64,000 nt of DNA from assembly GCF_900105885.1 (NCBI RefSeq), contig NZ_LT629780.1, forward strand, positions 2,976,001 to 3,040,000. Reading direction: 5' to 3'. Of the stretch, positions 1-64,000 are shown one piece after another. A program made the position numbers and the translations under genes. The stretch comes from Pseudomonas guangdongensis. Lineage in GTDB: Bacteria > Pseudomonadota > Gammaproteobacteria > Pseudomonadales > Pseudomonadaceae. Position 1 is the first letter of the stretch; each line of letters opens with the position of its first letter. The notes under the pieces were generated by a model. That model ran no database searches, was not told the origin of the DNA, and was given only the letters and a program-made list of their open reading frames with translations.

Positions 1-879
1 ACCCAGGCCGTGGTCAACCGCGAGCCGGAGGCCCTGGTGGTCAGCCCCAACCCGTTCTACCAGATCTACGAAGGCGCCACCCTGCTGGCCGGCGCCCAGC
101 CGCACTACCTGCCGTGCCTGGAAGACAACGGCTTCAATCCCGACTTCGACGCCGTGCCGGCCGAAGTCTGGCAGCGCTGCCAGATCCTGTTCATCTGCTC
201 GCCGGGCAACCCCACAGGCGCGCTGGTGCCGATGGACACCCTGAAGCGACTGATCGCCCTGGCCGACGAGCACGACTTCGTGATCGCCGCCGACGAGTGC
301 TACAGCGAGCTGTATTTCGACGAACAGAGCCCGCCGCCCGGTCTGCTCAGCGCCTGCGCCGAGCTGGGCCGCAGCGACTTTGCGCGCTGCGTGGTGTTCC
401 ACAGCCTGTCCAAGCGCTCCAACCTGCCGGGCCTGCGCTCGGGCTTCGTCGCCGGCGACGCCGAAATCCTCAAGCCGTTCCTGCTCTATCGCACCTACCA
501 CGGCTGCGCCATGCCGGTGCAGACCCAGCTGGCCAGCATCGCCGCCTGGAACGACGAGGTGCATGTGCGCGCCAACCGCGTGCTGTATCGCGAGAAATTC
601 GAGGCGGTGCTGGAAGTACTCGGCGGCGTGCTCGACGTGCAGCGCCCGGACGGCGGCTTCTACCTGTGGGCGAAGACCCCGCTGGACGATGCCACCTTTA
701 CCCGCGAGCTGTTCGAGCGCGAGCACGTCACCGTGGTGCCCGGCTCCTACCTGTCCCGCGAGGTCGACGGCGTCAACCCCGGCGCGGGCCGCGTGCGCAT
801 GGCCCTGGTGGCGCCGCTGACCGAGTGCGTCGAGGCCGCCCGGCGCATCCGCCATTACCTGGAGAACCGCCAGCCATGA
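1..879 (+). CDS. dapC: Succinyldiaminopimelate aminotransferase, C-terminal part (5' end outside window)
   Basis: This PLP-dependent fold-type I aminotransferase transfers an amino group from glutamate to N-succinyl-2-amino-6-ketopimelate in lysine/diaminopimelate synthesis. The reading frame is open to the first base, so the N-terminus lies outside the window and 292 codons remain. The SPGNPTG motif and the Ser-Leu-Ser-Lys Schiff-base lysine (codon at 412-414) are visible, followed by the arginine-rich RSGF loop typical of the family. The assignment to dapC rather than another class I/II aminotransferase rests on dapD lying two genes downstream, the usual pseudomonad order. The stop codon overlaps the start of the next small gene. 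Confidence 0.93.
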   Translation, partial: TQAVVNREPEALVVSPNPFYQIYEGATLLAGAQPHYLPCLEDNGFNPDFDAVPAEVWQRCQILFICSPGNPTGALVPMDTLKRLIALADEHDFVIAADECYSELYFDEQSPPPGLLSACAELGRSDFARCVVFHSLSKRSNLPGLRSGFVAGDAEILKPFLLYRTYHGCAMPVQTQLASIAAWNDEVHVRANRVLYREKFEAVLEVLGGVLDVQRPDGGFYLWAKTPLDDATFTRELFEREHVTVVPGSYLSREVDGVNPGAGRVRMALVAPLTECVEAARRIRHYLENRQP

Positions 880-1046
880 TGGACAACCCGCTCAACGTGA
901 TGACCGCGCTGATCGCCCTCGGCATGCTGCTGCTCGGCGTCGGCTACACCACCCGCGACAGCGACATCGGCGTGGGCATGCTGGCCCTCGGTGTGCTGGT
1001 GATGCTCTCCTCGCTGTTCTACCGCCTGTACCTGGCCTTCGCCTGA
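876..1046 (+). CDS. Small two-helix membrane protein
   Basis: This 56-residue protein starts inside the dapC stop codon (ATGA overlap), so it is probably translationally coupled to dapC. It has two hydrophobic segments, at about residues 8-25 and 31-54, joined by a short charged loop (TTRDSD), which fits a small inner-membrane hairpin. A GGAG-type ribosome site lies inside the end of dapC. I do not recognise a named family. The position between dapC and the Spx-like gene suggests only co-transcription, not a shared pathway. Confidence 0.7.
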   Translation: MMDNPLNVMTALIALGMLLLGVGYTTRDSDIGVGMLALGVLVMLSSLFYRLYLAFA

Positions 1047-1057
1047 GGGAGCCCGCC

Positions 1058-1408
1058 ATGAGCGAACACTGCCTTTATGGCATCAAAGCGTGCGACACCA
1101 TGAAGAAGGCCCGCAGCTGGCTCGACGAGCACGGCGTGGCCTACCGCTTCCACGACTACAAGACGGCCGGCATCGACCGCGCCCGTCTGGAAAAATGGTG
1201 CGACGAACACGGCTGGGACAAGGTCCTCAACCGTGCCGGCACCACCTTCCGCAAGCTCGCCGAGGAGCAGAAGGCCGATCTCGACCAGACCCGCGCCATC
1301 GAGCTGATGCTCGCGCAGCCGTCGATGATCAAGCGCCCGGTGCTCGACCTCGGCAGCCGCACCCTGCTCGGCTTCAAGCCGGAACTCTACGCCGCCGCGC
1401 TCCCCTGA
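1058..1408 (+). CDS. ArsC/Spx-family thioredoxin-fold protein (YffB-like)
   Basis: This 116-residue protein has the ArsC/Spx fold. The N-terminal active-site loop is CDTM with Cys12 as the only cysteine in the motif, as in the YffB branch, rather than a full arsenate-reductase CxxC pair. The family also carries the Arg-Pro-Val segment seen here near residues 90-95. YffB proteins are proposed glutathione-dependent thiol reductases; a real arsenate role is not supported by context. It lies 11 bp after the small membrane gene and 36 bp before dapD, a conserved pseudomonad arrangement of unknown meaning. The ribosome site GGGAG precedes the ATG. Confidence 0.85.
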   Translation: MSEHCLYGIKACDTMKKARSWLDEHGVAYRFHDYKTAGIDRARLEKWCDEHGWDKVLNRAGTTFRKLAEEQKADLDQTRAIELMLAQPSMIKRPVLDLGSRTLLGFKPELYAAALP

Positions 1409-1444
1409 GCCGGCCGCCGCCACCCTCGAAAGGAACCACCCCGC

Positions 1445-2479
1445 ATGTCGCAGACCCTCTACAGCATCGCCTTCGGCGTCGGCACCCAGAACCGTCAGGG
1501 CGCCTGGCTGGAAGTCTTCTATGCCCAGCCGCTGCTCGCCCCGGGCGCCGAACTGGTCGCCGCCGCCAGCAGCGCCCTCGGTTACACCGGCGGCAACCAG
1601 ACCCTCGCCATGACCAACCACCAGGCCCACGACCTGGCCGGCGCCCTCAAACAGATCGACGCCGCCCAGGCCGCCCTGCTGACCCGTCTGGCCGAGAGCC
1701 GCAAGCCGCTGGTCGCCGTGCTGCTGGCCGAGGACGCCGCCCCGGCGACCACCCCGGAGGCCTACCTCAAGCTGCACCTGCTCTCCCACCGCCTGGTCAA
1801 GCCCCACGGCACCAGCCTGGCCGGCATCTTCCCGCTGCTGCCCAACGTCGCCTGGACCAACGAGGGCGCCGTCGACCTCGGCGAACTGGCCGAGCGCCAG
1901 CTGGAAGCGCGCCTGAAAGGCGAGCTGCTGGAAGTCTTCTCGGTGGACAAGTTCCCGAAGATGACCGACTACGTGGTGCCGAGCGGCGTGCGCATCGCCG
2001 ACACCGCCCGCGTGCGTCTGGGCGCCTACATCGGCGAAGGCACCACCATCATGCACGAGGGCTTCGTCAACTTTAACGCCGGCACCGCAGGTCCCGGCAT
2101 GATCGAAGGCCGCGTCTCCGCCGGCGTGTTCGTCGGCAAGGGCTCGGACCTGGGCGGCGGCTGCTCGACCATGGGCACCCTGTCCGGCGGCGGCAACATC
2201 GTGATTTCCGTCGGCGAAGGCTGCCTGATCGGCGCCAATGCCGGCATCGGCATTCCCCTGGGCGACCGCTGCACCGTGGAGTCCGGCCTGTACATCACCG
2301 CCGGCACCAAGGTCGCCGTGCTCGACGACCAGGGCAACCTGGTCGAAGTGGTCAAGGCCCGCGACATCGCCGGGCAGAACGACCTGCTGCTGCGCCGCAA
2401 CTCGCAGAGCGGCGCGGTCGAGTGCAAGACCAACAAGACCGCCATCGAGCTGAACGCCGTGCTGCACGCGCACAACTGA
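1445..2479 (+). CDS. dapD: 2,3,4,5-tetrahydropyridine-2,6-dicarboxylate N-succinyltransferase
   Basis: DapD uses succinyl-CoA to succinylate tetrahydrodipicolinate, the branch-committing step of the succinylase lysine/diaminopimelate pathway in the cytoplasm. The 344-residue length fits the longer pseudomonad/actinobacterial form. A left-handed beta-helix of hexapeptide repeats is visible from about residue 180 to 300, including MHEGFVNFNAGT and the glycine-rich segment GKGSDLGGGCSTMGTLSGGG. The first 170 residues form the separate N-terminal domain of this subfamily. AAGGAA precedes the ATG. The dapC, dapD and dapE genes all lie within 9 kb here. Confidence 0.96.
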   Translation: MSQTLYSIAFGVGTQNRQGAWLEVFYAQPLLAPGAELVAAASSALGYTGGNQTLAMTNHQAHDLAGALKQIDAAQAALLTRLAESRKPLVAVLLAEDAAPATTPEAYLKLHLLSHRLVKPHGTSLAGIFPLLPNVAWTNEGAVDLGELAERQLEARLKGELLEVFSVDKFPKMTDYVVPSGVRIADTARVRLGAYIGEGTTIMHEGFVNFNAGTAGPGMIEGRVSAGVFVGKGSDLGGGCSTMGTLSGGGNIVISVGEGCLIGANAGIGIPLGDRCTVESGLYITAGTKVAVLDDQGNLVEVVKARDIAGQNDLLLRRNSQSGAVECKTNKTAIELNAVLHAHN

Positions 2480-2488
2480 GTGGCATCC

Positions 2489-2527
2489 GCGGGGTGGAGA
2501 ACTCGCGCCGCGGGTTTCCCACCCCGC
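2489..2527 (+). terminator. Possible GC hairpin after dapD
   Basis: A perfect 9-bp inverted repeat (GCGGGGTGG / CCACCCCGC) with a 21-base loop lies 10 bp after dapD, in the 171-bp gap before csdA. There is no T tract, so intrinsic termination is doubtful; it may only stabilise the 3' end. Confidence 0.3.
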
Positions 2528-2650
2528 CGGCAGCCGCGAGGCGCGCCGCCGGCCGATCGCTACCGGTACACTGCCTGAAGCGCCGGATGGACCCCGGGCC
2601 CGCCGGCCGACACACCGCCCCTACCGGGACCGCCCCTGACAGGAGCCACC

Positions 2651-3853
2651 ATGTCCCTGCCCTCCCCCTGGCGCGCCGACTTCCCGGCCTTCTCGGCCTT
2701 CGCCGCCGACGGCCTGACCTACCTGGACAGCGCCGCCACCGCCCAGAAACCCCAGGCGGTGCTCGATGCCCTGCTCGGCCATTACGCCGGCGGCGCCGCC
2801 AACGTGCATCGCGCCCAGCATCTCCCCGGCGAGCGGGCCACCCGCGCCTTCGAAGCCGCCCGCGACAGCGTGGCGCAGTGGCTGAACGCCGACAGCGAGG
2901 AGATCGTCTTCACCCGCGGCAGCACCGAAGGCCTCAACCTGCTGGCCTACGGCCTGGAACACCTGTGCGAACCGGGCGACGAGATCGCCGTCAGCGCCCT
3001 GGAGCATCACGCCAACCTGCTGCCCTGGCAGCAACTGGCCCAGCGCCGCCAGCTCAGACTGGTGATCCTGCCGCTGGATGCCGCCGGCGACATCGACCTG
3101 GCGCAGGCCGCCACGCTGATCGGCCCGCGCACCCGCCTGTTGGCGGTCAGCCAGCTGTCCAACGTGCTCGGTCGCTGGCAACCGCTGGCACCGCTGCTGG
3201 CTCTGGCTCGCGCCCAGGGCGCGCTCAGCGTGGTCGACGGCGCCCAGGGCGTGGTGCATGGCCGCCACGACCTGCAGGCGCTGGACTGCGACTTCTACGT
3301 GTTTTCCGGGCACAAGCTCTACGCCCCGGACGGCATCGGCGTGCTCTACGGCCGCCGCAGCGCCCTCGCCCGCCTGCGCCACTGGCAGTTCGGCGGCGAG
3401 ATGGTGCAGTTCGCCGACTACCGGAGCGCCCGCTTCCGCCCCGCCCCGCTGGGCTTCGAGGCCGGCACCCCGGCCATCGCCGCCGCCATCGGCCTGGGCG
3501 CGGCCCTGGCCTACCTGAGCGAGCAGGACCCCTACGCCATCGCCGCCCACGAAGCCGCCCTGCACCAGCGCCTGCTCGCCGGCCTGCGCCGCTTCGACGG
3601 CCTGCGCCTACTCGGCGAGCCGCACACCGCACTGGCCAGCTTCGTGGTCGAGGGCGTACACAACGCCGATCTCGCCCACCTGCTGAACGAGCAGGGCATC
3701 GCCGTGCGTGCCGGCCAGCACTGCGCCATGCCGCTGCTGCAACGCCTCGGCCTGCCCGGCGCACTGCGCGTCTCGCTCGGCCTGTACAGCGACGGTGATG
3801 ATCTGGAGCGCTTCTTCGCCGCTCTCAACCACGCGCTGGAGCTGCTGCGATGA
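2651..3853 (+). CDS. csdA: Cysteine desulfurase, CsdA/SufS group
   Basis: This PLP enzyme removes sulfur from cysteine as a persulfide and passes it to a SufE-type acceptor. The protein has 400 residues. The PLP lysine is Lys222 in SGHKLYAPDGIG, and the persulfide cysteine is Cys358 in GQHCAMP. A short loop around it is typical of group II (SufS/CsdA) enzymes. The start is set by AGGAG six bases before the ATG. Its stop overlaps csdE by 4 bp, so the pair is translationally coupled. Together with tcdA next door this is the CsdA-CsdE-CsdL set known from Escherichia coli, so CsdA is a better name than SufS; no suf genes are present. Confidence 0.92.
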   Translation: MSLPSPWRADFPAFSAFAADGLTYLDSAATAQKPQAVLDALLGHYAGGAANVHRAQHLPGERATRAFEAARDSVAQWLNADSEEIVFTRGSTEGLNLLAYGLEHLCEPGDEIAVSALEHHANLLPWQQLAQRRQLRLVILPLDAAGDIDLAQAATLIGPRTRLLAVSQLSNVLGRWQPLAPLLALARAQGALSVVDGAQGVVHGRHDLQALDCDFYVFSGHKLYAPDGIGVLYGRRSALARLRHWQFGGEMVQFADYRSARFRPAPLGFEAGTPAIAAAIGLGAALAYLSEQDPYAIAAHEAALHQRLLAGLRRFDGLRLLGEPHTALASFVVEGVHNADLAHLLNEQGIAVRAGQHCAMPLLQRLGLPGALRVSLGLYSDGDDLERFFAALNHALELLR

Positions 3854-4278
3854 GCGCGGCGACGAACCTGCCGGCCGAGGCCCGTGCAGCCCTGGCCGCC
3901 TTCTCCGCCTGCAACGGCTGGGAACAGCGCGCCCGCCTGCTGATGCAATGGAGCGAACGCCTGCCGGCGCTGACCGACGAGGAACGCTGCGAGGCCAATC
4001 GGGTGCAGGGCTGCGAAAGCAGCGTATGGCTGGTGGCAGGCCGCAGCGGCAGCCGCCTGCAATTTCGCGCCAGCAGCGACGCCCGCCTGCTGCGCGGCCT
4101 GCTGGCCCTGCTGCTGCTGCGCATCGACGGTTTGAGCGAGGCCGAACTGGCCGCGGTGGACGTGACCGACTGGTTCGCCCAGCTCGGCCTCGGCCGCCAG
4201 CTGTCGCCGTCGCGCAGCAGCGGACTGAACGCGGTGCTGCAGCGCATCCGCGAGCTGGCCAGCGAAACCTATCCGTAG
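3850..4278 (+). CDS. csdE: SufE-family sulfur acceptor
   Basis: CsdE takes the persulfide from CsdA and increases its activity. The 142-residue protein has the family core, with the acceptor cysteine at Cys55 in the motif VQGCESSVW, and a conserved C-terminal helix that includes LSPSRSSGLNAVL. The ATG overlaps the csdA stop codon (ATGA). The gene ends 57 bp from the convergent tcdA gene, whose product is known to interact with CsdE-type proteins in E. coli. Nothing is unusual in length or residues. Confidence 0.92.
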   Translation: MSAATNLPAEARAALAAFSACNGWEQRARLLMQWSERLPALTDEERCEANRVQGCESSVWLVAGRSGSRLQFRASSDARLLRGLLALLLLRIDGLSEAELAAVDVTDWFAQLGLGRQLSPSRSSGLNAVLQRIRELASETYP

Positions 4279-4335
4279 GGGGCTCGCGTCGGCGACTGCC
4301 CGCCAGCGACAGCCCCCCTGCGCGGGACTCCGGCC

Positions 4336-5148
4336 CTACGACTGGGTGCCCCTGCGCTCCGCCGGCCGCCGCGCGCCGGCCACCAGTTTGTCGACCAGCC
4401 GCGCCGCGGCGACCATGCCGAAGGTGGCTGTGACCATCATCACCGCGCCGAAGCCGCCGGCGCAGTCCAGGCGCACCCCTTCGCCGACGAAGCTCTTGCT
4501 CTGACAGACGCTGCCGTCGGGCTGCGGGTAGCGCAGCTGCTCGCGCGAGTACACGCAGGTAACGCTGTAGGTGCGCCCCGGGGTGCGCGAGAAACCGTAG
4601 TCGCGGCGCAGCAAGGAGCGCACCTTGGCGATCAGCGGGTCGTTGACCGTCTTGTTCAGGTCGGCGACCTGCACCTGGGTCGGGTCGACCTGTCCGCCGG
4701 CGGCGCCGGTGGTGACGATGGCGATCTTGCGCCGCTTGCACCAGCTGATCAGCGCCGCCTTGGCCGCCACGCTGTCGATGCAGTCGATCACCCCGTCGAG
4801 CTGTTCGGTGATGTGCTCGGCCATGGTCTCGCGGGTGACGAAGTCGGCCACCGCATGCACGATGCAGCCGGGGTTGATGGCGCGGATGCGCTCGGCCATC
4901 GCTTCGACCTTGGCGCGACCGATGTTGCCGGCGTGGGCATGGATCTGTCGGTTGGTGTTGGTCACGCAGACGTCGTCGAGGTCGAACAGCGAGATCTCGC
5001 CGACTCCGCTGCGCGCCAGCGCCTCGGCCGCCCAGGAACCGACCCCGCCGATGCCGACCACCGCCACATGGGCGCTGGCCAGCCGTTCGAGGCCGATACG
5101 CCCGTACAGGCGGGCAATGCCGCCGAAACGCTGCTCGTCGATCTGCAT
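4336..5148 (-). CDS. tcdA: tRNA threonylcarbamoyladenosine dehydratase
   Basis: TcdA (CsdL/YgdL) is an E1-like ATPase that cyclises t6A37 of ANN-decoding tRNAs to ct6A. The 270-residue protein has a Rossmann nucleotide-binding loop near its start (GIGGVGSWAAEALARSG), the DLDDVCVTNTNRQ segment that binds ATP, and the CIDSVAAKAAL motif of the family. It converges on csdA-csdE, which deliver sulfur to or interact with this enzyme in E. coli. A strong promoter of its own (TTGGGT-17-TATAAT) lies 30-60 bp upstream, giving a short leader. Confidence 0.93.
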   Translation of the reverse strand: MQIDEQRFGGIARLYGRIGLERLASAHVAVVGIGGVGSWAAEALARSGVGEISLFDLDDVCVTNTNRQIHAHAGNIGRAKVEAMAERIRAINPGCIVHAVADFVTRETMAEHITEQLDGVIDCIDSVAAKAALISWCKRRKIAIVTTGAAGGQVDPTQVQVADLNKTVNDPLIAKVRSLLRRDYGFSRTPGRTYSVTCVYSREQLRYPQPDGSVCQSKSFVGEGVRLDCAGGFGAVMMVTATFGMVAAARLVDKLVAGARRPAERRGTQS

Positions 5149-5177
5149 GTCAAGTTCCCCGGAAAAATGCGCCGCGC

Positions 5178-5206
5178 ATTATAGGGATGCGCCCGGCGCC
5201 ACCCAA
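5178..5206 (-). promoter_or_regulatory. Sigma70-type promoter of tcdA
   Basis: On the minus strand a consensus -10 box TATAAT (5178-5183) is preceded by TTGGGT (5201-5206) with a 17-bp spacer. Transcription would start near 5171, about 22 bases before the tcdA ATG. Confidence 0.6.
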
Positions 5207-5242
5207 GTGCCGGGCGCCCGCCGGCCCGCGCAGTACGCCCCC

Positions 5243-5271
5243 TGTACAGCCCCGAAGGGCCGGAGTACGAT
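5243..5271 (+). promoter_or_regulatory. Possible promoter of the glucan synthase gene
   Basis: TGTACA (5243-5248) and TACGAT (5266-5271) are spaced by 17 bp in the divergent intergenic region and would give a leader of about 55 bases before the ATG at 5332. The match is moderate and rests on spacing. Confidence 0.35.
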
Positions 5272-5331
5272 GCGCGCGCGTCGGCGCTCGCCGGCTTTCC
5301 TCTCCGTTCCTTTCTCTGGAACCCTGCATAC

Positions 5332-7920
5332 ATGTCTGCTCGCAAACTGGGTCTCAACCTGGTCATGGTCGTGGCCGTGGCCTCCCTGTTCACCGGCCTG
5401 TGGGCCTGGTTCAACCAGCCGCTGAAAGCGCCCGACTGGCCCGACCACATCTCCGGCTATTCCTTCTCGCCGTTCCGCCTCAACCAGAACCCGCAGGACG
5501 GCACCTACCCGAGCGAGGCGGAGATCCGCGCCGATCTGGAGCTGCTCAGCAGCCAGACCGACAACATCCGTACCTACTCGGTCGACGGCATGCTCGGCGA
5601 GATCCCGCGCCTGGCCGAGGAAGCCGGCCTGCGGGTGACCCTGGGCATCTGGCTGAGCAACGACCTAGAGGCCAACGAGTGGCAGATCCAGCGCGGCATC
5701 GAGATCGCCAAGCGCGAGCGCAGCGTGGTGCGCGTGGTGGTCGGCAACGAAGCCCTGTTCCGCGAGGAGGTCACCGTCGAGCAGATGATCGGCTATCTCG
5801 ACCGCGTGCGCGGCGCCCTCAAGGTGCCGGTGACCACCGCCGAGCAGTGGCACATCTGGGAGAAGTACCCGGAGCTGGCCAGGCATGTCGACCTGATCGC
5901 CGCCCACGTGCTGCCCTACTGGGAGTTCATCCCCCAGGAGCACTCGGTGGACTTCGTCCTCGACCGCGCCCGCGAGCTGAAGAAGCTGTTCCCGAAGAAG
6001 CAACTGCTGCTGGCGGAAGTCGGCTGGCCGAGCAACGGCCGCACCCGTGGCGGCGCCCAGGCTACCCAGGCCGACCAGGCCCTCTACCTGCGCAACCTGG
6101 TCAACCAGCTCAACGCCAAGGGTTACAACTACTTCGTCATCGAGGCCTTCGACCAGCCGTGGAAGGCCAGCGACGAAGGCTCGGTCGGTGCCTACTGGGG
6201 CGTGTTCAACGCCGAGCGCCAGGCCAAGTTCCCGTTCACCGGCAGCGTGGTGGAGATCCCCGAGTGGCGCCTGCTGGCCACCGCCTCCGGGGTGCTGGCC
6301 CTGCTTGGCCTGGCCCTGCTGCTGATCGACGGCAGCGCCCTGCGCCAGCGCGGCCGCACCTTCCTGACCATCGTGGCGTTCCTCGCCGCCACCCTGCTGG
6401 TGTGGATCGCCTACGACTACAGCCAGCAGTACAGCAACTGGTTCAGCAGCCTGGTCGGCATCCTGCTGGCCATCGGCGCCCTCGGGGTGATGATCGTCCT
6501 GCTCACCGAGGCCCACGAGCTGGCCGAAACCGTGTGGAAGCACCAGCGCGTGCGCACCTTCCGCCCGGTCACCGAGGAAAACGCCTACCGGCCCAAGGTG
6601 TCGATCCACGTGCCCTGCTACAACGAGCCTCCGGAGATGGTCAAGCAGACCCTCGACACCCTGGCGCGACTCAACTACCCGGACTACGAAGTGCTGGTGA
6701 TCGACAACAACACCAAGGACCCGGCGGTCTGGCAGCCGGTGGAAGCCCACTGCGCCGGCCTCGGCCCGCGCTTCAAGTTCTTCCACGTCGCGCCGCTGGC
6801 CGGCTTCAAGGGCGGCGCGCTCAACTATGTGCTGCAGCATACCGCCGCCGACGCCGAGGTGGTGGCGGTGATCGACTCCGACTACTGCGTCGAGCCGGAC
6901 TGGCTCAAGCACATGGTGCCGCACTTCGCCGACCCGGAGATCGCCGTGGTGCAGTCGCCGCAGGACTACCGCGACCCGCACGAGTCGCTGTTCAAGAAGC
7001 TCTGCTACGCCGAGTACAAGGGCTTCTTCCACATCGGCATGGTGACCCGCAACGACCGCGACGCGATCATCCAGCACGGCACCATGACCATGACCCGCAA
7101 GTCGGTGCTCGACGAACTGGGCTGGGCCGACTGGTGCATCACCGAGGATGCCGAGCTGGGCCTGCGGGTGTTCGAGAAGGGCCTGTCGGCCGCCTACGCC
7201 GAGCAGAGCTACGGTAAAGGCCTGATGCCCGACACCTTCATTGACTTCAAGAAACAGCGCTTCCGCTGGGCCTACGGCGCCATCCAGATCATGAAGCGCC
7301 ACGCGGCCAGCCTGTTCCTCGGCAAGGGCAGCGAGCTGTCGCGCGGCCAGCGCTACCACTTCATCGCCGGCTGGCTGCCGTGGATCGCCGACGGCCTGAA
7401 CATTTTCTTCACCCTCGGCGCCCTGTTGTGGTCGGCGGCGATGATCATCGTGCCCAACCGGGTCGACCCGCCGCTGATGATTTTCGCCATCCCGCCGCTG
7501 GCGCTGTTCGTGTTCAAGCTGGGCAAGATCCTGTTCCTCTACCGCCGCGCGGTGGGGGTGAACATGCGGGACGCCATCGCCGCCGCGGTGGCGGGCCTGG
7601 CGCTGTCGCACACCATCGCCAAGGCGGTGCTGTACGGCTTCGTCACCCGCAGCATCCCGTTCTTCCGCACGCCGAAGATGCGCAGCAGCCACGGCCTGCT
7701 GGTAGCGCTGGCGGAGGCCCGCGAGGAGGTGTTCGTCATGCTGCTGCTATGGGGCGCCGCCTTCGGTATCGCGCTGACCCAGCCGCAACCGAGCCTGGAC
7801 GTGTACTTCTGGGTCGGCGTGCTGCTGGTGCAGTCGCTGCCCTACCTGGCGGCGCTGCTCATGGCCCTGCTCTCGGCCCGTCCGCAGGTCGAGGCCAGCA
7901 GCGACGAAGTGCCGGTCTGA
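5332..7920 (+). CDS. ndvB: Membrane GH17-GT2 fusion, NdvB-like beta-glucan synthase
   Basis: This 862-residue inner-membrane protein probably makes the cyclic beta-(1,3)-glucans linked in Pseudomonas aeruginosa to periplasmic osmo-protection and biofilm tolerance. After an N-terminal membrane helix, residues 30-300 form a glycoside hydrolase family 17 domain with both expected glutamates (Glu140 in GNEALF, Glu229 in AEVGWPS). Three membrane helices follow at about residues 310-400. A processive GT2 domain then spans about 420-690, with the DSD motif at 515 and QRFRW at 642-646. Several C-terminal helices complete the protein. The neighbouring dapE and rlmA match the order I know for ndvB in P. 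aeruginosa. The exact product is inferred. Confidence 0.85.
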   Translation: MSARKLGLNLVMVVAVASLFTGLWAWFNQPLKAPDWPDHISGYSFSPFRLNQNPQDGTYPSEAEIRADLELLSSQTDNIRTYSVDGMLGEIPRLAEEAGLRVTLGIWLSNDLEANEWQIQRGIEIAKRERSVVRVVVGNEALFREEVTVEQMIGYLDRVRGALKVPVTTAEQWHIWEKYPELARHVDLIAAHVLPYWEFIPQEHSVDFVLDRARELKKLFPKKQLLLAEVGWPSNGRTRGGAQATQADQALYLRNLVNQLNAKGYNYFVIEAFDQPWKASDEGSVGAYWGVFNAERQAKFPFTGSVVEIPEWRLLATASGVLALLGLALLLIDGSALRQRGRTFLTIVAFLAATLLVWIAYDYSQQYSNWFSSLVGILLAIGALGVMIVLLTEAHELAETVWKHQRVRTFRPVTEENAYRPKVSIHVPCYNEPPEMVKQTLDTLARLNYPDYEVLVIDNNTKDPAVWQPVEAHCAGLGPRFKFFHVAPLAGFKGGALNYVLQHTAADAEVVAVIDSDYCVEPDWLKHMVPHFADPEIAVVQSPQDYRDPHESLFKKLCYAEYKGFFHIGMVTRNDRDAIIQHGTMTMTRKSVLDELGWADWCITEDAELGLRVFEKGLSAAYAEQSYGKGLMPDTFIDFKKQRFRWAYGAIQIMKRHAASLFLGKGSELSRGQRYHFIAGWLPWIADGLNIFFTLGALLWSAAMIIVPNRVDPPLMIFAIPPLALFVFKLGKILFLYRRAVGVNMRDAIAAAVAGLALSHTIAKAVLYGFVTRSIPFFRTPKMRSSHGLLVALAEAREEVFVMLLLWGAAFGIALTQPQPSLDVYFWVGVLLVQSLPYLAALLMALLSARPQVEASSDEVPV

Positions 7921-7939
7921 TCCCCGGCCCTTCCCCGAC

Positions 7940-7970
7940 AACGGCGCTCAGAAATGGCGCCGTTTTCCTT
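7940..7970 (+). terminator. Intrinsic terminator after ndvB-like gene
   Basis: An 8-bp stem AACGGCGC/GCGCCGTT with a 9-base loop is followed by a T-rich run, 20 bp past the stop codon. Confidence 0.7.
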
Positions 7971-8013
7971 TAAGATAAACGCCTTTCGACCTGTCGCCGT
8001 TTGCGGAGCCTGC

Positions 8014-9156
8014 ATGACCACCCTCTCCCCCACCCTCGAACTGGCCTGCGAGCTGATCCGCCGCGCCTCCGTCACCCCGCTGGACGAGGGCTGCCAGGCG
8101 CTGATGAGGGAACGTCTGGCCGCCTGCGGCTTCGCTGTGGAGCCGATGCGCATCGAGGAGGTGGAGAACTTTTGGGCGCGCCGTGGCGGCGAAGGCCCGG
8201 TGTTGTGCTTCGCCGGCCACACCGACGTGGTGCCCACCGGCCCGCTGGACGCCTGGCAGCATCCGCCCTTCGCGGCCTTCGTCGATGCGGAAGGCATGCT
8301 CCGCGGCCGCGGCGCCGCCGACATGAAGGGCAGCCTGGCGGCGATGATCGTCGCCGTCGAGCGCTTCGTCGCCGACCACCCGCGGCACACCGGCGCCATC
8401 GCCTTCCTGATCACCAGCGACGAGGAAGGCCCGGCGCTGCACGGCACCAAGGCGGTGGTCGAGCGCCTCTCGGCGCGCAACGAGCGTCTCGACTGGTGCA
8501 TCGTCGGCGAACCGTCAAGCACCTCGCAGGTCGGCGACATCGTCAAGAACGGCCGCCGCGGCTCGCTCAACGGCCGCCTGCGAGTCAAGGGCGTGCAGGG
8601 CCACGTCGCCTACCCGCATCTGGCGAAGAATCCCATACACCTCGCCGCCCCGGCACTGGCCGAGCTGGCCGGCGAGCACTGGGACGCCGGCAACGCCTTC
8701 TTCCCGCCGACCAGCTTCCAGATCTCCAACATCCACTCCGGCACCGGCACCACCAACGTCATCCCCGGCGAGCTGACCTGCCTATTCAACTTCCGCTTCT
8801 CCACCGAATCGACCGTGGAAGGCCTGCAGCAGCGCGTCGAGGCGATCCTCGACAGGCACGGTCTGGACTGGCAGATCGACTGGTCGCTGTCCGGACTGCC
8901 GTTCCTCACCGAACCGGGCGCGCTGCTCGATGCGGTGTCGGCGAGCATCAAGGCCGTCACCGGCCGCGACACCAGCCCCTCGACCACCGGCGGCACCTCG
9001 GACGGCCGCTTCATCGCCACCCTGGGCACCCAGGTGGTCGAACTCGGCCCGGTCAACGCCACCATCCACCAGGTCAACGAGCGGGTGCTGGCCAGCGACC
9101 TGGACCTGCTCACCGAGATCTACTACCAGACGCTGGTGCGTCTGCTGGCGGCCTGA
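8014..9156 (+). CDS. dapE: Succinyl-diaminopimelate desuccinylase
   Basis: DapE is a dinuclear zinc amidohydrolase that releases succinate and LL-diaminopimelate. I chose the ATG at 8014, giving 380 residues and the family's usual N-terminus ([14 protein letters not shown]), rather than an upstream in-frame ATG inside the terminator; GGAG lies just before it. The M20 metal-site residues are visible: the His of AGHTDVVP, the Asp of GAADMKGS, the Glu pair of SDEEGPA, and the late His of TIHQVNER. The gene follows a terminator and is followed 2 bp later by rlmA, so dapE and rlmA are probably co-transcribed. Confidence 0.95.
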
Positions 9157-9158
9157 CC

Positions 9159-9962
9159 ATGCTCATCTGCCCGATCTGCAGCGGTGCGCTGCATGCCCAG
9201 GACAACGGCGTGCAGTGCAGCCACGGCCACCGCTTCGACCGCGCCCGCCAGGGCTACCTGAACCTCTTGCCGGTGCAGCACAAGAAGAGCCTCGACCCGG
9301 GCGACAACGCCGCGATGGTCGAGGCGCGGCGGCGCTTCCTCGGCGCCGGCCACTACGCACCGCTGGCCGCGCGACTGGCCGAGCTGGCGGTGGCGCGCAC
9401 CCCGGCGCGCTGGATCGACATCGGCTGCGGCGAGGGCTACTACACCGCGCAGCTGGCCGATGCGCTGCTGGCAGCCGACGGCTACGCCCTGGACATCTCC
9501 CGCGAGGCGGTCAAGCGCGCCTGCAGGCGCGCCCCGCAACTGACCTGGATGGTCGCCAGCATGGCCCGCGTGCCGCTGGCCACCGGCTCCTGCGGCCTGC
9601 TGGCCAGCGTGTTCAGCCCGATCGACTGGGTCGAGGCGGCGCGCCTGCTGCGCCCCGGCGGCGGCATCCTGCGCCTGGGGCCGGCGCGCCTGCACCTCTA
9701 CGAGCTGCGCCAGAAGCTCTACGATGAGGTGCGCGACTATCAGGACGACAAGCACCTGAGCGATCTGCCCGACTCGCTGAAACTGGCCGATACCCAGACC
9801 CTGGAGTTCCGCCTGAGCCTGGACAGCTTCGAGGCGCGCAGCGACCTGCTGGCGATGACCCCGCACGGCTGGCGGGTCAATGCCGAACGCCGCGAACGCA
9901 TCCTCGCCGAGCCCTTCGAGGTCACCGTGTCCGCCCGCTACGACTGGATCGAACGCCAGTAA
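9159..9962 (+). CDS. rlmA: 23S rRNA guanine-N1 methyltransferase
   Basis: RlmA (RrmA) methylates N1 of G745 in 23S rRNA helix 35 using S-adenosylmethionine. The 267-residue protein begins with a zinc finger (CPIC, then CSHGH) followed by FDRARQGYLNLL, the signature N-terminus of the family. The SAM-binding motif I is DIGCGEGYY, and the conserved FSPI(D) segment follows at about residue 150. The start at 9159 is 2 bp after the dapE stop and is required to include the zinc finger. The gene order dapE-rlmA-hypothetical-csp is the one I know in Pseudomonas. Confidence 0.93.
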   Translation: MLICPICSGALHAQDNGVQCSHGHRFDRARQGYLNLLPVQHKKSLDPGDNAAMVEARRRFLGAGHYAPLAARLAELAVARTPARWIDIGCGEGYYTAQLADALLAADGYALDISREAVKRACRRAPQLTWMVASMARVPLATGSCGLLASVFSPIDWVEAARLLRPGGGILRLGPARLHLYELRQKLYDEVRDYQDDKHLSDLPDSLKLADTQTLEFRLSLDSFEARSDLLAMTPHGWRVNAERRERILAEPFEVTVSARYDWIERQ

Positions 9963-10016
9963 CAATGCCCAGGACGGCCGCGCGGCCGTCCCCATCGCCG
10001 CACCAGGAAGCCCGAC

Positions 10017-10388
10017 ATGCGCCAACCGGATATCGAGATCTACCTCAAGGACGTCGAACTGCCGGCGGTCACCGCCTGGCTGGAGCAGGCCATCGGCCCG
10101 TGCAGCCAATGGCAGGTCCGCGGCCAGACCCACAAGTGCCGCGCCGGCGACATCCCCGTCACCTGGCTGCACAAGGCCGTCGGTCGCTGGAGCAGCCTGC
10201 TGCTGGACAGCGCGCAGACGCCCTGGGAAGACGACCTGGCCTGCGCCAAGGCCGCCTGCGCCGCCCTCGGCGTGCAGGTACGCTGCGCCCCCGGCAGCTG
10301 GAACGAGGAACAGGGCGAGGAAGATGCCGACCGCTGGCTGAAGGTCACCGCCGAGGGCGTCAGCGAGATCACCTGGCGCACCGACTGA
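10017..10388 (+). CDS. Conserved hypothetical protein
   Basis: This 123-residue acidic soluble protein has no signal peptide or membrane helix. It contains a CxxxxxxQVRGQTHKCRAGDIPVTWLHKAVG-like central core (quoted only loosely) and a tryptophan-rich C-terminus (GSWNEEQ, RWLK, ITWRTD). A similar gene sits between rlmA and the cold-shock gene in other pseudomonads, so it is likely real. I do not know a function and see no catalytic motif. Confidence 0.7.
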   Translation: MRQPDIEIYLKDVELPAVTAWLEQAIGPCSQWQVRGQTHKCRAGDIPVTWLHKAVGRWSSLLLDSAQTPWEDDLACAKAACAALGVQVRCAPGSWNEEQGEEDADRWLKVTAEGVSEITWRTD

Positions 10389-10424
10389 GTCCGGCTCCCC
10401 TCTCCACCGCCCAAGAGATTCACC

Positions 10425-11096
10425 ATGCAAGGCAAGATCGTCACCTGGAACGACGACCGCGGCTTCGGCTTCATCGCACCCGACGATGGCTCGGCGCAGC
10501 TGTTCTTCCACATCTCCGCCGTGCGCACCAGCGTACGCCGGCCCCAGCAGGGCGACCGGGTCGCCTTCGAAACCACCCGCGACAGGTCCGGCCGGCTCAA
10601 GGCCGCCTGGGTGACGCTCGAAAACGCGGCGGCGCAGCCGCAGGCGCCTCGGCGAGCGCCCGGCAGCGCCCCGCGCGGCAGGCCGGCACAGTCCAGCCCG
10701 CTCCGGCTGCTGGGCGGCGCCGCGCTGCTGGTGCTGCTGTTCCTCGGCTGGCTGCTGACCCAGGGACCGCTGTCCGGCCTGTTCACACCGACGCCCGCCG
10801 GCCCCGGCAGCGCCCTGCAGGTCGAGGCACCGATCCAGCGCGAGATCGACAAGACCCTCGCCCTGATCCGTCGCGGCGGCCCCTACCCGCACAGCCAGGA
10901 CGGCACCGTGTTCCAGAACCGCGAACGCCGGCTGCCCGCCCAGGCGCGCGGCTACTACCGCGAATACACGGTGCGCACGCCGGGCCTGTCCCATCGCGGC
11001 CCGCGGCGCATCGTCACCGGCGGCAACCCACCGGTGATCTACTACTACACCGAAGACCACTACCAAAGCTTCCGCGTACTGGAGCCCAGGCCATGA
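10425..11096 (+). CDS. Cold-shock domain, membrane helix and RNase Sa/N1-like domain fusion
   Basis: This 223-residue protein has three parts. Residues 1-68 are a cold-shock OB-fold with RNP motifs (RGFGFI, LFFHIS). After a basic, proline-rich linker a single membrane helix spans about 95-113. Residues 140-223 match the RNase Sa/barnase-type guanyl-specific ribonuclease domain: DGTVFQNRE, then Glu180 in YYREYTV, arginines in RGPRRIV, and His212 in YTEDHYQSF. The general base, phosphate-binding arginines and general acid are all kept, so it should be active. An N-in topology would place the nuclease outside the cytoplasm. The next gene, overlapping by 4 bp, encodes a barstar-type inhibitor, as expected for a toxic RNase. 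The role is unknown. Confidence 0.85.
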   Translation: MQGKIVTWNDDRGFGFIAPDDGSAQLFFHISAVRTSVRRPQQGDRVAFETTRDRSGRLKAAWVTLENAAAQPQAPRRAPGSAPRGRPAQSSPLRLLGGAALLVLLFLGWLLTQGPLSGLFTPTPAGPGSALQVEAPIQREIDKTLALIRRGGPYPHSQDGTVFQNRERRLPAQARGYYREYTVRTPGLSHRGPRRIVTGGNPPVIYYYTEDHYQSFRVLEPRP

Positions 11097-11524
11097 CCCC
11101 GCAGCAATTCGCCGCGCGCCTCCTCGCCGAACCGGCGCACGCCGGGCTGTATCGCTGCGCGCCGGGCTGGGTGCAGGACTCGGCGGAGATCCTCTGGCGC
11201 CCGCTCGCCGCCGCGCCCATCGCCCGCGAGCCGCTGCTCGCCGCGCTCGGCACCGCACTGGCCTTCCCCGCGTACTACGGGCAGAACTGGGACGCCGCCT
11301 GGGACTGCCTCACCGAACTGGACTGGCCGGCCGGGCGCCTGCTCGCCCTGCGCCTGCCGCTCGCGCCCGGCTGCGCGGTGGACGAGGCGGCGCTGGAGGT
11401 CTTCCTCGAACTGCTGGACGACGCCTGCCGGCACTGGGCCGAACAGGGCCGGGCGCTGTGCCTGCTGCTGGAAACCCGCCGCGAGGACCTGTCCTGCCTG
11501 CGCGCGCTGCCCATGCTGGAGTGA
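11093..11524 (+). CDS. Barstar-family ribonuclease inhibitor
   Basis: This 143-residue protein contains the barstar signature YYGQNWDAAWDCL at about residues 62-74, which aligns with the barstar helix whose tyrosine, asparagine and two aspartates block the barnase active site. It has no signal peptide and should act in the cytoplasm. Its ATG overlaps the stop of the upstream RNase fusion gene (ATGA), so toxin and inhibitor are translationally coupled. About 45 N-terminal residues precede the barstar core. The pairing is the strongest evidence that the upstream domain is a working nuclease. The gene ends at a bidirectional terminator. Confidence 0.85.
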   Translation: MTPQQFAARLLAEPAHAGLYRCAPGWVQDSAEILWRPLAAAPIAREPLLAALGTALAFPAYYGQNWDAAWDCLTELDWPAGRLLALRLPLAPGCAVDEAALEVFLELLDDACRHWAEQGRALCLLLETRREDLSCLRALPMLE

Positions 11525-11537
11525 TCGCGCAGACAGC

Positions 11538-11565
11538 GAAAAGCCCGTCTCGCGACGGGCTTTTC
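11538..11565. terminator. Bidirectional intrinsic terminator
   Basis: A 12-bp stem GAAAAGCCCGTC/GACGGGCTTTTC with a 4-base loop lies between the convergent barstar and cold-shock genes. A/T runs on both sides allow it to serve both strands. Confidence 0.85.
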
Positions 11566-11585
11566 GGAACCTCCACAGCGTGGAC

Positions 11586-11795
11586 TCAGAGCTTGGAAAC
11601 GTCCTCGGCCTGCAGGCCCTTCTGCCCCTGGGCGACGGCGAACTCGACGCGCTGCCCTTCCAGCAGGGTGCGATGGCCATCGCCTCGGATGGCGCGGAAA
11701 TGCACGAACACATCGGCGCCGTTCTCGCGCTGAATGAATCCATAGCCCTTGGCATCGTTGAACCACTTGACGGTTCCGATCTCGCGATCAGCCAT
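11586..11795 (-). CDS. CspA-family cold-shock protein
   Basis: This 69-residue single-domain cold-shock protein binds single-stranded RNA and DNA. Both RNP motifs are present (KGYGFIQ and VFVHFRAI), as is the N-terminal VKWFNDAKG strand. AGAG-rich sequence lies upstream of the ATG, and a leader of about 150 bases separates it from the next likely -10 box, as is common for cold-induced csp genes. It ends just before a strong terminator shared with the barstar gene. The presence of a second cold-shock domain in the RNase fusion 500 bp away is notable. Confidence 0.93.
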
Positions 11796-11960
11796 TACAA
11801 CTCTCTCCAGACTCGCAAATGTTCATCGCTCCCCGCAGGGAGCCGCTCGGGACGGTACGTTGCGAAACGTTCTTCTTGTTATATCCGACCTCCGCCGCCG
11901 CGAGGCGTCTGGAGCGGGTATTTCGAATGGCGTTCTTGACGACCGCTGGCCCGAGTATAA
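11796..11960 (-). promoter_or_regulatory. Long leader and possible -10 box of the cold-shock gene
   Basis: On the minus strand a TATACT hexamer (11954-11959) could start a leader of about 150 bases before the csp ATG. No convincing -35 box is seen. A long structured leader is usual for csp mRNAs, but its structure is not established here. Confidence 0.35.
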
Positions 11961-12017
11961 ACAAAGCGTCCGACCTGAAAAGCCCCGCCACTTGACCCAG
12001 GACAAAGGTCGCAGCCT

Positions 12018-12995
12018 TCACTCGCGCGGCGCCAGCAGCTCGCCGGCACGCCGCGCCAGCACGGCGTATTGCGGCGCCTCCAGACGATAGGCCCAGTCGC
12101 GCTGGCCGATCAGCTGCGCGCCCAGCCCGCGGCTTTCGCCCAGCACCAGCCAGTGCTGGCCGCCGCGCAGATAGAAGCGCCCCTGCAGCTCGCCGCCCGC
12201 GAAGGTGCGCACCACGAACTCCAGCTCCGGACGGCCATCGAAGGCGACCTGCGCCAGCGACGCGGCGTCGGCGAAGTCGAGGCTGGAGAACAGCGCGGCC
12301 ATGCTGTTGAGCGCTCCCTCGTAGGCCAGCCGGCGGCCGGCCGGCAGGTCGAGGAGGTTCAGGTTGAACTGCTCGGCGCTGTCGCGGCCGGCGCGCAGGC
12401 GCTCGCCATCGGCATGCCGCACCGCCACCTCGCGCACGCTGGCGAAGGGAATCTCGGCGATGCGCCGATCCAGCCAGGCCAGTTCGTTGTCGACCAGCGC
12501 CAGCGGCTGATCGACCAGCCAGACCTGCGCATCGTCCGGCCAGCGCACCAGTTGGCCGCCCTGCCGGGAGGCCTGCCCGATCAGCAGCACCTGCGGCGCG
12601 CCGCCGAGGCCTTCCAGGGTCAACCGCGTGGCCGCGCCCTCGCCAGCCTCGGCCAGGCCGAGGCGCGCGTGGTTGTCCGGGTTGCGGGTCTTGGCCTCGA
12701 CCTTGCGCGCCGCCGCCAGCGCGCGCAGCAGGCGATTGACCTCGCCGGCCGCCGCCGGATAGCCGGCCTTGTCCGGCACCACCCAGGCGTCGCCCTCGCG
12801 CACGATGCGGATCCTCGGCAGCTCGCCGTGGCGGATCTCCAGCGCCCGCACCTTCTCCAGTTGCCCGGCCAGCGCCGGCAGCAGCAGTTGCCGCTCGGCC
12901 TGGCGGGCGATCCCGTCGCCGCGCTGCAACCAGACGAGCAGCGCCCCGAGCAGCAGGGCGAACGACAACAGCATCCACAGCGACTTGCGTTGCAT
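12018..12995 (-). CDS. DUF4340 domain protein of a Gld-like ABC cluster
   Basis: This 325-residue protein has one N-terminal membrane anchor (residues 5-20) and a large, probably periplasmic, DUF4340 region rich in beta strands. The start at 12995 is chosen because GGAGG lies a few bases upstream and the membrane anchor follows directly; a longer frame exists. It is the last gene of a four-gene minus-strand cluster (ATPase, permease, Gldg-like protein, DUF4340), an arrangement common in gammaproteobacteria. Relatives of these genes serve gliding or export in Bacteroidota, but no gliding genes are present here and the substrate is unknown. Confidence 0.8.
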   Translation of the reverse strand: MQRKSLWMLLSFALLLGALLVWLQRGDGIARQAERQLLLPALAGQLEKVRALEIRHGELPRIRIVREGDAWVVPDKAGYPAAAGEVNRLLRALAAARKVEAKTRNPDNHARLGLAEAGEGAATRLTLEGLGGAPQVLLIGQASRQGGQLVRWPDDAQVWLVDQPLALVDNELAWLDRRIAEIPFASVREVAVRHADGERLRAGRDSAEQFNLNLLDLPAGRRLAYEGALNSMAALFSSLDFADAASLAQVAFDGRPELEFVVRTFAGGELQGRFYLRGGQHWLVLGESRGLGAQLIGQRDWAYRLEAPQYAVLARRAGELLAPRE

Positions 12996-13067
12996 GACAG
13001 CCTCCGGCAGGCATCGGGGGATGTGGCGCCAGCCGCCTTGGCCGCTGGCGCCCACCCGTCAACAGGG

Positions 13068-14891
13068 TCAGGCCGTGCGCCGCCGGCGCAGCAGCCACAG
13101 ACCGATCACCGCCAGCGTCAGCAACAGCGGCACCAGGGCGATATTGACGAACTTCAGGCTGCGCCCCAGCGCCTCGATGTCGGCGTTGAGCTGGTAGCGC
13201 ACCTCGCGCAGCTGCTTGCGGATCGCCAGCTTCTCCTGCATGAACTGCTGCAGGGTGGCCTGCTGCTCGGGACTCAGCTCCAGCGCCTGCTCGGGGCCAT
13301 CGCCCGGCTGCAGTTCGGCCAGGCGCTGCTCGGTCTGCGCCAGGCGCTGGTTGAGGATCTCCTCCTGCTCGCGGAAGCGCGCCTCGGCCTGACGCTGCAG
13401 GTTCTCCACCACCACGAACGGCCGGCTGTAACGCCCGCGCGAGCGCACGCTGATCAGCGCATCGCTGCCGGCGAGGTTGTCCAGCGCGTTGATGGCGAAG
13501 CCGGCGTTGTCGGCGAACGGTTGCGGCACGCGCTGGCCGAAGAAGTCCTGCACCTGCACCCACATGCGGTCGGCGAGCAGGTCGCTGTCGGCGACCACGA
13601 TCAGGTTGATCCGCTCGGCGGCCTTGAGGCCGTCCTTCTGCCCCTCGATGCCGTCGGGGAAGGCGCTCTGCGCCGGACCGTCGATGCGCGCCGCCAGCGC
13701 GTAGCGTTCGCCGGTCGGGGCCAGATCGCGCAGCAGCTCCTGCGGATCGCGCAGCATGGCGAAGCGCTGGACGTCCATCGGCATGGCGTACTCGGAACTC
13801 TGCAGCAGCGGCGTGAAGCGGGTACCGGCGCCTTCCAGCGGTTCGAGGATGCCGGCGGTGGCTACGGTGATGCTCTCCAGCCCCGCCGTGGTCACGTCGT
13901 CCTGATCAAGCGCCTGCGCCGGCAGGCTCAGCCAGCCGACATGGCGCACCGGGCGCTGCGCCTCGCCGCGCCCCACCGCCAGCGCGTAGCTGCCGTCGGC
14001 CAGCACCTCGCCGGGGCGCAGGCGCAGGCCCCAGGCCTTGAACAGCGGCGCCAGGTCGGAGGCGTTGCCCCCCTCCATCAGCCCGCCGCTGTCCGCCTCG
14101 CTGAACGGATCGACGAAGGCCAGCAGCTTGCCGCCGCGCAGCACGAACTGGTCGATGGCATACAGCGTCGGCTCGGCCAGCGCCTTGGGATGAACCAGCA
14201 GCAGCACCGACACCTCGTCGGGGATGCGGTCCACATCGTCCTGCAGGCGCTTGATGGCGAACTGCTGGCGGATCTGCTCCATGACCATCCAGGGCGCGCC
14301 GCCCTGCCCGCTCAGCGGGTTGAAGCCGCCGTCCAGCGGCAGCCCGGAGAGCACGCCGACCACCGGCCGCTCCGGCTTGGCCAGCGCCTGCACCAGACGG
14401 CTGATCTCGTATTCGAGGAACTCCTCCTGGTCGAGCGGGAAGAACGGGATGGTCTGCACGTCGTCCAGCGCGTTGCTGCCGGCCAGGCCGAAGTACAGCT
14501 TGTCGCCGCCTTGCTGCAGCGGCACCGCATGCAGGCCGAACTCGGCGGCGCGGTCCTCCTCCTCGGAGAACGGCTCGGGGTCGATCACCTGGAGCCTGAG
14601 CTTGCCGCCGGCTGCGCGCTCGTAGGCGCGCAGCATCTCCTCGACGCGCCGCGCGTAGTTGCGCAGCGGCGTGAGGTCGCGGCTGAGGTTGTCGGAATAG
14701 AAGAAGTACAGGTTCACCGGCTCGTCCAGCCCGGCGAGGATGCGCCGGGTACCGTCGCTGATGGTGTAGAGCTTCTGCTCGGTCAGGTCGAGCCGGGCGT
14801 TGGGCAGGCCGATGCCGGTGACCATGTTGAAGGCCAGGAAGGCCGCGGCGATCAGCAGCAGGCCCGCGCCGGAATGGATGATGCGCTTCAT
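13068..14891 (-). CDS. GldG-like ABC transporter auxiliary protein
   Basis: This 607-residue protein has a membrane helix at each end (about residues 5-22 and 580-600), with a large exported region between that matches the ABC-type uncharacterised transport system/GldG family. The N-terminal region LTEQKLYTISDGTRRIL is a recognisable family segment, and a glutamine/glutamate-rich coiled coil lies at about residues 490-560. It is encoded 10 bp after the permease and probably forms the extracytoplasmic part of the same complex. Substrate unknown. Confidence 0.82.
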   Translation of the reverse strand: MKRIIHSGAGLLLIAAAFLAFNMVTGIGLPNARLDLTEQKLYTISDGTRRILAGLDEPVNLYFFYSDNLSRDLTPLRNYARRVEEMLRAYERAAGGKLRLQVIDPEPFSEEEDRAAEFGLHAVPLQQGGDKLYFGLAGSNALDDVQTIPFFPLDQEEFLEYEISRLVQALAKPERPVVGVLSGLPLDGGFNPLSGQGGAPWMVMEQIRQQFAIKRLQDDVDRIPDEVSVLLLVHPKALAEPTLYAIDQFVLRGGKLLAFVDPFSEADSGGLMEGGNASDLAPLFKAWGLRLRPGEVLADGSYALAVGRGEAQRPVRHVGWLSLPAQALDQDDVTTAGLESITVATAGILEPLEGAGTRFTPLLQSSEYAMPMDVQRFAMLRDPQELLRDLAPTGERYALAARIDGPAQSAFPDGIEGQKDGLKAAERINLIVVADSDLLADRMWVQVQDFFGQRVPQPFADNAGFAINALDNLAGSDALISVRSRGRYSRPFVVVENLQRQAEARFREQEEILNQRLAQTEQRLAELQPGDGPEQALELSPEQQATLQQFMQEKLAIRKQLREVRYQLNADIEALGRSLKFVNIALVPLLLTLAVIGLWLLRRRRTA

Positions 14892-14901
14892 CGTCGGCTC
14901 C

Positions 14902-15636
14902 TCAGTCGGCTTTCTTCAGGTCGATCGCCACCGCCGTGGCGGTCAGCCAGGCGAGGATCAGGCTGGCGAAGTACAGCAGGTCGCGCAGGTCGAGCACGCC
15001 CTTGCTGATCGCATCGAAGCGGGTCAGGAAGCTCAGCGCGGCCACCGCGTCGACCAGCGTCTGCGGCGCCCAGCCGCTGAAGGCGTCGAGCACCAGCGGG
15101 AAGCCGCTGGCGACGAACAGGAAGCACACGCAGACGGTGAGGATGAAGGCGATCACCTGGTTGCGGGTCAGCGCCGAGAGGCACGAGCCGATGGCCAGGT
15201 AGGCGCCGGCCAGCAGCCAGCTGCCGATGTAGCCGGTGAGGATCGCGCCGTTGTCCGGCTCGCCCAGGTAGTTGACCGTCAGCACCATCGGGAAGGTCAG
15301 CAGCAGGGCGATACCGGCGAACACCCAGGCGGCGAGGAACTTGCCGCCCACCGCGTCGGCACGCGTGATCGGCAGGGTCATCAGCAGCTCGATGGTGCCG
15401 CTCTTGCGCTCCTCGGCCCACAGGCGCATGGCCAGCGCCGGCACCAGGAACAGGTACAGCCAGGGGTGGAAATTGAAGAACGGCGCCAGATCGGCCTGAC
15501 CGCGCTCGAAGAACTCCCCCAGGTAGAAGGTGAACACCCCGGACAGCACGAGGAAAATCACGATGAACACATAGGCCAGCGGCGTGGCGAAATAGCTCGC
15601 CAGCTCGCGCCTGAAGACCACCGGCAACTGCTTCAT
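14902..15636 (-). CDS. ABC-2 type permease (GldF-like)
   Basis: This 244-residue permease has six hydrophobic segments in the ABC-2 pattern. A cytoplasmic N-terminus (RRELASYFATPLAYVF) is typical of the family, and EERKSGTIELLMTLPI between helices 2 and 3 is the conserved coupling region. It overlaps the ATPase gene by 4 bp and lies 10 bp upstream of the GldG-like gene, so all are one operon. It would pair with the ATPase at 15633-16556 to form the transporter core. Confidence 0.88.
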   Translation of the reverse strand: MKQLPVVFRRELASYFATPLAYVFIVIFLVLSGVFTFYLGEFFERGQADLAPFFNFHPWLYLFLVPALAMRLWAEERKSGTIELLMTLPITRADAVGGKFLAAWVFAGIALLLTFPMVLTVNYLGEPDNGAILTGYIGSWLLAGAYLAIGSCLSALTRNQVIAFILTVCVCFLFVASGFPLVLDAFSGWAPQTLVDAVAALSFLTRFDAISKGVLDLRDLLYFASLILAWLTATAVAIDLKKAD

Positions 15637-16556
15637 GCCGCCTCTCCTCGGGTCAGGGTGCGGAACACCTCGTCGAGGCGTCCGCGCTCGACGTCCATTT
15701 CCTTGATCTGCCAGCCGCGCGCCGCGACCAGCGCGCTGACCTGCGGGAAGATCACCTGGCCAGGCTGCGCCAGCACGGTCAGGCTGTGCTCGCGGGCGTT
15801 ACGCTCGACCCCGGCGACTCCCGGCAGCGCCGCCAGCGCCGCCTCGTCCAGGCCCGCGCCGCCCACCAGGGTCACCGCCTGGTGATAGCGCGAGCGGCTC
15901 TCCAGCTCGAAGGGCGTGCCGTCGGCCACCACCCGTCCGCTGGCGATCACCAGCGCCCGGCTGCACACTGCGCTGACTTCTTCGAGGATATGCGTGGAAA
16001 TGACGATGATCTTGTCATGGGCCAGACGCTGGATCAGCTGGCGCACCTGATGCTTCTGGTTCGGGTCGAGGCCGTCGGTGGGCTCGTCGAGGATCAGCAC
16101 CTGCGGGTCATGGAGGATCGCCTGGGCCAGCCCGACGCGGCGCTTGAAGCCCTTGGACAGGGTCTCGATGGACTGGCCGAGCACCGACTCCAGCTCCACC
16201 TGGGCCACCGCCCGCGCCACCCGCGCGCGCTTCTCGGCGCCACGGAAACCGCGTACCTCGGCGATGAAGGCGAGGAACCCCTGCACCGTCATGTCGCCGT
16301 AGCAGGGCGCGCCCTCCGGCAGATAGCCGATCAGCTGCTGGGCCTTGAGGGTCTGGCGCTGTATGTCGAAACCGAAGATCCGCGCGGTGCCCGAAGTCGG
16401 CGCGAGGAAGCCGGTGAGCATCTTCATGGTGGTGGACTTGCCGGCGCCGTTAGGGCCGAGAAAGCCCAGCACCTCGCCGGGCTGAACGCGGAAGGACAGG
16501 CCGTCCACCGCCGTATGCTGCGCAAAGCGCTTGGTGAGTTGTTCCAGTTCGATCAT
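15633..16556 (-). CDS. ABC transporter ATP-binding protein (GldA-like)
   Basis: This 307-residue ATPase powers the neighbouring ABC-2 permease. The Walker A motif GPNGAGKST, the Q-loop region, a signature helix reading LSKGFKRRVGLAQA (a variant of LSGGQ), Walker B with LILDEPTDGLDP, and the H-loop in ISTHILEEV are all present. The C-terminal 80 residues form the extra domain common in drug/lipid-type ABC-2 ATPases. It is the first gene of the minus-strand cluster running down to 12018. Confidence 0.92.
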   Translation of the reverse strand: MIELEQLTKRFAQHTAVDGLSFRVQPGEVLGFLGPNGAGKSTTMKMLTGFLAPTSGTARIFGFDIQRQTLKAQQLIGYLPEGAPCYGDMTVQGFLAFIAEVRGFRGAEKRARVARAVAQVELESVLGQSIETLSKGFKRRVGLAQAILHDPQVLILDEPTDGLDPNQKHQVRQLIQRLAHDKIIVISTHILEEVSAVCSRALVIASGRVVADGTPFELESRSRYHQAVTLVGGAGLDEAALAALPGVAGVERNAREHSLTVLAQPGQVIFPQVSALVAARGWQIKEMDVERGRLDEVFRTLTRGEAA

Positions 16557-16714
16557 GGTCGCTCCAAGACTGCCGGAGCCTGCGCGCCAACAGCCGCGGA
16601 GGCTTCACGAATGCCGGGTGAACTCTAGGTAGGGCATGGGGGCATTGCAAGGGGCAGGCCGTGCCCGCGCGGGCCGGCTCAGAGCCGCGCCCTACGGGCG
16701 GAGGCCATGCTCCA

Positions 16715-19441
16715 TCAGCCCACTTCCTGCGCCTGTCCCGCCAGATTGCCCAATGCCTCCTCCACCCGGTTGCGCCCCTGGCTCTTGGCCTGGTACAGCG
16801 CCTGGTCGGCCAGCTTGATCAGGATTTCCGGGCTGTTGTCGTCCTCGGGCACCAGCAGGGCGACGCCCATGCTCACGGTGACCACGCCCAGCGGCGAATC
16901 GGCGTGGGCGATGGCCTGTGCCATGACTGCCGCACGGATGCTTTCGGCCAAGGCCAGAGCGCCGGCGGCGTCGAGGTCGCTGGCGATCACCGCGAACTCC
17001 TCGCCGCCGTAGCGGGCCGCCAGGTCGCCGGCGCGGCGGGTGCCGGCCTGCAGGGTGGCGGCCACCTTGCGCAGACAGTCGTCGCCGGCCAGATGGCCGT
17101 AGCGGTCGTTGTAGCGCTTGAAGAAGTCGATATCGAGCATGAGCAGCGCCAGCGGCTGGCGGGCACGGCGTGCGCGGCCCCACTCGCGGGCCAGGGTGGC
17201 GTCGAACACCCGGCGGTTGGCCAGCCCGGTCAGGCCGTCGGTGCTGGACAGGTGCAGCAGCTCGCGGTTGGCCCGCTCCAGCTCGGCGGTACGCGCCTCG
17301 ACCTGCTGGCGCAGTTCCTCGGTGTGTCGCTCCAGGCGGCGCGCCATCATCGCCAGGGCATCGCCGAGCATGCCCACCTCCAGCACCCGGCTGTCCACCG
17401 GCTTCTCGCCGCTCCAGTCGCCGTTGCCCAGGCGCAGCGCCCAGCGGCTCAGGGTGCCGAGCGGCTGGGCGATCCAGTTGCTGAGCAGCACGGCGCCCAG
17501 CAGGCTGAGCAGCAGGACGGCCAGGGCGACCAGGGTGACGTTGCGCAACAGGCCGCTGGTCGGGGCGATGAACTGGCGCTGCGGCAGGGCCACGCCGATG
17601 GTCAGCGTCGGGCCATCGGGCAGCGCGTAGCTGCCCCAGTCGACCAGATAGCGCTCGCCGTCCAGCTCGCGGAAGGTGCGCCCCTCGGTACTGCCCTGCT
17701 CGGCGATGGCCTGGCCGCTGGTGCGCACCAGCGGGTTGTCGCTGGCGCTGGCCTTGATGCGGATGCTGCGGGTACCACGCAGCAGGTATACCGGCTCGCG
17801 GCTGGAGGTGGCGAGCAGATCGCCGTTGGCCTCGGCGAGGAAGGCCACGCCGCCGGTGTGCCGGGTGATGTCGGCGAGCAGCTGGCTGAGCTGCAGCAGG
17901 GCGACGTCGGCGGTCAGCACACCGAGAAATTCGCCGCTGCGGCCGTACAGCGGCGCGGCCATGCCGATGCCCATGGCATCGTAGGCGCCCGACTCGTCGT
18001 CGATGGCGTAACGGTACGCCGGGTACCAGACCATGCTGCCCGAGGCCCGCGCGGCGCGGAACCAGGGCCGGAGGCGCGCATCGAAATGGGCGTTGCCGCG
18101 GGAAATCAGGCTGCCACGACGGTTGGCGTCGTCGACCCGATAGAGCAGCATCGCCCGACCGTCGCCCTGGCGGGCCTGGAGCATGCGCAGGGCGCGGTCC
18201 TCGCCGCGCGGCGGACGGCTGGCGGCGTGGTACTCGCCCTCGGCGGTGCCCAGGGAGAGGAAGGTCAGCAGCGACTGCTGGCGCAGCTGGAGGAGGAAAT
18301 TGCCGACCAGCGCCTCGGGCTGGGCGACATCCAGCAGGCCGAGGCGCGCCTGCTCGGCATTGAAGCTGAGCACCCGGCGCGGTACCTCGAAGAATTCGGC
18401 GACCTTGTCGTGGACGCGCAGGCCGATCTCGCTGGCCAGCTGCTTCTGGAACTGCTCGGCGGCGGACAGCGCCGCCTGGTAGGACAGCCAGCCCTGCACG
18501 GCGATGATCGGCAGCAGGAGCATCAGCAGGCGTCGGCTGAGGAAACCGCGCAACGGCACCTTGCGCATGCTCTCCGACCACTGCGGGCCGCGCGCCGGGC
18601 GACCGTCGAACAGCACCAGCGCCAGCAAGCCGAGGGTCAGCAGCGCGCCGCCGCCGCGCAGCCACAGCGCGCGCTGCGGCGGATAGCCCTGGGCGCGTTT
18701 GAGCTGCGCGGCAATCATCCAGCGGCCGTCGGGCAGAACGATCTCGCGTTGCAGGTCGGCCTCGTGGAACAGCTCGGGATCGCCGAAGAACACCTCGCCG
18801 CGCTCGCCCAGCCCCTCGCGCCCGCGCAGGGCCAGCGCGAAAGGCAGCTCGGGATCGTACAGGCCGCTGTCTTCCAGCAGCCCCTGCAGGTCGATCACCG
18901 TGGAAATCAGTCCGAGCAGTTCGCCGCTGCGCGGATCGGCGCCGCCGGCGAAGAACGGCGTGCGCACGATCACTCCGAGCCGGCCGCTCTGCAGCAGCGG
19001 TAAAGGCCCGGCGAGGCTGTTGCCACGCCGGGCGACGGCGCGGCGCACGCCTTCCATCATCTCCGGGCGCAGGCCGAAATCCATGCCCAGCACCGCCTCG
19101 TTGCCGGCCAGCGGATTGACGTGGACGATGCGCAGGCCGCGCGAGATGGCGATGTTGACCAGCCGGCGATGGCGGTCGAGCAGCGGTTCGGTGAGCGCGC
19201 GCAGTTCCTCTTCCGGCAACTGCGGGTCGGCGGCCAGGCGCGCGGCCAGCGGATCGGCCAGGGGCATCAGCGCACCCAGGGTCTGCTCCAGTTCGGCGCT
19301 CAGGCGCTGCAGCTGGCCGGCGGCCTGCTGGTGGCGCAGCGACTCCTGACGCTGGCGGTCTATCAGTTCGGCGACGAGAGTGACCAGCAGCCCGAGCAGC
19401 AGCACGCCGATGACGTTCCCGAGGGCTTTGCGGCGTTTCAT
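16715..19441 (-). CDS. Membrane-bound diguanylate cyclase with two sensor regions
   Basis: This 908-residue protein makes cyclic di-GMP from two GTP. The start at 19441 (MKRRKALGN) places a membrane helix at residues 8-28. A periplasmic sensor region follows to about 270, then membrane helices near 275-295 and 325-345, then a second Cache-like sensor region to about 615. A helix and HAMP linker precede the GGDEF domain. The active-site motif is GGEEF at 812-816. An RxxD inhibitory site (RAGD, 803-806) is spaced correctly, so product inhibition is likely. There is no EAL domain. It stands alone on the minus strand. Confidence 0.9.
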   Translation of the reverse strand: MKRRKALGNVIGVLLLGLLVTLVAELIDRQRQESLRHQQAAGQLQRLSAELEQTLGALMPLADPLAARLAADPQLPEEELRALTEPLLDRHRRLVNIAISRGLRIVHVNPLAGNEAVLGMDFGLRPEMMEGVRRAVARRGNSLAGPLPLLQSGRLGVIVRTPFFAGGADPRSGELLGLISTVIDLQGLLEDSGLYDPELPFALALRGREGLGERGEVFFGDPELFHEADLQREIVLPDGRWMIAAQLKRAQGYPPQRALWLRGGGALLTLGLLALVLFDGRPARGPQWSESMRKVPLRGFLSRRLLMLLLPIIAVQGWLSYQAALSAAEQFQKQLASEIGLRVHDKVAEFFEVPRRVLSFNAEQARLGLLDVAQPEALVGNFLLQLRQQSLLTFLSLGTAEGEYHAASRPPRGEDRALRMLQARQGDGRAMLLYRVDDANRRGSLISRGNAHFDARLRPWFRAARASGSMVWYPAYRYAIDDESGAYDAMGIGMAAPLYGRSGEFLGVLTADVALLQLSQLLADITRHTGGVAFLAEANGDLLATSSREPVYLLRGTRSIRIKASASDNPLVRTSGQAIAEQGSTEGRTFRELDGERYLVDWGSYALPDGPTLTIGVALPQRQFIAPTSGLLRNVTLVALAVLLLSLLGAVLLSNWIAQPLGTLSRWALRLGNGDWSGEKPVDSRVLEVGMLGDALAMMARRLERHTEELRQQVEARTAELERANRELLHLSSTDGLTGLANRRVFDATLAREWGRARRARQPLALLMLDIDFFKRYNDRYGHLAGDDCLRKVAATLQAGTRRAGDLAARYGGEEFAVIASDLDAAGALALAESIRAAVMAQAIAHADSPLGVVTVSMGVALLVPEDDNSPEILIKLADQALYQAKSQGRNRVEEALGNLAGQAQEVG

Positions 19442-19690
19442 CGCTACTCCATTGATCTGGACGGGGCTTGCCGATCCGGGGCAAGACGGCCGGAATGCGC
19501 CGCGCGGAATGGCGCCGGGAGCGCGATGCGGCGCGGATGCCGGCTCGATGACGATGCTAATCGTCCGGCCGCATTCTGCAAAGCGCGCCATGCGCGGCGC
19601 GGTGACTCGGCCAGCGGCATCACGGTCACGCCGACCTGCGGGGCGTGGCCGCCGCCGAGGATCGCCCCGCGCAACGCGGGGGCGCCACCA

Positions 19691-20431
19691 TCAGAGCGCC
19701 ACGGCCAGCACCACCAGCACCGCGCATTCGAGCAGTTCCAGCAGCGCTCCGGCAGTATCCCCGGTGGTGCCGCCGAGGCGCCGCAGCATGGCGCGCCGGC
19801 ACAGCACGAACACCGCCAGCGCGCTGCCCAGCGCCAGCAGTCCGGCCCAGCCGCCGGCCAGGCAACCCAGCGCCACCGCCAGCAACACCCACCAGCCGGT
19901 ACGCTGCGGCACGGCGGCAGCCATGGCGCTGCCCAGCCCGTTGGCGCGCACATAGGGGGTGCCGAGCAGCAGCATCAGCAGCGCGCTGCGCCCCAGCAGC
20001 GGCGCCAGCAGCAGCACCGCCCACTGCCCGGCCGCCAGCAGCGCCCAGAGCGCGGTGAACTTGAGCAGCAGCAGCGCCACCAGCGCCAGCACCGCCATCG
20101 GCCCGCAGCTGGGGTCCTTCATGATCGCCAGGGTGCGCTGGCGATCCCCGTAGCCACCGACCCAGGCATCGGCGCTGTCGGCCAGCCCGTCCAGGTGCAG
20201 CCCGCCGCTGGCCAGCAGCCACAGGGCCAGCAGTAGCGCCGCGGCCAGCGGCGCGAACACGCCCTGCAGCAGCGCGGCGGCGAGCAGCAGCACGAGACCG
20301 AGCAGCAGGCCGACCAGCGGATAGCAGAGCAGCGACCGGCCGAGCTGGCGGGGTTCGGGCATGCCGGGCAGGCGCACCGGCAGGCGGGTGAGAAACTGCA
20401 GGGCGATCAGCAGGGGCAGCACGGCGTTCAC
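19691..20431 (-). CDS. cobS: Adenosylcobinamide-GDP ribazoletransferase
   Basis: CobS joins adenosylcobinamide-GDP to alpha-ribazole in the last steps of cobalamin synthesis at the inner membrane. The GTG at 20431 gives 246 residues, the usual length, beginning with the conserved LIALQFLTRLPV. The GLHLDGLADSADAW motif, with its metal-binding aspartates, and the MKDPSCGPMAV segment are diagnostic. Several hydrophobic helices follow. No other cob genes are in this window; the next gene on the strand is tpm. An upstream in-frame region is excluded because it overlaps the tpm end and lacks family sequence. Confidence 0.93.
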   Translation of the reverse strand: MNAVLPLLIALQFLTRLPVRLPGMPEPRQLGRSLLCYPLVGLLLGLVLLLAAALLQGVFAPLAAALLLALWLLASGGLHLDGLADSADAWVGGYGDRQRTLAIMKDPSCGPMAVLALVALLLLKFTALWALLAAGQWAVLLLAPLLGRSALLMLLLGTPYVRANGLGSAMAAAVPQRTGWWVLLAVALGCLAGGWAGLLALGSALAVFVLCRRAMLRRLGGTTGDTAGALLELLECAVLVVLAVAL

Positions 20432-20468
20432 GCGGGACTCCAGGGCTCGAAGCAGGACAGCGGCGGGT

Positions 20469-21128
20469 TCATCCGCGGCGGCGCAGGCGGTAGACACGCT
20501 CTTCGAGACGCGACAGACCGCGCTCGATGAACCGCCAGTTGCCCTCCAGCGCGTCGCTGCAGAGCAGCAGCTCCAGCTCCCAGCCCTCGCCGTAGAGCGC
20601 ACGCACCTCGGCATCGTCGACCGCGAAGGGCGGCCCGCTCATCTGCTCCTGCGGGTAGTCGAGGGTAACCAGCATGCCGACCGCGCCGGCCGGCAGCAGG
20701 CGCTGCAGCTGGGCGACGTAGCGGCGGCGCATCTCCGCTGGCAGGGCGATCAGCGCGGCGCGGTCGTAGAAGGCCGTGCAGCCGGCGGTCTGCGCCGGCT
20801 CGACGGCGAAGAAATCGCCCTGCAGCACGGCGATCCCCGCGTCCTCATGGCGTTGTAGCGCGCCGTCGGCGCGCACGGCGGGAGACAGCCCCTGCTCGGC
20901 GAAGAAGTCCGTCACCGCCTTCGCCGCCAACTCGATGCCCAGCACCCGCTGTCCCTGGGCGGCCAGCCAGGGCATGTCGAGGCTCTTGCCGCACAGCGGC
21001 ACCAGCACCTCGCTGCCCGCCGGCACCGCCAGCTGCGCCCAGCAGGCCTGCAGGTGAGGATTGACTTCCTTGAGGTGGAAGCCGATTTCGTTGCGCGCCC
21101 AGCGCGCCTGCCAGAACTCCTCGTGCAT
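20469..21128 (-). CDS. tpm: Thiopurine S-methyltransferase
   Basis: This 219-residue SAM-dependent methyltransferase acts on thiopurines and, in pseudomonads, on selenium and tellurium oxyanions. It starts with the family N-terminus (FWQARWARNEIGFHL) and has the motif VLVPLCGKSLDMPWLA that forms part of the SAM site, followed by GIELAAKAV. A GGGAG ribosome site precedes the ATG. It lies 37 bp upstream of cobS on the same strand and is divergent from the DODA dioxygenase gene. Confidence 0.93.
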   Translation of the reverse strand: MHEEFWQARWARNEIGFHLKEVNPHLQACWAQLAVPAGSEVLVPLCGKSLDMPWLAAQGQRVLGIELAAKAVTDFFAEQGLSPAVRADGALQRHEDAGIAVLQGDFFAVEPAQTAGCTAFYDRAALIALPAEMRRRYVAQLQRLLPAGAVGMLVTLDYPQEQMSGPPFAVDDAEVRALYGEGWELELLLCSDALEGNWRFIERGLSRLEERVYRLRRRG

Positions 21129-21240
21129 CTGCGTCTCCCTGTCCGATAGCGGTATTCGATGCGATTGGTCGAAAACTTATGCTGGATTTCGATCATTCGG
21201 CTGCCGAAGATAGCAACATCGCTCCCCGGAGGCACTTGCC

Positions 21241-22008
21241 ATGTTACCCAGCCTGTTCATTTCCCACGGCTCGCCGATGGTCGCCCTGCACAGCGGCGAC
21301 ACCGGCCGCGCGCTGGCCCGCCTGGCCGGCGAGCTGCCGCGGCCGAAGGCGATCCTGGTGGTCTCCGCGCACTGGGAAAGCGCCGACCTGCGCATCACCT
21401 CGGCACCGCGCCAGGAGGCCTGGCACGACTTCTACGGCTTCCCGCCGGCGCTCTACGCGCTGGACTACGAGCCGCCCGGCGCCCCCGCGCTGGCCCTGGA
21501 GATCCTCGAACGCCTGGAGGACGACGGCCTGGTCGTGCATCTCGATCCGCAACGCCCCCTCGACCACGGCGCCTGGGTGCCGCTGCGCCTGATGTACCCC
21601 GAGGCGGACATCCCGGTGCTGCAGCTGTCGCTGCCCAGCCAGCACGGCCCGGCGCTGCAGACCCGCCTCGGCCGCCTGCTCGGCGAGCTGCGCGGCCAGG
21701 GCGTGCTGCTGATCGGCTCGGGCAGCATCACCCACAACCTCGGCGAGCTGGACTGGCACGCCGGCCCGGAGATGGTCGAGCCCTGGGCGCGCGAGTTCCG
21801 CGACTGGCTGGTGGCGCGCCTGGCCGCCGACGACGAGGCCGCCCTGCACGACTACCGCCGCCAGGCGCCCTGGGCGGTGCGCAGCCATCCCAGCGACGAG
21901 CACCTGCTGCCGCTGTTCTTCGCCCGCGGCGCCGGCGGCGCCTTTGCCGTCGAGTACGCCGGCTTCAGCAAGGCCACCATCGCCATGGATATCTACCGCT
22001 TCGGCTGA
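21241..22008 (+). CDS. DODA-type aromatic ring-opening dioxygenase (YgiD-like)
   Basis: This 255-residue protein belongs to the class III extradiol (LigB-like) dioxygenases related to DOPA 4,5-dioxygenase. The metal-binding histidines are visible in LFISHGSPM (His9), in the SAHWE motif and in the GSGSITHNLGE segment. E. coli YgiD opens the L-DOPA ring in vitro, but the natural substrate is uncertain. GGAGG precedes the ATG. The gene is divergent from tpm and is followed by an intrinsic terminator. Confidence 0.9.
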   Translation: MLPSLFISHGSPMVALHSGDTGRALARLAGELPRPKAILVVSAHWESADLRITSAPRQEAWHDFYGFPPALYALDYEPPGAPALALEILERLEDDGLVVHLDPQRPLDHGAWVPLRLMYPEADIPVLQLSLPSQHGPALQTRLGRLLGELRGQGVLLIGSGSITHNLGELDWHAGPEMVEPWAREFRDWLVARLAADDEAALHDYRRQAPWAVRSHPSDEHLLPLFFARGAGGAFAVEYAGFSKATIAMDIYRFG

Positions 22009-22047
22009 GTACCCGGCCCGGCCGGCGTTTCTTCCGGCCGCAAACGC

Positions 22048-22074
22048 GAACGCCCCGAGCGAGTCGGGGCGTTC
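22048..22074. terminator. Intrinsic terminator between convergent genes
   Basis: A perfect 11-bp stem GAACGCCCCGA/TCGGGGCGTTC with a 5-base loop lies between the dioxygenase and deaD, which converge here. Confidence 0.75.
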
Positions 22075-22102
22075 GTTGCAAGCCGGGGCCGATCCGCGCG
22101 GA

Positions 22103-23785
22103 TCAGTCCTCGTGGTAGCGGCGCAGGCGCAGGGCCTTGCCGGCCACACGGGTCTCCTTCAGGCGACCGAGCAGACGCTCCAGACCTTCCTCGGGCAGCT
22201 CGACCAGACTGAAGGTCTCGCGCACCTGGATGCGGCCGATGGCTTCGCGAACCAGCTTGCCTTCGTTGATGATCGCACCGAGCAGGTTCTTGGCGGCGAC
22301 GCCGTCGCGCTTGCCCAGGGCGGTGCGGCAGCGCACGCGGCCTTCGGCCAGCGGCTCCATCGGACGTCGCGGACGGGCTTCGCCGGTACGCTCGCCGCTG
22401 CGCTCGCCACGCTCGGTGGCCGGACGCTCGCGGCTCGCCGCCGGGGTCAGCGGCTGCTCGCGGCGCACGCTTTCCAGGTCCAGCGCCTGGCCCTGGGTCA
22501 GCTTGGCCAGCAGGGCCGCGGCCAGTTGCTCCGGGGTGCATTCCAGACGACGGCACAGCTCGACACCGATCTGCCCGCGGGCCGCTTCGGCACCTTCGAG
22601 CAGCGGCTTGAGGCCGTTGGCCAGACGGGTGAGACGCGCCTCCAGCACGGTTTCGGCGTCCGGCAGCTTGATCTCGGCGACCTTCTGGTTGGTCACGCGC
22701 TCGATCACCTGCAGCATGCGGCGCTCGCGCGGGGTGACCAGCAGCAGCGCACGGCCTTCGCGACCGGCGCGGCCGGTACGGCCGATGCGGTGCACGTAGG
22801 ACTCCGGATCGTAGGGCATGTCGATGTTCAGCACATGGGTGATGCGCGGTACGTCGAGGCCACGGGCAGCCACGTCGGTGGCGATCACGATGTCCAGGGT
22901 GCCGTCCTTGAGCGCCTCGACCACGCGCTCGCGCTGGGCCTGGGCGATGTCGCCGTTCAGCGCGGCGGCGCGGTAGCCGTTGCGCTCGAGCATCTCGGCG
23001 ATGTCCAGGGTGGCCTGCTTGGTGCGCACGAAGCCGATCAGCGCGTCGAACTGCTCGACTTCCAGCAGACGCAGCACGGCGGCCTGCTTCTGGTCGGCAT
23101 GCACCATCAGGTGGGCCTGCTCGATGCGCTCGACGGTCTGGGTCTTGCTGGCGATCTTGACGTGCTTGGGCGACTTCAGGTTGCGCTCGGCGATGGTGCG
23201 GATCGACGCCGGCAGGGTCGCCGAGAACAGCACGGTCTGGCGGCTTTCCGGCAGGGCCTGGAAGATCGCCTCGATGTCTTCCATGAAGCCGAGCTTGAGC
23301 ATCTCGTCGGCTTCGTCGAGGACCAGGCGCTGCACGCTGTTCAGCAGGTTCTCGTCACGACGCAGGTGGTCGCACAGGCGACCCGGGGTGGCCACCACCA
23401 CCTGGGCGCCCTGGCGCAGGGCCTTGAGCTGCGGGCCCATCGGCGCGCCGCCGTACACGGCGACCACCTTCACCCCACCCATGTCGCTGGAGTAGCGCTC
23501 GAAGGCGGCGGCGACCTGCAGGGCCAGCTCGCGGGTGGGGGTGAGGATCAGCACCTGCGGCTCGCGGCGCGCCGGGTCGAGCAGCGACAGCAGCGGCAGG
23601 GCGAAGGCGGCGGTCTTGCCGGTGCCGGTCTGCGCCTGGCCGATCATGTCGTGGCCGGCGAGGATCACCGGAATCGACTGCGACTGGATGGCCGACGGCT
23701 CTTCGTAGCCGACCGCAGTGATCGCGGACAGTACGGCCGGATGGAGATTGAGCGCGGCGAAGCCGCCAACGATGGATTCGGTCAT
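22103..23785 (-). CDS. deaD: DEAD-box RNA helicase
   Basis: This 560-residue ATP-dependent RNA helicase unwinds RNA during ribosome assembly and RNA decay, especially in the cold. Motifs in order are the Q motif (GYEEPSAIQSQSIP), Walker A (AQTGTGKT), DEAD (VLDEADEML), SAT, and HRIGRTGRAGR. After the helicase core, residues 400-560 hold a dimerisation segment, an arginine-rich linker and a C-terminal DbpA-type RNA-binding domain (GRVRCRTALGKRDGV). A leader of up to 280 bases lies upstream without another gene, which fits the long regulated leaders of deaD-type genes. Confidence 0.93.
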   Translation of the reverse strand: MTESIVGGFAALNLHPAVLSAITAVGYEEPSAIQSQSIPVILAGHDMIGQAQTGTGKTAAFALPLLSLLDPARREPQVLILTPTRELALQVAAAFERYSSDMGGVKVVAVYGGAPMGPQLKALRQGAQVVVATPGRLCDHLRRDENLLNSVQRLVLDEADEMLKLGFMEDIEAIFQALPESRQTVLFSATLPASIRTIAERNLKSPKHVKIASKTQTVERIEQAHLMVHADQKQAAVLRLLEVEQFDALIGFVRTKQATLDIAEMLERNGYRAAALNGDIAQAQRERVVEALKDGTLDIVIATDVAARGLDVPRITHVLNIDMPYDPESYVHRIGRTGRAGREGRALLLVTPRERRMLQVIERVTNQKVAEIKLPDAETVLEARLTRLANGLKPLLEGAEAARGQIGVELCRRLECTPEQLAAALLAKLTQGQALDLESVRREQPLTPAASRERPATERGERSGERTGEARPRRPMEPLAEGRVRCRTALGKRDGVAAKNLLGAIINEGKLVREAIGRIQVRETFSLVELPEEGLERLLGRLKETRVAGKALRLRRYHED

Positions 23786-24066
23786 GGGTATTTGCCTCGT
23801 GTAATCCGCAAAGACCCATGGCCAGCGCTGCGCCAGCCAAAAGCAAGACCCGTAGGGTCACCCTGGCAGCCTGGTCGGCGGGGATTTGCGAAATCGCGTG
23901 AAAAGGATAGTTCGACAAGAGGTGTCCGTCGGGACGGACGCACGGCGGAAGCTGGCGCTTCCTGAGGTGCTGGTTTGGCACGGGACACATCAAAGCGGCG
24001 CACATCATAACGCAAGATACGTGCCGAGTCGCGTCTTTTTCGCCGCAGCGCTGCGCGCGCCGGCCT

Positions 24067-24813
24067 TCAGCTGGCCGGGCGCAGGTGCGCTACATAGCCT
24101 TCCAGGCTGTAGCCCAGCCGGGTTTCCAGGCTGCGGGCGCGCTCGCGCAGCGCCGCCGGATTGAGGGTCTGGGCCTCGTCGGCCGGCACATAGAGGATCA
24201 CGTTGCCCTCGCAGACCGGGCACTCCCAGTAGCTGTGGCGGAACAGTCCGCGCAGCAGCGGCGCGCCCAGCGGCTTGCCGTCGGTAGCGCTCCACTGATT
24301 GATCACCAGCCAGCCGCCGGGGCGCAGCCGCGCGCGGCAGGCCTGCAGGAAGCCCCAGGCGATGTGCGCGGCGGCCGGCCCGGTGTCGGTGTAGAGATCG
24401 AGGAAGATCACGTCCGCCGGCGCGCACTCGGCCAGCTGGCTGCGCGCATCGCCGATGCGGATCTGCAGCCGCGGATCGTCGGCCAGCCCCATGAACTCGC
24501 GAGCCAGCGCCGGCACCGCCGGACGCAGCTCGACCGCCTCGGCCGCGCGCAGCGGCAGCCATTTCAGGCAGGCCATGGTCAGGCTGCCGCCGCCCAGGCC
24601 GAGAAACAGCGCCCGCTCGCAGCGCGCAGGAAGCAGCGCGCCGAGCAGCATAGCGCGGGTGTAGTCGTACTCCAGCCAGGCCGGATCGGGCCGGTAGCTG
24701 CAGCTCTGCTCGACCTCGTCGCCGAATTCGAGGAAGCGGTAGTCGCCGGCCTCCACCACGCGGATCACCCCGTGGTCGTCGTGTATTTCCGCCAGCTGGC
24801 GATAGTCGCCCAT
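24067..24813 (-). CDS. Spermidine-synthase-like methyltransferase-fold protein
   Basis: This 248-residue protein has the Rossmann fold of the polyamine synthase family, with GLGGGSLTMA as the nucleotide-binding loop, a following acidic residue in VELRPAV, and DVIFLDLYTD as the region that holds the catalytic aspartate in true synthases. The start at 24813 is chosen because GGAGGGG lies five bases upstream; an ATG nine codons earlier lacks such a site. It is likely a fused-family relative of unknown substrate rather than proven SpeE. It is divergent from the DAHP synthase gene. Confidence 0.8.
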   Translation of the reverse strand: MGDYRQLAEIHDDHGVIRVVEAGDYRFLEFGDEVEQSCSYRPDPAWLEYDYTRAMLLGALLPARCERALFLGLGGGSLTMACLKWLPLRAAEAVELRPAVPALAREFMGLADDPRLQIRIGDARSQLAECAPADVIFLDLYTDTGPAAAHIAWGFLQACRARLRPGGWLVINQWSATDGKPLGAPLLRGLFRHSYWECPVCEGNVILYVPADEAQTLNPAALRERARSLETRLGYSLEGYVAHLRPAS

Positions 24814-24953
24814 CTCACCCCTCCACAGAATCGGCGGCATCCTAGCAGACGCCCCGGACTCGATACACGGCCTCTATCGAGCCCATGCCAGCGCGGCCCG
24901 GACGCATCGGTTACCATGACGCCCATCCCCTATCCGTCACCGCGAGCCACCCG

Positions 24954-26300
24954 ATGAGCCAGCCCTGGAGCCCCGACAGCTGGAGAACCAAGCCGATCCA
25001 GCAACAACCCGACTACCCCGACGCCGAGCACCTCGCCCGGGTCGAGCAGACCCTGGCCGGCTATCCGCCGCTGGTGTTCGCCGGCGAGGCGCGCGAGCTG
25101 CGCCGCCAGTTCGCCGAAGTGACCCAGGGCCGCGCCTTCCTGCTGCAGGGCGGCGACTGCGCGGAGAGCTTCGCCGAGTTCTCCGCCGGCAAGATCCGCG
25201 ACACCTTCAAGGTGCTGCTGCAGATGGCCATCGTGATGACCTTCGCCGCCGGCTGCCCGGTGGTCAAGGTCGGGCGCATGGCCGGGCAGTTCGCCAAGCC
25301 GCGCTCCGCCGGCCACGAAACCCTCGACGGCGTGACCTTGCCGGCCTACCGCGGCGACATCGTCAACGGCATCGGCTTCGACGCCGCCAGCCGCGCCCCC
25401 GATCCGGAGCGCCTGCTGCAGGCCTACCACCAGTCCACCGCGACCCTCAACCTGCTGCGCGCCTTCGCCCAGGGCGGCTTCGCCGACCTGCACCAGGTCC
25501 ACCAGTGGAACCTCGACTTCATCGCCAACTCGGCGCTGGCCGAGAAGTACAGCCACCTGGCCGACCGCATCGACGAGACCCTGGCGTTCATGCGCGCCTG
25601 CGGCCTGGACAACGCGCCGCAGCTGCGCGAAACCAGTTTCTTCACCGCCCACGAGGCGCTGCTGCTCAACTACGAGCAGGCCTTCGTCCGCCAGGACAGC
25701 CTGACCGGCGGCTGGTACGACTGCTCGGCGCACATGCTGTGGATCGGCGACCGCACCCGCCAGGTCGACGGCGCCCACGTGGAGTTCCTGCGCGGCGTCG
25801 GCAACCCGGTCGGCGTCAAGGTCGGCCCGAGCATGGACACCGACCAGCTGCTGCGGCTGATCGACCTCCTCAACCCGGACAACGATCCCGGCCGCCTCAA
25901 CCTGATCGTGCGCATGGGCGCCGGCCAGGTCGGCGAGCACCTGCCGCGACTGATACGCGCCGTACAGGGCGAGGGCCGCCAGGTGCTGTGGAGCTGCGAT
26001 CCGATGCACGCCAACACCATCAAGGCCAGCAGCGGCTACAAGACCCGCGACTTCGCCTGCGTGCTGGAGGAGGTCAAGCGGTTCTTCCAGGTGCATCGCG
26101 CCGAGAACAGCCATGCCGGCGGCATCCACATCGAGATGACCGGGCAGAACGTCACCGAGTGCATCGGCGGCGCGCGACCGATCACCGAAGCCGGCCTGTC
26201 GGACCGCTACCACACCCACTGCGACCCGCGCCTCAACGCCGACCAGTCGCTGGAGCTGGCCTTCCTGATCGCCGAAACCCTCAAGCAGGCCCGTCAGTGA
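24954..26300 (+). CDS. Class II DAHP synthase
   Basis: This 448-residue enzyme condenses phosphoenolpyruvate and erythrose-4-phosphate into DAHP, the first step of the shikimate pathway. It belongs to the plant-like class II family. Diagnostic segments are [11 protein letters not shown] near residue 63, the metal- and PEP-binding region [12 protein letters not shown], and KVGPSMD. The late [15 protein letters not shown] segment carries metal-ligand residues. I use the ATG at 24954, where the family sequence starts, because the longer frame runs into the divergent promoter region. It stands alone, not in a phenazine cluster, so it serves general aromatic synthesis or an unidentified pathway. 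Confidence 0.93.
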
Positions 26301-26333
26301 GCCCCGCCGCGCCGCCTGCCCGGCGGCGCGGAC

Positions 26334-27083
26334 TCAGCCCTTCAGCGCCAGCAGCAGGGCGCAGCCGACCAGGAACAGCGCGAACCATGCGCGCAAGCGG
26401 CGCGCCGGCAACCGGTGGGCGAGCCGCACGCCCCAGCTGATGCTGAGCAGCCCGCCGAGCGCCAGCGGCAGGCCACTGGCCCAGTCGACCTGGCCGTGGC
26501 CGGCATAGGTGAGCAGGGTCACCAGGGTGCCGGGCAGCGCCAAAGCCAGCGCCAGCCCCTGTGCCACCACCTGACTCAAGCCGAACAGCAGGGTCAGGAT
26601 CGGCGTGGCGAGCACCGCGCCGCCCACCCCGAACAGGCCGCCCAGCAGTCCGCAGCCGCCGCCGAGCAGGACCAGCCCAGCAGATGGCAGGCGCTTCGGG
26701 ACGGCCGCCGTCGGCTGCAGCCAGAGCTGCAGGCCGTTCCACAGCGCCAGCGCCAGCAGGAACGCGACGAAGGCCAGGCGCATCGCTCCCGCATCCAGAC
26801 CGACCGCGAAGCGCGCACCGCCCCACGCCAGCAGCAGCGACGACAGCCCCAGCAGCAGCCCATGGCGCCAGTCGATCCGGTTGCGCTGGTGGTAGCGCCA
26901 CAGCGCCAGCATCACGTTGGGCACCACCATCACCAGCGCCGTGCCCTGGGCCAGTTGCTGGTCGAGGCCGAGCAGGCCCAGCGCCGGAATCGCCAGCAGG
27001 CCGCCGCCGATGCCGAACACGCCGCCGAGCACGCCCAGCAGCATTCCCAGCCCCACCTCCAGCAGCATCTGTAACAGCGTCAT
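26334..27083 (-). CDS. TSUP (TauE/SafE) family permease
   Basis: This 249-residue inner-membrane protein has seven to eight hydrophobic helices and the two internal glycine-rich repeats of the TSUP family (GVLGGVFGIGGGLLAIPAL near the start and LLGGLFGVGGAVLATP in the second half). Members export or import sulfite, sulfoacetate and similar small anions; the substrate here is unknown. The start at 27083 follows GGAGG. It is divergent from the LysR gene at 27182, a frequent regulator-target arrangement. Confidence 0.88.
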   Translation of the reverse strand: MTLLQMLLEVGLGMLLGVLGGVFGIGGGLLAIPALGLLGLDQQLAQGTALVMVVPNVMLALWRYHQRNRIDWRHGLLLGLSSLLLAWGGARFAVGLDAGAMRLAFVAFLLALALWNGLQLWLQPTAAVPKRLPSAGLVLLGGGCGLLGGLFGVGGAVLATPILTLLFGLSQVVAQGLALALALPGTLVTLLTYAGHGQVDWASGLPLALGGLLSISWGVRLAHRLPARRLRAWFALFLVGCALLLALKG

Positions 27084-27181
27084 GGCGTCCTCCGCGAAAA
27101 GGTCCATGCTACGCAGGCCACCCTACCCCGGAAACGCAAAGCCGGGCACAATGGCTGTGCCAACCACGCACAGGTGCAGCC

Positions 27182-28138
27182 ATGTCCCACGATCCGCTCA
27201 GCGGCCAGCTGGCCCTGTTTCTCGACAGCCTGGAGTGCGGCAGCTTCTCCGCCGCCGCGCGCCGCCACCAGCTCACTCCCTCGGCGGTGGCGCGGCGCAT
27301 CGATGCGCTGGAGCGCCAGCTTGGCAGCCCGCTGTTCCAGCGCAGCACCCATGCCCTGCGCGCCACTCCGGCCGGACTGGCCTTCGCGGTGCGCGCCCGG
27401 CGCATCCTCGACGAACTGCAGCTGGCGCGCGCCGAGGCGGTCTCGCTGGGCAGCGCCCCGGAAGGTTTGATCCGCATCGACGCCCCGGCGCCGTTCGGCC
27501 GCCGCCATCTGGCGCCGGCGATTGCCGAGTTCCTGGCCGCCTATCCGGGGCTGGATGTACAGCTGCGCCTGATCGACAGCTTCGTCGACCTGCAGGGCGA
27601 GCACCTGGGACAGGTCGATCTGGTCCTGCGCATCGGCCCGCTGGCCGATACCCGCCTGGTCGCCACCGCCCTGGCGCCGATGCGGCGCATCGCCTGCGCC
27701 AGCCCGGCGTACCTGAAACGGCGCGGCACGCCGAGCGATCCGCGCCAGCTCGCCGAGCACGACGGCCTCGACTGGGACCGACTCGGCCCGCCCCACGCCT
27801 GGCGCTTCGAGGTGGCGGGACAGCTTCGCCAGATCCGCCCCACCCGCCTGCGGATGACCGCCAACAATGCCGAAACCCTGCTCTGCGGCGCCCTCGCCGG
27901 CCTGGGCATCGCCCACCTGCCGACCTGGCTGATCAGCGACCACCTGCTGCGCGGCGAGCTGCTGCCGCTGTTCTGCGATAACGGCCTGCCCGCTCCCGAG
28001 CCGAGCGGCATCTATGCCCTGCGCCTGCCGCAACCGGCCAGCTCGCGCACCCGCCTGCTGCTGGAGTTCCTGCGCCAGCGCTTCGGGCCGGCGCCGCCCT
28101 GGGACACGGCCCTTCAGGGCGGCTTTGCCGCGCGCTGA
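27182..28138 (+). CDS. LysR-family transcriptional regulator
   Basis: This 318-residue regulator has an N-terminal winged helix-turn-helix (residues 18-45, SFSAAARRHQLTPSAVARRI) and a LysR substrate-binding domain from about residue 90. The C-terminal pattern and GSAPEGLIRI segment place it near the CrgA/YafC-type branch. It is divergent from the TSUP permease with a 98-bp gap between starts, so the permease is a likely target, but no effector can be inferred. It ends before a bidirectional terminator shared with efp. Confidence 0.9.
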   Translation: MSHDPLSGQLALFLDSLECGSFSAAARRHQLTPSAVARRIDALERQLGSPLFQRSTHALRATPAGLAFAVRARRILDELQLARAEAVSLGSAPEGLIRIDAPAPFGRRHLAPAIAEFLAAYPGLDVQLRLIDSFVDLQGEHLGQVDLVLRIGPLADTRLVATALAPMRRIACASPAYLKRRGTPSDPRQLAEHDGLDWDRLGPPHAWRFEVAGQLRQIRPTRLRMTANNAETLLCGALAGLGIAHLPTWLISDHLLRGELLPLFCDNGLPAPEPSGIYALRLPQPASSRTRLLLEFLRQRFGPAPPWDTALQGGFAAR

Positions 28139-28149
28139 GGGACGCAAAC

Positions 28150-28180
28150 GAAAAAGCCCGGCGCAGGGCCGGGCTTTCGT
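28150..28180. terminator. Bidirectional intrinsic terminator
   Basis: A 10-bp stem AAAGCCCGGC/GCCGGGCTTT with a short loop and A/T flanks lies between the LysR gene and efp, which converge. Confidence 0.85.
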
Positions 28181-28196
28181 CGACACACGAGCGGGA

Positions 28197-28763
28197 TCAG
28201 GCCTTGACGCGGGCCTTGTACTCGCCGGTGCGGGTGTCGATCTCGATGGAGTCGCCGATTTCGCAGAAGGCCGACACCTGCAGCTCGGAGCCGTTGTTCA
28301 GACGGGCGGTCTTCATCACCTTGCCGGAGGTATCGCCACGTACGGACGGCTCGGTGTAGGCGATCTGGCGCACGATGGTGGTCGGCAGGTCGACGGAGAT
28401 GACCTTGTCGTTGTAGAACACGGCTTCGCAGACGTCGGTCATGCCGTCTTCGATGAACGGCATGACCGCTTCGAGGTCGTCCTTCTCGATTTCGTACTGG
28501 TTGAACTCGCCGTCCATGAACACGTACAGCGGGTCGGCAAAGTAGGAGTAGGTCACTTCCTTGCGCTCGAGGATTACCGGCTCCAGCTTGTCGTCGGCCT
28601 TGTACACGGTCTCGGTCGCGGAACCGTTGAGCAGGTTCTTCAGCTTCATCTTGACCACGGCACTGTTGCGGCCGGACTTGTTGAACTCGGCCTTCTGGAT
28701 GACCCAGGGAGCACCGTTGATGATGGCGACCTGGCCGGCGCGGAACTCTTGTGCGGTTTTCAT
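28197..28763 (-). CDS. efp: Elongation factor P
   Basis: EF-P relieves ribosome stalling at polyproline stretches. The 188-residue protein has the three-domain KOW/OB organisation. The tip residue of domain I is Arg32 (NKSGRNS) instead of lysine, so this is the arginine-type EF-P that is rhamnosylated rather than beta-lysylated. The matching rhamnosyltransferase gene earP lies 37 bp upstream on the same strand. GGAATT-type sequence precedes the ATG, and a terminator lies after the stop. Confidence 0.96.
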
Positions 28764-28800
28764 GCGAATTTCCGTTGGAATTGAGGGTGAAACAGGTGCG

Positions 28801-29937
28801 CTATTCTAACGAACCTGTGTAAAAAAGCACCAGCCCCGTCGCAAGATCCGGGCGGGAGGCCAGCTCGGCGCACCAGCTTCGCGCGTGTCGTTGCCAGTCC
28901 GCAGCCTGTGCCTGCAGCTGCGCCCAGCTCGCTGCCAGGCTCGCATCGGCCTCCGGCGCCGCGTTCCAGGTCCGCCACAGATCGCGCAGCGCCTGCGCCA
29001 GCGCCGGCTCGGCCGTCGCCAAGTAGCGCGCCATGAAGGCCTCGAGCTTGTCCAGATGGGCGCTCTCCTCCTGCGGGTAGATGTGCCAGATGAACGGCCG
29101 CCCGGCCCACTGCGCGCGCACGAAGGAATCCTCGCCGCGCACCGCGTTGAGGTCGCAGCTCCACAGCAGGCGGTCGTAGTCGTCCTGACTGACGAAAGGA
29201 ATCACCCGCACCGTCAGGGCGCCGCGCGTACAGAGCGCACCGCACGCCAGATCCTCGCCTGCCCAACGCCGTACATCGCCCAGCACCCGCCCCTCCGGCA
29301 CCAGCAACAGGGTCGGCTCGCCGGCCGCCAGCAGCTCCAGCCATGCCTCCAGCCGCGGCTGCTCGTAGGCGAACAGCGAGACCAGCCGCTCACCGCGCCA
29401 CTCGACGCCCAGTCCGGCGAGAAAGGCGCGGCGCCCTTCGGCATCCGCCTGCCAGGCATCGCGGCGCACCAGCAGCTCCCGCTCGCGCAGCAGCCCGCCG
29501 GTGCGCGCGGTGAAGCCGGGAAACCAGAAGTACTTGGCCAGCCCGTTGGCCTGCGGCGAGGCCAGTCCATGGCAGTCCTCGACCCAGTCCTCGGCGCTCA
29601 GGTACTCGAGATTCACCCACAGCGGCAGCGGCCGGCACGCCCCCAGCGCCGCCTCGTAGGCCGCCGGCAAGCGGCAGGCAAAGGCCTCGACCACCACCTC
29701 GGCCGGCTCGACCGCCGCCCAAGGCTCGCCCCAGCGACACACCTCGACACCCTGCTGCCACTGACGGTCGGCCAGCGAATCGGCCCCCGGACACAGCGGC
29801 ACGAAGGCCCCCGGCTCATCGACCCACAGGCGCACCTGCTGGCCGTGCTCGGCCACCAGCTGACGGGCCAGCCGCCAGGTCACCCCGATGTCGCCGTAGT
29901 TGTCCACCACACTGCAGAAAATGTCCCAACGCGCCAT
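28801..29937 (-). CDS. earP: EF-P arginine rhamnosyltransferase
   Basis: EarP transfers rhamnose from dTDP-rhamnose to Arg32 of EF-P, the modification that activates EF-P in pseudomonads. The 378-residue protein starts at 29937, with GGAGG upstream, and begins with the conserved [22 protein letters not shown], which includes the catalytic aspartate region. The [23 protein letters not shown] segment is the donor-sugar binding motif. It is directly upstream of efp on the same strand, and the arginine in EF-P agrees with it, so the pair is functionally consistent. Confidence 0.95.
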
Positions 29938-30028
29938 GGCTGCCTCCGTCACCTGCCGGCGCGCAGTCTAGCAGCAACCCCGACGCTCACCGGCCGGCCC
30001 TAAGCCAATGAAAAATTTGAAAAAAGCT

Positions 30029-30057
30029 TTGCATTCGGAAAAACCTTCGACTACATT
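30029..30057 (+). promoter_or_regulatory. Promoter of tRNA-Ser
   Basis: TTGCAT (30029-30034) and TACATT (30052-30057) are separated by 17 bp, followed by a GC-rich discriminator. Transcription would start about 40 bases before the tRNA. Confidence 0.6.
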
Positions 30058-30101
30058 GTGCGCCGTCGACAGGGGCATAGCCCACGCCGACGAGAAAATA
30101 T

Positions 30102-30191
30102 GGTGAGGTGTCCGAGCGGTTGAAGGAGCACGCCTGGAAAGTGTGTATACGGGAAACCGTATCGAGGGTTCGAATCCCTCCCTCACCGCCA
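30102..30191 (+). tRNA. tRNA-Ser(GGA)
   Basis: This 90-base tRNA has a 7-bp acceptor stem (GGTGAGG/CCTCACC), the D-loop GCGGTTGAAGG, anticodon GGA at 30136-30138 and the long variable arm of a class II tRNA (ATACGGGAAACCGTAT). The T arm is GAGGGTTCGAATCCCTC, with discriminator G and an encoded CCA. It reads UCC and UCU serine codons. A promoter lies upstream and a strong terminator 11 bp downstream. Confidence 0.95.
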
Positions 30192-30201
30192 TATTGAAAA
30201 C

Positions 30202-30228
30202 CGAAAGCCCCGCATTGCGGGGCTTTCG
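30202..30228 (+). terminator. Intrinsic terminator of tRNA-Ser
   Basis: A perfect 12-bp stem CGAAAGCCCCGC/GCGGGGCTTTCG with a 3-base loop begins 11 bp after the tRNA CCA end. Confidence 0.85.
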
Positions 30229-30254
30229 CGTTTCTGCGGATCGGAAAGCGTACC

Positions 30255-30598
30255 TGTAAGCGCGCGCCGGATTTGGCACCGTCTTGCATGGTGTTTGGCA
30301 TACGCTGTTTGCAGGATGCTTGGCACAAGAGCCCGCTTGAATGCGGGCTCTTGCGTTTCTGGGGGCTGGGTCAGAGCCAGGAGGACTGGTAATCGGGGGA
30401 GTGGCGTGCGATCTGGTGGGTGACCGGGTTGTAGGAGCCGCTGAGTGCTCGCGCCTCCTGCGCGGACTCCGCCTGGACTGCCATGGCGAATGTGCGGTTG
30501 TCCGTGCCGCCGGGGCTGGCGGCGGGGCCGAAGGTGTAGTGCGTGTGGCGACGGCCTGCGATGTAGCCGCCCGGCTTGCTCCGGGCAATACTGCCCAT
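30255..30598 (-). repeat. 344-bp inverted repeat, copy 1
   Basis: This segment is nearly identical, in inverted orientation, to 40391-40734. It holds the C-terminal 75 codons of an unrecognised gene, its stop codon, an 11-bp stem-loop terminator (30326-30353) and a flush left border at the sequence TGTAAGCGCGCGCC. Differences are scattered single bases plus one C-run indel near the gene's stop. It lies just after the tRNA-Ser terminator. No transposase is present. Confidence 0.9.
30371..30598 (-). pseudogene. Truncated 3' fragment of an unrecognised gene (copy 1)
   Basis: The frame encodes 75 residues (starting MGSIARSKPGG) that match the C-terminus of the larger fragment at 39748-40618. The upstream part of the gene is missing, because the similarity ends abruptly at 30598, so the ATG is fortuitous. 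A motif GGYIAGRRHTHYTFG and SPGGTDNRTFAMAVQAES are conserved between copies. No family is recognised. The stop codon seen here is probably the gene's original one. Confidence 0.75.
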
Positions 30599-30776
30599 CC
30601 AGCGTTGTCCGGCTTCTTCCCACCGGACCTCAGCCCCTGTGCCATCTCTGCCACTAGCTCACACACAGCCAGACGGGAACGCCGCGCCCGCCACCCGGGC
30701 CCATCCCGAGCCGGACCGGGGCGCGGCCGAGCCGACGGCCGGTGGACACGGCAGCCATTGTGCCGGATCGGCTTCC

Positions 30777-30908
30777 TCAGCCGGACTGCAGCGCCACCAG
30801 CGCAAACCCGCACAGCATGCCAGCCAGGGCGATCAGCCAGCCGATGCGGTAGGCGCGGTTCTTCAGTGCCCGGCGGGCGGGGTCCATGGGTTTCTTCGGG
30901 GTTCTCAT
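30777..30908 (-). CDS. Small single-pass membrane protein
   Basis: This 43-residue protein has a basic N-terminus (MRTPKKPMDPARRALKNRAYR) followed by one membrane helix (residues 22-40), giving a positive-inside N-terminus. GGAG lies eight bases before the ATG. It is too short for family assignment, but the ribosome site and clean topology support a real gene. Function unknown. Confidence 0.6.
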   Translation of the reverse strand: MRTPKKPMDPARRALKNRAYRIGWLIALAGMLCGFALVALQSG

Positions 30909-31006
30909 GCTTCGCTCCGTTCGGCCGACAGGCGCCGTGGGCGGCGCGTGGCGCGCCTTTTTAGAGCGGCGCCGCGCGCTTGTCCAGCCCCACCAGCCGG
31001 CAGGAC

Positions 31007-31351
31007 TCACATGAGACCGTCGATCAGCACCGCATTGCTGTAGATCAGAATGCCGTCGCTGGCGCGGTGGCCGATCAGATGGAACTGCCCGCGCCGGTCG
31101 TCCGGGCGTAGGTAGACCCGCAGGTAGCAGTCCGCCAGCGGCCCGCACTCGGGTGGCGTGACCAGCTCCAGACTGCCCTGATCCACCTCCACACGCAGCT
31201 CGGTGAGGCGCTCGTCGTTCTGCAGACGCTCCTCGGCCTCCTCCAGCTTCAGCCGGTTTTCGCCGCCGATGTAGAAATGAATCAAACCCATGGGGAGCGA
31301 CTTGCCCTGGGGATCGGGCTTGCACCAACTCTCGATTTCGAAGCTACTCAT
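31007..31351 (-). CDS. Conserved hypothetical protein
   Basis: This 114-residue soluble protein is acidic. It starts with FEIESWCKPDPQGKSLPMGL and contains DCYLRVYLRPDDRRGQFHLIGHR. The second of two nearby ATGs (31351) is preferred because GGAG is eight bases upstream; the first ATG is too close to it. I recognise no domain. It lies between the small membrane protein and the CAP-domain gene on the same strand. Confidence 0.6.
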   Translation of the reverse strand: MSSFEIESWCKPDPQGKSLPMGLIHFYIGGENRLKLEEAEERLQNDERLTELRVEVDQGSLELVTPPECGPLADCYLRVYLRPDDRRGQFHLIGHRASDGILIYSNAVLIDGLM

Positions 31352-31439
31352 GGCCATGGCTCCAGGCAGGCGGGCGGACAGAGCCCACCGCTCAGGATAG
31401 CCGCGCCACCGCTACGCTCCGTGCCGCTCGTCCCCCGAT

Positions 31440-32288
31440 TCAGGGCGCGCCGAACAGCGCCGTCCAGTAAATGCCGGCTGCGCTTTTCGGATCGACGGCG
31501 TAGGCGGCGCCCAGCTCGCTGAACTGCGGGTTCATCAGGTTGGCACAGTGCGCGGGGCTGGCCAGCCAACCGTCAACCACCCGGCTCGCGCCATCCAGCG
31601 CGGCGGCGATGTTTTCGCCGACCTGCCGGCCCTGGTATCCGGCCAGCTCGGCGCGGTCGCTCGGGGTATAGCCGTCGCGGTCCTGGTGGGCGAAGAAATT
31701 GCCGTTGGCCATGGCGCGGCTGTGGCCCTGCGCGGCGGCGCCGAGCACCTCGCTCCAGCTCAGCGGCGCAGCGGCGGCGAACGGCTGGCTGCCGCACTGG
31801 CGCGCCTGCGCGCGGGCGGCGTTGACGGCATCGAGTAGCTTGCGGCCCTCGGCCTGCCAGTCGCCCAGCTTGCCGCCGAGCAGCGGGCGGGCCAGCACCA
31901 CACGCCAGTCGCGCCCGACATGGTGGATGCCGACATCCACGTACTGCGGCGCCAGCACCACCTGGCAAAAGCTCTGCCGCAGCATCTCCATCGCCGCCGG
32001 CGCATCGCGCGGCCCGGACAGGGTGATCGCCTGGGCGTCCACCATCGGATAGCCGCTGCGACTCAGCGCCGCCTGCAGGTCGCCGACCACACCGGCCGGC
32101 TGGATCAGCCGGGGATCGGCGCTCAGCGGCGGCAGCTCGCCGGCCGCCTCGCCGGCGCAGCTCTGCACCTGCGCCCGGTAGGCGTTGAGCGCCCCGAGCA
32201 GCTGCGCCTCCTCGCCGGCCGCAACGGCGCCACACGACAGCCCCAGGGACAGCGCGGCCAGTCCCGCGACGAATGATGCACTCAGCAT
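31440..32288 (-). CDS. Secreted CAP-domain (SCP/YkwD-like) protein
   Basis: This 282-residue exported protein has a signal peptide (residues 1-23, cleavage after AVAA). The C-terminal CAP domain (about 150-282) contains LDAVNAARAQ, the histidine-bearing GHSRAMANGNFFAHQ and the VGENIAA and WLASPAHCANLMNP motifs that define the family. Cysteines in both halves suggest disulfides. The N-terminal half is a separate region of unknown fold. The start at 32288 is chosen for the signal peptide and the GGAGA site. The role of bacterial CAP proteins is largely unknown. Confidence 0.85.
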   Translation of the reverse strand: MLSASFVAGLAALSLGLSCGAVAAGEEAQLLGALNAYRAQVQSCAGEAAGELPPLSADPRLIQPAGVVGDLQAALSRSGYPMVDAQAITLSGPRDAPAAMEMLRQSFCQVVLAPQYVDVGIHHVGRDWRVVLARPLLGGKLGDWQAEGRKLLDAVNAARAQARQCGSQPFAAAAPLSWSEVLGAAAQGHSRAMANGNFFAHQDRDGYTPSDRAELAGYQGRQVGENIAAALDGASRVVDGWLASPAHCANLMNPQFSELGAAYAVDPKSAAGIYWTALFGAP

Positions 32289-32456
32289 GACGATCTCCTC
32301 GAATCCAGGGCGCCCATGATGCGCGATCCGGGGCCGCCTGGCACCCGTCCGCTGCAACGGCGCAGCCGGCAACCCCCGCAACCGGAGCGCAGCGCCCATC
32401 GGCCACCCAGCACTCGCGCTGTTGCGGCCCGGAGCGGCACGGCTATGATCGCTGAC

Positions 32457-32855
32457 ATGGACACGCCACCGCTTCGCCAACCCTGCCCTCCCGCCGTCTG
32501 CATCTGCAGGCATCGCGAGCTGCTGGACGACGCGCGCGGCGACCGGCGCATCCTGCGCCTGACCCGCCACGAGGAGCGGCGCCTGCTGGAGCGCCTGGAG
32601 AACCTGCAGGACCTGGACGACCTGCGTCACCTGCAACGGCGCATGCACGAGCAGCTGGGCATCCGCCTGGAGGTCGCTCCGGGGCACCACGAGGTGCGCA
32701 GCGCCCGCGGCATCGCCATCACCTTCGCCGAGCAGGCGGGACTCTGCCGCAAGACGCGCCGGGCGATTCCGGCGGCGATCCGCCGCGCCATGGAGCGCCG
32801 CCCGGAGATCGTCTGGCGCCTGCTCGACAGCTTCGACCTGCTGGGCGGGGCCTGA
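32457..32855 (+). CDS. Conserved hypothetical, arginine-rich protein
   Basis: This 132-residue protein is rich in arginine and leucine helices (LTRHEERRLLERLENLQDL) with a short cysteine pair near the N-terminus (CPPAVCICRH). The helical pattern may be a coiled coil. The ATG at 32457 begins the part with consistent codon use; an in-frame ATG 12 bases upstream is also possible. No known family or function. Confidence 0.55.
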   Translation: MDTPPLRQPCPPAVCICRHRELLDDARGDRRILRLTRHEERRLLERLENLQDLDDLRHLQRRMHEQLGIRLEVAPGHHEVRSARGIAITFAEQAGLCRKTRRAIPAAIRRAMERRPEIVWRLLDSFDLLGGA

Positions 32856-32877
32856 GGTCCAACGCGCGGACAGATCC

Positions 32878-32967
32878 TCAATCGCGGGCGCGGCAGCGGG
32901 AATAGAGCAACGCGCCGGCATGCTTGACGGCGGATTCGGCGAAGTACACCTGGTGACGGAGGTTCAT
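32878..32967 (-). CDS. Possible 29-residue protein
   Basis: The frame encodes 29 residues beginning MNLRHQVYFAESAVKHAG and has GAGGAA about five bases before its ATG. Such short genes are hard to support by sequence alone, but the ribosome site is good and the surrounding 420-bp gap has no other gene. Function unknown. Confidence 0.35.
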   Translation of the reverse strand: MNLRHQVYFAESAVKHAGALLYSRCRARD

Positions 32968-33234
32968 GGGGATTTCCTCGGAACTGTCGATGGTTGCGAC
33001 CGCCCGGCGCTGCCGTGCGGCGATGACGACAGGATGCCGGCGCCGCACGCCGGCGGGAAAACGAAAAACCTCATCGCCGGGATTGAGAAAAGCGATGCGT
33101 CCGCGACTCCTGCGGGAGCGACGCTGCGCGCCGGCGCCATCCGGCCCCGCCGCAACGGCCGGAGCAGAAGGCCGGCGCCCTCACCCGCCCGGCGCCTCCG
33201 CTCACGCCATGCCCGCAAAGCGCCGGCGGATCGC

Positions 33235-33240
33235 TACAAT
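33235..33240 (+). promoter_or_regulatory. Possible -10 box upstream of rlhA
   Basis: TACAAT lies 37 bp before the rlhA ATG in the GCTACAATGCGCGG context often seen in pseudomonads; no clear -35 box. The rest of the 33.0-33.27 kb gap shows no gene that I can support. Confidence 0.4.
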
Positions 33241-33276
33241 GCGCGGCTGTTTCGAAGCGCTCGCGAGTCCGCCCCC

Positions 33277-35277
33277 ATGTCTCTACCCAAGCACCACCTG
33301 GAACTGCTCAGTCCCGCGCGGGATGTCTCCATCGCCAAGGAGGCCATCCTGCATGGCGCCGATGCCGTGTACATCGGCGGCCCCAGTTTCGGTGCGCGGC
33401 ACAATGCCGAGAACAGCGTGGCCGATATCGCCGGGCTGGTGGAGTTCGCCCGCCTGTTCCATGCGCGGGTGTTCGTCACCCTCAACACCATCCTCCACGA
33501 CGACGAGCTGGAGCCGGCACGCCGGCTGATCCACGAACTGTACGACGCCGGCGTCGATGCGCTGATCGTGCAGGACATGGGGATCATGGAGCTGGACATC
33601 CCGCCCATCGAGATCCACGCCAGCACCCAGACCGATATCCGCACCCTGGGCAAGGCGAAATTCCTCGCCGACGCCGGCTTCTCCCAGCTGGTGCTGGCCC
33701 GCGAGCTGAACCTTGCGGAAATCCGCGAGATCAGCGACAGCGTCGACGCCGCGGTGGAGTTCTTCATCCACGGCGCGCTGTGCGTGGCCTTCTCCGGGCA
33801 GTGCTACATCTCCCACGCGCAGACCGGGCGCAGCGCCAACCGCGGCGACTGCTCGCAGGCCTGCCGCCTGCCCTACACCCTCAAGGACGAGAGCGGCGCG
33901 GTGGTGGCCTACGAGAAGCACCTGCTGTCGATGAAGGACAACAACCAGAGCGCCAACCTGCGCGCACTGATCGACGCCGGGGTGCGCTCGTTCAAGATCG
34001 AGGGCCGCTACAAGGATGTCGGCTACGTGAAGAACATCACCGCCTACTACCGCCAGCGCCTCGACGAGATCCTCGCCGACCGCCCGGACCTGGCGCGCGC
34101 CTCCAGCGGGCGCACCGAGCACTTCTTCGTGCCCGACCCGGACAAGACCTTCCACCGCGGCAGCACCGACTACTTCGTCAACGACCGCCTGACCGACATC
34201 GGCGCCTTCGACTCGCCCAAATTCACCGGCCTGCCGATCGGCGAGGTGCTCAAGGTCGGCAAGCGCGACCTGATCGCCAGCACCAGCGACCCGCTGGCCA
34301 ACGGCGACGGCCTCAACGTGCTGGTCAAGCGCGAGGTGGTGGGCTTCCGCGCCAGCGTGGTCGAGCTGCTCGGGCAGAGCGAGGAGGACGGCACACCGCG
34401 CTGGCAGTACCGCGTCGAGCCCAACGAGATGCCGGAAGAACTTAAGCGCCTGCGCCCGAACCATCCGCTCAACCGCAACCTCGACCACAACTGGCAGCAG
34501 GCGCTGCAGAAGACTTCCGCCGAGCGGCGCGTCGGCGTGAACTGGCGGGCCGAGCTGAGTGCCGGGCGCGTCACCCTGACCGCCACCAGCGAGGAGGGCG
34601 TGAGCGCCTCGGCCAGCTTCGACGGCGCCTTCGGCGCAGCCAACAAGCCGGAGCAGGCCCGCGAGCAGCTGCGCGACCTGCTGAGTCAGCTGGGCAACAC
34701 CGTCTATCACGCCGACGGCGTGGAGATCGCCGCCGCCGAGATGCCCTTCGTGCCCAACTCGCAGCTCAAGGCGCTGCGCCGCGAGGTCGTCGAGGCACTC
34801 ACCGCCGCGCGCCTGGCGGTGCATCCGCGCGGCAGCCGCAAGCCGGTCAGCGTGCCGCCGCCGGTCTATCCGGAGTCGCACCTGAGCTTCCTGGCCAACG
34901 TCTACAACGCCAAGGCGCGCGCCTTCTACCAGCGCTACGGCGTGCAGCTGATCGACGCAGCCTACGAGGCCCACGAGGAGACCGGCGAGGTGCCGGTGAT
35001 GATCACCAAGCACTGCTTGCGCTTCTCTTTCAACCTGTGCCCCAAGCAGGCCAAGGGCTACACCGGGGTGCGCACCAAGGTCGCGCCGATGCAGCTGGTG
35101 CATGGCGACGAGGTGCTGACCCTGAAGTTCGACTGCAAGCCGTGCGAGATGCACGTGATCGGCAAGATCAAGGGCCATATCCTCAACCTGCCGCAGCCGG
35201 GCAGCCAGGCGAGCATCGTCGCCGAGATCAGCCCCGAGGACCTGCTCAAGACCATCAAGCGCCAGCCGCTGCACTGA
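33277..35277 (+). CDS. rlhA: 23S rRNA 5-hydroxycytidine C2501 synthase (U32 family)
   Basis: RlhA (YegQ-type, long form) hydroxylates C2501 of 23S rRNA in E. coli using prephenate-derived iron-sulfur chemistry. The 666-residue protein has the peptidase U32 domain in residues 1-310, with the signature FIHGALCVAFSGQCYISHAQTGRSANRGDCSQACRLPY containing the conserved cysteines (quoted in parts: GALCVAFSGQC and GDCSQACR). A second domain and a C-terminal cysteine set (HCLRFSFNLCPKQ, DCKPCEMH) fit the RlhA length. The start at 33277 matches the family N-terminus LELLSPARD. Confidence 0.88.
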   Translation: MSLPKHHLELLSPARDVSIAKEAILHGADAVYIGGPSFGARHNAENSVADIAGLVEFARLFHARVFVTLNTILHDDELEPARRLIHELYDAGVDALIVQDMGIMELDIPPIEIHASTQTDIRTLGKAKFLADAGFSQLVLARELNLAEIREISDSVDAAVEFFIHGALCVAFSGQCYISHAQTGRSANRGDCSQACRLPYTLKDESGAVVAYEKHLLSMKDNNQSANLRALIDAGVRSFKIEGRYKDVGYVKNITAYYRQRLDEILADRPDLARASSGRTEHFFVPDPDKTFHRGSTDYFVNDRLTDIGAFDSPKFTGLPIGEVLKVGKRDLIASTSDPLANGDGLNVLVKREVVGFRASVVELLGQSEEDGTPRWQYRVEPNEMPEELKRLRPNHPLNRNLDHNWQQALQKTSAERRVGVNWRAELSAGRVTLTATSEEGVSASASFDGAFGAANKPEQAREQLRDLLSQLGNTVYHADGVEIAAAEMPFVPNSQLKALRREVVEALTAARLAVHPRGSRKPVSVPPPVYPESHLSFLANVYNAKARAFYQRYGVQLIDAAYEAHEETGEVPVMITKHCLRFSFNLCPKQAKGYTGVRTKVAPMQLVHGDEVLTLKFDCKPCEMHVIGKIKGHILNLPQPGSQASIVAEISPEDLLKTIKRQPLH

Positions 35278-35419
35278 ACCTGCAATCCGGCGGCGGGCCG
35301 CATCCCGCCCGCCGCCGGCCTTGCCGGACAGGCCTCGCCGCACCGCCGCCCACGATCGCCCGCCCACGCCCCCGCGTGCGCGGGATACAATGCCGGCTCA
35401 TCCCCCAGGAAAAGGCTCC

Positions 35420-35815
35420 ATGACCTCCACAGACACCGCTCACCAACCCAACCGCGAATTCATGCATCACGTGAGCGATGGATGCGCCTGCGCCGTGTGC
35501 GGCAGCGACACCCGCCCCCTGGCGATGCAAGTGCTGCAACGCTCCTACGCGCGCGATGCCAGCCTGCCCAAGGGGTTTCTGGTGACGGCGATGTCGGTGG
35601 ACGCCATGCGCGGCGTATTCCCGGTGTGCGACCAGTGCGCGCCGCTGTGCCCGACCTGCGGCCTGCCGGCCGCCAGCGCCGCTGTGCTGAAGTTCAAGAA
35701 GGCCATGAAGGCGCAGTACGGCAAGGCCGTGTGCCCGCAGCACGGCGCCAGCGACACCCTCAGCACCCGCCTCAAGGCCATCTTCAGCCGCGCGCTGAAG
35801 TTCGGTCGCAACTGA
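35420..35815 (+). CDS. Conserved cysteine-rich hypothetical protein
   Basis: This 131-residue protein contains four CxxC or CxC clusters (CACAVCG near residue 30, CDQCAPLCPTCG near 78-90, and a late single Cys), which resembles a zinc-binding protein. AGGAAAAGG precedes the ATG. I do not know a family; it may bind RNA or DNA through the zinc site, but this is inference. Codon use matches the core genes. Confidence 0.65.
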   Translation: MTSTDTAHQPNREFMHHVSDGCACAVCGSDTRPLAMQVLQRSYARDASLPKGFLVTAMSVDAMRGVFPVCDQCAPLCPTCGLPAASAAVLKFKKAMKAQYGKAVCPQHGASDTLSTRLKAIFSRALKFGRN

Positions 35816-35903
35816 CACGCCCCCGCGCCGCCCGGCCTCGCGGCGCTTGAATCGCCGGCGAATTCCGGTAGGCTCGGCGCCTTACTTTGCAAGGAGTATT
35901 CCC

Positions 35904-36185
35904 ATGGCCAAAGCCACTGCCCGTCACATCCTGGTTGCCAGCGAAGCCAAGTGCCTCGAACTGAAAGCCGCCATCGAAGCCGGCGCCGACTTCGCCCAGG
36001 TCGCCAAGGACAACTCGACCTGCCCGTCCGGCCGCCAGGGTGGCGACCTCGGCTCGTTCGGCCCGGGCCAGATGGTCCGCGAGTTCGACACCGTGGTGTT
36101 CAGCGCGCCGCTGAATGTGGTGCAGGGCCCGGTGAAGACCCAGTTCGGCTACCACCTGCTGGAAGTCACCAGCCGCCAGGACTGA
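35904..36185 (+). CDS. ppiC: Parvulin-type peptidyl-prolyl isomerase
   Basis: This 93-residue cytoplasmic parvulin (PpiC) catalyses cis-trans isomerisation of prolyl bonds. The family core is complete: ARHILV at the start, the DNSTCPSGRQGGDLGSFGPGQMVREFD loop (here in parts: GGDLGSF and MVREFD), and TQFGYHLLEV at the end with the active-site histidine. AAGGAG precedes the ATG. No signal peptide is present. A perfect 17-bp stem terminator follows. Confidence 0.94.
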   Translation: MAKATARHILVASEAKCLELKAAIEAGADFAQVAKDNSTCPSGRQGGDLGSFGPGQMVREFDTVVFSAPLNVVQGPVKTQFGYHLLEVTSRQD

Positions 36186-36218
36186 TCCCGACCGGCAGCA
36201 TCGCTGCCAGCGCGCACC

Positions 36219-36256
36219 ATGCAAAAGGGGCTGCCGGATGGCAGCCCCTTTTGCAT
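36219..36256. terminator. Strong bidirectional intrinsic terminator
   Basis: A perfect 17-bp stem with a 4-base loop carries A runs on one side and T runs on the other. It serves ppiC and the convergent zapA operon. Confidence 0.9.
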
Positions 36257-36291
36257 AGGTTCGGCGCCAAGGCGCCGTGCGACGGCGGATC

Positions 36292-36573
36292 TCAGGCCTG
36301 CAACTGCCGGGCGATGCGCTGCGCGGTGGCGACCAGGCGCTGCTCCGCCTCGCGCAACTGCTCGCCCTGCTTGAGCAGCGGGACGCACAGGTTCAGCGCG
36401 GTGAGCACCAGCAGCTCGTGACCGCCGGCACCGGGAAAACGCTGCTGGCTCTCGTCGAGACGCTCGCGCAGCAGGGAGGCGGCCTGTTGCAGGGTCTCCT
36501 CCTCGCTGGCGGACACCTTGATCGAGTAGTCGCGCCCGAGAATGTTCAGGACACGAACGCCGCTCTCCTTCAT
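36292..36573 (-). CDS. zapA: Cell division protein ZapA
   Basis: ZapA bundles and stabilises FtsZ filaments at mid-cell. The 93-residue protein has the N-terminal globular segment (VRVLNILGRDYSIKVSASEE) and a C-terminal coiled coil (EQLREAEQRLVATAQRI) for tetramer formation. The start is 4 bp inside the end of the preceding gene, so it is translationally coupled to its small coiled-coil neighbour, the standard gammaproteobacterial arrangement. Confidence 0.93.
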   Translation of the reverse strand: MKESGVRVLNILGRDYSIKVSASEEETLQQAASLLRERLDESQQRFPGAGGHELLVLTALNLCVPLLKQGEQLREAEQRLVATAQRIARQLQA

Positions 36574-36797
36574 GCGACGTTACTGGCACCGGCGCGCTGC
36601 ACCAGCGCCTGCAGGCGGGCCAGCGCGGCGGTCTGCTGCTCCTCCTGCTCCAGAGCGGCCATTTGCAGGTTCTCGTTTTCTTCCCGGGCCTGACGCAGCT
36701 GCTGCTCGAGCTGCTGGCAATTCTGGCTCAGGGTCTGGTTCTGTTGCAGCAGATCGGCGACAAGGCCTTCAAGTTGCGCGAGGGTAGCTTCAAGCAT
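36570..36797 (-). CDS. Small coiled-coil protein, TIGR02449 family
   Basis: This 75-residue protein is an almost continuous glutamine- and leucine-rich coiled coil (LEGLVADLLQQNQTLSQNC and onward), as in the TIGR02449 family that precedes zapA in many gammaproteobacteria; it is sometimes called ZapB-like. The start at 36797 is at the beginning of the coil. It overlaps zapA by 4 bp. A role in the division ring is inferred from context. Confidence 0.85.
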   Translation of the reverse strand: MLEATLAQLEGLVADLLQQNQTLSQNCQQLEQQLRQAREENENLQMAALEQEEQQTAALARLQALVQRAGASNVA

Positions 36798-36917
36798 GGA
36801 GTTTTCCCGAAGTTCGTGAGAGTTGGCGAAGAATAAATAAAAGCACACGCACCGACAACTATGCCACAGCGCACGCCCGTCGCGGACAGACGGGTGCCGG
36901 CCGGGCCGTCGAGCCGC

Positions 36918-36923
36918 TAGAAT
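36918..36923 (+). promoter_or_regulatory. Possible -10 box of the YebC-family gene
   Basis: TAGAAT lies 58 bp before the ATG in the divergent region between the zapA operon and the YebC-family gene. The -35 region is a poor match. Confidence 0.4.
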
Positions 36924-36980
36924 CGCCCTCCCCGTTCCCGGCACGCACCGGGACACCACCCGCACCGCGAGAGAACCGAT

Positions 36981-37679
36981 ATGGGCGCCCAGTGGAAAGC
37001 CAAACCGAAAGAAGCCGCCGCCAATGCCAGGGGGAAGATCTTCGGCAAACTGGTGAAGGAAATCATGATTGCCGCACGTAACGGCGCCGATCCGGAAATG
37101 AACCCCAAGCTGCGCCTGGCCGTCTACCAGGCCAAGAAGGCGTCGATGCCCAAGGACACCCTGGAGCGCGCGATCAAGAAGGGCGCGGGCCTGTCCGGCG
37201 AGGTGGTCAACTACGAGCGCACCGTCTATGAAGGCTTCGCCCCGCACCGCGTGCCGGTGATCGTCGAGTGCCTGACCGACAACCTCAACCGCACCGTGGC
37301 GGAAATCCGCGTACTGTTCCGCAAGGGCCAGCTGGGCACCTCCGGCTCGGTGAGCTGGGACTTCGATCACCTGGGCATGATCGAGGCCCACCCCGAAGGC
37401 GACGCCGACGCCGAACTGGCCGCCATCGAGGCCGGCGCCCAGGACTTCGAGCCGGCCGAGGACGGCGCCACCCTGTTCTACACCGAGCCAACCGACCTGG
37501 ACGCGGTGTGCAAGGCGCTGCCGGAGTTCGGCTTCACCGTGCAGTCCGCCAACCTCGGCTACAAGGCGAAGAATCCGGTGAGCCTGTCCGGCGCCGAACT
37601 GGAAGAGGTCGAGGCCTTCCTCGAAGCCCTCGACAACCACGACGACGTGCAGAACGTCTACGTCGGCCTGGCCGGCTGA
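36981..37679 (+). CDS. YebC/PmpR-family protein
   Basis: This 232-residue protein belongs to the YebC/TACO1 family, whose members are DNA-binding regulators (PmpR in P. aeruginosa) and, in recent work, translation factors at proline stretches. It starts [19 protein letters not shown], unlike the MAGHSKWANIKHRK of YebC type I, so it is the second paralogue (YeeN-like). The conserved central [15 protein letters not shown] and the acidic C-terminal domain are present. Start clear from the family N-terminus. Confidence 0.9.
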
Positions 37680-37741
37680 GGCCGGAGCGCTCCCGGGCGC
37701 GGCATGCTCGCGCCGCGCCCGCCCAAGAAAAGGACTTCGCC

Positions 37742-38224
37742 ATGCCCGCTCGCCTGCTCCTGCGCCCTGTCCACGCGGACGATCTGGCGCGCGTTGCTGC
37801 CTTCGCGCAGACGCCCGAGGAACTCTACTACCTCGCTCCGCGCGCCCGCTTCCCGCTGGATGCCGCGCAACTGGCTGACAGCATCGCCCAGCGCAGCGAC
37901 TCCAACGTGATCTGCCGGGGCGACGAGGTGCTCGGTTTCGCCAATATCTACAAGCGCGAAGGCACCGCCTGCTACGTCGGCAACGTCGTGGTAGCGCCAC
38001 AGGCGCGCCGCCAGGGCGTCGCACGCTTTCTGATGGAAGGCATGGCGCAACTGGCCGCCGCCCGGCATGCCGCCCGCGAAGTACGGGTCTCCTGCTTCAA
38101 CGGCAACACCGCCGGCCTGCTGCTGTATGCCCGCCTCGGCTACACCCCCTTTGCCCTGGAAGAGCGCAGCGACTGGCAGGGCCGCCCCATCGTGCTGCTC
38201 CACCTGCGCCGCCCCTGCGCCTGA
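37742..38224 (+). CDS. GNAT-family N-acetyltransferase
   Basis: This 160-residue protein has the GNAT core, including the acetyl-CoA loop VVVAPQARRQGVARFLM (residues 80-100) and the late VSCFNGNTAGLLLYARLGY segment in motif B. The substrate is unknown; the N-terminal LRPVHADDLARVAAFA resembles amino-group acetyltransferases. The ATG at 37742 is 62 bp after the YebC-family gene and has AAAAGGA upstream. Confidence 0.88.
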   Translation: MPARLLLRPVHADDLARVAAFAQTPEELYYLAPRARFPLDAAQLADSIAQRSDSNVICRGDEVLGFANIYKREGTACYVGNVVVAPQARRQGVARFLMEGMAQLAAARHAAREVRVSCFNGNTAGLLLYARLGYTPFALEERSDWQGRPIVLLHLRRPCA

Positions 38225-38428
38225 AATATCCCGGCCGACGCAGCAGATTGTCGCAGCCCGGCCGACGTCTCCCGCACCGCGCCAGACCAGGACGGGCGCT
38301 GCCTGCAGGGTGCAGCGTCATCCGCCCACACTGCCCGACAGCGGGCATATGGCCGCCATCGGCGGCCAATCGCGGACAAAACCCGATACAATGCGCGGCT
38401 TTTCCACCACCCCCACCAAGGAGCCGCC

Positions 38429-38770
38429 ATGAGCACCCTGCCGCCCTGCCCGCAGTGCAATTCCGAATACACCTACGAGGACGGCGCGCTGCTGGTCTGC
38501 CCGGAGTGCGGCCACGAGTGGTCGGCAGATGCCGGCACCGAGACCGGCGAAGGCGACAAGGTGATCCGCGACTCGGTCGGCAACGTGCTGAGCGACGGCG
38601 ACACCGTCACCGTGATCAAGGACCTCAAGGTCAAGGGCTCCTCCCTGGTGGTCAAGGTCGGCACCAAGGTCAAGGGCATCCGCCTGTGCGACGGCGACCA
38701 CGACATCGACTGCAAGATCGATGGCATCGGCGCGATGAAGCTCAAGTCCGAGTTCGTCAAGAAGGTCTGA
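38429..38770 (+). CDS. yjdM: Zinc-ribbon protein YjdM/PhnA
   Basis: This 113-residue protein has an N-terminal zinc ribbon (CPQC, then CPECGHEW) and a C-terminal beta domain with [17 protein letters not shown], the signature of the YjdM (formerly PhnA) family. Despite the old name, it does not process phosphonates in most hosts and its role is unknown. AAGGAG precedes the ATG, and a TACAAT hexamer lies about 40 bp upstream. Confidence 0.92.
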
Positions 38771-38985
38771 TTCGGCACTCCGCCGCAGGCGATCCCGGCC
38801 AGCGGCCGGGGTCGCCGCCGGAACCGCTGCGGACGACTCGCCGGCCCGGCGACACCCTCATGCTGGCCCGACAGGCGCTCATCCGCTGGCAAACGGAAGG
38901 CACGCCGGCAACTGTGCCGCCACGACAGGCCGGGTATACTGTCGCCCCGAAACCGTCACCGCCCCAGCCGCACCCCGGATCGCCC

Positions 38986-39222
38986 ATGACCTCGAACATC
39001 CCGACGCCCGAAACCGCCCCGCACAGCACCGCCGACAGCACGCCGGACAGCAGCGCAGAGAACCGCCAGATTCCCGCCTTCCGCTTCCCCTTCAGCGCCG
39101 ACACCTACGCCCCGAAGAAGGACGGCGACCAGCCCCGCTACCCGCGAAACCACGGCGTCAACCACGACCAGCGCCCCGGCGCAGCGCCACGCGGCACCCG
39201 CCGCTCGATGGGCAAACGCTGA
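38986..39222 (+). CDS. Small hypothetical protein, low complexity
   Basis: This 78-residue protein is rich in Pro, Thr, Ser and Ala at the start and basic at the end (HGVNHDQRPGAAPRG, RRSMGKR). No fold or family is recognised, and the composition suggests it is largely disordered. It is 19 bp upstream of the second acetyltransferase gene, so they may be co-transcribed. Confidence 0.5.
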   Translation: MTSNIPTPETAPHSTADSTPDSSAENRQIPAFRFPFSADTYAPKKDGDQPRYPRNHGVNHDQRPGAAPRGTRRSMGKR

Positions 39223-39241
39223 TCCGCCACACGGCACGCGC

Positions 39242-39649
39242 ATGACGCAGCACCTCGATTTCACCCCGCTCGCCGCGCTGCAACATCCCCTGCTGCACAA
39301 GTTCTACCGCGCCCAGCGCAGCCCAATGCGCATCCCCGACGGCGCCCAACCCTGGGTCGCGCGCGGCGCGGACATCCTCGCCGCCCTGAACCTCACCCCG
39401 CTCGATGGCGGCCAGTGGCTGACCGGCCTGCTGGTCTCCCGCGAACACCGCCGCCAGGGCCTGGCCCGCCACCTGATCGACCACGCCCTCGCCGCCACGC
39501 CCGCCCCTACCTGGCTGTTCTGCCACCCCGACCTCGCCGACTTCTACCAACGCCTGGACTTCACCCCCAGCGAACACCTGCCGCCCAGCCTGGCCGAACG
39601 GCTGCAGCGCTACCGACGGCACAAGCGACTGGTGGCGATGGTGCGCTGA
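39242..39649 (+). CDS. Small GNAT-family N-acetyltransferase
   Basis: This 135-residue acetyltransferase contains the acetyl-CoA binding loop LLVSREHRRQGLARHLI (about residues 61-78) and a late DFYQRLDFTP motif. The substrate is unknown. It is the last intact core gene before the truncated gene, inverted repeat and tRNA-Pro junction to its right. Confidence 0.82.
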   Translation: MTQHLDFTPLAALQHPLLHKFYRAQRSPMRIPDGAQPWVARGADILAALNLTPLDGGQWLTGLLVSREHRRQGLARHLIDHALAATPAPTWLFCHPDLADFYQRLDFTPSEHLPPSLAERLQRYRRHKRLVAMVR

Positions 39650-39747
39650 CAGAACGCGCACGACAGGTAACGCGAAAATCACGCGCACCCTCGCGGAGAA
39701 CGGCAAGAGAGGTACGGCGCCCCCAGGCCAGCACCAGCGGACGCGCT

Positions 39748-40618
39748 ACCCACACCTTTACCCTGGCCTATGGCACCAGCGAGTCCGATCACCGGAACCT
39801 GGCCACCACCGAGGGGTGGAAGCGGGCCAGCCTGAGCGCGAGCATCACCAATGCCCTGCTGCTGGCCGCATACGACGCCCAGGGCAACATCCAGACCGCC
39901 CGTTACGACATCGAGGCCGACGCCAGCTTCTCATCCACGACAGCCCCCTTGCTGACCGGCTCACACACGATCACCGAGACCTATAAGCTGGTCGATGGCA
40001 TGTCCGGCCCCGCCTGCGCACTGTCCGAGGTGCGGCATAACGGCTTCGCGGTCGCCGGAGGCGTCACCCTCAAGCAGCAGAACGCCCGGCTCTGCGCCAT
40101 CGTGCGCGGATTCGACGGAAAGGAGGTCGACCGGGTCGAGCGGATCGGCCAGCGCACCGAGCAAAGCACCTACCTCTCCGGCGGGGAGGGCGCCTGGTAC
40201 GAATACGAGAGGGGCAACTACGTCCAGGCCACTGGCGACAATATCGGCTCGCTCTGGCTGAGCGTGGCGCTGGACAGCATGATCAGCCAGAGACCGCTGC
40301 CTATCGGAAGGCACCTGAGCGGAGGCGGGCTTACCAGAGTCCTGTTCGCCGAGGACGAGCGGGACTTCGTCGCCGCCTACAGCAACTGCCTGGGCGGTAT
40401 TGCCCGGAGCAAGCCGGGCGGCTACATCGCAGGCCGCCGCCACACACACTACACCTTCGGCGCCGCCACCAGCCCCGGCGGCACGGACAACCGCACATTC
40501 GCCATGGCAGTCCAGGCGGAGTCCGCGCAGGAGGCGCGAGCACTCAGCGGCTCCTACAACCCGTTCACCCACCAGATCGCACGCCACTCCCCCGGCTACC
40601 AGTCCCCCCTGGCTCTGA
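39748..40618 (+). pseudogene. 5'-truncated unrecognised gene (copy 2), frameshifted at its end
   Basis: A long open frame starts without ATG, GTG or a ribosome site just after the acetyltransferase stop and encodes THTFTLAYGTSESDHRN onward for about 290 codons. The C-terminal quarter matches copy 1 at 30371-30598. Near the end a run of six C replaces TCCTCC of copy 1, so the original stop is read through here and the frame runs into noncoding sequence. Motifs include GGYIAGRRHTHYTFG. The family is not recognised; the start was probably lost by recombination. Confidence 0.6.
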
Positions 40619-40734
40619 CCCAGCCCCCGGAAACGCAAGAGCCCGCATTCAAGCGGGCTCTTGTGCCAAGCATCCTGCAAACAGCGCATGCCAAACACCA
40701 TGCAAGACGGTGCCAAATCCGGCGCGCGCTTACA
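40391..40734 (+). repeat. 344-bp inverted repeat, copy 2
   Basis: This is the partner of 30255-30598 in inverted orientation, 9.8 kb away. It holds the end of the unrecognised gene, its stop region and the stem-loop terminator (40636-40663). The similarity ends at 40734, after which the sequence leads into the tRNA-Pro terminator. Homologous recombination between the copies would invert the 30.6-40.4 kb block. Confidence 0.9.
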
Positions 40735-40791
40735 CGAACGGTGACCAAAATGGGTTGTTGCACACTGGGCACCAAAAACAGCAGGTATAAA

Positions 40792-40823
40792 AAAATCCAA
40801 GCACCCGTAAGTGCTTGGATTTT
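40792..40823 (-). terminator. Intrinsic terminator downstream of the tRNA-Pro 3' fragment
   Basis: A 13-bp stem AAAATCCAAGCAC/GTGCTTGGATTTT with a 6-base loop and a T run on the minus strand begins 12 bp after the tRNA-Pro CCA end. It is the original terminator of that tRNA locus. Confidence 0.85.
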
Positions 40824-40834
40824 CTAGGGATTTT

Positions 40835-40879
40835 TGGTCGGGACGGAGTGATTCGAACACTCTACCCCTTGCACCCCAT
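40835..40879 (-). other. Island attachment site: 3' part of tRNA-Pro(GGG)
   Basis: Read on the minus strand, these 45 bp run from the anticodon loop (ATGGGGT, anticodon GGG at 40875-40877) through GCAAG, the T arm GAGTGTTCGAATCACTC and the acceptor strand CGTCCCG to ACCA. To the right of 40879 the expected anticodon-stem partner CTTGC and the D arm are replaced by unrelated sequence, so no cloverleaf can form. The stem-loop terminator to the left belongs to the tRNA. This is the duplicated core left by site-specific integration; the full tRNA should be rebuilt at the other end, outside this window. Confidence 0.8.
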
Positions 40880-40947
40880 AAGGGTAATTAGCTGTCTACC
40901 ACTGTCTCCCGATTTCCGTTGATCACGCTGAAACCCTTGAAAATAAA

Positions 40948-41027
40948 GGCTTTCAGGCTTTCAGTCGTCCACGGTCATCCATTAGGATTCACCTCAAGCT
41001 ACGCTCAAACGGTCACCAAACGGTCAC
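40948..41027 (+). repeat. Short direct repeats before the integrase gene
   Basis: An 8-bp tandem repeat GGCTTTCA occurs at 40948-40955 and 40956-40963. An 11-bp tandem repeat CAAACGGTCAC occurs at 41006-41016 and 41017-41027, with a third ACGGTCA at 40971-40977. Their position between att and int fits arm-type binding sites for the recombinase or its directionality factor. Confidence 0.5.
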
Positions 41028-41038
41028 GAGGAGAAGCC

Positions 41039-42385
41039 ATGGGCGAAATCACTGACAGGCAGATGGGCACCAAGCCGTCGGACAAGGATATCTGGCTGAA
41101 CGAGTCAGCCCCCAAAGGGCATGGACGCTTCATCGCACGCATCACTCCTGGCGGGGATCGCCTGTTCTACTACCGCTACACGGACTCGACCGGTAAGCGG
41201 ATTCGACTCCCTCTGGGGGCCTATGATCGTGACGGGACCTCGGGCCTTACCCTGAAAGCTGCACGTCTGCGCGCCCGAGAACTGACTGATCTTTACCTGA
41301 GCGGCATTACCGATCTGCGGGAACACCTCGAGGCCGAGGAGGCTGCACGCATTGCTGCCCGCGATGCCGAGCTGGCACGCCTGGCAGAAGAGAGGGCTGC
41401 CGCCGAAGCCGAGCAGGCACGCCAGGCTGCCCGTAAAAGCGTTGCCGACCTCTTCGAGCACTGGGCCAGGGTCGACCTTATCAACCGGAAGGATGAGGGT
41501 GCCGAAGTCCGGCGCATGTTCCAGAAGGATGTACTGCCCGTCATTGGCCATCTCGCGGTTTCTGATGTGAAGAAGGGACATATCACTGAGGTGACCGATG
41601 CGCTGCTTGCCCGGGGCGTCAATCGCATGGCCAAGCTGATCTTCAGCCTAATGCGTCAGATGTTTCGCTTTGCCGTGGATCGTGACCTGATCGAGCATGA
41701 CCCCTCGGCCAGCATTCGGAAGGCCAAGATCGGCGGTAAAGATGTCGAGCGCGATCGAGTGCTGAGCGAGGACGAGATCCGCCTTCTGGCCCAGAAGGTG
41801 TCCGGGGCTGGCTTGCTGGTCACATCCGAAGCGGCAATCTGGATTGCTCTCTCAACATGCTGCCGCATCGGTGAGTTGCTGGCGGCGCGCTGGGAGCATA
41901 TCGACTGGGACAAAGGCACCTGGCTGATTCCTGCTGATAACAGCAAAAACGGCAGAGCGCATACCGTCATGCTGTCACCTTTCGCCGTAAAGCAGTTCAG
42001 GAGGGTGCAGGAGCTCAACGGTTCTACCCCTTGGTGTTATCCGAATACTGACGGTAGCGGCCCGGTATGTCCGAAGACCGTGACCAAGCAACTGGGAGAT
42101 CGCCAGCGCTCGCCTGAGCAGGGCACCATGAGCCGGCGCAGCACAAAAGCCCAGGCCTTGTTGCTGTCCGGTGGAAAGTGGACACCTCATGACCTGCGTA
42201 GAACGGGCGCTACGCTCATGACGGCTCTCGGCGTTCTGCCAGAGGTTGCCGAACGCTGCCTGAACCACACCGAGGAAAACAAGGTGAAGCGTACCTACCA
42301 GCGGCATAGCTACATCGCAGAGATGAGCGATGCCTGGATGCGTTTGGGGGAGCACATTGAGCAGCTGACGTCGGCGGAGTTCTGA
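41039..42385 (+). CDS. Tyrosine recombinase (integrase)
   Basis: This 448-residue phage-type integrase catalyses insertion and excision of the island. The N-terminal region (residues 1-95) is the DUF4102-like arm-binding domain, residues 97-133 are an alanine/glutamate-rich helix, and the core-binding domain follows. The catalytic domain carries Arg276 (CCRIGEL), Lys303, His384 and Arg387 (HDLRRTG), His410 and the nucleophile Tyr420 (KRTYQRH); all are present, so it should be active. The start at 41039 follows GAGGAG. It reads away from the tRNA-Pro fragment 160 bp to its left. Confidence 0.94.
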   Translation: MGEITDRQMGTKPSDKDIWLNESAPKGHGRFIARITPGGDRLFYYRYTDSTGKRIRLPLGAYDRDGTSGLTLKAARLRARELTDLYLSGITDLREHLEAEEAARIAARDAELARLAEERAAAEAEQARQAARKSVADLFEHWARVDLINRKDEGAEVRRMFQKDVLPVIGHLAVSDVKKGHITEVTDALLARGVNRMAKLIFSLMRQMFRFAVDRDLIEHDPSASIRKAKIGGKDVERDRVLSEDEIRLLAQKVSGAGLLVTSEAAIWIALSTCCRIGELLAARWEHIDWDKGTWLIPADNSKNGRAHTVMLSPFAVKQFRRVQELNGSTPWCYPNTDGSGPVCPKTVTKQLGDRQRSPEQGTMSRRSTKAQALLLSGGKWTPHDLRRTGATLMTALGVLPEVAERCLNHTEENKVKRTYQRHSYIAEMSDAWMRLGEHIEQLTSAEF

Positions 42386-42457
42386 GTGGCCTGCCCCGAA
42401 GCGGGGCGTGCAGGTGGATCGGGTAGTGCTTTTTATGGGCTTTTATGAGATATCAGT

Positions 42458-42478
42458 AATTATCTGTTTTGGATAATT
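42458..42478 (+). promoter_or_regulatory. AT-rich palindrome before the ATPase gene
   Basis: A 7-bp perfect inverted repeat AATTATC/GATAATT with a 7-base spacer lies 13 bp before the ATG at 42492 in an unusually AT-rich leader. It could be an operator; no protein is assigned. Confidence 0.35.
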
Positions 42479-42491
42479 GTAGGTAACCACG

Positions 42492-43664
42492 ATGAGCACC
42501 ATCTACCGACGCCCCGAGCTGGCCGCCCAGATGGCTCGCCAGCTACTCAACCCAGGCGTGCTCGATGAGGGCCTGCGCTCCGGGCTGTTCATCTCGGGGC
42601 TACGACGCACGGGCAAGACCACCTTCCTGCGTAACGACCTTATTCCTGCCCTGGAACAGGCCGGTGCCTTGGTCATCTACGTCGACCTGTGGAGCGACAC
42701 GCTGACCAGCCCGAGCAAGCTGTTGCATGCCGCCATCCGTCAGACACTCGAGGAGCTGCAGACGCCTTCATCGGCCCTACTTGATCGGCTCAAGCGGATC
42801 GGCGGCCTGGATATCGAGGCGTTGGGCTTCAAGCTCGGCTTCACGGTGGAAAGCATCGGCAAGGAAGATGGGCCAACACTGGCTCAGGCGCTGAGCGAGG
42901 TGGTCGACAAGGCCAAGACCGACATCGTGTTGATCGTCGATGAGGTCCAGCATGCCATCACGTCCGAGGAAGGACAGCAGCTGCTCCTCGCGCTCAAGGC
43001 GGCACGGGATGCCATCAATCCGCGTCCCGATACACCCGGCCACTTCATCTTCATCGGCACCGGCTCGCACCGGGCGCTGGTCAGTGAACTGACTGCACGA
43101 CGAAATCAGGCCTTCGCCGGCGCAACCTCTATCCCGTTCCCACTGCTGGGGGAGGACTACGTTGAGCATCTGCTGCAGCGGTTGGCCCACCAGGAAAGCA
43201 GCCGGCTACCTTCTTTGGTCGTCGCCACTCAGGCCTTCAAGACGCTGGGCAACCGACCGGAGGAAATGATCAAGGCGCTGCGGCAACTGCTGAGTGGCGC
43301 CCCTTCGGATAGCGATCCGGATACCCAGCTCCCGGTCATCGCAGCCACGCTGCGCTCCATGGCGGCCGATATCGAGCTGATGAAGGTCGATCAGCTGGGC
43401 AGCCTGGCCAAGGCCATCTTTGGGCGTATCGCGGCGACGGAAGGCGATGCCCGCGGGCTGTTCTCAGCTGAGGCGGCGGCTGCCTACTCCAGGCAGGTAG
43501 GGCGCGAAGTCCGCATCGAGGAGATCCAGCCGATCGTGAACCAGCTGGTCGACGACAACATCATCATGCGCCGGGGACATGGGCTGTACTGCGTCACTGA
43601 CCCCTTCGTGCAGGAAATCTGGCGCGAGCGGCAGGATTTCCTCGACCGCATTGACGATCTTTGA
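42492..43664 (+). CDS. STAND-like/AAA ATPase
   Basis: This 390-residue ATPase has a Walker A at 36-43 (GLRRTGKT), Walker B with Asp150-Glu151 (IVLIVDEVQ), and a sensor-like FIFIGTGSH strand near residue 190, in the pattern of the bacterial/archaeal AAA-type ATPases related to Orc/Cdc6 and STAND proteins. The C-terminal 100 residues look like a winged helix (VNQLVDDNIIMRRGHGLYCVTDP), which often binds DNA. It is followed 14 bp later by the pRiA4b ORF-3-like gene, so the two form an operon. The role is unknown. Confidence 0.75.
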   Translation: MSTIYRRPELAAQMARQLLNPGVLDEGLRSGLFISGLRRTGKTTFLRNDLIPALEQAGALVIYVDLWSDTLTSPSKLLHAAIRQTLEELQTPSSALLDRLKRIGGLDIEALGFKLGFTVESIGKEDGPTLAQALSEVVDKAKTDIVLIVDEVQHAITSEEGQQLLLALKAARDAINPRPDTPGHFIFIGTGSHRALVSELTARRNQAFAGATSIPFPLLGEDYVEHLLQRLAHQESSRLPSLVVATQAFKTLGNRPEEMIKALRQLLSGAPSDSDPDTQLPVIAATLRSMAADIELMKVDQLGSLAKAIFGRIAATEGDARGLFSAEAAAAYSRQVGREVRIEEIQPIVNQLVDDNIIMRRGHGLYCVTDPFVQEIWRERQDFLDRIDDL

Positions 43665-43678
43665 GTTAAGAAATCGCC

Positions 43679-44263
43679 ATGAGCAACGCCTCCGTCTACT
43701 TCATCCTCCACGTGCAACTCGAACCCCTGCACCTCAGCCCGCCGATCTGGCGGCGGTTGCTGGTCAGCGGCGACTGCACGCTGCGCAAGCTGCATCACTT
43801 CATCCAGGCGGCCATGGGCTGGCACAGCAGCCATCTGCACGAATTCAATGATGGCCTGCATCGCTACCTGCCTCCTGACCCCGACTTCCCGGATTTCGAG
43901 CTCGAGACACGGGACGACCGCAAGTACAAGCTGCGCCGCCTGCTCAAGGAAGGCGACCGCCTGCGCTATGTCTACGACTTTGGCGACTCATGGGAGCACG
44001 TCATCGCTGTGGAAAAGGTCGAGCCGTGCGACGCCAGTGGCAGCTGGTGCGAAGTGCTCGACGGTGCCCGTGCCTGCCCGCCCGAAGACGTCGGCGGCGT
44101 GCCGGGCTACCTGCAGTTCCTCGAGGTCATCCAGGCGCAACCGCTCGGTGACGAAGGCCGCGAGGCCCTGGCCTGGGCAGGCAGCGCCTTCGATGCCGAG
44201 CTGTTCGATCGCCGGGCGGCGAATGCGGCGGTGCAGCGGATCTGCAACAACTTCTGGGGCTGA
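43679..44263 (+). CDS. Plasmid pRiA4b ORF-3-like protein
   Basis: This 194-residue protein matches the pRiA4b ORF-3-like family, common on plasmids and integrative elements. Diagnostic segments are LHLSPPIWRRLLV at residues 16-28, HHFIQAAMGWHSSHLHEF, and the YDFGDSWEHVI motif near residue 98. Its function is unknown. It follows the ATPase closely and shares its mRNA. A 215-bp gap with no visible gene separates it from the next reading frame. Confidence 0.88.
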   Translation: MSNASVYFILHVQLEPLHLSPPIWRRLLVSGDCTLRKLHHFIQAAMGWHSSHLHEFNDGLHRYLPPDPDFPDFELETRDDRKYKLRRLLKEGDRLRYVYDFGDSWEHVIAVEKVEPCDASGSWCEVLDGARACPPEDVGGVPGYLQFLEVIQAQPLGDEGREALAWAGSAFDAELFDRRAANAAVQRICNNFWG

Positions 44264-44478
44264 AACCAGCGACTCCGCAAGAGACTGCCCGAGCGGAGCA
44301 CTCTGAATGTTGCCTAGAGGCTCGTCAGTGCTGGACATGGCGTGTTGGCGCAGTTCTACACGAGCTCATGCAGCCGGCCGTGGTGGATCGCTCGTTGTGC
44401 AGGGCTGTGGGAAGCCCACTCCAAAAAATCTCAGTCACACATCACTGCCATGACATCCCCCTCACGGAGACCTACGTC

Positions 44479-44814
44479 ATGTCCTTGCAGTGTCCCCTCT
44501 GCAGTTCCCCCAAGATCGCCTCGCTGCGTACAGCCATGAAGATCGGTGCCGCCGTCGGCGCTGCCGGAGGCGCTGCTCGCGGTGCCAGCGTCGCATTGAC
44601 CGGCAGTCAGGTCGGTGCCGCTGTAGCCGTTGGCCTTGCAGCCGGCCCGATTGGCATCACGCTCGGCACCGTCGCCGGAGCCATCCTCGGCGGCCTGGCC
44701 GGCGGTGCCGGTGGCTGCGCGCTCGGCGCACAGCTCGGTGAGAAGCTGGATCGCCATGTGCTGTCCAACAACCTCTGCTTGGAATGCGGGCATCGCTTCA
44801 ACCTGCCGGTCTGA
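44479..44814 (+). CDS. Zinc-ribbon glycine-zipper protein
   Basis: This 111-residue protein has a split zinc ribbon: CPLC at residues 5-8 and CLECGH near the C-terminus. Between them lies a glycine/alanine-rich segment of 60 residues (IGAAVGAAGGAARGAS, GTVAGAILGGLAGGAGG), which resembles a glycine zipper able to insert in or bind membranes. The ATG at 44479 is preferred because the ribbon starts there. The architecture is known on plasmids and islands, but I cannot assign a role. Confidence 0.65.
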   Translation: MSLQCPLCSSPKIASLRTAMKIGAAVGAAGGAARGASVALTGSQVGAAVAVGLAAGPIGITLGTVAGAILGGLAGGAGGCALGAQLGEKLDRHVLSNNLCLECGHRFNLPV

Positions 44815-44918
44815 TCGACCGCTGTTTCCTCTCGCCTTCCTTCGTCTTTGACCTTTCTTGGCAGTGGCTGCGCCTGGCGCAGCTGCTATGCCGTCCTGCA
44901 TCTCAAGGAGTCATCACC

Positions 44919-45887
44919 ATGGCCCATCTCATCGAACAAATGGCCTATGTCGGCCAAACCCCCTGGCACGGTCTCGGCAGCGAGCTGTCGCCGCATCAGC
45001 CGCTGGAAGTCTGGCAGCGTGAAGCCGGCATGAACTGGACTATCGAGGAAAGCCCCGTCCGCTTCATGGCTGACACCCAGGGGCACCTGGGCACCATCCA
45101 TGCCTTCCCCGAGCAGAAAGTGCTGTACCGCTCGGATACCAAGGCTCCGCTGTCGGTGGTCTCCAACCGCTACCAGATCGTCCAGCCCCGCGACGTGCTG
45201 GAGTTCTACCGGGATCTCTCCGAGGTCTCCGGCTACGAGCTGGAAACGGCGGGCGTGCTCAAGGGCGGTCGCAAGTTCTGGGCGCTGGCTCGTACCGGAC
45301 AGGGCTCGGCGCTCAAGGGCAACGATCAGGTCAACGGCTATCTGCTGCTGGCCACGTCCTGCGACGGCACCCTGGCCACCACGGCGACCCCGACCACGAT
45401 CCGGGTAGTCTGCAACAACACCCTGAGCATCGCCCTCGACGGCGCTCCGCAGGCCATCAAGGTGCCGCATAACACCCGCTTCGATGCGCAGGCGGTGAAG
45501 CGGCAACTAGGCATCGCGGTGTCCGGCTGGGACGAGTTCATGTACCGGATGAAGCACCTGGCCGAGCGCAAGATCCGGCCGCACGAGGCGAAGAACTTCT
45601 TCCTCGACGTGCTCTGCGAAATCCAGCCCAACAGCGCCGTGCCGGAAGCGCTGCCCAACGAGCGGGCGCTCAAGCGGGTCGAGAGCCTGTATGGCGGCGC
45701 GGGTCGCGGAGCCAATCTGGAGTCCGCACAGGGTACGGCCTGGGGACTGCTCAATGCGGTCACCGAGTACGTCGACCACGAGCGCCGGGCACGCAGCAAC
45801 GAGTACCGCATGGACTCGGCCTGGTTCGGCCAGGGTGCCCAGCTCAAGCAGAAGGCCCTGGATACCGCACTGCGACTGGTGGCCTGA
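44919..45887 (+). CDS. DUF932 phage/plasmid-like protein
   Basis: This 322-residue protein belongs to the DUF932 (phage/plasmid-related TIGR03299) family: QTPWHGLGSEL at residues 13-23, SVVSNRYQIVQP near 83 and VVCNNTLSIAL near 165 are conserved. These proteins accompany replication or recombination genes on integrative elements; no activity is proven. AAGGAG lies upstream. A hairpin with a short T run (45923-45954) follows before the exonuclease gene. Confidence 0.9.
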   Translation: MAHLIEQMAYVGQTPWHGLGSELSPHQPLEVWQREAGMNWTIEESPVRFMADTQGHLGTIHAFPEQKVLYRSDTKAPLSVVSNRYQIVQPRDVLEFYRDLSEVSGYELETAGVLKGGRKFWALARTGQGSALKGNDQVNGYLLLATSCDGTLATTATPTTIRVVCNNTLSIALDGAPQAIKVPHNTRFDAQAVKRQLGIAVSGWDEFMYRMKHLAERKIRPHEAKNFFLDVLCEIQPNSAVPEALPNERALKRVESLYGGAGRGANLESAQGTAWGLLNAVTEYVDHERRARSNEYRMDSAWFGQGAQLKQKALDTALRLVA

Positions 45888-45922
45888 GCCTTTACCTCAC
45901 TCCCTTTCACATCCCTTGCGAG

Positions 45923-45954
45923 AGCGCCCGGTCAGCTTCGGTTGGTCGGGCGTT
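45923..45954 (+). terminator. Hairpin between the DUF932 and YqaJ genes
   Basis: An 8-bp GC-rich stem (one G-U pair) AGCGCCCG/CGGGCGTT with a 16-base loop is followed by CTT. Termination is likely to be partial. Confidence 0.45.
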
Positions 45955-45976
45955 CTTGCGTCTGGAGGAATGCACC

Positions 45977-46981
45977 ATGGAACAGATCAAATCCCGTACC
46001 ACTTCGAGCAAGCCCCGGCCGGCGCTGCGTCTGGTCAAGACCAAGGCCATGCCCCGTGAGGAATGGCTGGCCGTGCGCAAGCGCGGCATCGGCAGTTCGG
46101 ATGCGGCGGCGGCCGTGGGCCTCAGCCCCTATAAGTCGCAGCTGGAGCTGTGGATGGAGAAGACCGGCCGGGATGCAGCACTGCCCAAGGCCGACGCCCA
46201 GGATGAGGAAAGCCCGCTCTACTGGGGCAACATCCTCGAACCGATTGTCGCTGCGCACTACACCAAACGCAGCGGCAACCGGGTGCGGCGGGTGAATGCC
46301 GTCCTGCAGCACCCGTCCGCCGAGTTCAGCTGGATGCTGGCCAACATCGACCGCGAGGTGATCGGCGCGGATGACGTGCAGATCCTCGAATGCAAGACCG
46401 CCGGCATAAACGGGGCACGCCTCTGGAAGGAGGGCGTGCCTGAGTATGTGCAGTTGCAGGTGATGCACCAGCTGGCCGTCACCGGCAAGCAGGCCGCCGA
46501 TGTGGCGGTGCTGATCGCCGGTCAGCATGTCGAGATCCATCGCATCGAGCGTGATGACTTCCTCATCGGTCGCCTGATGCGTCTGGAGCAGCAGTTCTGG
46601 CACTACGTCACGACCGACACACCGCCACCGGCGGATGGCAGCGCCTCGGCGGAGCAGGCGCTACGCACCCTGTTCCCACAGGACAACGGCGAGACGCTGG
46701 ATTTCAGCCAGGACAGCTCGCTCTCGGCGGCCTTTGCCGAGCTGCAGGCGGTGCGCGAGATCCTGAGCACCCACGAGAAGCGCGAGGCGCAGCTCAAGCA
46801 GACCATCCAGCAGGCCATGGGCGACGCCACCAAGGCCACCTTCGAGACCGGCAGCGTGACCTGGAAGAAGGCCAGGGACAGCGAGAGCGTGGACCTCAAG
46901 CGACTGCTGCAGGATCACCCGGAGCTGCAGGCGCAGTACACCGCCATCAAGCCCGGCAGCCGGCGCTTCCTGATCGCCTGA
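45977..46981 (+). CDS. YqaJ-type (lambda exonuclease-like) recombinase nuclease
   Basis: This 334-residue protein is a PD-(D/E)XK nuclease of the YqaJ/lambda exonuclease family that makes 3' overhangs for single-strand annealing. The family start GIGSSDAAAAVGLSPYKS (residues 37-54) and the catalytic block with Glu in YWGNILEPIV, Asp in MLANIDREV and the ExK motif in ILECKTAG are all present. A C-terminal coiled coil spans about residues 255-290. The ATG at 45977 follows GGAGGAA. With the gp3-like and RadC genes it forms a DNA-processing module. Confidence 0.9.
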   Translation: MEQIKSRTTSSKPRPALRLVKTKAMPREEWLAVRKRGIGSSDAAAAVGLSPYKSQLELWMEKTGRDAALPKADAQDEESPLYWGNILEPIVAAHYTKRSGNRVRRVNAVLQHPSAEFSWMLANIDREVIGADDVQILECKTAGINGARLWKEGVPEYVQLQVMHQLAVTGKQAADVAVLIAGQHVEIHRIERDDFLIGRLMRLEQQFWHYVTTDTPPPADGSASAEQALRTLFPQDNGETLDFSQDSSLSAAFAELQAVREILSTHEKREAQLKQTIQQAMGDATKATFETGSVTWKKARDSESVDLKRLLQDHPELQAQYTAIKPGSRRFLIA

Positions 46982-47005
46982 ACAACCCGACCCCACCACT
47001 CAACG

Positions 47006-47043
47006 AGCCACCCCGGTCCCTCGCGGCCTGGGTGGCTTTTCTG
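47006..47043 (+). terminator. Intrinsic terminator after the YqaJ gene
   Basis: An 8-bp stem AGCCACCC/GGGTGGCT with a 16-base loop is followed directly by a T run, 25 bp past the stop codon. Confidence 0.7.
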
Positions 47044-47066
47044 TTTTCAGCTCAAGGAGAACCCCC

Positions 47067-47990
47067 ATGCTCAAGGGCCTGGCTATCACTCCGCCGGTAC
47101 TCGGGCGGATTTCCATCGGCAAGGTCGTCGAGAAGAATGGCAAGCGCCTGCCGGAGAAGGACGATCAGTTCACCATCACCTCCCAGGTGCAGGTCCGCGA
47201 CGGCTGGCTGCTACACCCCTTCGACGAAGCGCTGCGCAAGGAACAGGGCGGCAAGATCCGCAGCATCCCGATCCGGCTGCTGTTCAACGAGCCGGATCTG
47301 AACTTCCGCGCCGACTACAGCCTGTTCGACCGCAACACCGGACGGCCGCTGTGCGTCGGCAATGGCGAAACCTGCCGCCGCCAGACCAGCGAGGGGCTGC
47401 AATCACTGCCGTGCCCCTCACCGGATGCCTGCCCGCTGGCCAAGGGCAACGCCTGCAAGCCCTACGGACGGCTCAACGTGGCCATCGGCGACGACGATCC
47501 GCTCGGCAGCTTCGTGTTCCGCACCACCGGCTTCAACAGCATCCGCACCCTGGCGGCCCGGTTGCAGTACCTGCAGGCGATCTCCGGCAACCGACTGGCC
47601 TGCCTGCCGCTGGAGCTGCGCCTGCGCGGCAAGTCCACCCGGCAGAGCCATGGCACGCCGATCTTCTACGTCGACATCACGGTACGCAGTGGCCTGACGC
47701 TGGAAGAGGCGCTGGAGCAGGCCCGCCAGCTCGATGAGGCCCGGCGCAACGCCGGCTTCGACCAGGCCGCGCTGGATCAGGCCGCCCGGCAAGGCTTCGC
47801 CAACGGCGCTTTCGAGGATAGCGAGGAAGACACCGGGGCCATCGTCGAGGAGTTCTTTCCGGTGACCGAGGAGGAGCCCAGCAGGCAGAGCGTCACTCCC
47901 GCAACCGCTGCCCCAGCCGGCAAGCCCGGCCTGGCCGAGCGTCTGGAGGCGCAGATGCAACGCCAATCCCCCTCAGCAGAAGCGCACTGA
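47067..47990 (+). CDS. gp3-like phage/ICE protein (possible metal-binding)
   Basis: This 307-residue protein resembles the recombination-directionality factor/gp3-like proteins often listed as hydrolase or metal-binding protein on integrative elements. A cysteine cluster (CVGNGETCRR, LPCPSPDACPL, NACKPYG) at about residues 95-135 suggests a metal site. The N-terminal RISIGKVVEKNGKRLPEKDDQF and the acidic, proline-rich C-terminus are also family features. It sits between the YqaJ nuclease and RadC, as in related islands. Confidence 0.8.
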   Translation: MLKGLAITPPVLGRISIGKVVEKNGKRLPEKDDQFTITSQVQVRDGWLLHPFDEALRKEQGGKIRSIPIRLLFNEPDLNFRADYSLFDRNTGRPLCVGNGETCRRQTSEGLQSLPCPSPDACPLAKGNACKPYGRLNVAIGDDDPLGSFVFRTTGFNSIRTLAARLQYLQAISGNRLACLPLELRLRGKSTRQSHGTPIFYVDITVRSGLTLEEALEQARQLDEARRNAGFDQAALDQAARQGFANGAFEDSEEDTGAIVEEFFPVTEEEPSRQSVTPATAAPAGKPGLAERLEAQMQRQSPSAEAH

Positions 47991-48020
47991 TCCCACAGAA
48001 TCGATTCGAGGAACCACACC

Positions 48021-48518
48021 ATGAAATTCCACAAGCTCAGAGCAGGCGAAGTGCCCGGCACCTACGTCATGGAGTCGCCGGTCACCGAGGCCGACATCCT
48101 GCACATGGCCCGGCAGCTGGCCCGCAAGCGGCTGGCCAAGGGCCGCCCGCTGAGCGACCCGCAGAGCGTGTTCGCCCACCTGCAAACCCTGCTGCAGGAC
48201 TACCCACACGAGGTATTCGCCCTGCTGCTGCTCGATACCCGGCATCGGGTGATCGGCTTCCACGAACTGTTCCGCGGCACCCTGGACGGAGCCAGCGTCT
48301 ACCCACGGGAAGTGGTCAAGCTGGCCCTGGAGCACAACGCGGCAGCCGTGATCCTGGTGCATAACCACCCCTCGGGCGATCCGGAGCCAAGCAACGCCGA
48401 CCGCCATCTGACCCACAAGCTGATGGACGCACTGAACCTGGTCGGCGTGCGTACCCTCGATCACATCGTGGTCGGTAACGAAGGCTGCGTATCGCTGGTG
48501 GAGCTGGGCTACATGTGA
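48021..48518 (+). CDS. RadC-family JAB-domain protein
   Basis: This 165-residue protein has the RadC JAB/MPN metal-binding motif HNHPSGDPEPSNAD at residues 114-127, with His114, His116, Ser124 and Asp127 in place. It is shorter than chromosomal RadC because it lacks the N-terminal helix-hairpin-helix domain, as in most element-borne copies. The old DNA-repair role is disputed; JAB enzymes are deubiquitinase-like metallopeptidases. It begins 30 bp after the gp3-like gene. Confidence 0.9.
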   Translation: MKFHKLRAGEVPGTYVMESPVTEADILHMARQLARKRLAKGRPLSDPQSVFAHLQTLLQDYPHEVFALLLLDTRHRVIGFHELFRGTLDGASVYPREVVKLALEHNAAAVILVHNHPSGDPEPSNADRHLTHKLMDALNLVGVRTLDHIVVGNEGCVSLVELGYM

Positions 48519-48549
48519 GCCCCTCACGCGAACCACTGGAGGACACGCC

Positions 48550-48729
48550 ATGGCGATCCTGCGTCTGCTGGCGGCACTGCTCGCCTTTGCCGGCATCCTC
48601 GCTGGTTGCCTGGCAGTCCTGCTGCTGATCATCGTGCTGCTGCGTTTTCCGCTGCTGCTGATCGCCCTGCTGCTGGCGTGCTGGGTGTTCGGTCGGCTGC
48701 TGGAAATCAGCGGCTCGTCGGATAGCTAG
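48550..48729 (+). CDS. Small two-helix membrane protein
   Basis: This 59-residue protein is almost entirely hydrophobic in two helices (residues 3-31 and 33-52), separated by Arg-Phe-Pro, and ends in a short polar tail (LEISGSSDS). GGAGGA lies five bases before the ATG, and the gene starts 31 bp after radC, so it is co-transcribed with it. Similar small membrane proteins occur beside RadC on other elements; the role is unknown. Confidence 0.7.
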   Translation: MAILRLLAALLAFAGILAGCLAVLLLIIVLLRFPLLLIALLLACWVFGRLLEISGSSDS

Positions 48730-48817
48730 TCAGCCGCTTTTCGCAGCAAAATGCGGCATCCTGACCACATAGAGCACTGCTGCAAGCAGTCTGCTCATCC
48801 ATCAAATGGAGCTTGAA

Positions 48818-49300
48818 ATGAAGAAAATCGTCGGCACCCTGGCACTGTCTGCCATTGCCATCCAGTCGGCCATCGCCCAGCCCATGGGCGAGAGTGCCCA
48901 GTCGCACTGTGCCTATCTGGAGGAGGTCGTTTTCAACTGTGCCATCGGCAAGAAGCACGTTTCCGTGTGCAACACGGACGGCAACCTGCAGTACCACTTC
49001 GGCAAGATCGGCGCAGCCGAGCTGGTTTTCCCGGCCACCCCGGATAACAACGAGTCAGTGACACGCGGCGGGATCATGCTGGCTGGTGGCGGCGGTGACT
49101 ACCTGCGCTTCTCGAATGGAGCACACGACTACATCACCTACAGCGCAGAGGGGCGAGGTGTGCTCAGTGAGGGAGTCGTCGTCGAGAAGAACGGCAAGCA
49201 GCTCGCAGCACTGAAGTGCAGCAGCTACGCGACCAACAAGATCTCCACCAATCTGCCGGATGGCATCCATGACGATGCCAAGCCGTTCTTCATCCCCTGA
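48818..49300 (+). CDS. Secreted hypothetical protein
   Basis: This 160-residue protein starts with a signal peptide (MKKIVGTLALSAIAIQSAIAQ, cleavage after AIA). The mature part has four cysteines (HCAYLEEVVFNCA, SVCNTD, KCSSY) that may form two disulfides, and a glycine run GGGGDYLRFSNG. It is probably periplasmic. I recognise no family. A GC-rich inverted repeat at 49316-49349 and a T tract near 49370 may end its mRNA. Confidence 0.7.
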   Translation: MKKIVGTLALSAIAIQSAIAQPMGESAQSHCAYLEEVVFNCAIGKKHVSVCNTDGNLQYHFGKIGAAELVFPATPDNNESVTRGGIMLAGGGGDYLRFSNGAHDYITYSAEGRGVLSEGVVVEKNGKQLAALKCSSYATNKISTNLPDGIHDDAKPFFIP

Positions 49301-49401
49301 CTGCTTGTGAGCAGACCAGCGTGGGCAGCCCGAAGGCCGCTCACGCTGGCCTGCCGTCACCGGGCATTTCTTTTTTTGCTTCTTCGGCCAACCCTTCCAG
49401 A

Positions 49402-50952
49402 TCAGCCGTCCCGCGCCACCTCGAAGCCCACCACACTGCGCTGCTCGCGGCTGAATTCCACGCCGATCAGGTGGATCGGCTCGCCTCGCGCCCGGTACTT
49501 CTCGGCATAGCCACGCTCGCGGATCTGCTGCAGCGCCTTGCCCTCGGGGACCAGCTCCACCACCTTGAACTCGAACAGGTAGACCTGGCCATTGAACAGT
49601 ACGGCCATGTCGATGCGACCGAAGCTGGTGGCATCTTCAACCCGCACGTCCAGGCCCAAGGCCGCGAAGTGGCTGTAGAACACGCTGGCGTAGTAGCCCT
49701 CGTACTGGGCAATCGGATTGTTGCGATACCAGTCGTGGGGGATGCTGGCGAAGAACGCGCTGAACAGCTGCTGCAGCCCGGGGAAGTCGTTGCTGCGCAG
49801 CAGGCGATGCAGCGACATGCGCTGGCGGGCGACCGGCTGCCCCTCCGGCGACCAGGCCTTGATCAGGCTGCCATGCAGGCTCTGACGCACTTCGCGGTTG
49901 GGATAGCGCAGGCGATAGAACCAGTTGCCGTCGAGGTTGATCTCCTCGTCGATGGTCAGATAGCCCGCCTGGAACATCAGCGCCTCGGTGGCGATATTGT
50001 CCACCTCGAAGGTCGACAGCAGCTCGGCATCGGTTTCCAGCTGTCCCAGCTCCGGCAGCCAGGCCTGACGGCGAGTGAGCAGCTCGATCAGGAAGGTCGG
50101 CGTTCCCGTTTCGAACCAGAACGGGCGGAACTCGCGCTCACGGAACAAGAGCAGCAAATCGAACGGGTTGTACACCGAGGTGCCGGTCCAGTTGTAGCCG
50201 TTGTACCACTGACGGACTTCCTCCCGATCCAGTCCGGCCAGCTCCGGAGCGAATACCGTATCCACGTCCTCATCGGTGTAGCCGCAGATGGCGGAATAGC
50301 CGGGTGACAGGGTGATGTCGCGCAGATTGTTCAGCCCCGAGAACAGACTGACCTTGCTGAACTTGGATACCCCGCTGAGCATGGCGAAGCGGATATGTGC
50401 ATCCTGCCCCTTGATCACCGAATAGAGGTTGCGCAGGCCGTCGCGCATCTCGCGGGCCAGCTCAGCGTTGGCCAGATTGTCGAGAATCGGCTTGTCGTAC
50501 TCATCGACCAGCACAACGACCCGCTGACCGTGGATGCACTCAGCCTCACGGATCAGCTCGGCAAAGCGGCCAGGGATGTCTGCTGCCGTGAAGTCAGGTA
50601 ACCCGAGTCGCTGGGCGTTGACCTGCAGCAGATCGTCGATGCGGGTATCCAGCGCCTGGCGACTGTTGACCACCCCGTCGGCAAAGCTGATACGCACGAC
50701 CGGAAAGCGCCGTCCCCAGTCCCACTGCCCATGCACCACCAGGCCACGAAACAGCGGCTCGTTGCCCTCGAACAGCTCGGCCAGGGTATCGAGGAACAGG
50801 CTCTTGCCGAAGCGCCGCGGGCGGGAGAGGAAGTAGTAGTTGCCTTCCTCGATCAGCTGCAGGGCGATGCCGGTCTTGTCGACGTAGTAGCAGTCATCCT
50901 CGCGGATACGGGCGAAGGTCTGGATACCGATGGGCAGCTTCTTGCGTGACAT
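49402..50952 (-). CDS. AAA-ATPase-like protein with PD-(D/E)XK nuclease domain
   Basis: This 516-residue protein has an N-terminal AAA-ATPase-like domain (IGIQTFARIREDDCYYVDKT, Walker A-like PRRFGKSLFL near 44-53, Walker B VVVLVDEYDKPI near 145) and a C-terminal DUF1703 PD-(D/E)XK domain, with Asp in FGRIDMAV and Glu-Phe-Lys in YLFEFKVVE. Both halves are complete. The family is abundant in islands and some genomes, and its function is unproven. The GTP-like FGKS loop and the nuclease residues suggest an active enzyme. The start at 50952 fits the family N-terminus. Confidence 0.85.
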   Translation of the reverse strand: MSRKKLPIGIQTFARIREDDCYYVDKTGIALQLIEEGNYYFLSRPRRFGKSLFLDTLAELFEGNEPLFRGLVVHGQWDWGRRFPVVRISFADGVVNSRQALDTRIDDLLQVNAQRLGLPDFTAADIPGRFAELIREAECIHGQRVVVLVDEYDKPILDNLANAELAREMRDGLRNLYSVIKGQDAHIRFAMLSGVSKFSKVSLFSGLNNLRDITLSPGYSAICGYTDEDVDTVFAPELAGLDREEVRQWYNGYNWTGTSVYNPFDLLLLFREREFRPFWFETGTPTFLIELLTRRQAWLPELGQLETDAELLSTFEVDNIATEALMFQAGYLTIDEEINLDGNWFYRLRYPNREVRQSLHGSLIKAWSPEGQPVARQRMSLHRLLRSNDFPGLQQLFSAFFASIPHDWYRNNPIAQYEGYYASVFYSHFAALGLDVRVEDATSFGRIDMAVLFNGQVYLFEFKVVELVPEGKALQQIRERGYAEKYRARGEPIHLIGVEFSREQRSVVGFEVARDG

Positions 50953-51007
50953 GGCAGGCAACCTGTAGGCAGATGCGGCGATTGTAGCCGAAGGGATGCG
51001 GGCAGGC

Positions 51008-51697
51008 TCAGTTGGAGCAAACGTAGTGGACGCCAAGCTCCGTGGCAGCAACGGCTACTTGCCGTGCAACCAGCGCCCTCTGCGCATGCCAGCCGGGAAT
51101 CTCGCTGCCATCACTGCCGATGCCCAGCCCATGCTTCCAGTACGACAAGTAAGCCTCGCCACGATCAGCTGCGTAGTAGTTGCCATTGCCGGCAGAGTAG
51201 TCGAGCGCATACTGCCAGTTGTTTTCGCGCATGCAAACGCCATGCTCAGGGTGTAGCAGTTGGCCCAGCCCGATCAGGTATTCGGCACTCTTGGCATCCA
51301 GCGGCCGGAATACCGCGACCCTCAGGCGGCCATCCTCGCGGGCACTGATGGCGGCAACCAGGCTTTCCTCGCGCTGGATGGTGACCAGCTCACCCGCTAG
51401 ATCCACCGGCCCCAGCTCCAGCCACCAGTCATCGCCCATCACGGGAGCGGCAGCTCGACCATCGTCCGCGGTCAGCAACTGGGCCAGCCGATTCATGGCC
51501 GGCTCGTAGTGTCGCCAGTCCACACCAGCTTCGGCGCCATGCTGCTGCAGAGCCTGCAGCATGACCGCCAGCGGCAACTCGCCATCCAGGGACAGAGCTG
51601 CCTGCAGGTCGCCCGGTGGCAGCGGATAGGCAATGTCCGGCAGGCCGTAGCGGGCCAGGATTTCGGGCTTGAGGTGGATCTCAGCGGTATGCGGCAT
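51008..51697 (-). CDS. Hypothetical protein
   Basis: This 229-residue protein begins MPHTAEIHLKPEILARYGLPD and has no signal peptide or clear membrane helix. Regions such as DDWWLELGPVDLAGELVTIQ and NNWQYALDYSAGNGNYYAAD look like a compact alpha/beta domain. I do not recognise a family. AAGAGA precedes the chosen ATG; an upstream in-frame ATG lacks a ribosome site. It lies between the AAA/nuclease gene and a secreted protein gene on the same strand. Confidence 0.6.
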   Translation of the reverse strand: MPHTAEIHLKPEILARYGLPDIAYPLPPGDLQAALSLDGELPLAVMLQALQQHGAEAGVDWRHYEPAMNRLAQLLTADDGRAAAPVMGDDWWLELGPVDLAGELVTIQREESLVAAISAREDGRLRVAVFRPLDAKSAEYLIGLGQLLHPEHGVCMRENNWQYALDYSAGNGNYYAADRGEAYLSYWKHGLGIGSDGSEIPGWHAQRALVARQVAVAATELGVHYVCSN

Positions 51698-51816
51698 GAG
51701 GTATCTCTTCACAAGGGGCTGGCCTAGATGCCAATGCCGGAACCCAGACAATCTGCTTCAGGTTCCCCTTCATCACATCCATGGACTCAGCCCCAGTCTT
51801 CACGATTACCGAAGCC

Positions 51817-52269
51817 TCACCACTCGGGCCGGCAGCTGTTTTCCGGGCTGTCGAGCGGCTTCAGCACCTGGCCGATGTTCTTGGTCGGCAAGTTGATGGT
51901 GCTTCCCCCTGCGCTGAGCTGCAGGCGATTGGCGTGGCGCAGTGCCTCCCAGAACTCCCCGCGGTAGATCTCGCTGCAGACGCGGCAGCCGGTGTAGAAG
52001 GGGTTGCTGTAGCTCGCACCGTCGATGATCACGTCAAAGCCCGGCTCATCGTTGGAGCTGTATTGCTTGCCGTTGATAGTGGCATAGGCACTTACGTAGC
52101 CCTGCTCTTCATAGTCAGGGCAGGAGATGTTCAGCTCGTTGCCGTTGCCATCATCGACCAGGTGCTCACTGACACCCATGCCCCAGCCAGACGTCCACTC
52201 GTAGGTACCGGCTACAGCCGTGCCAGACATCAGCGCAGCCAGTGCAGCGCAGATCAGCATTCTCTTCAT
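51817..52269 (-). CDS. Secreted hypothetical protein
   Basis: This 150-residue protein has a signal peptide (KRMLICAALAALMSGTAVAG) and a mature part with paired cysteines (ISCPDYEE and CRVCSE). It contains INGKQYSSNDEPGFDVIIDG, which looks like a beta-rich exported domain. The start at 52269 gives a normal signal peptide; an ATG five codons upstream is less likely. No family is recognised. Confidence 0.65.
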   Translation of the reverse strand: MKRMLICAALAALMSGTAVAGTYEWTSGWGMGVSEHLVDDGNGNELNISCPDYEEQGYVSAYATINGKQYSSNDEPGFDVIIDGASYSNPFYTGCRVCSEIYRGEFWEALRHANRLQLSAGGSTINLPTKNIGQVLKPLDSPENSCRPEW

Positions 52270-52350
52270 GTCCCTTGATTCCATTTCCTGTTCAAAATAT
52301 CAGCGGCTCGGGCACAATCCCGTCTCCGCCCTTATTGCATCCAGTACCGC

Positions 52351-52653
52351 ATGAAACTTCTCAACACCTACGACGACCGTGACGAAGCCGAAGAGGCTGC
52401 CGAGAAGCTGACCGGCGACAAGCGCCTGGCCAGCGAACGCGACGCCACCGTGGTCATCTACAACCTGTTCGGCATTCCCAGCTGGGGAAATTTCCATCGC
52501 CTGGGCATGTACAACCTGGGCGAGCTAAAAAGCCTGCTGGAGCGCCGAGCCAGTTGGCAACCTGCCGACCAAACACGGCATGCAGAGATCATCGCCACGC
52601 TGAAGACTGTGGCGAAGAACTACGGGATCGAGGTGCCAGGGCACTGGCTATGA
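52351..52653 (+). CDS. Small hypothetical protein
   Basis: This 100-residue soluble protein starts MKLLNTYDDRDEAEEAAEKL and has a mixed charged composition with FGIPSWGNFHRLGMYNLGEL in the centre. It converges on the helicase gene, whose stop lies 16 bp away. No family is recognised and its link to the defence operon is unclear. Confidence 0.6.
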   Translation: MKLLNTYDDRDEAEEAAEKLTGDKRLASERDATVVIYNLFGIPSWGNFHRLGMYNLGELKSLLERRASWQPADQTRHAEIIATLKTVAKNYGIEVPGHWL

Positions 52654-52669
52654 AGACCAGTGCCTCTCG

Positions 52670-55600
52670 TCATACGACCTCCAGAGGGTTGCGCTCCAGG
52701 CGCTGTATCAGCTCAGAAGCGGTCAACTCGGATTTCTTCTTCTTGGTTTTCTCGATCAAGCGATAACCAACATCCAGGGCAGACTCCATCATCACTTTGG
52801 GCACATCCAGATGCCCAATTCCCCCACTTTGCATCCAGACTGGCTGGATTAAGCCATGGCCGAGACAACTTTTATAGCTATCCGATATTTCGGAAATACG
52901 CAGACCTCTCTCACGACGCACGACGTGTCCCTCGACATCTCGGAGCAATTCCGTTGCGAGATCCTTGGTGTGTCCGCGCCGTAAGGAAGCATCCATAAGG
53001 CGCTGAAGCGTCAGGTTATTGGTCAGCACCTGGGCTGCCGCTTGTTGCTGATTGAGCCTTTCGACAGCTCCTACTCGAAGTAGGGTACGAGCAATCAACT
53101 GAGCATCCTCCGCCACCTTCTCTGCATAACCGTTCAACGTGGCATCAGGAACAACATCGCCACTGACCCCATGGCTCTCTAGTTCATCAAATTTCTGCGC
53201 CAGGCGCGAAGCACCACTTTCCGTATCGCAGAAAGCGATTGCTGCCTGACGGATACCATCTGACTCTGCCAAAATCACCTGCACGGCTCCACCTGCCTCT
53301 GCAAGAGCGGTCAAATGGGTAAGCAGATGATCGAAAACAGGATCTCCGTAGCTGGCGAAGTGTAGAGGCTCCTCGCCAGGCAGTCCGACATCCATGAGCT
53401 CACGATCAACCGTCAGGTTGGATCCATCAATCAGCGGATCCACACCATTCAAAGTGATGTATCGGGCGCAAGGGCTGAACTGGCAACCACACGACTTCAA
53501 ATATTCCGACTCAATCAACGATCTCCATATCTGAGCCAGTGTTACTGGCAGCGGCAGTGACCGATACTGCATCTCCAGTCGAGTGTAGATATCGAAAAGC
53601 TCTTGAGCTGGAATTTCAAGAAGCTTGTTGTGCTCACGTTGCTGCCTGGCTCGCTCCAAAGCAATCTTTTCTAGCTGCTGCTCATCAAGCGTCTTTGCCG
53701 CAAGCTGCTCAAACTCATCTACCGTGACAGGCAGCAGGGAGAACTGCTGCGTGCCGACAACCAATCCAGCCTTTTCCAGGCGCTGCATGAGTCGCTCATA
53801 GACAAACTGTTCAGCAGAGTCCGCATAGCAAAGATTCAACACTGAAATTTCACTGTGCCGCTGCCCAATGCGGTCAATCCGCCCGATTCGCTGCTCCACC
53901 TTCATGGGGTTCCAAGGCAAATCGAAGTTGATCAGCATGTCTGCTGTTTGCAAGTTCAATCCTTCAGCAGCCGCATCGGTACATACAAGGATATCAATTT
54001 CCCCTTGAACGAAACGGTGCTTGATTTTCTCCCTCTCACAGCCAACCATGCTTAGCAGATCCACGTCGAAGTAAGAGCCGCCCTGGCCGGAGTAGGTGCC
54101 TATACGGGCATGCGGATGAACTGCCTGAATCCGCTCGACGATGTCCTCCAGCGTGTCGAAGAAGCGAGTAAAAATCACCGTTTGCTGAATACGCCCAGAG
54201 GGTTGCTTCCTCCGCCCCAACACCATCAGCAAAACCTGCATCTTGGAAGAAACCTGCGAGAGATCCTCTACTTCCTGCCGCAAGGCTTGTAGGCAATCAC
54301 GCTCCCAACGGAGGTCTTCCGGGGTTCGGTTGCGCAACAAACTGTCCACGGCCTCCAGGTCGTCCTCTCCACCCTCCAAGAGAAGATCTTCCAGCTCGGC
54401 TCGGTCTTCGGCAGAAGTGCTTTCGCTGAGTTGCTGGATCAAGGTGGCTTGTACGCGATCAAGGCGGCGCTGCACCGTCAGCTTCAGTGCTCGCAGACTG
54501 GATGCGAAACGCAAACGCAGGAAGCTCAGATAGAAACCCAGCGCGGTCTGATTAGGCTTGCACTCACCATTATTAAGCATTGCCTCACGCAAACCTTCGC
54601 AGTACTCATGCAAAAAGCTTTCAACCCTTGCTTCCTGCGGGGTGAAGACAATGCGTGGTGGCGTGATGACTTGTCGCTTGGCCAAACCAGCCTTCAGTTT
54701 ACCCTTGTTGCGGTAGATCTTGAGCAAGTCTCGAGTATGCCGCTGCATGACTCTAGACAGAGGAGCTGCCGCAAACAGCAGCCGCGCCAAGGCCGGATGA
54801 TTGATGGATTGCGGCACAACTCCGCTCTTCAGCCACTGCTCCAGGTCGATCTTGGAAAACGGGTCAATCACAACCTCCAGGAGATATCGCCACAAGACCG
54901 GATCCAGGTGTTCAATGCTGGTGACTGCCGCCCGCAATAGCGCCCACTCTTCACGCTCCAGCGCCTGTCCCTGACTGAGGGCGGCCGTGAGCTGGTAGTA
55001 CCTGAGAGTGAGGGATGGGTCATATTTGAAAGCTCCTACCCGATTGGTCAGGGCAATCAGGTCACTGACCTCCACAGGATCGAGCTGCATTGGGGTTGCC
55101 GTCGCCAACAACAGACTCTTCGTAGCTGGTCGGATCAGATCCTGAAGTGTCTTGTACAGGTTGTTGTACTGCGGATAGCCACGCACTCCGCGTTGCGAGT
55201 TGGAGCGCCGGGCATAGTGGGACTCATCGAGCAGCACCAGGTCAAACTGTTGTGCGCTCTTGAGTGCCTGGCGTCGCTCCTGGCGCGTCATCAGGCCAGT
55301 GGAAATGATCGATAGATCCGCGTCATACAAGCCCGATGCAGGAGCACTCCCTTCCTGCGGTAGAAGGTAGTCCAGTTGCAATGAAGGACCGGAGCGCACA
55401 CGACGGAATGGCAAAAGAAACTTACTGGCCATCTCCCGCTGCCATTGCTGCGTAAGACTGGCCGGTGCGGCGATCAGTATCCGCTTGGCCCGCTCGCTCA
55501 AGTACAGCGCGCGGAAAACCAGCCCGGCCTCGATGGTCTTGCCCAACCCCACCTCATCGCACATCAGACCCGATGCTGGGTAGTTATCGATCAGACGATG

Positions 55601-56503
55601 AGCTACGACAATCTGATGCGGCCAGGGTTGGACAGGTGCCGTATACAGACCGACATACTGTCCGTTGGGCATCAGCGGAGCGTACTTGATCAGCTGGAAG
55701 CGCGCCTGCTCCAGCGGCGAGAGCGTGGGCCGCTCCAACAAAGCAGGCTTTCCATCCATCTCCACCGGGAACTGAATCTGCTCGGAGAAGCTGATCAGCC
55801 GCTCCTTGACCGCTGTTGGCAGGTCGACAACCTTGAAAGCCGGGTGCTGATCGTTCCACAGCGCTTCGAAGTCGCGCTGAGCATCAGCGATCTTGGCCTG
55901 CTCCTTGGATCCCTGCCATGAGCAGTCCACATCCACGTTTTCGGCGTTATGCGCCAATGCCGTTTGCGACTCGTTCCAGGAACCACTGGCATAGAGGCAA
56001 TTGCCTTCGGCATCGTAAGCAAGCGCCCACTTCTCGTGAACATACCCATCAACGCCGGAGTCAAGGGAGATAGCTTGTCCTGTCTGACTATGCACCCGCA
56101 AAGCGACACGGATCTCCAGATAGCCTTGCCGAACCATCCAGGACAGCAGCTCTACGCCGCGCAATTCGGCCTCGCGCCATTGCGCCGGATTGTCCAGCGC
56201 CTCTTGCAAGGCGTCATCGAGCTTGCCTTGGCCATTTATGATGGCCTGTACGTCCTGAGGGTGCAGGTCAGCGCCTGCAATCAGTCTCACCTTGCCGTCA
56301 CGGCTTACAAATGTCGAGAAACCACGCGATGCCAAAGCCAGAGAACTGGAGCGAAAGTAACCAGCTACCCGATCGTAACGCACGGCACGCTGTAGCAACG
56401 GGATATAGAACTCACGCAGGATGTCGACCGTATGGCCATCCTTGGTCAGTGAGGAGGTCTTGTAGCTATAGCGCCATGGATAATCGGCAAGACTCGTCGA
56501 CAT
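52670..56503 (-). CDS. SNF2-family helicase with N-terminal phospholipase-D-like domain
   Basis: This 1277-residue protein joins two activities. Residues 30-200 are phospholipase-D-like, with H156, K158 and D164 (HEKW then AYD) and a GSWNES loop, as in PLD nucleases of defence systems. The SNF2/RapA-like ATPase follows: Walker A GLGKT (Lys322), DESH at 426-429, ATATPM, then the C-terminal lobe with TDAAAEGLNLQ and RIGRIDRIGQRH. The start at 56503 is chosen after AGGGAAG; a longer frame reaches the terminator. It probably translocates on or remodels invading DNA. A terminator separates it from the methylase, so it needs its own promoter or readthrough. Confidence 0.88.
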   Translation of the reverse strand: MSTSLADYPWRYSYKTSSLTKDGHTVDILREFYIPLLQRAVRYDRVAGYFRSSSLALASRGFSTFVSRDGKVRLIAGADLHPQDVQAIINGQGKLDDALQEALDNPAQWREAELRGVELLSWMVRQGYLEIRVALRVHSQTGQAISLDSGVDGYVHEKWALAYDAEGNCLYASGSWNESQTALAHNAENVDVDCSWQGSKEQAKIADAQRDFEALWNDQHPAFKVVDLPTAVKERLISFSEQIQFPVEMDGKPALLERPTLSPLEQARFQLIKYAPLMPNGQYVGLYTAPVQPWPHQIVVAHRLIDNYPASGLMCDEVGLGKTIEAGLVFRALYLSERAKRILIAAPASLTQQWQREMASKFLLPFRRVRSGPSLQLDYLLPQEGSAPASGLYDADLSIISTGLMTRQERRQALKSAQQFDLVLLDESHYARRSNSQRGVRGYPQYNNLYKTLQDLIRPATKSLLLATATPMQLDPVEVSDLIALTNRVGAFKYDPSLTLRYYQLTAALSQGQALEREEWALLRAAVTSIEHLDPVLWRYLLEVVIDPFSKIDLEQWLKSGVVPQSINHPALARLLFAAAPLSRVMQRHTRDLLKIYRNKGKLKAGLAKRQVITPPRIVFTPQEARVESFLHEYCEGLREAMLNNGECKPNQTALGFYLSFLRLRFASSLRALKLTVQRRLDRVQATLIQQLSESTSAEDRAELEDLLLEGGEDDLEAVDSLLRNRTPEDLRWERDCLQALRQEVEDLSQVSSKMQVLLMVLGRRKQPSGRIQQTVIFTRFFDTLEDIVERIQAVHPHARIGTYSGQGGSYFDVDLLSMVGCEREKIKHRFVQGEIDILVCTDAAAEGLNLQTADMLINFDLPWNPMKVEQRIGRIDRIGQRHSEISVLNLCYADSAEQFVYERLMQRLEKAGLVVGTQQFSLLPVTVDEFEQLAAKTLDEQQLEKIALERARQQREHNKLLEIPAQELFDIYTRLEMQYRSLPLPVTLAQIWRSLIESEYLKSCGCQFSPCARYITLNGVDPLIDGSNLTVDRELMDVGLPGEEPLHFASYGDPVFDHLLTHLTALAEAGGAVQVILAESDGIRQAAIAFCDTESGASRLAQKFDELESHGVSGDVVPDATLNGYAEKVAEDAQLIARTLLRVGAVERLNQQQAAAQVLTNNLTLQRLMDASLRRGHTKDLATELLRDVEGHVVRRERGLRISEISDSYKSCLGHGLIQPVWMQSGGIGHLDVPKVMMESALDVGYRLIEKTKKKKSELTASELIQRLERNPLEVV

Positions 56504-56600
56504 TATCAGCTTCCCTATTTCTTCCTTGCTATTGATACGCAGAGCATCGACCAACCGGCCAACCATGACGGCAGCCTTACTAAAATTACTGATTACTCCC

Positions 56601-56626
56601 AAAAAACGGGCGCCGAAGCGCCCGTT
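56601..56626 (-). terminator. Intrinsic terminator between methylase and helicase genes
   Basis: On the minus strand a 9-bp stem AACGGGCGC/GCGCCCGTT with the stable TTCG loop is followed by a run of T. It begins just after the methylase stop codon. Confidence 0.85.
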
Positions 56627-56632
56627 CCACTA

Positions 56633-59600
56633 TCAATGGGTTTTCAGACCAAACAGAATCGTCTTGGCCTCGTTACGCAGCTCTGGCGTTTCGGCCTCCG
56701 CAGCCCAGACCTCCAGCAGATCCAGTACGGTGTTTTCACGCCCCTCACGGTGCTGATCCAGATAGGCACGTGCCACGGGAATATCGCCGGAGCGGTAGCA
56801 CATGATCAGACCATGCAACACGTCCCAATCCGATTGCGGCTTGGCAATACGTCGCTTGTCGCGCTCCTCTGGCTTGGCCAAGCGGAGCTTGGAACCTTTT
56901 TTGAGTAGCGGCGCGGCGTAACCGACGGTTTCCACTGAGGCGCCCTTACGCTTGGCGCCGGACTCCTCGGTGTTGTAGGCAACCAGGCGATCCTCAACCC
57001 CATAACCCGCCACCCGACTCTCCAGGCGGAAGTTCAGCGATTTGGAGAGGTTCAGAGCCTCACTGTAGGCAACATCATTGTGCCCCCAGATGCCGTAAAC
57101 CGTCAGCGCCATGGCGGTTTCGGTATCCAGGTCATCTACGGTGATGCGCCCTTCCGTGATATCGCGAATCTGATGCTCTGCGACAACCCGACTGGCCTCG
57201 TTCATGGCTCGGATCGGATTTACTTCTTCATCGCCATCCATTACTGGCCAGTTTTCCGAAAGAACCTGCAACGCACGACCATAGCAGGCAATCATCTTGT
57301 CTACCGGATTCAGATTCAGAGCCGAAAACTCATCGAGAGCCCCCTCGACCGAGTCACGAATTTTACTCTGTACGCCCCTCCCACCGAGGCCAGTCCAGAC
57401 AGCGGGGAACGGCTGATCAGCCTGACGTTTGCGGCAGGTAATAAAGATTGAGCTGGCAGCTGCTGCTAGGTCTTTCTGGTGGGTCGAATAGCTACTTTCA
57501 GACTCAACTGGAAAGCTAGAAGTAATTACCCAGCCAGAGTCAATAAGAGAGCGCGTCAATGTTTCCCAAGCGTCCTGCTCTTTATGAGTAAACATCAACG
57601 TCATCAGCCCATCGAGCCTCACAACACGATGACACTCTTTAAATATTTCCAACATTAACCCTTCATAGACCGCCTTTGCTTTTGCCTTTGACCCTGCCAG
57701 TGCAGGATTTGCAACAGCTTCATCAACCTTATTAGTCAATCGCGGCCAAACAATCTCAGGATACAACTCCTTAAGATTACGCTTCATCCAAACATAAAAG
57801 AAATCAGAAAGCTCTGCATACTGAACATTGTTATAATAGGGCGGATCCATGCACACCAAATCAACGCTTGAGGAGTCGACCCCAGAAATGCTTGCACCAG
57901 ACCCGTTTATGATTTTCGGAATGGAAATTGAATTCAACTCACGACCAGCTGAAACCAAACTACAAATACCCTTATAGCTATCAAGTATTTGGCTTAAGCC
58001 CCATTTTAGCCCAGAAAAAGGCCCAGAAAAAACCATTTCCCCATAAGTCCACTTAAGCGAAAAATCATGCCGCCCAAAAGTGCCCTTTATAACCCCCCGA
58101 GTAAATTCCCAGCGAGTGTGCTTACTGTTGTAGTCTAGAGCCTTATCGAGAGCAAACTGCAAATAGGTAACTACAGCCCGCCCCTTAGCAGCTCCACACG
58201 CTTCAATAACCTTCTCTCTCAAGTCATTTAGAGCCTTCAGCGCAGTCAAGTGAGCAAGTATCTGGCGCGAATTAAACATATCGAGCCACTTAACTATGCC
58301 AAAATTTACAATTCCATCTCGTTGATCTCGACGATGCCCATACGGGATAGGCTCCGTAGGTATTAACCCCTGCAAATCGAACTCATCCCACTTCCGCTCA
58401 AGCTCTTTCCACGCCTCATCTATTGCAAGGAAATCTTTCTCAGAAGCTATGCGAAAAAACCTAACTTTCTCAACCTTTAACTCTCCAGCCCGCTCACCTG
58501 TCGAATATCTCTGTGGTTTTCCTTGACTGTCCAAGCTGGGTTGATATCTGGACGAAACCACTACATAAAGCCGGTCTTTCCATAGCCCATGCACAGAGTC
58601 CCCCCTGGCCTGAGATTTTATTTCATCACCGCTTATTGCCTGCCTACAGTGCACACACTGCCCAACCCCACGATCAACAGTGGCAAGCTCAGGATCTTCA
58701 CCGTTTGGCCCCTTACCACCTGTTAACACCTGATAGGTTTCGAAGCGGTAATTCGCCGAAGCCCCCTGTCCCTGAGGGATAATTTTCACCCCCCAGGGAT
58801 CAGCGGCCTCCTTGGAGAGCCAACAGGTATTCAGCAGCGGCGTCTTGGCCAAGCAACTGGGACAAGTCACCTCGCGGCAATAGAGCAGGCCGTTCTGGTC
58901 GTACTCCGGCTGGTTGAACTGATCGAACAGCTCAGGGTAATGCTCAAGATGCTTGCGCAAGCGATCCTGTTCGTATTTTGGCAGTGGCGAGAAGGGGTAG
59001 AAAGGCGCCATCTGGCTTTCGACCCTCTCCCGCATGATGTTGCCCCAATGCTCGATATCGTCGTACAGACTCATGCCAAAGCGGGCCGGGTAATCCAGGG
59101 TCGCATATAGAATGGTGGTGGCGACCGGATTCAGCTCGTTGGCGATCACGTTGTGACCGAGGCGCAGGGCCTCGAACGGAATAGAACCGCCCCCCGAGGT
59201 TGGATCGAGTACCGTCAGACCGCTGGGCTTGGGAGCATGGTCGTTCTGATACGCACGGGCATACCCGTAGAGATCCTCGGCATCCCACTTGATCTCCTTA
59301 CCAAGAATCGCCTTGACCTCAGGCAGCTTGGCAAACTCGATGCGCTCGTTGACGTGCGCCGGATCAGCCATGACCCGCTCGACGGTCAACCACTGCCCGG
59401 CATGAATCTGCCCCAACGGCCGGGACTCCGCCTCCCAACGCAGCATAACCGGGTGTCTTGCCAGCTCCGGACTTTGCGCCTTGAGCTGCGCGATCTGTTG
59501 CAGGCTTTCCTCCCGGCGCTCCTGCTCACTGTCGAAGGCACGCAAGACCACGGGGTCGACCTTCAACCGCTCACCATCAGCGGTCTTCTCCAGGCGCCCC

Positions 59601-59869
59601 AGCAGTTTGCCGACGATAACCCAGTGCTGCCCTCCCAGGGTTACGACTCGCTTCTCGATGCCAAGCTCCTTGACGAAGCTCTCCACATCGGTATCGGCAG
59701 GCAGCAACGATCCCGCTACCGCCGCGCGGCTGGGCGTCAACGGGCGACGTGCCCACCAGACATGAAGAAAGTACAGTGGCGGGAGGGCTGAACTGGCTCC
59801 TCGCTCTCGCTGGGTTTCTGCACCTACCTGGTGGCAGGGAAAGCCTGCCTCGATCAGTCTGCGATCCAT
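56633..59869 (-). CDS. DUF1156 zinc-ribbon adenine-specific DNA methyltransferase
   Basis: This 1078-residue protein resembles COG1743-type adenine methylases. The N-terminal DUF1156 segment (RRLIEAGFPCHQVGAETQRE, then VWWARRPL) is intact. SAM-binding motif I is DPTSGGGS (222-229) and the catalytic motif IV is DPPY (675-678). Two zinc knuckles, C336/C339 and C405/C408, lie between them. The start at 59869 follows AGGAAG. The central part (codons about 450-800) is clearly more AT-rich than both flanks. It would mark host DNA, so that unmodified DNA is attacked by the partner proteins; the recognised site is unknown. Confidence 0.88.
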   Translation of the reverse strand: MDRRLIEAGFPCHQVGAETQRERGASSALPPLYFLHVWWARRPLTPSRAAVAGSLLPADTDVESFVKELGIEKRVVTLGGQHWVIVGKLLGRLEKTADGERLKVDPVVLRAFDSEQERREESLQQIAQLKAQSPELARHPVMLRWEAESRPLGQIHAGQWLTVERVMADPAHVNERIEFAKLPEVKAILGKEIKWDAEDLYGYARAYQNDHAPKPSGLTVLDPTSGGGSIPFEALRLGHNVIANELNPVATTILYATLDYPARFGMSLYDDIEHWGNIMRERVESQMAPFYPFSPLPKYEQDRLRKHLEHYPELFDQFNQPEYDQNGLLYCREVTCPSCLAKTPLLNTCWLSKEAADPWGVKIIPQGQGASANYRFETYQVLTGGKGPNGEDPELATVDRGVGQCVHCRQAISGDEIKSQARGDSVHGLWKDRLYVVVSSRYQPSLDSQGKPQRYSTGERAGELKVEKVRFFRIASEKDFLAIDEAWKELERKWDEFDLQGLIPTEPIPYGHRRDQRDGIVNFGIVKWLDMFNSRQILAHLTALKALNDLREKVIEACGAAKGRAVVTYLQFALDKALDYNSKHTRWEFTRGVIKGTFGRHDFSLKWTYGEMVFSGPFSGLKWGLSQILDSYKGICSLVSAGRELNSISIPKIINGSGASISGVDSSSVDLVCMDPPYYNNVQYAELSDFFYVWMKRNLKELYPEIVWPRLTNKVDEAVANPALAGSKAKAKAVYEGLMLEIFKECHRVVRLDGLMTLMFTHKEQDAWETLTRSLIDSGWVITSSFPVESESSYSTHQKDLAAAASSIFITCRKRQADQPFPAVWTGLGGRGVQSKIRDSVEGALDEFSALNLNPVDKMIACYGRALQVLSENWPVMDGDEEVNPIRAMNEASRVVAEHQIRDITEGRITVDDLDTETAMALTVYGIWGHNDVAYSEALNLSKSLNFRLESRVAGYGVEDRLVAYNTEESGAKRKGASVETVGYAAPLLKKGSKLRLAKPEERDKRRIAKPQSDWDVLHGLIMCYRSGDIPVARAYLDQHREGRENTVLDLLEVWAAEAETPELRNEAKTILFGLKTH

Positions 59870-59892
59870 TGGGTCAACTCTTCCTAAATCTG

Positions 59893-60486
59893 TTAGCGCA
59901 GCTTGTCGAGCATGCGTTGAATACCATCGTCTTTGTTGCTGGTGCCGGTCAGCATGATGCGCAGACCACTGATCGCCCAACGATTTGCGTCGGCACCGTA
60001 GCTGGTGGTGCGAGCCAGCCAATAGGCGGCTTCCTCGCGGCTGAAACGCATGATGCGTCGAGCCAGTAACTCGATGCGATCCGGGTTGTGCAGGCGCTCC
60101 TGCAAACGGAACAGCAAGGCCAACTTGGCACCCGCCTCCTCGTCGAGCGGCAGGTTGTCACGAAGCTTCAGGCCCTCCTTGTTGAAGAAGCGCTGCAACT
60201 CCATGGGTACGCCTGCTTCATCGCAAACCCCTTCGACCATGCGCTTGAGCAGGGGGATCAGGCATTTGAGGCTCTCGCCATAGAGGTGGCCGCGATCCTG
60301 AAGATTGCCTAGCTGCTGCAGGTTGCGCTCTTCAGCGCGGGTTTCACTGGAAACCCGCTCCTTGATCACGACGACAGTGCCGGTGATGTCCTTCCACTCG
60401 GTAAAACGCAATACGAAAGGCGCCTTGCGCCAGCGATTTTTCAGGCGCTGGTCGTAATGGGCTTGCAGGGAAACAGGCTTACTCAT
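59893..60486 (-). CDS. Small partner protein of the defence set (DUF3780-like)
   Basis: This 197-residue soluble protein overlaps the upstream ATPase gene by 8 bp and ends 23 bp before the methylase, so it is translated from the same mRNA. Sequence features are an N-terminal KNRWRKAPFVLRFTEWKDI, an acidic hydrophobic core and a C-terminal REEAAYWLARTTSYGAD. Its position between a DUF499 ATPase and a DUF1156 methylase matches the DUF3780-type partner of such systems, but I cannot confirm the family. No catalytic motif is visible; a DNA-binding or adaptor role is a guess. Confidence 0.65.
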   Translation of the reverse strand: MSKPVSLQAHYDQRLKNRWRKAPFVLRFTEWKDITGTVVVIKERVSSETRAEERNLQQLGNLQDRGHLYGESLKCLIPLLKRMVEGVCDEAGVPMELQRFFNKEGLKLRDNLPLDEEAGAKLALLFRLQERLHNPDRIELLARRIMRFSREEAAYWLARTTSYGADANRWAISGLRIMLTGTSNKDDGIQRMLDKLR

Positions 60487-63400
60487 TTGTGTGCTTTACC
60501 AGATCAAAGAAGGCACAGGACTCCGGAACCTGATGGATGTCGATCTGTGCCTGGGTCTCGCTTCCCTGCTTGGTGAGGTCGCCCAGTACCTCGAACAGTT
60601 CGGCCAGCAGCTTCATCTCTTTGGGAGAAACCTTGACCAGGTCGATATTGATTTTCCCGCCTTCAGGCAGCTCCAAGCCACTCATGCGGAGCAAATCGAT
60701 GCGGGTATTCGCGCCTTTGGCATACAGCGACCCGAGCTTACGCAGATTTGCGTGCAGGACCTCGGCCAGCTGTTTTCCCTGCGCCGTAAAACGAGTGTCC
60801 TCAGGCTCGACCCAGCCGTATTCAGAGGCCTCCGCTGGAGTGATGAGGATGTCGTTGACACTGGTCTTGTGGAAATAGGCATTGGAGCCATAGACCAGAT
60901 CTGGAGCGGTTCCCTCGCCGGCCGGCACCGGGTCGTTGCTCTCGGTAGGCGTGTAGGTGTAGACCTTGGCTTTCTGTACCGCGTTGTCGATTGCCGTCAG
61001 GATGGTCGAGTCCTTGATCTCACCATGCTGCTGCTTCACTGCTGCCAGCACATCAGCAACCTTGGTATGCGGCTTGAGCTGCATCGCCTGCGCAACCCAC
61101 TGCTCGACTTGTTCGGGAGCGGGCTCAGCTTGTGGATTCCAACCACGCTGCAACGCACCCTGTACGCTGACCAGCTTCCATCCAGCCTGCGAGAGGTTGA
61201 GATCCATCGGCAACGCACCGGTATCTCGGCTGTAGAACTCAGCAGGCTTCTGATCCTCGGCAGAGGTGAAGCGGTACAGGCACCACTGGCCACGCTCGAC
61301 GCCAGCACGCAGCAGTGTATCGAGAACATTCTTCTGCTCGAGGATCGGCCAGCGGCGATTCTGGGCAAGCTGGCTGCGAATCTGCTCGATTGATGGCGTC
61401 TGGCTGAGGTGGAAGAACATCTGCCCCAGCAAAATCAGCATTTCGCTGGTGGTGGCCTTTTCCATGGTCACCATCTCACCCTCGCCGGAGAGTACACGGA
61501 GAATTTCGGCATCCACCGACTGTCCGCCTTCGCCACCCGCCTGCTTGATCATCTTCTTGGTGGTGGCACCAGAAGCCCCCGGGAAGTAGATCGCTTCATA
61601 AGCCTGGGAGACTGCCGTCTGCAACGCCAGCTCACGCTCGCGGAGCTTGCTCTTGAACCCGCTCTCCACCAGCTTGGCGGCCGTCATGCCGAAATCTTCC
61701 GGCTTGTGATCGAGGCGGCGCATGGCCAGCACCGTGCGGGTGAGGTCCTCCAGGCGCTCGATACGGTAGCGGGCTTTATTGGTGCGATCTTCGTTCCAGG
61801 TTTCACCCTTGATCTGTACGGTTTCCGGAACCAGCAAGAACACGTAGTTCTGGTGCAAGCGCGGCGTGTTTCCGCCGCAACTGGTGATCATGGCTTCAGC
61901 ATCGATGCGGTTGGCATCCAGGCGCACAATGGCCAGCACCGGTCGGTCGGTCTTGTCGGGAATGTCCTCGGGCTGCGACACGTCCTGCGCTACCACGAAG
62001 GTCGGGCTATTGTGGGTGACCACCTTGCGGCTGACGATGGCCAGGTGCTCCCCCACCGCATCCGGACTAATGCCCTGTTTGATGGTGCTGACGATCCGCG
62101 CCTCGGTCGGATCGGTATGGGCGTAAAAACGGCCTTCGTTATCTCGAAGGTAGTAGGCTTCGTCTGCGATGGCCTTGAGCGCCGTCTCTACCTGGGCAGG
62201 AGTCATATCCGGCATAGCCGTTTCAAACAGTGCTTCGGAGTAACTGACGCCGAACAGGTTGGAGGAGAGACCCTCTCCACGCCCGACGAGGCTATGCAGG
62301 AACACGACCTTCCAGGTCCACTCGTAGAGAGGGAACTCCAACGGGTGTGGATTCTTCTTGTCCAGCGCCTGGGCAACCGAAGCCCCCAACTCAAGACTAC
62401 CGCTGTCGGCGCCCCCCACATCGGCGTTGAGAACGGTGATCAGGTCTGATGCACCTGTCCGCCCAACCACCTCGTCTGCTACATCGGGGTTCGCCAGATC
62501 GATATGGCAGGTATGCACCAGGGCCAACTTGGTGTTCTTCTTCCAGAGGCTACGGATGGCCATGGCCAAAACACGCAGGACGCCACGAGTGCCCTGGAAG
62601 TTCTGGACGGTGGACAGCTTGTTGGTCAGGAAGCTGATGAAGCTGGGATGGAAGGGGTAGTTGTTGGTGATGACTTGCTCGAAATCAGCACGGCTTGCCT
62701 GGTCTGGCAGCTGAGCACCACTCTTCTGGTACATCGCCATGTAGGCCTGCGCAGTCTCCTGAGCGGCACTGTGGTCGATGGAGACAAACAGGCGACGAGC
62801 CAGCACTCGGGAAATTTCGGTCGCACGTACCGGTACGGTCGTGGTGGCATCACGCGAAACGACACTGAGGATGGCCTTGCCAGCCTTCTCGGCCAGAGCT
62901 TCGGCTTCGTCGGTATCCACAGCGCGCCCAAGCGTTTGTTGCAGAACACCTGCCAACATGCCGGTTTGCTGACGGAAGGCATCCTGCTGACTGGCCAGCG
63001 TGACCACTACCGAAATGCCGCTGTGGGTACGGGCATAACCCAGCAGCCCCATCAGGAAAGCGCCGATCTGATCACCACCGCCTAGATGAGCGGCCTCGTA
63101 GCGAGTCGCATACTGCGCCAACTCGTCCATCATGATCAGTACCTTGCGGGTACCGAAGAGACGCTCTAGGAAGTACTTGCCAGGGAAGGCCGTTGAGGTG
63201 ACTTCCTTGAGGTTTTCCCGGTAGAAGTTTTCGCCCCCCAGACGCAGGGCCAGTTCCCCCCACAGGGTATAGGGAAGGATCTCCTCACCGCTGGGCTCGA
63301 TGACCGGCATCTCATCGCAGGCGATACCGACGATGTCGACACTGCCTTCCGGGAGCAGAAACTCGGCCTCGATGACCTCCTTGGCTACCTCCGCAATGCT

Positions 63401-63727
63401 CGAACCACGTTTGGCGAGGTGAACCAGGGAAATCAGCGTATGGGTCTTACCACCACCAAAGGAAGTTTCCAGTCGGTGGATGGCCGGGAGGGAATTATCA
63501 CCAGAAAGGCGACCAAACACGTCCCGAACAACCCGCCGCAAACCCTCCGTCGGAAAGGTTGCCTGAGTGAAGAACAGGCCGGCATCGGTGTAGATGTTGT
63601 CCGTGCTGGTACCCTTTCCTGAGTAGGCATCCAGTACCTGGCTCAACGAAGCCGTGAAAATCTCCGGGTTGAACGATCCCGCGATAATGTCGGGACGGGG
63701 GATGCAGGTCTGCAAAATCGGCTTCAT
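60479..63727 (-). CDS. DUF499 (COG1483-like) AAA ATPase
   Basis: This 1082-residue protein is the first gene of the defence operon. The P-loop is GGGKTHT at residues 91-97 (LETSFGGGKTHT, the family hallmark), and Walker B has Asp201-Glu202 (VLIMMDELAQY). A long helical C-terminus follows, with little low-complexity sequence. The family is related to the large P-loop proteins of BREX (PglY/BrxC). GGAGG precedes the ATG. Its last 8 bp overlap the start of the partner gene. It is probably the energy-using assembly or checkpoint subunit that links methylation to interference. Confidence 0.88.
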   Translation of the reverse strand: MKPILQTCIPRPDIIAGSFNPEIFTASLSQVLDAYSGKGTSTDNIYTDAGLFFTQATFPTEGLRRVVRDVFGRLSGDNSLPAIHRLETSFGGGKTHTLISLVHLAKRGSSIAEVAKEVIEAEFLLPEGSVDIVGIACDEMPVIEPSGEEILPYTLWGELALRLGGENFYRENLKEVTSTAFPGKYFLERLFGTRKVLIMMDELAQYATRYEAAHLGGGDQIGAFLMGLLGYARTHSGISVVVTLASQQDAFRQQTGMLAGVLQQTLGRAVDTDEAEALAEKAGKAILSVVSRDATTTVPVRATEISRVLARRLFVSIDHSAAQETAQAYMAMYQKSGAQLPDQASRADFEQVITNNYPFHPSFISFLTNKLSTVQNFQGTRGVLRVLAMAIRSLWKKNTKLALVHTCHIDLANPDVADEVVGRTGASDLITVLNADVGGADSGSLELGASVAQALDKKNPHPLEFPLYEWTWKVVFLHSLVGRGEGLSSNLFGVSYSEALFETAMPDMTPAQVETALKAIADEAYYLRDNEGRFYAHTDPTEARIVSTIKQGISPDAVGEHLAIVSRKVVTHNSPTFVVAQDVSQPEDIPDKTDRPVLAIVRLDANRIDAEAMITSCGGNTPRLHQNYVFLLVPETVQIKGETWNEDRTNKARYRIERLEDLTRTVLAMRRLDHKPEDFGMTAAKLVESGFKSKLRERELALQTAVSQAYEAIYFPGASGATTKKMIKQAGGEGGQSVDAEILRVLSGEGEMVTMEKATTSEMLILLGQMFFHLSQTPSIEQIRSQLAQNRRWPILEQKNVLDTLLRAGVERGQWCLYRFTSAEDQKPAEFYSRDTGALPMDLNLSQAGWKLVSVQGALQRGWNPQAEPAPEQVEQWVAQAMQLKPHTKVADVLAAVKQQHGEIKDSTILTAIDNAVQKAKVYTYTPTESNDPVPAGEGTAPDLVYGSNAYFHKTSVNDILITPAEASEYGWVEPEDTRFTAQGKQLAEVLHANLRKLGSLYAKGANTRIDLLRMSGLELPEGGKINIDLVKVSPKEMKLLAELFEVLGDLTKQGSETQAQIDIHQVPESCAFFDLVKHTNE

Positions 63728-63914
63728 CGTGCCTCCGTGTCTGATCCATGCTCGGGAGGCGAGCCAAACGCCCTGCCTACCGGACTCCTCGATGGCCGTT
63801 AGCCATACTGAAAACTGCTGTACATCGTACTTGATTGGCTACAACGAACGCACATCTGCGGCGGAGCATAGAAGCAAGGGGAGCTCTCATGCTGGAGAAA
63901 TGCGAAACGAGAGG

Positions 63915-64000
63915 TCACTCATCCCACCGCCCATCGTTGTCCAGATCCCGATCCGAACCGCCCTGGTCGTAATCCCAGCGCTTGTCGTTATCGAGATCAC
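63915..64000 (-). CDS. Acidic repeat C-terminus of a protein entering from the right edge
   Basis: The last 27 codons of a frame read from the right edge and end at TGA (63915-63917). They encode two copies of a D-x-D-N-D-x-R-W-D unit (DLDNDKRWDYD and DLDNDGRWDE), which resembles calcium-binding acidic repeats. The rest of the protein lies outside the window. It is on the same strand as, and upstream of, the defence operon. The 187-bp gap to the ATPase start shows no gene and no strong promoter I can identify. Confidence 0.5.
   Translation of the reverse strand, partial: DLDNDKRWDYDQGGSDRDLDNDGRWDE

Follow-up and report, generated by a model that had tools for sequence, protein, structure and literature searches.

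Four adjacent genes of Pseudomonas guangdongensis (assembly GCF_900105885.1, contig NZ_LT629780.1) encode members of families known from DNA modification and defense, and they raise the question of which kind of system they form and how it may work. The initial annotation had described them as a DNA-modification defense set in an integrative tRNA-Pro island, a description which we judge to be right from the gene families and the island, the defense function being putative. The window, i.e., the whole stretch of DNA analyzed, comprises 64,000 nucleotides (contig positions 2,976,001 to 3,040,000).

The four-gene set and its island

The set lies on the minus strand at 52.7-63.7 kb of the window (contig positions 3,028,670-3,039,727) and is transcribed in the order DUF499 ATPase, DUF7680 protein, DUF1156 methylase, SNF2 helicase (Table 1). 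Four genes on one strand had been proposed before; four minus-strand ORFs were found and their families matched in Pfam. The ORFs of ATPase and DUF7680 share 8 bp, and 23 bp separate DUF7680 from the methylase, which is listed from its ATG and whose frame stays open up to position 60022. The helicase ORF begins with a TTG located inside the T-run of a terminator-like hairpin; therefore, the ATG at position 56503 is the likelier start. A role of this hairpin as a conserved regulator was considered and dropped: a counterpart was present in just 2 of 52 other loci, and a general terminator scan of the region gave 12 terminator-like sites as compared to a shuffle mean of 9.9, hence near shuffle level, with the methylase-helicase hairpin not listed among them.

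Table 1. Features of the four-gene set and of the island; positions refer to the window or, where indicated, continue its numbering beyond it.
Feature	Position	Strand	Basis or remark
Left att-like repeat, copying the sequence around the tRNA-Pro(GGG) 3' end	40782..40879	.	98 bp, 2 mismatches
Tyrosine integrase	40919..42385	+	Pfam-confirmed, adjoins left repeat
SNF2-family helicase with N-terminal single-HKD (PLD-like) nuclease motif	52670..56602	-	Pfam, PADLOC, NCBIfam, motif
Terminator-like hairpin, methylase stop to helicase	56600..56625	-	UUCG loop, six T
DUF1156 N6-adenine-type DNA methyltransferase	56633..59869	-	DPPY and GGGS motifs, two CxxC pairs
DUF7680 protein, 197 aa	59893..60486	-	Pfam, AF2 model
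DUF499 AAA+ ATPase with C-terminal DUF7744	60479..63727	-	Walker A FGGGKTHT, Walker B IMMDE
Second repeat copy	window-equivalent 71667-71764, outside window		holds tRNA-Pro(GGG) 3' end
tRNA-Pro gene	window-equivalent 71720-71796, outside window		

The helicase matched SNF2/Helicase_C in Pfam and contains SNF2 motifs as well as an HKD motif (HEKW and GSWNES). The PLD-like domain predicted for it earlier is supported by the conserved HxK...GxxNES motif, by matches to the PADLOC models PLD_Helicase and PbeA, and by an NCBIfam PLD-helicase-type match over residues 61-967 (355.8 bits, model cut-off 1100), although with the Pfam PLD model this protein gave no match at E 1e-3 or better. About 345 aa located C-terminal to the motor gave no Pfam match. 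A Snf2-nuclease defense protein of Halomonas was reportedly described by Liu et al. in 2024. The methylase has GGGS and DPPY motifs and two CxxC pairs (CPSC, CVHC), which had been read as two zinc knuckles but, judged from the sequence, are likelier to form one four-cysteine zinc ribbon. The P-loop GGGKTHT noted previously is part of the Walker A motif of the ATPase. The C-terminal DUF7744 of this protein (Pfam, E 4.8e-36) also occurs in 4 of the 5 further DUF7680 ATPases tested, as compared to none of four reference ATPases. Key catalytic residues are at least 97% conserved among 38 helicases, 60 methylases, and 74 ATPases, sets that include the window proteins and a few duplicate records. 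The four-gene set looks intact, and its large proteins look active by their motifs.

A 98-bp repeat pair together with the adjoining integrase delimits an island of about 31 kb that encloses the set. The tRNA-Pro island assumed before is thus confirmed by repeats, integrase, and the tRNA-Pro(GGG) 3' end, except that the tRNA gene itself is located outside the window. Other island genes in the window encode YqaJ, DUF932, a recombination-directionality-factor-like protein, and RadC; those beyond it encode an ADP-ribosylglycohydrolase, a YagK/YfjJ-type protein, DUF3987, and an IS66 transposase. Within the host family, DUF7680 was detected in 1 of 298 searched genomes, which is the host itself, and within the host phylum in 4 of 398 (host included). 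Since DUF7680 gave no match at E 1e-5 in plasmid and phage collections, evidence for mobility comes from the island and not from these collections. The ATPase matched 130 plasmid records, all with less than 60% identity, and two loci (L166, L167) are located on viral contigs.

Placement among DUF499-centered systems

As far as the available part of PMC12839542 shows, three types of BR systems are distinguished, namely Type-1 (= Hma), Type-2 with HKD-helicase and DUF3780, and Type-3 with PglZ. Hma is a system of helicase, DUF1156 methylase, and DUF499 ATPase (PMC8565338, in part), and archaeal operons encode SNF2 helicases fused to PD-(D/E)XK or PLD nucleases (PMC7641849, in part). With a DUF499 ATPase, a DUF1156 N6-methylase, and an SNF2 helicase in one operon, the set from P. 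guangdongensis is of the DUF499-centered BR kind.

A search with PADLOC and Pfam, as suggested along with the initial annotation, matched the families, but the Hma and PLD-helicase matches were weak and the NCBIfam cut-offs were missed. Compared with one reference locus per type, the PADLOC models HmaA/B/C gave 178/219/242 bits for the window and 2160/1662/1433 bits for the Hma locus L117 (6-12 times lower), and PLD_Helicase/DUF1156_MTase/DUF499 gave 261/124/122 bits as compared to 925/1217/690 for the Type-2 locus L128 (3.5-10 times lower). The NCBIfam Type-2-like models reached 355.8/184.9/169.3 bits with cut-offs of 1100/1000/1200. Hma had been named as the closest match and does provide the best PADLOC matches for ATPase and methylase (HmaC and HmaB, ahead of the Type-2 models), but at scores this far below those of an Hma locus. 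The helicase, in turn, is nearer to the PLD-helicase of the DUF3780 type. By its profile matches, the set is within the DUF499-centered BR/Hma kind and fits no published subtype; it shares this wider kind with Hma but constitutes a lineage of its own.

The better matches to HmaC and HmaB would be expected if a divergent Hma had retained its ATPase and methylase and acquired the HKD nuclease and DUF7680 later; the divergent other-BR locus L131 scores equally low with HmaC (240 bits; HmaB, 391 bits). However, Hma has a three-gene core, the set four genes in another order, and helicase-methylase-ATPase was the order in 7 of 7 other-BR loci having all three genes. Hma helicases carry a C-terminal PD-(D/E)XK or NOV_C nuclease in place of the HKD motif; NOV_C was seen in L117 and L131, whereas Pfam gave no nuclease at the C-terminus of the window helicase, where an unrecognized one is possible. 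Full-strength matches to HmaA, HmaB, and HmaC were not obtained for the set, and in the ATPase tree the DUF7680 rows are a clade separate from 17 other-BR rows. A divergent Hma is therefore an improbable origin of the set.

Type-2 BR systems are more similar to the set. They share with it the gene order ATPase-small protein-methylase-helicase, an SNF2 helicase with the HKD nuclease at its N-terminus, and a small protein with the same predicted order of main elements, and their helicase motor is sister to that of the window lineage. In contrast to the set with its DUF7680, they encode DUF3780 as a standalone gene; two Type-2 ATPases tested lack the DUF7744 present in the window ATPase, the window helicase is about 350-400 aa longer than those of the Type-2 loci L128 and L150, and full-strength Type-2 profile matches were not obtained for the set.

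Phylogenetic trees were calculated for the ATPase (29 DUF7680, 7 DUF3780, and 17 other-BR rows), the helicase (25, 8, and 7 rows, plus RapA), and the methylase (21, 8, and 12 rows), all three with long-branch warnings. The DUF7680 rows, which cover seven phyla in the ATPase tree, formed one clade in each tree; the other-BR rows of the methylase tree did not fall into one single group. When rooted with RapA, the helicase tree unites the motors from DUF7680 and DUF3780 systems at 98/95; this root consists of one very long row. Layout, HKD helicase, and this rooted tree point to a Type-2 affinity. Raw scores of ATPase and methylase are nearer to other-BR (Type-1-like) rows than to Type-2; hence, the history may be mosaic, and a simple sister-of-Type-2 history fits poorly.

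Gene order, HKD-helicase layout, the element order of the small protein, and the sister relation of the helicases would also be obtained if the set were a subfamily of Type-2 BR in which DUF3780 had diverged into DUF7680, and thus no lineage of its own rank. This is rather unlikely, as DUF7680 and DUF3780 rows form separate clades for all three large proteins, DUF3780 co-occurs in DUF7680 genomes (see below), and the Type-2 profile scores are far below those of the reference locus. With a probability of roughly two in three, we regard the set as an RM-like innate anti-phage system of the DUF499-centered kind which represents a deep lineage of its own, sister or near-sister to Type-2 BR. Apparently, it is a deep branch of a known family that has so far not been named.

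Type-3 BR and BREX combine ATPase, methylase, and helicase in an RM-like logic as proposed for the set (available part of PMC12839542) but have PglZ in their core, in BREX together with BrxC and PglX. PglZ had not been seen in the set before, and none was found in it or near it; the only one detected in the host genome is located at 2,445,684, about 0.58 Mb away. Likewise, none of the DUF499 matches in the reference genomes, which include some short contigs, had a PglZ match nearby, and the trees apparently contain no Type-3 BR clade. A separate locus with PglZ and BrxL exists in the host genome away from the set. DISARM, the core of which comprises DrmA, DrmB, and DrmC, also has a methylase and an SNF2 helicase, and the window helicase is distantly similar to DrmD. 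The listed PADLOC matches of the four proteins (25 of 48 for the helicase) include neither DrmB nor DrmC, and one weak DrmA-labeled model is among those listed for the helicase.

DUF7680 and its similarity to DUF3780

A Pfam check for DUF3780 had been proposed; the small partner matched DUF7680 instead (E 8.7e-39), and no DUF3780 match was obtained in the host genome. An AF2 model of DUF7680 (pLDDT 87.2, pTM 0.84) shows four main strands (E) and five main helices (H), namely E24-29 E38-45 E61-68 H70-84 E111-114 H116-131 H135-146 H150-161 H165-180, with additional helices at either terminus and a short pair at 97-106. The DUF3780 model (pLDDT 75.7) comprises E17-22 E29-36 E50-58 H59-79 E91-95 H96-109 H116-128 H131-142 H155-164, and both models thus have the main element order EEE-H-E-HHHH. 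In a profile alignment based only on sequence and itself non-significant, 122 of 167 residue pairs were in the same state as compared to 48-104 for 12 other shifts.

Comparison of the profiles by hhalign was non-significant (P 0.077; one of 12 column shuffles higher, the reversed profile lower), and other sequence sets gave P 0.11 (local) and 0.021 (global), with 26 of 200 shuffles as high. Identity of the two families by sequence alone is thus unproven and was kept as a structural inference only. PDB searches with the two models gave no confident match for either, and no entry was common to both among the matches listed. The models make a common fold of DUF7680 and DUF3780 likely; common descent is unproven.

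DUF7680 occupies the slot of DUF3780 in Type-2 BR loci: all four genes were present in 7 of 9 DUF3780 loci, each in the order ATPase-DUF3780-methylase-helicase. L153, which begins at a contig end, and L156, with its methylase in pieces, are without ATPase. DUF3780 is also encoded in 7 of 46 DUF7680 genomes searched; hence, both systems coexist.

Conserved operon, embedded genes, and proposed working

A scan of one genome per species yielded 152 DUF7680 relatives, many of them from metagenome-assembled genomes, and analysis continued with the best 80. All 80 loci were fetched, and the fragmented L035, L054, and L082 were left out when neighboring pairs were scored. The order ATPase-DUF7680-methylase-helicase was kept wherever it could be scored (73, 66, and 51 loci for the successive pairs). 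Broken operons were observed as well: L045 has DUF7680 alone, L071 lacks methylase and helicase within about 10 kb, and L017 lacks the helicase within about 6 kb; genes in pieces occur in L035, L054, L082, L083, and L086.

In none of 73 loci do ATPase and DUF7680 lie further apart than 400 bp. Between methylase and helicase, this distance is exceeded in 24 of 51 loci, and in 19 of these the gap contains an ORF of 150 aa or longer on the same strand. The gap between DUF7680 and methylase is longer than 500 bp in 16 of 66 loci; leaving aside one piece of a methylase, ORFs of this kind occur in eight of these gaps. The loci counted include some that are closely related to one another. Since ATPase and DUF7680 were never split by an insert, the gene arrangement suggests that DUF7680 works on the ATPase.

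Twenty gap proteins were selected for a Pfam scan (E ≤ 0.01), and 17 of them gave a match, including one transposase and one match below its cut-off. The other matches include GmrSD (4), AAA_21-type ATPases, RloB, Schlafen (2), RNA ligase (2), and Abi_2, and PADLOC added PtuA and the HEC-03 pair between core genes of relatives. The window copy contains no embedded defense-type gene. Septu (PtuA) inside Hma is noted in the available part of PMC12255303, and embedded effectors of BREX and BR systems are described in that of PMC12839542. GmrSD, Septu, Schlafen, RloB, or Abi genes carried by relatives between the core genes support a role in defense. They also speak, together with the many phyla of the relatives, against a primary role of the set in the service of its island (addiction, maintenance, or competition with other elements) rather than in phage defense. 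Such a primary role might be suggested by the plasmid- and phage-like genes that surround the set in the integrase island, but we regard it as very unlikely; both roles are compatible.

A working model of the proposed RM-like system was derived from the protein families and the RM-like scheme outlined in the available part of PMC12839542. The DUF1156 methylase would place an m6A mark at a specific site of the host DNA. The DUF499 ATPase and the tightly coupled DUF7680 would load on DNA and test for the mark; on unmarked DNA, the ATPase would recruit or license the SNF2 translocase, and the single HKD domain of the helicase would pair with that of a second copy to cut as a dimer. DUF7680, as the putative structural counterpart of DUF3780, may be an adaptor or reader between the ATPase and the rest. 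A wider proposal is conceivable, although the odds are rather against it: the set would represent a fourth, cross-phylum DUF499-centered type, DUF7680 and DUF3780 would be one hitherto unrecognized superfamily of mark readers on the ATPase that license the HKD helicase-nuclease, and the methylase-helicase and DUF7680-methylase gaps of the operon would accommodate second-line effectors that can be exchanged.

PADLOC and NCBIfam recognize the operon weakly or in part, as Hma and PLD-helicase. With such scores, profile searches probably miss or misfile a lineage seen in seven phyla. The set furthermore links DUF7680 with DUF3780, two small families without assigned function, and makes the sensing of a missing methyl mark in BREX-like systems testable with four simple, PglZ-free genes. 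DUF7680 and DUF7744 are not mentioned in the open-licence literature searched, supplements aside, and tables of PMC12839542 may hold DUF7680 loci that are not named as such. In this literature, one paper mentions DUF3780, three mention DUF1156, and one mentions both DUF499 and DUF1156.

Variable gaps of the operon

Among the loci carrying relatives of DUF7680 (L008-L087), the gap between methylase and helicase genes and that between DUF7680 and methylase genes were found to be two exchangeable slots, occupied in some loci by GmrSD, a Septu-type ATPase, Schlafen, RloB, Abi_2, or an RNA ligase. Two gap proteins, of 364 aa (L012) and 310 aa (L016), matched neither Pfam nor PADLOC profiles at the limits used; both are candidates for new effectors.

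In the window, the methylase-helicase gap contains a terminator-like hairpin, which could hold the level of the putative nuclease, the HKD helicase, below that of the methylase. A similar hairpin was present in this gap in just two of 52 other loci, and in none of 69 and 76 loci for the remaining two gaps of the operon.

Features in the window, the island and the host genome
Feature	Position	Strand	Remarks
Terminator-like hairpin	window 56600-56625	-	methylase-helicase gap; dG -22.4, z -3.7
AAA-ATPase_like + PDDEXK_9 gene	window 49402-51051	-	within island
ADP-ribosylglycohydrolase gene	L002 10302-11483	-	upstream of ATPase gene, outside window
BREX locus with PglZ and BrxL	L157 12235-16897; genome ~2.444-2.449 Mb		host genome

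Near and distant DUF7680 proteins

A DUF7680 protein with 95% identity (P0001) is assigned to Pseudomonas aeruginosa in the search listing, which suggests that this lineage was recently transferred. A divergent DUF7680 with 23% identity (L135; G291 contig 34) adjoins methylase and HKD-helicase genes that are in pieces. At this locus, an HD-phosphohydrolase-like gene, recognized by eye, lies in between.

Other genes of the island and the host genome

The AAA-ATPase_like + PDDEXK_9 gene is possibly a further defence or mobility gene. The ADP-ribosylglycohydrolase gene lies near the defence set and within the same island. Elsewhere in the host genome, a BREX locus was identified with scores of 938 bits for PglZ and 1142 bits for BrxL; by eye, the genes around it are IS transposase-like.
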